A stretch of DNA of 22,149 nucleotides. Source: a virus. The stretch's first letter is position 1; the number at the start of each line of letters is the position of its first letter. Shown here one piece after another: positions 1 to 22,149 of this stretch. The notes beneath the pieces were generated by a model. It was not told where the DNA came from. It was given only the letters and a program-made list of their open reading frames with translations, and made no database searches. A program made the position numbers and the translations under genes. Where the stretch lies: positions 1 through 22,149 of the IMG/VR virus record IMGVR_UViG_3300036652_000990. The stretch is one strand, 5' to 3'.

Positions 1-54
1 GACGGCCTGTCGACGCGGTACTACCTGCCCGGACGAGAGAGGGAATCCGCATGA
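1..54 (+). CDS. 3' end of an upstream gene (partial)
   Basis: Frame 1 is open from the window edge and gives a 17-residue tail (DGLSTRYYLPGRERESA) before TGA at 52-54. The stop overlaps the next start codon in an ATGA arrangement, typical of translationally coupled phage genes, which is the main reason for believing it. Too little of the protein is present to suggest a function. Confidence 0.5.
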   Translation, partial: DGLSTRYYLPGRERESA

Positions 55-443
55 CCGGCTCCGACTACGCCGACGCCTTGGCCGAGTGGTCCCCGGTCGA
101 GCAGGCCGCCCCGCTGCGCTTCCCGCCGACCGTCGTGGAGCAGCGGCCGCTTATGGTGGTGCCGACACCCCTGCCCGCACCCCCGGAGTCCCGCCCCCGT
201 GTGGACCTGCTGTCGGTGCGCCTGGTCGCGACGGGTGTGTGCGCTGCGGGTGTGGGCGGCGGCGTGGACCTGGCGGGGCAGGGCATCGCGGCGGCGGGTC
301 CGTGGCTGTGGGCGCTGGCCGGGGTGCTGGTGGCGCTGGCGGGGCTGGTGGCACTGGTCAAGGGGCACGCCGCGCCGTCGGGTAGCGGCAATACGACGGT
401 GACGATCTCGGGCGGCAAGAACCGGATCGGCAGCGTCGGCTGA
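51..443 (+). CDS. small membrane protein, unknown function
   Basis: The gene encodes 130 residues from ATG, with a GAGAGAGGGA ribosome-binding site just upstream. Residues 1-55 are Pro-rich and soluble. Two hydrophobic stretches follow, about 56-84 (Gly/Ala-rich, weaker) and 85-105 (PWLWALAGVLVALAGLVALV, a clear transmembrane helix). The tail is Gly/Ser/Thr-rich and ends SGGKNRIGSVG. It overlaps the preceding stop (ATGA) and the following start (TGATG), so it belongs to a coupled operon. Two transmembrane helices would fit a holin or a membrane-associated accessory protein, but no lysis genes lie nearby, so no function is assigned. Confidence 0.75.
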   Translation: MTGSDYADALAEWSPVEQAAPLRFPPTVVEQRPLMVVPTPLPAPPESRPRVDLLSVRLVATGVCAAGVGGGVDLAGQGIAAAGPWLWALAGVLVALAGLVALVKGHAAPSGSGNTTVTISGGKNRIGSVG

Positions 444-544
444 TGCGCCACCAGCGCACTCCCGGCCGGTGGGTCAGCACTCTGTGCGGCTGGCTGATCT
501 GGTGGGAGTGCATCCTCGGGTGCTTCCTGCCCCACCATCATTGA
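443..544 (+). CDS. 33-residue hydrophobic peptide
   Basis: This short reading frame starts at ATG 443, overlapping the previous stop by one base, and ends at TGA 542-544. The peptide has a basic N-terminus (MRHQRTPGRW), a Trp/Cys-rich hydrophobic core (STLCGWLIWWECILGCFL) and a PHHH tail, so it looks like a single-span membrane microprotein. The stop is immediately followed by GAGGAGGA, the ribosome-binding site of the next gene. Evidence is the coupling and composition only; it may be unexpressed. Confidence 0.42.
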   Translation: MRHQRTPGRWVSTLCGWLIWWECILGCFLPHHH

Positions 545-560
545 GGAGGATGATGACGGC

Positions 561-923
561 GTGAGCATCCTGGACGAGATCGACCGCCTCCACCTCGCAT
601 TCCCCTTCGAGCCCCAGCCGCCCGAACTGTCCGCCGAGGATCTGGCCGAGGTCAACCGCATCGCCGTGCAGGGCTCCTCTTTGGGCTTCGGCAGCATCGA
701 CTACCTCGCCGACGCAATGCAGCGCACGATCACGGCCTACGCGGTGCGGGATGAGCGCAGGCTGACCAGGTACCGGCTGGCGTGGTCCGGGCCGGACAAG
801 TTGCAGCGGCAGATTGCCCGCGCCTACGGGCTGCCTGTCATGCTGCTGCTCCCGACGCCACCGTCCGCCCTGGATGCCCGGTACCGGCGGCGTCAGATCA
901 ACCGGCGGCGGAGGCGCAAGTGA
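561..923 (+). CDS. hypothetical protein with very basic C-terminus
   Basis: The gene encodes 120 residues from GTG, ten bases after GAGGAGGA (543-550). The ATGs at 550 and 553 are dismissed because their frame stops after four codons. The N-terminal third is acidic (ILDEIDRLHLAF, ELSAEDLAEVNR), the middle looks helical, and the last residues are almost all basic (RYRRRQINRRRRRK), which could bind nucleic acid. I do not recognise a family. The stop overlaps the next GTG start (GTGA). Confidence 0.72.
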   Translation: MSILDEIDRLHLAFPFEPQPPELSAEDLAEVNRIAVQGSSLGFGSIDYLADAMQRTITAYAVRDERRLTRYRLAWSGPDKLQRQIARAYGLPVMLLLPTPPSALDARYRRRQINRRRRRK

Positions 924-1078
924 CCGAGGCCATCGACCTGCATGCCGAGGAGGACTGCCCCGGTGACGGCCACGACATCGAATGCCACGATGGCAACCTG
1001 TACGGGCCGTGCGGTGCGGAGTTCTGCTACGGCGCGGACGTCAAGGTCGGCAACTGCGGATGCGCCTGCCATGACTGA
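920..1078 (+). CDS. Cys-rich microprotein, possible zinc binder
   Basis: The gene encodes 52 residues from GTG 920, which overlaps the previous stop as GTGA. Cysteines and histidines are dense (EDCPGDGHDIECHDG, GPCGAEFCYG, NCGCACHD), with seven Cys and four His in 52 residues, suggesting one or two zinc-binding knuckles. A longer reading in the same frame from 782 would run through the preceding gene and is not preferred. Its stop overlaps the next ATG region (ATGACTGA). Function unknown; small Cys-rich proteins of this kind are common in actinophage accessory regions. Confidence 0.62.
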   Translation: MTEAIDLHAEEDCPGDGHDIECHDGNLYGPCGAEFCYGADVKVGNCGCACHD

Positions 1079-1241
1079 ACCCCGCTTCCGGGTCACGGCG
1101 TGGCCGCCCTTCGATCCAGACCAGACCTTCCATGTCTGGGACAACCAGACCCATGGCGAAGTCGTCGGCCGCTGGAACACGCACGATCAAGCCCAGGCGT
1201 GGGCCGACCAGTGCAACGCCCGGGAAGAGGAGCGGCCGTGA
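1071..1241 (+). CDS. small hypothetical protein
   Basis: The gene encodes 56 residues from ATG 1071, overlapping the end of the preceding gene by eight bases. The sequence has a compact pattern with conserved-looking aromatics (FRVTAWPPFDP, FHVWDNQTHGEVVGRW, AQAWADQCN), like a small beta-alpha domain. It ends in EEERP, whose codons supply a GGAAGAGGAG ribosome-binding site for the next gene; its TGA overlaps the next GTG. No family is recognised. Confidence 0.62.
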   Translation: MTEPRFRVTAWPPFDPDQTFHVWDNQTHGEVVGRWNTHDQAQAWADQCNAREEERP

Positions 1242-1798
1242 CCGAGACCGCGCCGCTGACCACTGCCGTGGATGAGGACCTCCTCTGCCATCTGACCCGA
1301 GTCGTTTACTCCGACCTCGGGTTCTGCGGCTGCGGCTGGCCCACCGAGGGCCTGACCGTGGTTCACGAACTCCTGGCCGCGTTCGGTGCCGACCCGTGGG
1401 AGCGGCGCAGCGAAGCGCTCCTGCGGCTGCTCCCCAAGGACGGTGTGCGGCACATCGTGCTATCCGTCCTGGACCATGCCGGGCTCATGGACCACGGGTC
1501 GAGCGTGGTCGGTGCGTGGCTGACGCCGCGCGGGAGGTGGTGGCTGTACGCCGTCGAGACGGTCGGCGGCATCAGCGGCCTGAGCGGCAGGTTCGACGAG
1601 CCCGGGATCGGCTACCCGCACACAGGGGAAGCGGCCGACGCGGGGCAGGAATGTACTGACGCGTGCTGGGTGGTGCCGGACGGGTGGGAGCCCGCTGGGG
1701 CAGCCGTGCCCGTCGTCGTCCCGCCCGTCGTCGTCCCAGCTGCGCCGGGGCCGTGCGTCCGCTGCCTGTACGGCACACCCCACGAACAGCACGACTGA
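1238..1798 (+). CDS. conserved-looking hypothetical protein
   Basis: The gene encodes 186 residues from GTG 1238 (GTGA overlap with the previous stop, AGAGGAG upstream). The N-terminal half has a helical look with a short Cys knuckle (FCGCGWP, residues about 29-35). The middle motif HGSSVVGAWLTPRGRWWLY suggests a small folded domain. A Pro/Val-rich linker (VPVVVPPVVVPAAPGP) leads to a C-terminal CVRCLYGTPHEQH, a possible zinc-binding tail. An in-frame start further upstream at 1100 lies inside the previous gene and is rejected. Function unknown. Confidence 0.7.
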   Translation: MTETAPLTTAVDEDLLCHLTRVVYSDLGFCGCGWPTEGLTVVHELLAAFGADPWERRSEALLRLLPKDGVRHIVLSVLDHAGLMDHGSSVVGAWLTPRGRWWLYAVETVGGISGLSGRFDEPGIGYPHTGEAADAGQECTDACWVVPDGWEPAGAAVPVVVPPVVVPAAPGPCVRCLYGTPHEQHD

Positions 1799-1807
1799 GC
1801 AGGCATC

Positions 1808-2419
1808 ATGGACGCCATGAGCAGCCCCCTCGTCACCTTCCTCTTCGCGCAGCTCGACGCCGACCAGGCCGCAGCCGACGACGCTGAGACTGCGTGCTGG
1901 CACATCGACTACTGCGATGACCGAGGCGAACCGTTCCACGATCGCCTGTCGGCGGCGCGGGTCCTGGTCGAGGTCGAGGCCAAGCGGCAGATCATCGCCG
2001 CAGTGGACGCGCTCGACAAGGACGGCGACATCCGGAGCGCGATCGGCACGTACCTCGACACCGACGCGATCTGGACTGCCCTCGCACTGCCCTACGCCGA
2101 CAGGGACGGATATGACCCGCACTGGGCACCCGCCCCGGACCCCGTCATCGATGATCAGCTCGAACGCTACGAGGCCGCAGCCCGGGGCCTGCGCGGGAAC
2201 CTGCTCGCGATGGTGGCCGCCGACATGCCCCAACCCTCACACCTCAAGACCGCGATCACCGGCATGGTCAACCATCTCGCCGACACAGTTGAGGGGCCGT
2301 CGCCGCTCCGCGAGATGATCCGGAACAGCCTCGACCTTCGCCCGTCGGGAAACGGCGCCTGCTACGAGGCGTCGTGGGGCTGGGTGCACTCGCAGCCGTC
2401 GTGCCGCTGCCCGCGCTGA
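1808..2419 (+). CDS. DUF6221-like protein
   Basis: The gene encodes 203 residues. The pattern is that of the DUF6221 family widespread in Streptomyces phages and genomes: an N-terminal LVTFLFAQLDADQAAADDAE helix, then RVLVEVEAKRQIIAAVDALD, then LALPYADRDGYDPHWAP. In the family these elements normally surround a Cys-containing segment and end near YDPxW; here about 75 extra residues follow, so the C-terminus is extended. ATG 1808 or ATG 1817 could be the start; the second fits the usual family N-terminus as well. Biochemical role unknown. Its last 58 bases are overlapped by a probable minus-strand gene. Confidence 0.8.
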   Translation: MDAMSSPLVTFLFAQLDADQAAADDAETACWHIDYCDDRGEPFHDRLSAARVLVEVEAKRQIIAAVDALDKDGDIRSAIGTYLDTDAIWTALALPYADRDGYDPHWAPAPDPVIDDQLERYEAAARGLRGNLLAMVAADMPQPSHLKTAITGMVNHLADTVEGPSPLREMIRNSLDLRPSGNGACYEASWGWVHSQPSCRCPR

Positions 2420-2682
2420 GGTTCCGCCCGCACCATCCACCGATCCCGGCCGGTGATCGGCATCAGCCGGCCGACGGGTACCAGGCCGAGGGTGCGGAGC
2501 CGGTCGAGCCACGCCAGGGCTTCGGCTTCGCTGTCGGCCTGCACGCTCACCATCACGGGGGCCATGGGGCCATGGTGACGGCTGGTCACGGGTGGTGGGG
2601 CGGGTTCGCCCGGATTCGCCTGCGCCGCCGCCCGCTCCGGGTGGATGCTGGCTAGGTCGGCTCCGGAAGACAGCCGTCGCAT
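2362..2682 (-). CDS. probable minus-strand small protein
   Basis: This would be the only gene on the minus strand: 106 residues from ATG at 2682, with GAGGGG five bases before it on the minus strand. The core reads like a real domain: VMVSVQADSEAEALAWLD, then RLRTLGLVPVGRLMPITG, then RDRWMVRAEP, with helix and strand alternation and a normal amino-acid mix, unlike typical GC-rich antisense frames. A shorter start at MAPVMVSV is possible. It overlaps the 3' end of the convergent DUF6221-like gene by 58 bases. No family is recognised, and it could still be an antisense artefact. Confidence 0.48.
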   Translation of the reverse strand: MRRLSSGADLASIHPERAAAQANPGEPAPPPVTSRHHGPMAPVMVSVQADSEAEALAWLDRLRTLGLVPVGRLMPITGRDRWMVRAEPQRGQRHDGCECTQPHDAS

Positions 2683-2721
2683 GCAGGCCCCTCACGCCGT
2701 CCCCCGCCGTGAGGGGCCTGC
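2683..2721. repeat. 14-bp perfect inverted repeat (hairpin)
   Basis: The arms gcaggcccctcacg (2683-2696) and cgtgaggggcctgc (2708-2721) are perfectly complementary around an 11-base loop. It lies between the start of the minus-strand gene and the + strand gene at 2816. There is no T-tract. It could be a Streptomyces-style terminator without T-tract, or an RNA element covering the ribosome-binding site of the minus-strand gene. The rest of 2722-2815 shows no convincing promoter. Confidence 0.6.
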
Positions 2722-2815
2722 GCATGTCGCGGTGCAGGTCAGGGCCTGGAATCCGGCGGGTGTGGCGCATACTCGGAGCAGTCCATCCCCTCCCGCACCC
2801 ACAGGGGGCCTGCGC

Positions 2816-3520
2816 ATGCCCACGCAGTACGACGACCAGGAACCCGCCTACCGCTGCACCTGCTGCACCCGACTCCTGCACGCTGATGAACTCACCCGCT
2901 ACGCCTGCCGGGTGTGCGAGGACCAGGCCGTCAAGCAGCTGCGGGAACTCGCCACCCTGTACGGCCGACTCGCCGACGTCCTGGTACCTGGCGCGGCACC
3001 CAGCAACGGCGGACGGGTCGTCACATCCAAGTCCGCACCCCTGCCTGCCGCGTTGACGCCGTTGGACCTGCGAGGCCCGGGCGGGATCGTGTCCGTCCTG
3101 GTCGGTATTGAGATCCGGTGGCTGACGGCCGTCGGGTTCACCCTGCCGGGCTTCCGGGGCTCCTACGAGCAGGAACTGCCCCAGGCGGTCAAGGTGCTGG
3201 TGAACCAGCTGCCGTGGGCGTGCGACGCCTTCGAGGACGTGGCCGACGGCCTGCGGAAGATCAGCAGTCTGCACGGCCGGGCCACGGCCGCTGTGACCGG
3301 TGAGCGTGACGTGCGCGTCCCGCTCGGAACCTGCCCGACCGTCGTCGACGAGACGACGGGCGAAGTGTGCGGCAGCAAGTTGCGGGTGTCGCCCTGGGCT
3401 GCGGTGATTCGCTGCGGGTTGTGCAACACCCAGTGGGGGCGTGACGAGTGGCTGCGGCTCGGCTCGGCGATGTGCGGCCTGCCCGTGCCCGCATACACAG
3501 CCGCGCGAGTGGTTGCCTAG
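2816..3520 (+). CDS. two-zinc-ribbon protein, actinophage family
   Basis: The gene encodes 234 residues from ATG 2816, with GGGGG upstream. Near the N-terminus are CTCC (about 14-17) and CRVC (about 32-35), a first Cys4 zinc ribbon. The middle (about 45-160) is helical (QLRELATLYGRLADVL, QAVKVLVNQLPW). A second Cys4 site near the C-terminus is formed by the Cys of GTCPTVV, the Cys of GEVCGSKL and CGLC, followed by WGRDEWLRLG. Proteins with this layout are common in Streptomyces phages and often sit next to a small HTH gene, as here. A DNA- or protein-binding role is inferred, not shown. Confidence 0.85.
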   Translation: MPTQYDDQEPAYRCTCCTRLLHADELTRYACRVCEDQAVKQLRELATLYGRLADVLVPGAAPSNGGRVVTSKSAPLPAALTPLDLRGPGGIVSVLVGIEIRWLTAVGFTLPGFRGSYEQELPQAVKVLVNQLPWACDAFEDVADGLRKISSLHGRATAAVTGERDVRVPLGTCPTVVDETTGEVCGSKLRVSPWAAVIRCGLCNTQWGRDEWLRLGSAMCGLPVPAYTAARVVA

Positions 3521-3547
3521 ACATCCACGATTTCGTGAGCGTAGTGT
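3518..3547 (+). promoter_or_regulatory. sigma70-like promoter candidate
   Basis: TAGACA (3518-3523, 5/6 to TTGACA) is followed after 18 bases by TAGTGT (3542-3547, matching the TANNNT pattern). It begins at the stop codon of the preceding gene and would drive the HTH gene after passing a terminator hairpin. Only moderate sequence support. Confidence 0.35.
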
Positions 3548-3574
3548 CTGATCCACTGGACTTGCTTTGCCGAT

Positions 3575-3600
3575 GGGCCGCCCCGACCGGGCGGCCCTTT
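3575..3600 (+). terminator. intrinsic terminator or attenuator
   Basis: A perfect 9-bp GC stem, gggccgccc (3575-3583) and gggcggccc (3589-3597), with a 5-base loop and a TTT tail. It ends four bases before the preferred ATG of the HTH gene, so it could stop transcription from upstream or attenuate the short transcript starting at the 3518-3547 promoter candidate. Confidence 0.65.
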
Positions 3601-3603
3601 CGC

Positions 3604-3846
3604 ATGCCGGGGGTGATCCGTCTGCCCCCGTTCCTCGTGACCGAAGAGCTCGCCGCCGTGTGGACCGGGCGGCCCGCCTCGACTATCCGCCGCTGGGCGT
3701 CCGAGGGCCGCATCACCCGCCACGGGCGCGGACGCGGCAACGTCCGCTACGACCTGGCCGAGCTGGCGGCGAAGACCGAGGGCGAGGACGGCGCGGTCAT
3801 CCCCGGCCGCGCACCCGATCGCATGCCCGTGCCCGTCGCCGCCTGA
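3604..3846 (+). CDS. MerR/excisionase-like helix-turn-helix protein
   Basis: The gene encodes 80 residues from ATG 3604. FLVTEELAAVWTGRPASTIR, continuing RWASEGRITRHGRGRG, then VRYDLAELAA, is the winged-helix pattern of small MerR/excisionase-type DNA-binding proteins: helix, turn, recognition helix with STIRRW, wing with GRGRGNVRY, then D-L. Such proteins act in phages as excisionases or small transcription regulators. A longer in-frame start at GTG 3538 is possible but would translate across the terminator hairpin. An Ala/Pro-rich tail follows the domain. No integrase is in the window to support an excisionase role. Confidence 0.8.
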   Translation: MPGVIRLPPFLVTEELAAVWTGRPASTIRRWASEGRITRHGRGRGNVRYDLAELAAKTEGEDGAVIPGRAPDRMPVPVAA

Positions 3847-3908
3847 ATCTCCCCGCTGGCCGCCACCGGCCTTCGGGGTGCCCGCGCCCGCTCCGAGGGT
3901 GGCGGGTG

Positions 3909-3955
3909 GTTCCGCGCCCCGGGTCGAGGCCGCACGACTCCCCGGGGCGCGGAAC
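3909..3955. repeat. 15-bp perfect inverted repeat
   Basis: The arms gttccgcgccccggg (3909-3923) and cccggggcgcggaac (3941-3955) pair perfectly across a 17-base loop. It lies in the roughly 190-base non-coding stretch between the HTH gene and the tRNA. A weaker 6-bp hairpin (ctgcgg/ccgcag, 3966-3982) follows. Without a T-tract it may be a Streptomyces-type terminator, a processing signal, or a protein-binding site. Confidence 0.55.
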
Positions 3956-4036
3956 ACAAACGACCCTGCGGAACCTCCGCAGACACCCGGCGGTGACGGC
4001 CCGCTTCGGCCACTGGGCGACATCAGCGGCCACCTT

Positions 4037-4109
4037 GCCTCGGTAGCTCAACCGGCAGAGCACCGTCTTCGTAATTCGGAGGTCGCAGGTTCAACTCCTG
4101 CCCGGGGCT
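4037..4109 (+). tRNA. tRNA-Thr(CGT)-like gene, anticodon stem degraded
   Basis: A 73-base cloverleaf can be drawn. The acceptor arms gcctcgg and ccggggc pair over 7 bp (one G-U). D-arm gctc/gagc has an 8-base loop containing GG. The T-arm gcagg-ttcaact-cctgc is perfect. The 7-base anticodon loop ttcgtaa gives CGT (4070-4072), reading ACG, Thr. The anticodon stem (ccgtc against ttcgg) pairs only at its outer three positions. CCA is not encoded. It may be a functional phage tRNA with a weak stem, or a decaying or hybrid copy. Confidence 0.68.
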
Positions 4110-4130
4110 CAACTCCAGGAGGCGGTGACC

Positions 4131-4277
4131 ATGCCCGCCAACCGCGCCTACGTCCCGTGCACCTGCGGCCACCTGCCCGCCGAGCGCGGACCGTCCGGGA
4201 AGTGCCGCGCCACCAGCCCGGCCGGCTGGCCCTGCGACTGCCAGTCCGTGGACCTCGACGACGACGGGGAGGCGTGA
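4131..4277 (+). CDS. Cys-rich 48-residue protein
   Basis: The gene encodes 48 residues from ATG 4131, with AGGAGGCGGTG about eight bases upstream, one of the clearest ribosome-binding sites in the region. The cysteines CTCGH, GKCRA and CDCQ suggest a small zinc-binding fold; the tail is acidic (DLDDDGEA). Its TGA overlaps the next ATG (TGATG). Unknown function. Confidence 0.62.
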   Translation: MPANRAYVPCTCGHLPAERGPSGKCRATSPAGWPCDCQSVDLDDDGEA

Positions 4278-4456
4278 TGGTCGGCTTCGACTCGATCACC
4301 GTCACCTGCCCGGACTGCAACACCCCCATCGTCTTCGACGTCGCTGTGATGCTCGGCGACCGGCGCGGGGACGGCAGCGTCGGCGTCGATATCGGCGTCG
4401 ACCGCGATCCGATCACCGCCCACGTCGACCAGCAGCACCAGGCGAAGGAGGCGTGA
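4277..4456 (+). CDS. 59-residue protein with CxxC
   Basis: The gene encodes 59 residues from ATG 4277, coupled to the preceding stop. It begins MVGFDSITVTCPDCNTPI, where CPDC looks like half of a zinc ribbon, then continues with a beta-rich section (VGVDIGVDRDPI) and a His-containing end (TAHVDQQHQ) that might complete a metal site. The end of the gene contains AAGGAGG, which serves the next start. The in-frame extension upstream to 3878 crosses the tRNA and is rejected. Confidence 0.62.
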   Translation: MVGFDSITVTCPDCNTPIVFDVAVMLGDRRGDGSVGVDIGVDRDPITAHVDQQHQAKEA

Positions 4457-4761
4457 TGGGCTACTCCCACGACATGCCGCCCGTCGACTGGCCCGGCCTG
4501 GAAATGGCCAGCATCGCCCGGCTGACCGACGACATCTACTTCGGCTGGCTCGACCACGAGCCCAACCCGATGTTCTGGCACTGGTGCGCCGCACTCGCCG
4601 ACGTCCCCGAGGACCACCTGGTGTCCGGGCGCTGGGTCGCAGCCGGGACCAGTGCGCACACCCTGGTCTCCCGCGAACCCCTGCACCTTGAGCCGTCGCT
4701 GCTCTGGTCCTGCTGCGGCCTGCACGGGTTCGTCAGGTCCGGCTCCTGGCAGTCCTGTTGA
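4456..4761 (+). CDS. small conserved-looking phage protein
   Basis: The gene encodes 101 residues from ATG 4456 (GTG 4453 gives one extra residue), with AAGGAGG upstream and a TGATG overlap. The C-terminal half is most distinctive: TLVSREPLHLEPSLLWSCCG followed by LHGFVRSGSWQSC, a pattern seen in small phage proteins where a strand precedes a Cys pair and G-x-x-GF. It may belong with DUF6527-type proteins, though the match is weak. The middle contains many Trp and His (FWHWCAAL). No function assigned. Confidence 0.72.
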   Translation: MGYSHDMPPVDWPGLEMASIARLTDDIYFGWLDHEPNPMFWHWCAALADVPEDHLVSGRWVAAGTSAHTLVSREPLHLEPSLLWSCCGLHGFVRSGSWQSC

Positions 4762-5144
4762 CCGTGCACCCCGACCCGACCCCGGTCCCCGGCCGCTGCT
4801 CCCGCTGCGGGCAACCCGCATGGCTCGACGAACACCGCTGGCGGCACCAAGGGCCAGCCTGCCAGGCCGAGTTCATACCCGACCCACCACCTTCAAGAGG
4901 ACCCTCCATGACCGTCCGCGCCAAGTTCCGCTGCTCCACAGTCACCACCACGCAGTGGGCACCCGGCCAGTCCGACCTCCCGCGCACCTACAAGTTCCAA
5001 GCCGCGTACGACACCTCAATCCCCGAGGACCAGCGCTACGCCAAGTCAACGCCGACCGGGTCGCTGGAGATGCAGGTCGACAACCCGGCCGTGACCTTCG
5101 AGCCGGGCAAGTCCTACTACCTGGACTTCACGCCCGCCGACTGA
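4758..5144 (+). CDS. zinc-ribbon fused in frame to a small phage protein
   Basis: The full frame from TTG 4758 (overlapping the preceding TGA) gives 128 residues. Residues 14-40 form a zinc ribbon-like module, CSRCGQPAWLDEHRWRHQG then PACQAEF. Residues 51-128 are a separate beta-rich domain starting MTVRAKFRC and ending GKSYYLDFTPAD, which resembles a stand-alone family in actinophages. No stop separates the two, but an internal ATG with its own ribbon of Shine-Dalgarno sequence exists (see the entry at 4908). Either one fused protein, or a fused and a short form from the same frame, may be made. No strong ribosome-binding site precedes 4758, so the long form would depend on coupling. Confidence 0.5.
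   Translation: MTVHPDPTPVPGRCSRCGQPAWLDEHRWRHQGPACQAEFIPDPPPSRGPSMTVRAKFRCSTVTTTQWAPGQSDLPRTYKFQAAYDTSIPEDQRYAKSTPTGSLEMQVDNPAVTFEPGKSYYLDFTPAD
4881..4910 (+). repeat. start-associated leader, copy A
   Basis: Reads gacccaccaccttcaagagg followed by accctccatg. First and most diverged of five leaders sharing GACCCAC, ACC(C)TC, an AAGGAG-like box and a CCCTC-type spacer directly before the start codon. Here it lies within the zinc-ribbon reading frame. Confidence 0.5.
4908..5144 (+). CDS. 78-residue actinophage protein (internal start)
   Basis: ATG 4908 has AAGAGGA seven bases upstream and begins MTVRAKFRCSTVTTTQW, the expected N-terminus of this family of small beta-rich phage proteins (RAKF..SVT... 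then a SATPxG-like section, STPTGSLEMQVDNP, and a final YYLDFTPAD). This start is therefore probably the main one, with the longer zinc-ribbon form as an alternative. Role unknown; such genes lie between the early accessory region and the terminase in actinophages. Confidence 0.65.
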   Translation: MTVRAKFRCSTVTTTQWAPGQSDLPRTYKFQAAYDTSIPEDQRYAKSTPTGSLEMQVDNPAVTFEPGKSYYLDFTPAD

Positions 5145-5270
5145 TCGTGTCGAGCCGCCATCAGGTCCGGCGAGACCGGCTGACGGCACCAAGACGCGGG
5201 CAGTCCGGCGTGCGGGGCCGGTGCCGAGTTCCTGCCCGACCCGACGCAACCCACCCTCGAAGGACCGCCG
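5145..5270 (+). pseudogene. relic of a second zinc-ribbon cassette
   Basis: This gap between two genes resembles the zinc-ribbon segment of the preceding gene. In the frame of the next start it reads stop-RHQDAGSPACGAGAEFLPDP, against WRHQGPACQAEFIPDP in the intact copy. The Trp codon before RHQ is tgg in the intact copy and tga here (5181-5183). The nucleotide match is clear at gacggcaccaag and gccgagttcctgcccgaccc. The first Cys pair is no longer recognisable. The last 29 codons remain open and in frame with ATG 5271, as in the intact copy. It is best read as a decayed duplicate. Confidence 0.6.
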
Positions 5271-5273
5271 ATG
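5238..5273 (+). repeat. start-associated leader, copy B
   Basis: Reads gacccgacgcaaccc then accctcgaaggaccgccgatg. It carries the ACCCTC and GAAGGA elements in front of the ATG of the next gene, within the relic cassette. Confidence 0.5.
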
Positions 5274-5573
5274 TCCCGACACAAGCCCGCACCCGCCACG
5301 CATACCGCCGCCGCGCCGCAGCCGTCCGTCGGACGCATCGTTCACTACTGCTCCCACGGCAGCCCGGTCCAACCCGACGGCACCCAGCAGTACAAGCCGG
5401 AGTGCCGCGCCGCGATCATCACCGCCGTCGAAGACCCCGCAGGCCAGGCAGGCGGCGGCATCGTGAGCCTGGCCGTGCTCAACCCCGAGGGCATGTTTTT
5501 CAAGGGCGGCGTCTCGTACGTCCATGCGGAGCACGTCACCGGCGGTAGTTGGCACTGGCCCGAGCAGGTCTGA
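5271..5573 (+). CDS. conserved actinophage protein, unknown function
   Basis: The gene encodes 100 residues from ATG 5271, with GAAGGA upstream. After a basic, Ala/Pro-rich start, residues 20-100 have the features of a small family seen repeatedly in Streptomyces and related phages: VGRIVHYCSHGSPVQPDGTQ, YKPECRAAIIT, VSLAVLNPEGMFFKGG and the terminal GGSWHWPEQV. The His-rich conserved positions (VHY, SHG, WHW) could be a binding surface, but its role is not known to me. It follows the relic zinc-ribbon cassette, with which it is in frame. Confidence 0.8.
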   Translation: MSRHKPAPATHTAAAPQPSVGRIVHYCSHGSPVQPDGTQQYKPECRAAIITAVEDPAGQAGGGIVSLAVLNPEGMFFKGGVSYVHAEHVTGGSWHWPEQV

Positions 5574-5608
5574 CCCACCCCACCCTCACCCCGAAGGCAA
5601 CCCTCATG
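5571..5608 (+). repeat. start-associated leader, copy C
   Basis: Begins at the stop codon and reads tgacccaccccaccctc then accccgaaggcaaccctcatg, running straight into the next start codon. One of the three best-conserved copies. Confidence 0.65.
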
Positions 5609-5980
5609 CCCAAGTACATCGCGCACGTCCGCCTCGCAGACGGCATGGTCGACCACGTCGACTGCGACATCGTCCACATCGACGAACACGGCTACCTGCG
5701 CCTGGAGCAGCGACTCGACGGACGGCCCGTCGCCCTCTCCTGCTACGCCCCGGACGCCTGGCTGAGCTACCAATCCCAGACCCCGCCCGAGGACGAGCCC
5801 GACCGGGACGGCTGCGCCGAAGCGGCGATGCCCGTTGCCGACAACCCCGCGTGGCCGTTCCAGCCGGGCGACGTCTTCCATATCGTCGACGAGCGGCAGC
5901 TCGCCGCCGCCGTAGACAAAGGCGTCGCCCGGTACCTCGGCCAGGCATGGGCCGCCGGACCCGTCGTCACCCGCCACTGA
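5606..5980 (+). CDS. hypothetical protein, 124 residues
   Basis: The gene runs from ATG 5606 with GAAGG upstream, inside the repeated leader; a longer in-frame start at 5549 lies within the previous gene. The protein starts MPKYIAHVRLADGMVDHVDC and continues with alternating strands (DIVHIDEHGYLRLEQ) to an acidic linker (PPEDEPDRDGC). The C-terminal part (WPFQPGDVFHIVDERQLAAA) ends in a helix. It looks like a small two-lobed acidic protein. No family is recognised. Confidence 0.75.
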   Translation: MPKYIAHVRLADGMVDHVDCDIVHIDEHGYLRLEQRLDGRPVALSCYAPDAWLSYQSQTPPEDEPDRDGCAEAAMPVADNPAWPFQPGDVFHIVDERQLAAAVDKGVARYLGQAWAAGPVVTRH

Positions 5981-6012
5981 CCCACTCCAACCCTCGGGAG
6001 TAAACCCTCGTG
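5978..6012 (+). repeat. start-associated leader, copy D
   Basis: Begins at the stop codon and reads tgacccactccaaccctc then gggagtaaaccctcgtg. Same order of elements as copies C and E, and it leads into a GTG start, which supports that start for the next small gene. Confidence 0.65.
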
Positions 6013-6186
6013 CTCTCCACCCTCGCGTTCACTCGCCCGAAGCGGCGCGCCGAGTCCCGCGACAAGGCCCGCCAGTTCGCGTTCTACAACGGACCCGCCC
6101 CCCGGTACGAACCCGCGCGGGACCTGTCGTGCCACCGGCACCACCGGCAGCTGCCGTGCAAGCGGTGCGCGGGAGGCCAGGCGTGA
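6010..6186 (+). CDS. 58-residue basic protein with Cys/His cluster
   Basis: The gene starts at GTG 6010, nine bases after GGAG and placed exactly at the end of a repeated leader, which supports this start. The N-terminal half is Arg/Lys-rich (TRPKRRAESRDKARQF). The C-terminal half carries CHRHHRQLPCKRCAGG, a possible zinc knuckle. Its TGA overlaps the next GTG (GTGA). Net charge is strongly positive, so nucleic-acid binding is plausible. Function unknown. Confidence 0.6.
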   Translation: MLSTLAFTRPKRRAESRDKARQFAFYNGPAPRYEPARDLSCHRHHRQLPCKRCAGGQA

Positions 6187-6467
6187 GCGGCGGCTCCTAC
6201 GACTACCTGTACCTGCAGTCCGACGACCTCTCCCGTCATCGCAGCATGGTCGCGGCGATGGCGCAGCGCCTCGAAGGGCTGCCCTATGCCACGGCGGCCG
6301 CCGCCGAAACCCGCCGCATCCTCGCCCTGCTCGCCGATGCCCAAGCCTCCGCCGAACGGCTGGCCGATGTGTGGCGCGCCGTCGAGTGGTGGGACTCCGG
6401 CGACTCCGGAGGCGATGCCGTCGTCGTCGCCCTCGGCAAGTACCGCAACACCAGCACCACAACCTGA
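6183..6467 (+). CDS. conserved actinophage protein (MSGGSYDYLY type)
   Basis: The gene encodes 94 residues from GTG 6183 (GTGA overlap). It starts MSGGSYDYLYLQSDDLSRH, followed by a long helix (AAAAETRRILALLADAQASA, then ERLADVWRAVEWWDSGD). Proteins with this opening and the AETRRIL...ERLADVW.AVEWW.S.D pattern are frequent in actinophages just upstream of the terminase genes. The role is unknown. Alternative in-frame starts upstream, at 6129, lie inside the previous gene. Confidence 0.82.
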   Translation: MSGGSYDYLYLQSDDLSRHRSMVAAMAQRLEGLPYATAAAAETRRILALLADAQASAERLADVWRAVEWWDSGDSGGDAVVVALGKYRNTSTTT

Positions 6468-6498
6468 CCCACCCCCACCCTCAAGGAGTCCCCCCGTG
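6465..6498 (+). repeat. start-associated leader, copy E
   Basis: Begins at the stop codon and reads tgacccacccccaccctc then aaggagtcccccgtg. It contains a full AAGGAG ribosome-binding site, suggesting that the conserved leader doubles as the translation start region. Confidence 0.65.
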
Positions 6499-6954
6499 CC
6501 CAATGCCCTCGATAAGGCCAAGGCCCTCGCGCACGAGCTCGCCGCCGAGCTGGAGTTCCTCGACCACGAACTCGCGGGGAAGGCCCGTGCCCTGTGGGCG
6601 CACCTCACCGGCGACGTCCCCGCCCTCGAAGCCGAAGCCGTCACCGACGCCAAGCAGGTCGAGCACGACGCGGTCAAGGCAGCCGAGCCCGTCGTCGCCG
6701 AAGCCGAGCACGACGCCACCAAGCTCGCCGGCGAGGTCGCCGCCGACGCCAAGGCCGCCACCCTCGCGGGCGCAAGCATCGACACCCTGGGCGGCGTCGA
6801 CGTCACCCACCTGGACCCGGCGATGCGGAAGGCGCTCACCGAAACCGTCCTCAAGGGCGGTGGGGCTGTCGCCGTCGCACTCGGGACCGAGCACCCCGCC
6901 GACCCCGCGCCCGCGCAGGTGCCCGACCCGGCTGCGGTCACGCCCACCGCCTGA
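6496..6954 (+). CDS. Ala/Glu-rich helical protein
   Basis: The gene encodes 152 residues from GTG 6496, seven bases after AAGGAG. It is mostly amphipathic helix (KAKALAHELAAELEFLDHEL, ALEAEAVTDAKQVEHDAVKA, AEHDATKLAGEVAADAKAAT) with heptad-like spacing, probably coiled coil, then VDVTHLDPAMRKALTETVL, a Gly-rich stretch and a Pro/Ala tail. It is acidic. Proteins of this composition occur in front of the terminase in actinophages. It could act as a spacer, scaffold or bundle-forming protein; nothing in the sequence fixes the role. Confidence 0.75.
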   Translation: MPNALDKAKALAHELAAELEFLDHELAGKARALWAHLTGDVPALEAEAVTDAKQVEHDAVKAAEPVVAEAEHDATKLAGEVAADAKAATLAGASIDTLGGVDVTHLDPAMRKALTETVLKGGGAVAVALGTEHPADPAPAQVPDPAAVTPTA

Positions 6955-6973
6955 CGGGAGACGGAGCCGGCCG

Positions 6974-7738
6974 ATGCGCGCCATCCCCCCCGACGAGGAC
7001 CGCTGCAACGGCACCTACGGCGAGAAGTACCGCCAACGCCCGGAACTGCGCGGCCAACGCTGCGAACAACCCAGGCAGCCCGGCGGCGACTACTGCGGCC
7101 AGCACCACGTCCCCGACGAACGCCGCTGCACCGCCCACTACTCGCCCACCAACCCCGACCCCGGCAAGGTCGGGAAACGGTGCGTCTGCTGGGCCATGAA
7201 AAACCAGCGCATCTGCTCCTTCCACGGCGGCCGGACCCCCCGGAACCTGGCCGCCGCAGCACGGCGCACCGCCGAGGGAAAGGCACTGAAAATCGTGCAG
7301 ACCTACGGCATCAAGATCACGACCACCGCCACCGACGCCCTCCTCGACGAAGTCCAATGGACCGCCGGACACGTCGCCTGGCTCCGCGAACGCGTCCAGG
7401 AGATCGAGAAGTACAGCGGCAACTCCGACAGCGAGAACCCCCTCGTCTGGGGTGTCACCCGCCGCAAAGAAGGCGGCGACGACCGCGGCACCACCGAAGA
7501 AGCCGCACCCAGCGTCTGGCTCAAGCTCTACCAGACCGAACGCAACCACCTCCTCAAGGTCTGCGAAGCCGCGATCCGCGCAGGCGTCGAGGAGCGGCGC
7601 GTCCGGCTCGCCGAATCCCAGGGCGCGCTACTGGTCCAGGTGATCAAGGCCATCCTCGGGGACCTCGACCTCACGGCCGACCAGCAGGCGAGGATTCCCG
7701 ACATCGTGCCGCGCCACCTGCGCGCGGTAGCCGGATAG
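6974..7738 (+). CDS. terminase small subunit
   Basis: The gene encodes 254 residues from ATG 6974, with GGGAGACGGA upstream. The N-terminal 90 residues are rich in Cys/His (DRCNGTYGEK, RCEQPRQPGGDYCGQHH, RCVCWAMKNQRICSFHGG), probably two zinc-binding lobes. Then comes the pattern familiar from actinophage small terminases: ALLDEVQWTAGHVAWLRERV, APSVWLKLYQTERNHLLKV, IRAGVEERRVRLAESQGALL. In such proteins the central helices form a ring that recognises the packaging site and loads the large subunit. Position directly before the large terminase supports the call. The zinc-rich start is shared with some Streptomyces phage homologues. Confidence 0.87.
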   Translation: MRAIPPDEDRCNGTYGEKYRQRPELRGQRCEQPRQPGGDYCGQHHVPDERRCTAHYSPTNPDPGKVGKRCVCWAMKNQRICSFHGGRTPRNLAAAARRTAEGKALKIVQTYGIKITTTATDALLDEVQWTAGHVAWLRERVQEIEKYSGNSDSENPLVWGVTRRKEGGDDRGTTEEAAPSVWLKLYQTERNHLLKVCEAAIRAGVEERRVRLAESQGALLVQVIKAILGDLDLTADQQARIPDIVPRHLRAVAG

Positions 7739-7756
7739 TCCGACAGCGAGGCGTCG

Positions 7757-9169
7757 ATGGAAACGCTCTCGCCATGGGAGGTCGCCGCCCGGGAGTTCGA
7801 GATCATCCGCTCTCCGGCATGGCGGAAGATCGCCCGCCCAGAACAACTCGCACCCGAAGGCGACTGGCTGACCTGGGCCTTCGTTGCCGGACGCGGATGC
7901 GGGAAGACCAGGGCTGCCGCCGAGTGGGTACATGAGAAGGCAATGCAGAACCCGGGCGTGCGTATCGCCCTGGTCGGCCGCACCCCGGCCGATGTTCGCG
8001 ACGTCATGATCGAGGGCGAGTCCGGGATCACCGCCGTCGCCGGAGTCGACGCGCCGATCTACCAGTCGACCAAGCGGCGGCTCACCTGGGCCAACGGTTC
8101 CACCGCACACGCATACTCGGCCGAAGTCCCCGCGCAGCTCCGCGGACCCCAGCACCACTTTGCCTGGTGTGATGAGCCCGCCGCCTGGACGGACGCCGCC
8201 AAGGGCGACGCCCTGGACACGGCATGGAACAACCTCATGCTCGGGTTGCGCCTGGGTCGCTCTCCGCGCTGCGTAGCGACCACCACGCCCAAGCCCAACG
8301 CCCTCGTTCGAACGATCATGGGCCGCAAGTCCAGCACAGTCACCCGCGGTTCGACCTACGACAACCTCAGCAACCTCGCGCCCTCGTTCCGTGAAGAGGT
8401 CCTGGCGACCTACGAGGGCACGCGCATCGGCCGGCAGGAGCTCCTCGGTGAGCTCCTCGACGACGTCGAGGGCGCGCTGTGGACCATCGCGCTGCTGGAC
8501 GCGGACCGGGTACGGGTCGCACCGGAGATGCGGCGAATCGTCGTCGCGATCGACCCGTCCGGCGGGTCCGGTCCGAACAATGACGAGCAGGGCATCGTCG
8601 TCGTCGGCCTCGGAATCGACGGCGCACTGTACGTCCTGGCGGACCGTTCCTGCTCACTGTCGCCGCACGGTTGGGCGTCACGGGCGGTGGGCGCATACCG
8701 GGAGTTCAACGCCGACCGGATCATCGCGGAGAAGAACTACGGCGGCGACATGGTCGAGTCGACGATCCGTCAGGTCGACACGGACGCCCCGGTCAAGGTC
8801 ATCACCGCGTCGCGCGGCAAGGTCCAGCGAGCGGAACCCGTGGCGGCCCTGTATGAGCAGCACCGGGTCCGCCATGTCGGGGCGATGCCGAAACTCGAAG
8901 ACCAGATGACGACGTGGACGCCGCAGGACGGGACGAGCCCCGACCGCCTCGACGCACTGGTCTGGGCGGTGACCGAGCTGACCGACAACTTCAGCGCGCA
9001 GGCGTGGATCGACTACGCCCGCCGCAAGGCCGAAGCCGCCGCGAACCCGGGGACGCAGACCGAGGCGCAGGACGAACCGGCACCCGGGCAGCCCACCCCC
9101 GGCGACCCCGACGCCGCCGCACGCCAACACGCCCGCAACGCCGCCTACCGCGCCCAACGCAACCGGTAG
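7757..9169 (+). CDS. terminase large subunit (ATPase and nuclease)
   Basis: The gene encodes 470 residues from ATG 7757. The packaging ATPase domain is at the N-terminus: Walker A as GRGCGKT (45-51, in FVAGRGCGKTRAAAEW), Walker B as FAWCDE (135-140) and coupling motif TTTPKP (175-180). The RNase H-like nuclease domain has acidic residues at D266 (VAIDPSGG), E325 (AEKNYGG) and D399 (RLDALVWA), the usual three catalytic positions of the Terminase_6 type. It cuts concatemeric DNA and drives it into the prohead through the portal. The last about 50 residues are a Pro/Ala-rich tail. All key motifs are present, so it should be active; no intein is seen here although terminases are common intein hosts. 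Confidence 0.95.
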   Translation: METLSPWEVAAREFEIIRSPAWRKIARPEQLAPEGDWLTWAFVAGRGCGKTRAAAEWVHEKAMQNPGVRIALVGRTPADVRDVMIEGESGITAVAGVDAPIYQSTKRRLTWANGSTAHAYSAEVPAQLRGPQHHFAWCDEPAAWTDAAKGDALDTAWNNLMLGLRLGRSPRCVATTTPKPNALVRTIMGRKSSTVTRGSTYDNLSNLAPSFREEVLATYEGTRIGRQELLGELLDDVEGALWTIALLDADRVRVAPEMRRIVVAIDPSGGSGPNNDEQGIVVVGLGIDGALYVLADRSCSLSPHGWASRAVGAYREFNADRIIAEKNYGGDMVESTIRQVDTDAPVKVITASRGKVQRAEPVAALYEQHRVRHVGAMPKLEDQMTTWTPQDGTSPDRLDALVWAVTELTDNFSAQAWIDYARRKAEAAANPGTQTEAQDEPAPGQPTPGDPDAAARQHARNAAYRAQRNR

Positions 9170-9188
9170 AAAAGGGGGGCGCTGCACC

Positions 9189-12100
9189 GTGGCCGACCCC
9201 CGCCGCATCGCGAAGACCTTCGGCACTAGCGTCCCCGCCGCCATGGAAGCCGGCGCGGCCGCGTCGCAGATGACCCCGGCGACGCCGTTCAGCCCAGGTG
9301 AGCCGATCCGCCCGTTCGACGGGTTCAACCGCACGCCGCGCACCCGCGAGTTCGTCCCCGGGTACAACATCAGCGCCCGGCCCCGGTCCCATGAGCGCGT
9401 CGGTTTCGATACGCTGCGGGGCCTGGTCGACGCCTACGACGTAGCGCAGATGTGCTGCGTACCCGGCACCCTGATCGTCACCAAGCGCGGCGTCGTTCCG
9501 ATCGAGGACGTCATCGTCGGAGACGAAGTCATCACCCACCTCGGCCGGTGGCGCCACGTCACCGAGACGATGACCAACAAGCCTCACGCGCCCGTGCGCA
9601 CCATGCGGACCCGCACCTTCGACGACCTGTCCGTCACCGGCAACCACCCCGTCTACGCCATCGACTACGTCCAGGGCCCGACCCACAAGCGCCAGGCCAC
9701 GGGCATCGGCTGGGTCAGCGCCGACCGCCTCGCCGCCCGCGGCCCCAAGACCCCGCGCGGCGGGGCGCACTTCAACGGCGTAGTGCTGCCTGCGTTCGAC
9801 TTCCCCAACGGACAGCCCCTCCTCGACGTGGCAGCTATCGCCGGAGACGCATACAGCGTGGACGGCGACGGCATGCTCACCCGCACCGCCGGCGGTCGCC
9901 TGAGCCGCGTTCCCGCCAATGTGCCGATGGGTGCCGCTCTCGGCCGGATGCTCGGCTGGTACCTCGCCGAGGGCTCGCAGGCGCACGGCCGGACCGTCGT
10001 GTACTCCCTCGGTCCGACTGAGCGTCACTACGCCGAGCAGATCCTCGCGGACGCGCAGGAGGTCTTCGGGCTCCACGGGACGATCCAGCCCACCGTCCAG
10101 GGCGCCGGGCTCACCGTCACGATCCACTCCACTGTCCTTGCCGCGCTGTTCGCCTGCGGCAAGGCCGTCGACAAGCGCGTTCCGCAGTGGGCGTGGGCCG
10201 GTGGGCGGGAGTTCTTCGGAGCCGCCCTGGATGCGTGGGCGACCGGTGACGGCTGCCGCACGACTCGTGGCAACGACTCGCCCCGCATCACCGTCGTCAC
10301 CCACTCGCGGACACTCGCCTGGCACATGCGGATGGTTGCGATCGGCCTCGGCCTCGCGGCCTCCGTCGTCACGCACCGTGAGAAGCGGGCGTACCCACGC
10401 GTCATCCGTGGCAGCGTAGTCAATACGTCCCCGGTCAGCTACCGCGTCGAATGGCGCGAGAAGCCGCAGCGCTGGGGTGCGACGTCGTTCGAGTTGGACG
10501 GCCGCTACCTTGCGGGCGCGATCTCCTCCATCGAAGAGACGCCCTATGACGGCCCGGTGTACAACCTGGAGGTCGAGGAAGACCACTCGTACGTCACGAC
10601 TGGTGGCGCGGTTCACAACTGTATCTGGCACCGGATCGATTCGATCCGGTCGCTGGAGTGGTCGCTGATCGCGGCGAAGCATTTCGCGGGTGACGTGACC
10701 GAGCACATCCCCGCCGGGATGGCGGCCCTGAAGAAGCCGGACCGGCAGACCCCGTTCTCGTCGTGGCTCTCGGCATACCTGTACGACATCCTCGCGTACG
10801 ACGCCGGGTGCCTGTCGCGGATGCGGAACCGGGCCGGGCGGGCGATCGGGCTGAGGGTCGTGGACGGCACCTGCTACTCCGACGACACCGAAGTCCTCAC
10901 CCGCGACGGCTGGAAGCTCTTCGCGGATGTAGACATCACCACCGACCGGTTCGCGACCCGCAACCAGAAGACGAAGGCGTTCGAGTGGCAGGCGGCCACG
11001 CATTTCACGGCGCAGGACTGGGCCGGGCGCGAGCCGCTCTACCGATTCCACTCACGCAGCTACGACCTGCTGGTCACCGGCAACCACCGGATGCTCGTCA
11101 CGTCCCTTCCGAAGGCCCTCGGCGGCAACGCGCACCGCAAGGGTGAGGCGTTCGTTCCGGCGCAGGACCTCGCCGGGCACTTCACCGGCAAGACCGCCAT
11201 CCCGGCTACCTCCGTGTGGTCGGGCACCCCGATCACCTCGTTCCGGCTTCCGATGGTCAAGCGCGGCAAGTGCGTCACGATGTCCGGCGTCCGGGAGGCC
11301 CGGAAGGCTCGCGGCTGGAGCCAGGCCGTCACGGAGGCCGCCGCTGGACTGTCACACCAGACGTACTGGTCTGCTGAGAACGGCCGCCAGGTCGAACTCG
11401 GCACGGCCGAGGCGATCTTCTACGTGCTCGGAAATGCCGTCACCTGGGAGGTCACGGGCAGTCTTGCGAAAATCGACGCCATTGACGGTGACGACTTCGC
11501 CGCGTTCATGGGCATGTGGCTGTCCGAGGGCAGCCTCAGCGGTGACAGCACCTACGTCTACATCTCGCAGCAGCGCGAGTCCAAGGGGTACCGGGAGTTC
11601 CGGGACCTGCTGATCCGCGTCCTGGGCTCGGAGCCGTCATACGACGGCAATTCCTGGCGCTTCAAGTCGGCCGCCCTCGCGCAGTACCTGCGCCAGTTCG
11701 GGCACGCCGTCGACAAGTTCATCCCCTCTGAACTCCTCGACGCCTCCACGGAGCAGCTCGCCGTCTTCTGGCGGTTCTACATGCTCGGAGACGGCTCGTA
11801 CGACGGCAAGCGCGAGCGGATCCTGACAGCCTCCAAGCGGATGGCCGGCGGACTGCAGGAGGTGGCGCAGAAGATCGGCCGCCAGGCGTCCGTACTGGAG
11901 CGGCAGCCGAACCCGGACGGCTGCACCCTGGCCGACGGGCGGGTGATCCGCAGCGAGCGGACCCAGTACGTCGTCATGCTGCGGAGCAGCGGGAATCATC
12001 TCGTTCGCAACGTGGACCGGGTGGCCTACGACGGCACCGTGTACTGCGTCACCGTGCCGAACGAGACCCTGTACGTGCGCCGCAACGGGCGTCCCGCCTG

Positions 12101-14678
12101 GTGCGGAAACACCGTCGCACCGTTGCTCGATTACTGGGGCAACTCGCCGCAGTCCCCGGCTGAGGCGTACGTGCAGTACATCAACGGGCTGCCGTGGAAC
12201 TGGCTGACGCGTGACGATCTGATCTACGAGCCGTTCCGCAAGCGCCCGAACTCGCCGTACGGGTTGGCTCCGCTGGAGACGATCCTCCTCAACGCCAACA
12301 CGGACCTCAGGTTCCAGCAGTACTTCCTGCAGAAGTTCACTGACGGCAACGTGCCCCGGGCTTTCGCCAGCGCCCCGGAGTCGTGGTCGCCGCAGCAGAT
12401 CGAAATGTTCCAGGAGTTGTGGGACGCCACGTTGATGGGCGACCAGACGGCCCTGTCGCAGGTCAAGTGGATGCCCGGCGGCTCCAAGCTGGAATGGTCG
12501 AACGACAAGGAATTCCAGGACCATTTCTCCCTGTTCCTGATGCGGAAGACCGCCTCCGCTTATCATGTGGTGCCCGCTGACCTGGGCTTCACCGAGACCG
12601 TGAACCGGTCCTCCGGCGAATCACAGGCCGACGTGCAGCACCGCGTCGGCGACCTGCCGCTGCTGCGCCACGTCCAGGACATCCTGACCGCGTTCCTCCA
12701 GGACGACCTCGGCCTGCCGCTCGCGTTCGCGTTCGACCTGGGCGAAGAGCAGGCCGACCGGTTGCAGCAGGCGCAGGCGGACAAGCTCTACGTCGACATG
12801 GGTGCCATCGGGGCGTCCGACATCCGCGAGATGCGGTACGGCCTGCCGGAACCCGACGGACGGCCGGTGCCCCGGTACATCTACACCACGCACGCCGGTC
12901 CGATCCCCCTCGCGAGCCTGTACGCCCTGGCCGGGGACCTCGACCAGACGTCCGGTGCGCCGGAGCCGGGCACGCAGCTGCCGCACACCGTGTTCGGCGG
13001 CGCGGAAGGCGTGCAGCCGTCCCCGCCGATCAAGAACACCTCGCTCGCGGAGCAGGAGTTCGGGCCGTCCGCGATGCCCACGGCCCCGCCGCCGCAGCCC
13101 GTCGCCGACGCCCGCATCGCCAAGGACGGGGAAAGCGCACCGACCGCAGGGATCACCACCGCGACGGGCATCACCGGTTACGACCTGATCGGGCAGCACG
13201 ACGATGAGGACGACGAGGAGGTCGCGACCTCTGACCCGTTCGTCGAGAAGCAGGAGTTGCAGGCGTTCCGAACCTTCCGTAAGTCGCGGGTTCGGGCAGG
13301 GAAGTGGCGCGACTTCACGTTTCGCACCCTGCGGGCCGACGGGGCGCGCGAACTGAACCGTGCTGGGCGGGTGGCCGTGGCGAAGGCCACGGGCAACGTC
13401 GCCGTCGCCGGCCTCGCCGTGCAGGCGGCCGACACCGGCCGCGTCCTGATGCTGCAACGCGCCCTCGACCCCGAAGACCCCGCCGGGGGATTCTGGGAGG
13501 TACCCGGAGGGCACCTCGAAGACGGGGAGTCGCCGCTCCAGGGGGCCTGGCGGGAGTGGAGCGAGGAAGTCCATACCATCCCCCCGCCTGGTCAACAGAC
13601 CGGCGAGTGGGTCAGCTCGAACGGCATCTACCAGGGCATCGTGTGGCAGGTTCCGTCCGAGTCCTTCGTGTCGCTCGACGACCGCGACCAGATCACGAAC
13701 CCGGACGACCCGGATTCCGATGCCGTGGAAGCCATCGCCTGGTGGGACCCCGTCCTGCTCGCTGGCAACCCGGCTGTGCGCCCCGAGCTTCTCGCTGACC
13801 TTGACTCGGTCATGGCCGCACTCGACGGCGTGGCCGAGTTGGAGAAGGCGGCGACCGACCCAAAAGGTGACGCCTCCGACATGGAGGCGTCCACCGACTG
13901 GCCCGGCTGGGAGCTGGACGAGTCCACCGCCGACCACTGGGCGGGTCAGATCCACGACGCCCTCACCGGCGTGCTGCCCGAGGACCAGGCCGGGGACCTG
14001 GCCGGGGACTACCTCGCCGACAACCCGACCCCTGCCGACGGCGAGGAACCGGACACGGAGGCGCTGACTGCCGCCGCGGTCGCATGGCTGGCTTTGCGCG
14101 GCCTGGACTTCGCCACCCCGCTGGCGGGGCTGCTGCCCGGGCTGTACGCGGACGGCTACCTGATCGGCCTCACCGCCGCGCATGCCGTCGTCGACGGGGG
14201 CCGTCCGGACCTGGGCGGCTGGACGCCGGGCGACACCGCTGCCGCCCGGCGTCTGGTCGACGGGCTCGGCGGGACCCAGGGGCTGACTGAACTGTCAGCC
14301 GAGGCCACGTCAGTGGCGGCTGAGATGGCCGCTACCCGCCGCCGGGACCTGGCACGGGCCCTGGTGAAGGGCCTGCTCGCCGGGGTCACGGTGGCGGCGC
14401 TCGGCAATGCCCTTGCGCGGCTGCTCGGGCGTCGGGACACGGCGGCGACGATCGCGCTGACGGAGGTCACCCGCGCGTCCGGGATCGCCGCACTGCTGGG
14501 CTACCGGCAGCGCGATGTCACGCAGGTGCGGTGGCTGACCGACCCGTCCGGGAAAGTCTGTCCCCGCTGCCTCGCCAACGCCGGGGCTGGAGCCGTCCCC
14601 CTGGGGGCGGCGTTCCCCAGCGGGGCCACCTCGGTCCCCCAGCACCCGAGGTGTCGGTGCTCAGTCGTCAACGTGTAA
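9189..14678 (+). CDS. portal-Nudix-MuF fusion with two inteins
   Basis: One frame of 1829 residues from GTG 9189. Portal sequence occupies 1-88, 478-561 and 975 to about 1250. It joins cleanly when inteins 89-477 and 562-974 are removed, giving AQM-CIWHRIDSIRS and VVDGT-TVAPLLDYWG, the latter a typical portal motif. Further portal signatures are LAPLETILLNANTDLRFQQY and FTETVNRSSGESQADVQ. A Pro-rich linker follows. Then a Nudix domain (about 1404-1550, box G1441 to E1460: GGHLEDGESPL, REWSEEV). The C-terminus (about 1640-1829) is MuF/SPP1-gp7-like: ALTEVTRASGIAALLGYRQ, C1791-P-R-C1794 and HPRCRC. The predicted spliced product has 1027 residues. The portal forms the dodecameric DNA channel; MuF proteins ride on it in the prohead. 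No frameshift or stop is seen. Confidence 0.92.
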   Translation: MADPRRIAKTFGTSVPAAMEAGAAASQMTPATPFSPGEPIRPFDGFNRTPRTREFVPGYNISARPRSHERVGFDTLRGLVDAYDVAQMCCVPGTLIVTKRGVVPIEDVIVGDEVITHLGRWRHVTETMTNKPHAPVRTMRTRTFDDLSVTGNHPVYAIDYVQGPTHKRQATGIGWVSADRLAARGPKTPRGGAHFNGVVLPAFDFPNGQPLLDVAAIAGDAYSVDGDGMLTRTAGGRLSRVPANVPMGAALGRMLGWYLAEGSQAHGRTVVYSLGPTERHYAEQILADAQEVFGLHGTIQPTVQGAGLTVTIHSTVLAALFACGKAVDKRVPQWAWAGGREFFGAALDAWATGDGCRTTRGNDSPRITVVTHSRTLAWHMRMVAIGLGLAASVVTHREKRAYPRVIRGSVVNTSPVSYRVEWREKPQRWGATSFELDGRYLAGAISSIEETPYDGPVYNLEVEEDHSYVTTGGAVHNCIWHRIDSIRSLEWSLIAAKHFAGDVTEHIPAGMAALKKPDRQTPFSSWLSAYLYDILAYDAGCLSRMRNRAGRAIGLRVVDGTCYSDDTEVLTRDGWKLFADVDITTDRFATRNQKTKAFEWQAATHFTAQDWAGREPLYRFHSRSYDLLVTGNHRMLVTSLPKALGGNAHRKGEAFVPAQDLAGHFTGKTAIPATSVWSGTPITSFRLPMVKRGKCVTMSGVREARKARGWSQAVTEAAAGLSHQTYWSAENGRQVELGTAEAIFYVLGNAVTWEVTGSLAKIDAIDGDDFAAFMGMWLSEGSLSGDSTYVYISQQRESKGYREFRDLLIRVLGSEPSYDGNSWRFKSAALAQYLRQFGHAVDKFIPSELLDASTEQLAVFWRFYMLGDGSYDGKRERILTASKRMAGGLQEVAQKIGRQASVLERQPNPDGCTLADGRVIRSERTQYVVMLRSSGNHLVRNVDRVAYDGTVYCVTVPNETLYVRRNGRPAWCGNTVAPLLDYWGNSPQSPAEAYVQYINGLPWNWLTRDDLIYEPFRKRPNSPYGLAPLETILLNANTDLRFQQYFLQKFTDGNVPRAFASAPESWSPQQIEMFQELWDATLMGDQTALSQVKWMPGGSKLEWSNDKEFQDHFSLFLMRKTASAYHVVPADLGFTETVNRSSGESQADVQHRVGDLPLLRHVQDILTAFLQDDLGLPLAFAFDLGEEQADRLQQAQADKLYVDMGAIGASDIREMRYGLPEPDGRPVPRYIYTTHAGPIPLASLYALAGDLDQTSGAPEPGTQLPHTVFGGAEGVQPSPPIKNTSLAEQEFGPSAMPTAPPPQPVADARIAKDGESAPTAGITTATGITGYDLIGQHDDEDDEEVATSDPFVEKQELQAFRTFRKSRVRAGKWRDFTFRTLRADGARELNRAGRVAVAKATGNVAVAGLAVQAADTGRVLMLQRALDPEDPAGGFWEVPGGHLEDGESPLQGAWREWSEEVHTIPPPGQQTGEWVSSNGIYQGIVWQVPSESFVSLDDRDQITNPDDPDSDAVEAIAWWDPVLLAGNPAVRPELLADLDSVMAALDGVAELEKAATDPKGDASDMEASTDWPGWELDESTADHWAGQIHDALTGVLPEDQAGDLAGDYLADNPTPADGEEPDTEALTAAAVAWLALRGLDFATPLAGLLPGLYADGYLIGLTAAHAVVDGGRPDLGGWTPGDTAAARRLVDGLGGTQGLTELSAEATSVAAEMAATRRRDLARALVKGLLAGVTVAALGNALARLLGRRDTAATIALTEVTRASGIAALLGYRQRDVTQVRWLTDPSGKVCPRCLANAGAGAVPLGAAFPSGATSVPQHPRCRCSVVNV
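9453..10619 (+). mobile_element. intein 1 in the portal (389 residues, LAGLIDADG)
   Basis: Precursor residues 89-477. The first residue is taken as C89 of CCVPGTLIV because this places Thr at position 6, as in canonical block A. Block B is VTGNHPV (149-155, with T150 and H153). A LAGLIDADG homing endonuclease lies in the middle: LGWYLAEG (255-262) and ALDAWATGDG (346-355) hold the two acidic residues. Blocks F/G read VYNLEVEEDHSYV and GGAVHN. The +1 residue is Cys478. All splicing and endonuclease motifs look intact, so both activities are likely. The insertion is in a conserved helix of the portal. Confidence 0.92.
10872..12110 (+). mobile_element. intein 2 in the portal (413 residues, LAGLIDADG plus HTH)
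   Basis: Precursor residues 562-974. Block A is CYSDDTEVLTRDG and block B LLVTGNH (627-633). The endonuclease motifs are FMGMWLSEG (773-781) and FYMLGDGS (863-870). Between block B and the first LAGLIDADG motif sits a segment resembling an XRE/lambda-repressor helix-turn-helix: VREARKARGWSQAVTEAAAG, then LSHQTYWSAENGRQ (701-734). The C-terminal end is LYVRRNGRPAWCGN before Thr975, so the penultimate residue is Gly instead of the usual His. Insertion is inside the conserved DGT-T motif of portals. Confidence 0.9.
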
Positions 14679-14711
14679 GGAATGGACTGCCCGGAAAGGG
14701 TGTGATTCGCC

Positions 14712-16952
14712 ATGCCCGAAGAGCAGCGTTTCGTTTTGGGAATTGCCTACCAGGCGGGTCCAGATCCGCGCATTAAACGCGGCATCGACGGCGGCCGGGA
14801 CTGGTTCAGCAAAGCCGAACTCGAACGTGCGGCTTGGAGCTACATGCGCTCTGGCTGCCCGCAGATGAACGCGTTCCACACCGACGGGACCGAGGACTGC
14901 GCTGAGCCCGTGGAGTCATTCATCTGGCGTTGGGGCGACTGGGATGTCGGCGACGGGATCGTCGTCAAGGACGGCGACTGGTGTCTCGGCGCCATTCTCA
15001 GCCCGCGCATGTGGGAGCTCCACAAGGCCGGGAAGGTGAATGCCTTCTCCCCGCAGGGCACTGCCCGTCGACGCCAGGTTCAGAAGGAGGGCGCTATGAC
15101 GGTCGCGAAGGGGGCGGTCGACTCGGTTGACGACGGCGAGTTCACCGAACTGGTAGACGCGACCATCCCCACGATGGCGCTTGTCGGCCAGGGCGCTAAC
15201 GGCATCCCCCGATTCCTGATCAGCAAGCAAGAGGACGGCAGTGCTGGTCTGTTCGACCCTGCGGTTGTCCGCGACCTGCTCGCCAAGTCCGAACCCGAAC
15301 CCGCCCCGGAGGACACGGTGACGATGACCGGGAGCCCCGCCGCGATCGCGCGGCTCATCCACGGCGCACCCGTACGGCAGGTCGCCAAGGCGAAGTACGA
15401 CGCCGCCGACCTCAAACGCATGGCCGCCAACCACGAGGCAATGCCGGACGAGTCGTACCCCGTCGCCGACAAGGCCGACCTCACCAGCGCCATCCGCGCC
15501 GTCGGCAGGGGCGGAGCCGACCACGACGCCATCCGACGGCACGTGATCGCCCGAGCGGAGGCCCTCGGCGCTACGTCCGAGATCCCGGACAACTGGAACG
15601 CCGACGGCTCGCTGAAGGGCGACGTGGCGAAGGAGATGGACATGGACGACGACCTGGACCCGACGACGCTCCTCGCCGACACCGACGGCGACGCGCCCGG
15701 CATGGACACCGACCCCGGCTCCCCCGCCTGGGAGGAGATCGACGCCGCCACCGCCCGCAAGTGGACCATGATCCTCGCCCGGGCGAAGGCCGCCATCGAC
15801 CTGCTCGCCGACCGCGAGATGCTCGAAGCCGCCTCCGGCGACGAAGACGACGCCGACAACGCCTTCGACCTCCAAGACGCGTGCTGCGCCATCGACTACG
15901 CCATCAGCGTCCTGGCGCCGTTCGCCGTCGACGAGCAGGCCGAGGCCGACTGCTGCGACGACATGCAGACCGTCGGCAAGGCCCTGGCGGACTGGGACGC
16001 AGCCCCGCTGGACACCATCGAGGCCCTCGGCCACGTCCGCAAGGCCGGCCGGGTCCTGTCGGCGGGCAACGAGGCCGCGATCCGCGGGGCCGTCGACAGC
16101 CTGCAGAAGGTCCTCGCCAGCCTGCCCGCCGCACCCATCACCGAGGAGGGCGGCCAGACGGTCGCCAAGACCGCGAACCTGGAGCCCGACATGCCGAAGC
16201 CGACCCTGTCCGAGGACGCCACCGCCGAGTCCGGACAGGAGTCCGCCATGGGTACCGCCGAACCCGACCCCAAGCCCGTCGCCGGAGTGCCCGTCACCGC
16301 CATGGCGAAGGCCGACGGCGAGAAGACCCCGATGACGGTGGTCTACGACCAGAAGGGCCGGCTGATCGGCATCGTCGACCCGGCCGACGTCACCCCGGTC
16401 TCCAATAGCGAGGCCGACCCCGGCGAGGCCCCCGACGACACCGCCGCCCCCGAGGCGGCCCCCGACGCTTCCGACCTCACCCCCGCACCCGCGGGCGAGG
16501 TCGGCACCCCCGCCGACGCCGTCCCCACGGACGACGACACGGTAGCCAAGACCACCGGCAACAACGACACCACCTCGGAAGAGGTGCTCAAGAGCATCGT
16601 CGACACCCGAGTCGCAGCAAAGCTCGCCGAGTACAGGACCACACAGGAGCAGGCCGTCGCCAAGCAGGCCGACGAACGCGCTCAGCTGGTCGAGCTCATC
16701 GAGATGCTGAAGGGCCGGGTCGAGACGCTGGAGGAGCAGCCCGCCGAACCGCGTGTCTTCACCAACGGGCAGACCCCGCCGCGCGACCTGCGCGGCATGG
16801 ACCGGGGCGCCCGTTCCATCGACGTCCTCAAGGCCGCGGAGCTCAAGAAGAGCCTCATGGCCTCGACCAACGCCGTCGAGCAGCGAGACATCGTGGCGCG
16901 CATGAACGGAGAGGCGCGCTTCGCGTTCGACCAGCTCCAATCACGCGGCTAA
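14712..16952 (+). CDS. XkdF-like prohead protease fused to scaffold
   Basis: The gene encodes 746 residues from ATG 14712. Residues 1-122 match the XkdF putative serine protease type: H56 (NAFHTDG), VES (67-69), VGDGIVVKDGDWCLGAIL and VNAFSPQGTARRR with S113. Residues 228-300 resemble the small DUF6582-type domain (AMPDESYPVADKADLTSAIR, ARAEALGAT). The middle (300-480) is acidic and helical, followed by a low-complexity Pro/Asp/Ala stretch (about 480-615). A coiled coil (about 623-676, VAAKLAEYRTTQEQAVAKQA, QLVELIEMLKGRVETLEE) and a final capsid-scaffold-like helix (to QLQSRG) end it. Such proteases process the prohead; the coiled coil would supply the scaffold. A terminator follows. Confidence 0.83.
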   Translation: MPEEQRFVLGIAYQAGPDPRIKRGIDGGRDWFSKAELERAAWSYMRSGCPQMNAFHTDGTEDCAEPVESFIWRWGDWDVGDGIVVKDGDWCLGAILSPRMWELHKAGKVNAFSPQGTARRRQVQKEGAMTVAKGAVDSVDDGEFTELVDATIPTMALVGQGANGIPRFLISKQEDGSAGLFDPAVVRDLLAKSEPEPAPEDTVTMTGSPAAIARLIHGAPVRQVAKAKYDAADLKRMAANHEAMPDESYPVADKADLTSAIRAVGRGGADHDAIRRHVIARAEALGATSEIPDNWNADGSLKGDVAKEMDMDDDLDPTTLLADTDGDAPGMDTDPGSPAWEEIDAATARKWTMILARAKAAIDLLADREMLEAASGDEDDADNAFDLQDACCAIDYAISVLAPFAVDEQAEADCCDDMQTVGKALADWDAAPLDTIEALGHVRKAGRVLSAGNEAAIRGAVDSLQKVLASLPAAPITEEGGQTVAKTANLEPDMPKPTLSEDATAESGQESAMGTAEPDPKPVAGVPVTAMAKADGEKTPMTVVYDQKGRLIGIVDPADVTPVSNSEADPGEAPDDTAAPEAAPDASDLTPAPAGEVGTPADAVPTDDDTVAKTTGNNDTTSEEVLKSIVDTRVAAKLAEYRTTQEQAVAKQADERAQLVELIEMLKGRVETLEEQPAEPRVFTNGQTPPRDLRGMDRGARSIDVLKAAELKKSLMASTNAVEQRDIVARMNGEARFAFDQLQSRG

Positions 16953-16971
16953 CCCCAGCGCCTTCCCCCTC

Positions 16972-17004
16972 AAAGCCCCTGCCGGCCACGCCGACAGGGG
17001 CTTT
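16972..17004 (+). terminator. intrinsic terminator before the capsid gene
   Basis: Arms aaagcccctg (16972-16981) and caggggcttt (16995-17004) pair over 10 bp, with a 13-base loop that can add three inner pairs and a short T run at the end. It separates the protease-scaffold gene from the capsid gene, so capsid mRNA may need its own promoter or partial read-through; no promoter is obvious in between. Confidence 0.75.
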
Positions 17005-17027
17005 CGCATACCCCGAAGCAGGTGGAC

Positions 17028-18521
17028 ATGAACTCCCAGCAGGAAATGACGGAGGCAACCCTGGCGGCGATCGCCAAGGCCGCCACCAGCGGTATCACCA
17101 CACAGACCGGCCTCTACTCGTACGACCTCGGACCGCTGGTCCAGCTCGTCCCCGTGGTCACGCCGGCCCGTGACGCCATCCCCCGCGTGGTGGCCACGGA
17201 CGGTAACCCGTACGCCGTGTGGCGTGCGATCCTCAACAACACCAATGCGCAGCCCAGCCCCTTCATGGGCCTGGACTTCGCGGCGAACGTCAGCAAGGTC
17301 AGCGAGCAGGACTTCCAGGCGAAGTACATGCGGTCCGGCATGGGCGGCACCGTCACCCTGGACGCGCAGGACTTCTCCAAGGGCTACTCCGACGCCAATG
17401 CCGTCGCCACTTTCCAGACCCTCAACCAGGTCCTGATCGGCGATGACCGCGCACTGGTCGGCGCGCAGTCGTTCCCGCTGGCGCGCCCTGCCGCACCGAC
17501 CCTGGTGCAGCACGCCACCGGCGGCACGATCGGCGCGGCAACGGTTTACGTTGGGGTGGCCGCCCGTACGGGCACTGGCTACTACTACGGCACCGGGAAC
17601 AGTCAGGGCAACAGCGGGAGCACGGTCGTCGCGTCCGGTACGACGAACTCCGTGTCGGCGACCGTGGCGGCGGTTCGCGGTGCGGTGTGCTGGGACTGGT
17701 TCCAGTCCGCGAACGGCACGACCTGGTTCTACTACACGACCACGACCGTCAACGCGGTCACCATGACCTCGGTCATCGGGTCGAACAACGCGCTGCCGTC
17801 GGGTACGGCCGTGCCGGACCTTTCCGTTAACTGGAAGGGGGCGTCGGGAACCGTCCCGACGTTCCTGGCCAGCGGTGACAACGGCTCCGGCGACCCCACC
17901 CAGTACGACGGGCTCCTCGCGTCGCTGAGCGGCGACTACAACGCCACCGGCCAGTGGGTCCAGCCTGGGACCGGCACCGTCAATCCGTCCACGTTCTCCT
18001 CGCTCGACGGCTCCGGGCTCACCCTGTCCGGCGGCAGCGTCAACGAGTTCAACGAGTTCCTGTTCCTGCCGCTGTGGAACGCCGTGAAGTGCAGCCCCAC
18101 CGCGATCATGATGAACGCGGCGCAGGCGCAGGAGACGGCGAACCTCGTCCTGGGCGGGAGCGCGGCGACGACGTTCCTCCAGACTGACGCCTCGGGCCGT
18201 CTGTCGACCACCGCGGGTGGCCGTGTCGGGAGCGTCATCAACGCCCCCGCGGGCGGCATCGACGTGCCGATCGAGGTCCACCCGTCCGTGCCGCCGGGCA
18301 TGATCATCGCCCGGACCGACCGGGTGCCGTTCCCCCAGGCGAACATCAGCTCCGTGCTGGAGTACCGGGCACTGCGCGACACCTACCGGTACGACTACGC
18401 CAGTTCCCGGCAGACGGGCGTCGCGGGCGGAGGTCCGAGGGTCGATTTTGAGATCGAAAGTCTCGGCGCGTTCGTCAATCGAGCCCCTGTGAGCATGGCT
18501 GTGCTCTCTAATGTCGGCTGA
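17028..18521 (+). CDS. major capsid protein
   Basis: The gene encodes 497 residues from ATG 17028, with GAAGCAGG upstream; GTG 17022 (two residues longer) is less well spaced. Position after the protease-scaffold gene, size and high expression-type codons support the call. The N-terminal arm (MNSQQEMTEATLAAIAKAAT) and the C-terminal part (IEVHPSVPPGMIIARTDRVP, FEIESLGAFVNRAPVSMAVL) look like a HK97-fold capsid with its final core strands. Residues about 156-251 (APTLVQHATGGTIGAATVYV to TMTSVIGSN) form a Gly/Ser/Thr-rich beta segment resembling an Ig-like insertion. Several hundred copies would form the shell. No HK97-type cross-link is assumed. Confidence 0.88.
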   Translation: MNSQQEMTEATLAAIAKAATSGITTQTGLYSYDLGPLVQLVPVVTPARDAIPRVVATDGNPYAVWRAILNNTNAQPSPFMGLDFAANVSKVSEQDFQAKYMRSGMGGTVTLDAQDFSKGYSDANAVATFQTLNQVLIGDDRALVGAQSFPLARPAAPTLVQHATGGTIGAATVYVGVAARTGTGYYYGTGNSQGNSGSTVVASGTTNSVSATVAAVRGAVCWDWFQSANGTTWFYYTTTTVNAVTMTSVIGSNNALPSGTAVPDLSVNWKGASGTVPTFLASGDNGSGDPTQYDGLLASLSGDYNATGQWVQPGTGTVNPSTFSSLDGSGLTLSGGSVNEFNEFLFLPLWNAVKCSPTAIMMNAAQAQETANLVLGGSAATTFLQTDASGRLSTTAGGRVGSVINAPAGGIDVPIEVHPSVPPGMIIARTDRVPFPQANISSVLEYRALRDTYRYDYASSRQTGVAGGGPRVDFEIESLGAFVNRAPVSMAVLSNVG

Positions 18522-18577
18522 CCTGGTCGAATCTGACGATTCGCTAGATGCGGACCATTGACCGCATGTATCTTTAT

Positions 18578-18606
18578 TTGAGTGGGGCGACGTCCTCCCC
18601 ACTCAA
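18578..18606. terminator. hairpin after the capsid gene
   Basis: Arms ttgagtgggg (18578-18587) and ccccactcaa (18597-18606) pair perfectly over 10 bp with a 9-base loop containing gacgtc. The flanks are AT-rich (tctttatt before, ttaa after), unlike the rest of the window. It lies between the capsid stop and the HNH gene and may terminate capsid transcription. A smaller 6-bp hairpin (atgcgg/ccgcat, 18548-18567) precedes it. Confidence 0.65.
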
Positions 18607-18618
18607 TTAAGGGGCCGC

Positions 18619-19602
18619 ATGACCGTCCGCGCTGACATTGACTGCTCAATCCCGGAGTGCGGCAAGCATGCGTTCGGACGTGGGTGGTGCGGAATGCACT
18701 ACGCCCGCTGGCGGAAGCACGGCGACCCGTTGCACGAGACGCGTCGTTACGCGAAGCAGTCCAGTACGTGTTCCGTCGATGGGTGCGAGCGGAAGCCCAA
18801 GCACGACAACCTCTGCTATATGCACTTCCGTCGCCTCGCCAACCATGGCGAGGCCACCGATCCGCGCGAGCGGAAGTTCTGGGCCCAGGTCGACAAGGAC
18901 GGACCACTCCCCGACGAGCGGCCCGAGTTGGGGTCGTGCTGGGTTTGGACCGGCTGCAAGTTCGAAGCGACGGGCTACGGGGTTTTCGGCGGCAAAGGAT
19001 CAACACGGCTCGTTCACCGCATCGCCTACCAGTACCTCGTTGGGCCGATCCCCGCAGGGCTATCTCTCGACCATCTGTGCCGTCGGCGCATCTGCTGTCG
19101 GCCAGATCACTGCGAACCGGTAACGCAGCGAGAGAACATCCGGCGCGGTGACCAGGGCGCGTTCTGGGGATACGTACCGGAGCTGATCCCGCAGAAGCCG
19201 AAGGTCGAGAAGCCGGCGGCCTGCACGGAGTCCGGCTGCGAGCGCCCGGTGTACAAGCGGACGATCTGCCGCCCGCACTACCGCAAGTGGCTTGCTGATC
19301 CCACAGTTGAACGGCCGTCGCAGCGAACCCCTGAGCAGCGCTTCTGGGGGAAGGTCGAGAAGACGGACGGTTGCTGGCTTTGGACCGGAGCCATCAATCG
19401 AGGCACGGGCTACGGGCATTTCGGCCTGCGTCACGGCGTCATGGTTCAGGCACACCGCCATTCATACGAACTCGAAAACGGCCTGATCCCTGAGGGCCTG
19501 GACGTGCATCACACGTGTCATGTGCGGCACTGTGTGCGGCCCGATCACCTTCGCGCCCTGTCTCGATCCGAGAACCTCGCGCTCCGCAAGGTGCGCCGCT
19601 GA
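18619..19602 (+). CDS. free-standing double HNH endonuclease
   Basis: The gene encodes 327 residues from ATG 18619, with AAGGGG upstream. Two HNH modules are present: FWAQVDKDG, CWVWTGCKFEATGYG and LDHLCRRRICCRPDHCEPV in 87-170, and FWGKVEKTDGCWLWTG, then VHHTCHVRHCVRPDHLRALS in 242-315. Each carries the catalytic H plus Cys/His metal-site positions of HNH_3-type homing endonucleases. Three zinc-finger units precede or separate them (9-36, 51-77, 202-226; Cx4-5C spacing then CxxH). The gene is probably a homing endonuclease inserted next to the capsid gene. Module 1 has Cys where Leu is usual (PDHCEPV), so its activity is less certain. It is not a structural gene. Confidence 0.9.
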   Translation: MTVRADIDCSIPECGKHAFGRGWCGMHYARWRKHGDPLHETRRYAKQSSTCSVDGCERKPKHDNLCYMHFRRLANHGEATDPRERKFWAQVDKDGPLPDERPELGSCWVWTGCKFEATGYGVFGGKGSTRLVHRIAYQYLVGPIPAGLSLDHLCRRRICCRPDHCEPVTQRENIRRGDQGAFWGYVPELIPQKPKVEKPAACTESGCERPVYKRTICRPHYRKWLADPTVERPSQRTPEQRFWGKVEKTDGCWLWTGAINRGTGYGHFGLRHGVMVQAHRHSYELENGLIPEGLDVHHTCHVRHCVRPDHLRALSRSENLALRKVRR

Positions 19603-19616
19603 TCACCCATCTCACT

Positions 19617-19653
19617 CCAAAAGGCCGAGAGCTTCCCGCTCTCGGCCTTTTGG
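19617..19653. terminator. strong bidirectional-type terminator
   Basis: Arms of 16 bp, ccaaaaggccgagagc (19617-19632) and gctctcggccttttgg (19638-19653), pair perfectly around a 5-base loop and are flanked by T and A runs. It is the strongest terminator hairpin in the window and closes the HNH transcript, and possibly the capsid transcript too. Confidence 0.88.
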
Positions 19654-19688
19654 TTTCCCATCCTCACCTCTCTGTCAGGAGTGCATCC

Positions 19689-20054
19689 ATGCGCCTCTAT
19701 TCGCTTACGGGCGCGGTTGCGCTCGACGACCCCGAGTTCGGCCATCTCGAAGCCGACGAGCAGGGCGGCTTCGCGATGCCCGGGCCGCTCTCCGACCGGC
19801 TTCACCGCTTCCACGTGAACGGCGCCCCGCTTTGGGAGTCGGACGCCGAGCGGCACCTGCGCGGGGTCGCGGAGGATCGGGCCCACGCCCAGGACCCCGC
19901 CGTGATGCTCGGCCTCATGCAGCGCCTCGTGCAACTCGCCGAAGTCGAACGGCCGCCGGCTTCCCCGGACGCGCCGCCCGCGGAGCAACCCGGGGTCGAA
20001 GCCCCCCCGGTGGCCTCGTCGACCCGTAAGCGCCCCGCGGGCAAGCCTTCCTGA
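19689..20054 (+). CDS. conserved small head-region protein
   Basis: The gene encodes 121 residues from ATG 19689, with CAGGAG upstream. It opens MRLYSLTGAVALDDPEFGHL, then GGFAMPGPLSDRLHRFHVNG, a pattern seen in small proteins downstream of actinophage capsid genes. Residues about 60-85 are helical (DPAVMLGLMQRLVQLAEVE). The tail is Pro/Ala-rich and ends basic (TRKRPAGKPS). An in-frame start at 19515 would cross the terminator and the HNH gene and is rejected. Possible roles are head-tail joining or capsid-binding accessory; the sequence does not decide. Confidence 0.8.
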   Translation: MRLYSLTGAVALDDPEFGHLEADEQGGFAMPGPLSDRLHRFHVNGAPLWESDAERHLRGVAEDRAHAQDPAVMLGLMQRLVQLAEVERPPASPDAPPAEQPGVEAPPVASSTRKRPAGKPS

Positions 20055-20113
20055 CCGAACCTCATGCGGATCGGCCACGTGCTGCGCCTGGAACCCGATG
20101 GGGGTGATCGGCT

Positions 20114-21055
20114 GTGCCGCTGGGTACTCCGTACGTCGTCCCTTCGATGCTCCAGGCGATGCCGCTGGGTGTGGCGTGGGGCATCATCCCGTTCCCGAAG
20201 GCCACGAGCGGTGAGCAGCTGGCGGCGCAGACCGATATCTGCTGGCGGGCCACGTCGATCGTGGACACGTACTGCCACCAGGTGCTGCGGGCGACGGTCG
20301 ACAGCGATCAGCTGTCGGGTCCGGGCGGCCGGGTCGGCATTGATCCGGATACGGGCAACGGGGTCCTGATCATGCGCCGGTGGCCGGTCATGTCGGTCCT
20401 GGCGGTGCAGACGGCCCGCAACGCGGTGTGGCCGTGGACGTGGTCGACGGTTCCGGCGGGCATGTACGCCCCGGAGCATCCGCTGATCAACTCGTTCACG
20501 GACGCGGCGTCGGCGACGGCCCCCGACGGCGGTTGGAAGATCCTGCTCGCGCCGGGCTTCGTGACGCGCCGGTGCGGGCGGAACTCGACGCGCCTGTGGG
20601 TGTCGTACACCAACGGGTGGCCGCACACCTCCTTGACTCAGCCCGCGACAGCGGGTGCGTCGGTCCTGTACGTGGACGACGTGACCGGGTTCACCGGCGC
20701 GGCCGGGTTCGCCTACGACGGGGCCGGGACGGAGCAGGTGTCGGTGCTGTCGGTGGCTGCGACGACGCCGCTGGCCCTGCCGAACGGGGCCGGTACGGCG
20801 CAGACGGGTCCGGGCACGGTGACGCTCGCCTCCCCGCTGGCGTCCGCGCACGCCGCCGGGGTGGTGGTGTCGTCGCTGCCGGCGAACGTGATCTGGGCGT
20901 CCGCTTTGGCGGCTTCCTCGCAGGCGCTGGAGGCGGGCATCACGTCCGTCAGCATCCAGAACCTGTCGGGTGCGATGGGCGAGGGCGGCAAGGGCGTCAC
21001 GGATGTCATCACCGAGTACGAAGTCCTGCTGGAGAGCTTTCGCAGGGTCGCGTAA
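20114..21055 (+). CDS. head-tail adaptor (connector) protein
   Basis: The gene encodes 313 residues from GTG 20114 (weak ribosome-binding site GGGGGTG about nine bases upstream). ATSGEQLAAQTDICWRATSI, continuing VDTYCHQVLRATVD, has the helical look of gp6-type head-tail connectors that dock beneath the portal; LIMRRWPVMSVLAVQT follows. An extra beta segment (about 181-255) is bounded by GASVLYVDDVTGFTGAAG and AHAAGVVVSSLP, similar to small repeat domains in phage structural proteins. The last part (TDVITEYEVLLESFRRVA) is a helical tail. Position after capsid genes fits. The inserted domain makes it about twice the size of a minimal gp6-type adaptor. Confidence 0.72.
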   Translation: MPLGTPYVVPSMLQAMPLGVAWGIIPFPKATSGEQLAAQTDICWRATSIVDTYCHQVLRATVDSDQLSGPGGRVGIDPDTGNGVLIMRRWPVMSVLAVQTARNAVWPWTWSTVPAGMYAPEHPLINSFTDAASATAPDGGWKILLAPGFVTRRCGRNSTRLWVSYTNGWPHTSLTQPATAGASVLYVDDVTGFTGAAGFAYDGAGTEQVSVLSVAATTPLALPNGAGTAQTGPGTVTLASPLASAHAAGVVVSSLPANVIWASALAASSQALEAGITSVSIQNLSGAMGEGGKGVTDVITEYEVLLESFRRVA

Positions 21056-21065
21056 GGAGGCACGG

Positions 21066-21206
21066 ATGGCGCGTCGTCGCAGCAGCCGGCGGGTGGACCA
21101 CGACAAGAAGCGCAAGGCGAAGTCCCGCACGAAAGCCGTGAAGGACGCCCACGTCGGGGCGAAGGTCCACAACCGGACGGTCAACGCACCCAAGGGCGGC
21201 TGGTAG
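21066..21206 (+). CDS. 46-residue highly basic protein
   Basis: The gene encodes 46 residues from ATG 21066, preceded by TAAGGAGG, the best ribosome-binding site in the window, which overlaps the stop of the adaptor gene. Around half of its first 25 residues are Arg or Lys (MARRRSSRRVDHDKKRKAKS). It ends NRTVNAPKGGW. No hydrophobic core is apparent, so it may be disordered and bind nucleic acid or acidic partners. Function unknown; the ribosome-binding site makes strong translation likely. Confidence 0.7.
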   Translation: MARRRSSRRVDHDKKRKAKSRTKAVKDAHVGAKVHNRTVNAPKGGW

Positions 21207-21234
21207 TCGCCTCCGACCCGATCGGGGGTGACCG

Positions 21235-21717
21235 GTGCCGCTCAATTCCATCCAATACACCGTGCGCGGAATCCTCGACGGACTGGCCATCCCCGGCGGC
21301 GGCGCGCCCCTGGAGGCGTACATCACCCCGCCGACCGTCGAGGACCTGAACGGCCCGAAGGCGTACATCTGGGGCTCACGGTGCAAGATCGCGCGGCAGA
21401 CGATGCCGCGCGGCCAGGGCTTCAAGAAGTTGGACTGGGACGTCGACATCTGGCTGTCGTACGAGACGACACCGGACTCGGCGACCGTGGACCAGGAGTT
21501 CCCGCTGATCGTCGACGCGGTGATGCAGGCCCTGTGGACGACGCCGCTGATGAACCGCTTCATGACCGACCCTACGACGGGCCTGAAATCGCAACTGCTG
21601 GGAATCGGCGAGGACTTCAGCTTCGAGTACCCGCCGGAACATACCCCGAACACGCTCCGGATGCTGTACTACATGGCCCGTCTGAGCGTCAACGTCCTTG
21701 AGGCGGTGCAGTTTTGA
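21235..21717 (+). CDS. probable neck or tail-terminator protein
   Basis: The gene encodes 160 residues from GTG 21235, with GGGGGTG upstream. It starts MPLNSIQYTVRGILDGLAIP and ends YYMARLSVNVLEAVQF. The alpha-beta order (N-terminal helix, DWDVDIWLSYETTPDSATVD, then a helix FPLIVDAVMQALW, and final strand) resembles tail-terminator and neck proteins of siphoviruses, which cap the tail tube and join it to the head. Position between adaptor and gp10-like genes supports a head-tail joining role. The exact role is not certain; a stopper-type protein is the main alternative. Confidence 0.6.
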   Translation: MPLNSIQYTVRGILDGLAIPGGGAPLEAYITPPTVEDLNGPKAYIWGSRCKIARQTMPRGQGFKKLDWDVDIWLSYETTPDSATVDQEFPLIVDAVMQALWTTPLMNRFMTDPTTGLKSQLLGIGEDFSFEYPPEHTPNTLRMLYYMARLSVNVLEAVQF

Positions 21718-22149
21718 GCATCAGCATCCGAATCAGCGGGGGCCGTGGTTCGCGGGGCTTCCGGTTCGAGGCGGCAGCCGCCCAGTGGGCGGCGGAGACG
21801 GGTCCGATGGTGCGCGGCCGGCTGAAGGAGACGGCGCCGGTCGGCAAGGGTCCGAGGGCGGGGCGGTTGCGGGACTCGATCCGCTACGAACCGCACCTCG
21901 CGGCGGCCAGCGGGCAGTTGGTGTTCACGTCGACCGCCCCGTACGCCGGGTTCGTCGTGCGCGGCACCAAGGCGCACGACATCCCCTTCAAGAAGCCGCA
22001 GCCCCTGCTGTTCAAGGTCGGCTGGCGCACCGTGCGCGTGGTGCACCACCCCGGCACGAAACCGAACCCGTTCCCCGAGCGTGCGATCCGGCCGCTGCTG
22101 CCGCTGATCCAAGCCCGCCTGCGGGAGATCACCCGATCGAACATGAGGT
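21714..22149 (+). CDS. HK97-gp10-like head-tail protein (3' truncated by window)
   Basis: The gene starts at TTG 21714, overlapping the preceding TGA (TTGA), and stays open to the window edge, giving at least 145 residues. KETAPVGKGPRAGRLRDSI, then STAPYAGFVVRGTKAH, PLLFKVGWRTVRVVHHPGTK and PNPFPERAIRPLL are signature elements of the HK97-gp10 family, found in head-tail connection and neck components. The N-terminus starts directly with a strand (MSISIRISGG). Later starts are possible but would cut into the fold. The stop lies outside the window. Confidence 0.82.
   Translation, partial: MSISIRISGGRGSRGFRFEAAAAQWAAETGPMVRGRLKETAPVGKGPRAGRLRDSIRYEPHLAAASGQLVFTSTAPYAGFVVRGTKAHDIPFKKPQPLLFKVGWRTVRVVHHPGTKPNPFPERAIRPLLPLIQARLREITRSNMR

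Follow-up and report, generated by a model that had tools for sequence, protein, structure and literature searches.

Two class 1-type inteins predicted in the portal gene of a soil phage

A portal-NUDIX-MuF gene interrupted twice

The portal is the ring through which DNA enters the virus head. In the window, the whole 22,149-base stretch of DNA that was analysed, the portal gene is fused to NUDIX and MuF-like domains and follows an uninterrupted terminase gene (Table 1). It was assigned to PHROG portal family phrog_2662 (1.1e-52), and the portal fold was backed by a structure search in which portals ranked first for the model of an intein-free relative, L007, among them the portal of phage 812 (4e-14), this model being of moderate quality (pLDDT 64); the portal sequence profile itself returned no useful solved structure. 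A nucleotide search of named phages gave no match to the window. Further along the window lie a gene whose product is probably a head maturation protease with a fused scaffold-like region (14712-16952), a phrog_13692 protein where a major capsid protein would be expected (17022-18521) and, downstream of the head genes, a free-standing gene in which two HNH endonuclease motifs occur (18619-19602).

Table 1. Features of the portal locus, in window positions (aa, residues of the precursor)
Feature	Position	Strand	Description
Terminase large subunit	7757..9169	+	uninterrupted; profile matches
Portal-NUDIX-MuF fusion gene	9189..14678	+	single open frame; 1829-aa precursor; GTG start
N-extein	9189..9452	+	portal residues 1-88 (...YDVAQM); alignment with relatives
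Intein 1	9453..10619	+	389 aa, CCVPGTLIV...GGAVHN/C; class 1-type Hint + LAGLIDADG; aa 89-477
Intein 1 LAGLIDADG homing endonuclease region	9921..10379	+	LGWYLAEG ... AWATGDG
Middle extein	10620..10871	+	84 portal residues (CIWHRID...RVVDGT); alignment with relatives
Intein 2	10872..12110	+	413 aa, CYSDDTEVL...PAWCGN/T; class 1-type Hint + HTH + LAGLIDADG; aa 562-974
HTH (Cro/C1-type) accessory domain	11289..11438	+	inside intein 2, between Hint-N and first LAGLIDADG helix
Intein 2 LAGLIDADG homing endonuclease region	11484..11888	+	MGMWLSEG ... YMLGDG
C-extein	12111..14675	+	remaining portal domain + NUDIX + MuF-like domain
Phage_portal (Pfam)	12177..12833	+	aa 997-1215, 1.2e-11
NUDIX domain, portal-fused	13413..13760	+	profile matches
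MuF-like minor head domain	14349..14666	+	PHROG 4.2e-12; Pfam score below cut-off

Judged by sequence comparison, this frame was confirmed as a soil-phage portal gene that carries two inteins, as a preliminary description had proposed; both inserts are in frame, complete and of class 1 type. A Pfam/NCBIfam profile search placed Hint_2 at aa 88-129 (1.3e-8), Intein_splicing at aa 444-477 (1.9e-7, slightly below the curated cut-off), intein_Cterm TIGR01443 at aa 456-478 (8.7e-7) and, within intein 2, LAGLIDADG_3 at aa 855-915 (2.3e-8). The window's portal family is encoded at 79 loci in IMG/VR; counted on distinct rows, site 1 (88/89) is empty in 69 homologous portals and site 2 (172/173) in 68, the flanks being continuous over the splice point. 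Neither insert is present in the nearest relative, L007 (81% identical), which reads YDVAQM/CIWHRIDS and VVDGT/TIAPLLDY at the two positions. Both sites are also empty in Arthrobacter phages Sonali and Mufasa8 (L002 and L003), whose proteins, annotated as portal, portal-MuF fusion or MutT/NUDIX, belong to the same portal family and are 45-46% identical to the window in the core, but have no intein.

Alignment with these relatives showed the previously proposed intein boundaries and spliced product to be exact: removal of both inteins from the precursor is predicted to leave 1027 residues, and the continuous portal sequence expected at each junction matches the uninterrupted homologues. Intein 1 begins at the first of two Cys residues, because the relatives' empty sites read YDVAQM/CIWHR and a Thr stands at intein position 6; a start at the second Cys (1028-residue product) was excluded on the same evidence. 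Extra domains, NUDIX and 2H among them, do occur in this portal family, and the inserts might likewise be conserved domains, of portal or cargo type, and not inteins. This alternative is practically inconceivable, being refuted by approximately 70 distinct relatives that lack the inserts at exact junctions; further, both inserts contain complete Hint and LAGLIDADG modules. Relatives retaining either segment as a portal domain were looked for among the homologues and were not found.

The slot between the portal and MuF-like domains holds NUDIX in many relatives as well as in the window, a 2'-5' RNA ligase (2H) domain by Pfam in L102 and, in L060/L086 and L062, a region that by eye resembles the 2H of L102; NUDIX and 2H fusions to portal or MuF have been noted (PMC9503650). 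The portal genes of L034, L035, L037, L040, L042 and L066 have their NUDIX domain split by approximately 320-540 bases. By eye, the L040 insert (L040:7369-7911) appears to hold an opposite-strand gene, and in several of the broken genes the second half opens with its own ATG (M(S/A)DPAAGKFE). A group I intron at this break was considered and rejected, Rfam having given no match for these genes.

Among genomes, the portal family is carried by Streptomyces, Kitasatospora and one Catenulispora bin, and these relatives suggest that the window is probably from a phage or prophage of the Streptomyces/Kitasatospora/Catenulispora group. In a sample of 298 Streptomycetaceae genomes, the portal family was found in three and the intein family in one, where an internal stop breaks the frame.

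Splicing and endonuclease residues of the two inteins

Intein 1 has the residues of a class 1 intein, namely C1, block B T62-x-x-H65 (TGNH) and a terminal Asn within AVHN/C, so that the penultimate His is present and the +1 residue is Cys. Intein 2 has C1, T69-x-N-H72 (TGNH), N413 and a +1 Thr; its block G, WCGN/T, has Gly at the penultimate place instead of the canonical His, which is usual but not obligatory. Of the full set of block motifs claimed earlier for both modules, C1, TGNH, the terminal Asn and the paired LAGLIDADG motifs are thus present, but block G of intein 2 departs from the canonical form. Class 3 inteins lack a nucleophile at position 1 and have a W-C-T triplet; neither insert is of this class, as both have Cys1 and carry V or C, in place of T, immediately ahead of the penultimate residue. 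The LAGLIDADG acids are kept in both helices of each endonuclease: LAE173G/GD266G (LAEG/TGDG) in intein 1 and LSE219G/GD307G (LSEG/LGDG) in intein 2. The top structural matches of an AlphaFold model of intein 2 (mean pLDDT 86) were the inteins TliVMA and PI-TkoII, and its sequence profile likewise retrieved TliVMA (2e-10). An IMG/VR search with intein 1 as a single query returned nothing, while an alignment query did retrieve matches. The near-identical contig L006 (IMG/VR 3300037069_000616) also holds intein 2, together with the C-terminal 52 residues of intein 1, which are 52/52 identical.

The missing penultimate His may affect how efficiently intein 2 splices and, as the virus record is just 22 kb long, could indicate that one or both inteins splice poorly, leaving a damaged portal in a decaying prophage. 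We regard this as highly improbable: the frame is open through all 1829 codons, the WCGN ending is common to many relatives, and the remaining catalytic positions are kept. G412 is invariant across the eight inteins aligned. Mycobacteriophages, too, have class 1 inteins whose penultimate residue is not His, Gly included, and Kelley et al. (PMC5050341) describe one with Gly that splices fully and efficiently.

Distribution of portal inteins and signs of homing

At least five intein sites are used in the window's portal family: 88/89 (in the window, L040/L042 and L140), 172/173 (the window, L016, L086, L087 and L088), 235/236 (L102-L105 and L123), 248/249 (L081) and 319/320 (L082 and L083). Conservation at the five occupied sites is somewhat above average (p about 0.03). 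Kin of intein 2 also occur in distant portals, some at the equivalent of site 2 and some elsewhere in the protein, as well as in a few terminases. Many IMG/VR portals have a single intein, and two further portals, L124:3086-9115 and L144:2-3622, have two, at positions that differ from the window's pair; the window's double portal is therefore not unique. The rarity supposed in the preliminary description holds insofar as double-intein portals are uncommon, but they recur (window/L006, L124, L144), and single portal inteins are found in IMG/VR and in Eggerthella phage LE2-3 and had been published by 2016 (PMC5050341). Separately, L143:1100-6136 is a single 1679-residue frame with three intein modules, and L132:1757-5422 encodes a terminase large subunit holding two unlike inteins.

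Several observations bear on how the inteins reached their sites. In a tree built from 84 portal cores, six changes are needed to account for the six carriers of a site 2 intein and two for the carriers at site 1, several long branches making deep placements unsure. The Hint-N region of intein 2 is 79, 80, 74 and 71% identical between the window and L016, L086, L087 and L088, respectively, against 71, 64, 50 and 41% for the portal core. By region, intein 2 of the window is 62-74% identical to that of L087 (portal core 50%) and 62-71% identical to that of L088 (portal core 41%). Site 2 inteins that are more alike than their host portals fit the pattern expected from homing, although stronger constraint on the inteins could mimic part of this signal. 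The endonuclease regions have pN/pS values of 0.26-0.57, like the splicing regions, which suggests purifying selection on the inteins; these estimates are rough because the more distant pairs are close to synonymous saturation. Taken together, the tree changes, slow intein divergence and low pN/pS would be in keeping with homing-mediated transfer and with endonucleases that functioned recently.

In every occupied allele counted, the +1 residue is C at site 1 and T at site 2. It is A or V in 14/69 empty site 1 alleles and L or M in 20/68 empty site 2 alleles; as none of these is a possible nucleophile, invasion of such alleles would need co-conversion, which has been described for archaeal MCM inteins (PMC10643990).

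From these features we infer splicing, cleavage and homing of both inteins. Very probably, the locus encodes a portal-NUDIX-MuF precursor containing two self-excising class 1-type inteins with LAGLIDADG homing. Each intein would excise itself and join its flanks to yield the mature portal, intein 1 through Cys1, the terminal Asn and the +1 Cys, and intein 2 through Cys1, the terminal Asn and the +1 Thr, with Gly replacing the penultimate His. The freed intein would then act as a LAGLIDADG homing endonuclease that cuts intein-less portal genes at its own site, and repair of the cut allele would copy the intein in when phages or prophages share one cell.

The preliminary description had further suggested that splicing rate could time prohead assembly. 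A functional portal presumably needs prior splicing, and conditional splicing is documented in other inteins, for example mycobacterial DnaB (PMC6195587), so that domesticated inteins might time portal ring assembly through their splicing rate or through conditional splicing. This suggestion is unsupported and, in our judgement, very unlikely to be right: neither insert occurs in most relatives, the nearest included, the endonuclease residues of both inteins look intact, and no conserved double-intein lineage was seen except the near-identical L006. Mostly empty relatives, patchy presence and intact-looking endonucleases instead fit selfish homing elements with no regulatory role.

An HTH domain in intein 2, and comparison with known inteins

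Intein 2 contains an HTH outside its Hint and endonuclease modules, as expected of an intein accessory domain; the model places its helices at residues 140-189, and profiles match it in the window (HTH_31, 3.9e-5) and in L016 (HTH_3, 1e-5). TliVMA and PI-TkoII likewise combine Hint, LAGLIDADG and an HTH accessory domain, but that of TliVMA lies between the endonuclease and Hint-C (PMC8966425). Placement ahead of the endonuclease is undescribed for the solved inteins compared here. The domain probably adds or tunes DNA contacts.

The HTH is present in four site 2 inteins (window, L016, L086 and L087) and absent from the sister L110 (same contig as L088), which also occupies site 2. In the intein tree, SH-aLRT support is 100 for the five site 2 inteins together and 89 for the four with HTH. 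HTH-like inserts at the same linker were seen in L111 (HTH_19, 5.6e-5) and, by eye and without a profile match, in the site 235 inteins; a further clade has an insert there that looks resolvase-like (HTH_38, 0.001, below cut-off). Several independent gains at one linker are the simpler reading, and an ancestral HTH followed by losses is the less simple one. It has been proposed that inteins acquire such accessory domains to reach new sites (PMC8966425). The site 2 lineage does not bear this proposal out: close relatives that differ in whether they have the HTH share one position there, so that the domain was gained (or lost) with the site unchanged. A more elaborate scenario, in which actinophage portal inteins repeatedly captured different HTHs at one linker ahead of the endonuclease that re-tuned their targets or turned the excised intein into a DNA-binding late-gene regulator, the two splicing events helping to time head assembly, is quite unlikely.

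Neither portal inteins nor genes with two inteins are new to the literature. Portal (PORT) inteins were reported in 2016 for cluster C1 mycobacteriophages, of which the accessible part of Kelley et al. (PMC5050341) lists six; that part describes no portal with two, as in the window. The portal intein of LE2-3 (L092) is also of the Hint-LAGLIDADG type and ends HN/C like intein 1, to which it is 28.5% identical over the full length; it apparently lies in the same early portal helix as site 1, an equivalence judged by eye, although the LE2-3 portal belongs to a different family. Two inteins per conserved gene, in host proteins other than the portal, are known from the phage terminases of Mic1 (PMC7156551) and crAss-like phages (PMC7886860) and from archaeal MCM, where two active neighbouring inteins home poorly together (PMC10643990). 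New here are (i) the number of intein sites in one portal family, (ii) one intein family occupying portal genes at many positions, and (iii) an HTH at one linker in several sub-lineages that a sister occupying the same site lacks.

A head protein that is structural and not enzymatic can be densely targeted by inteins, with at least five sites in this family and others in distant portals. Alleles with no, one or two inteins stand side by side and offer a natural test of whether neighbouring inteins impede one another in homing, and of whether inteins gain DNA-binding domains to change their targets.
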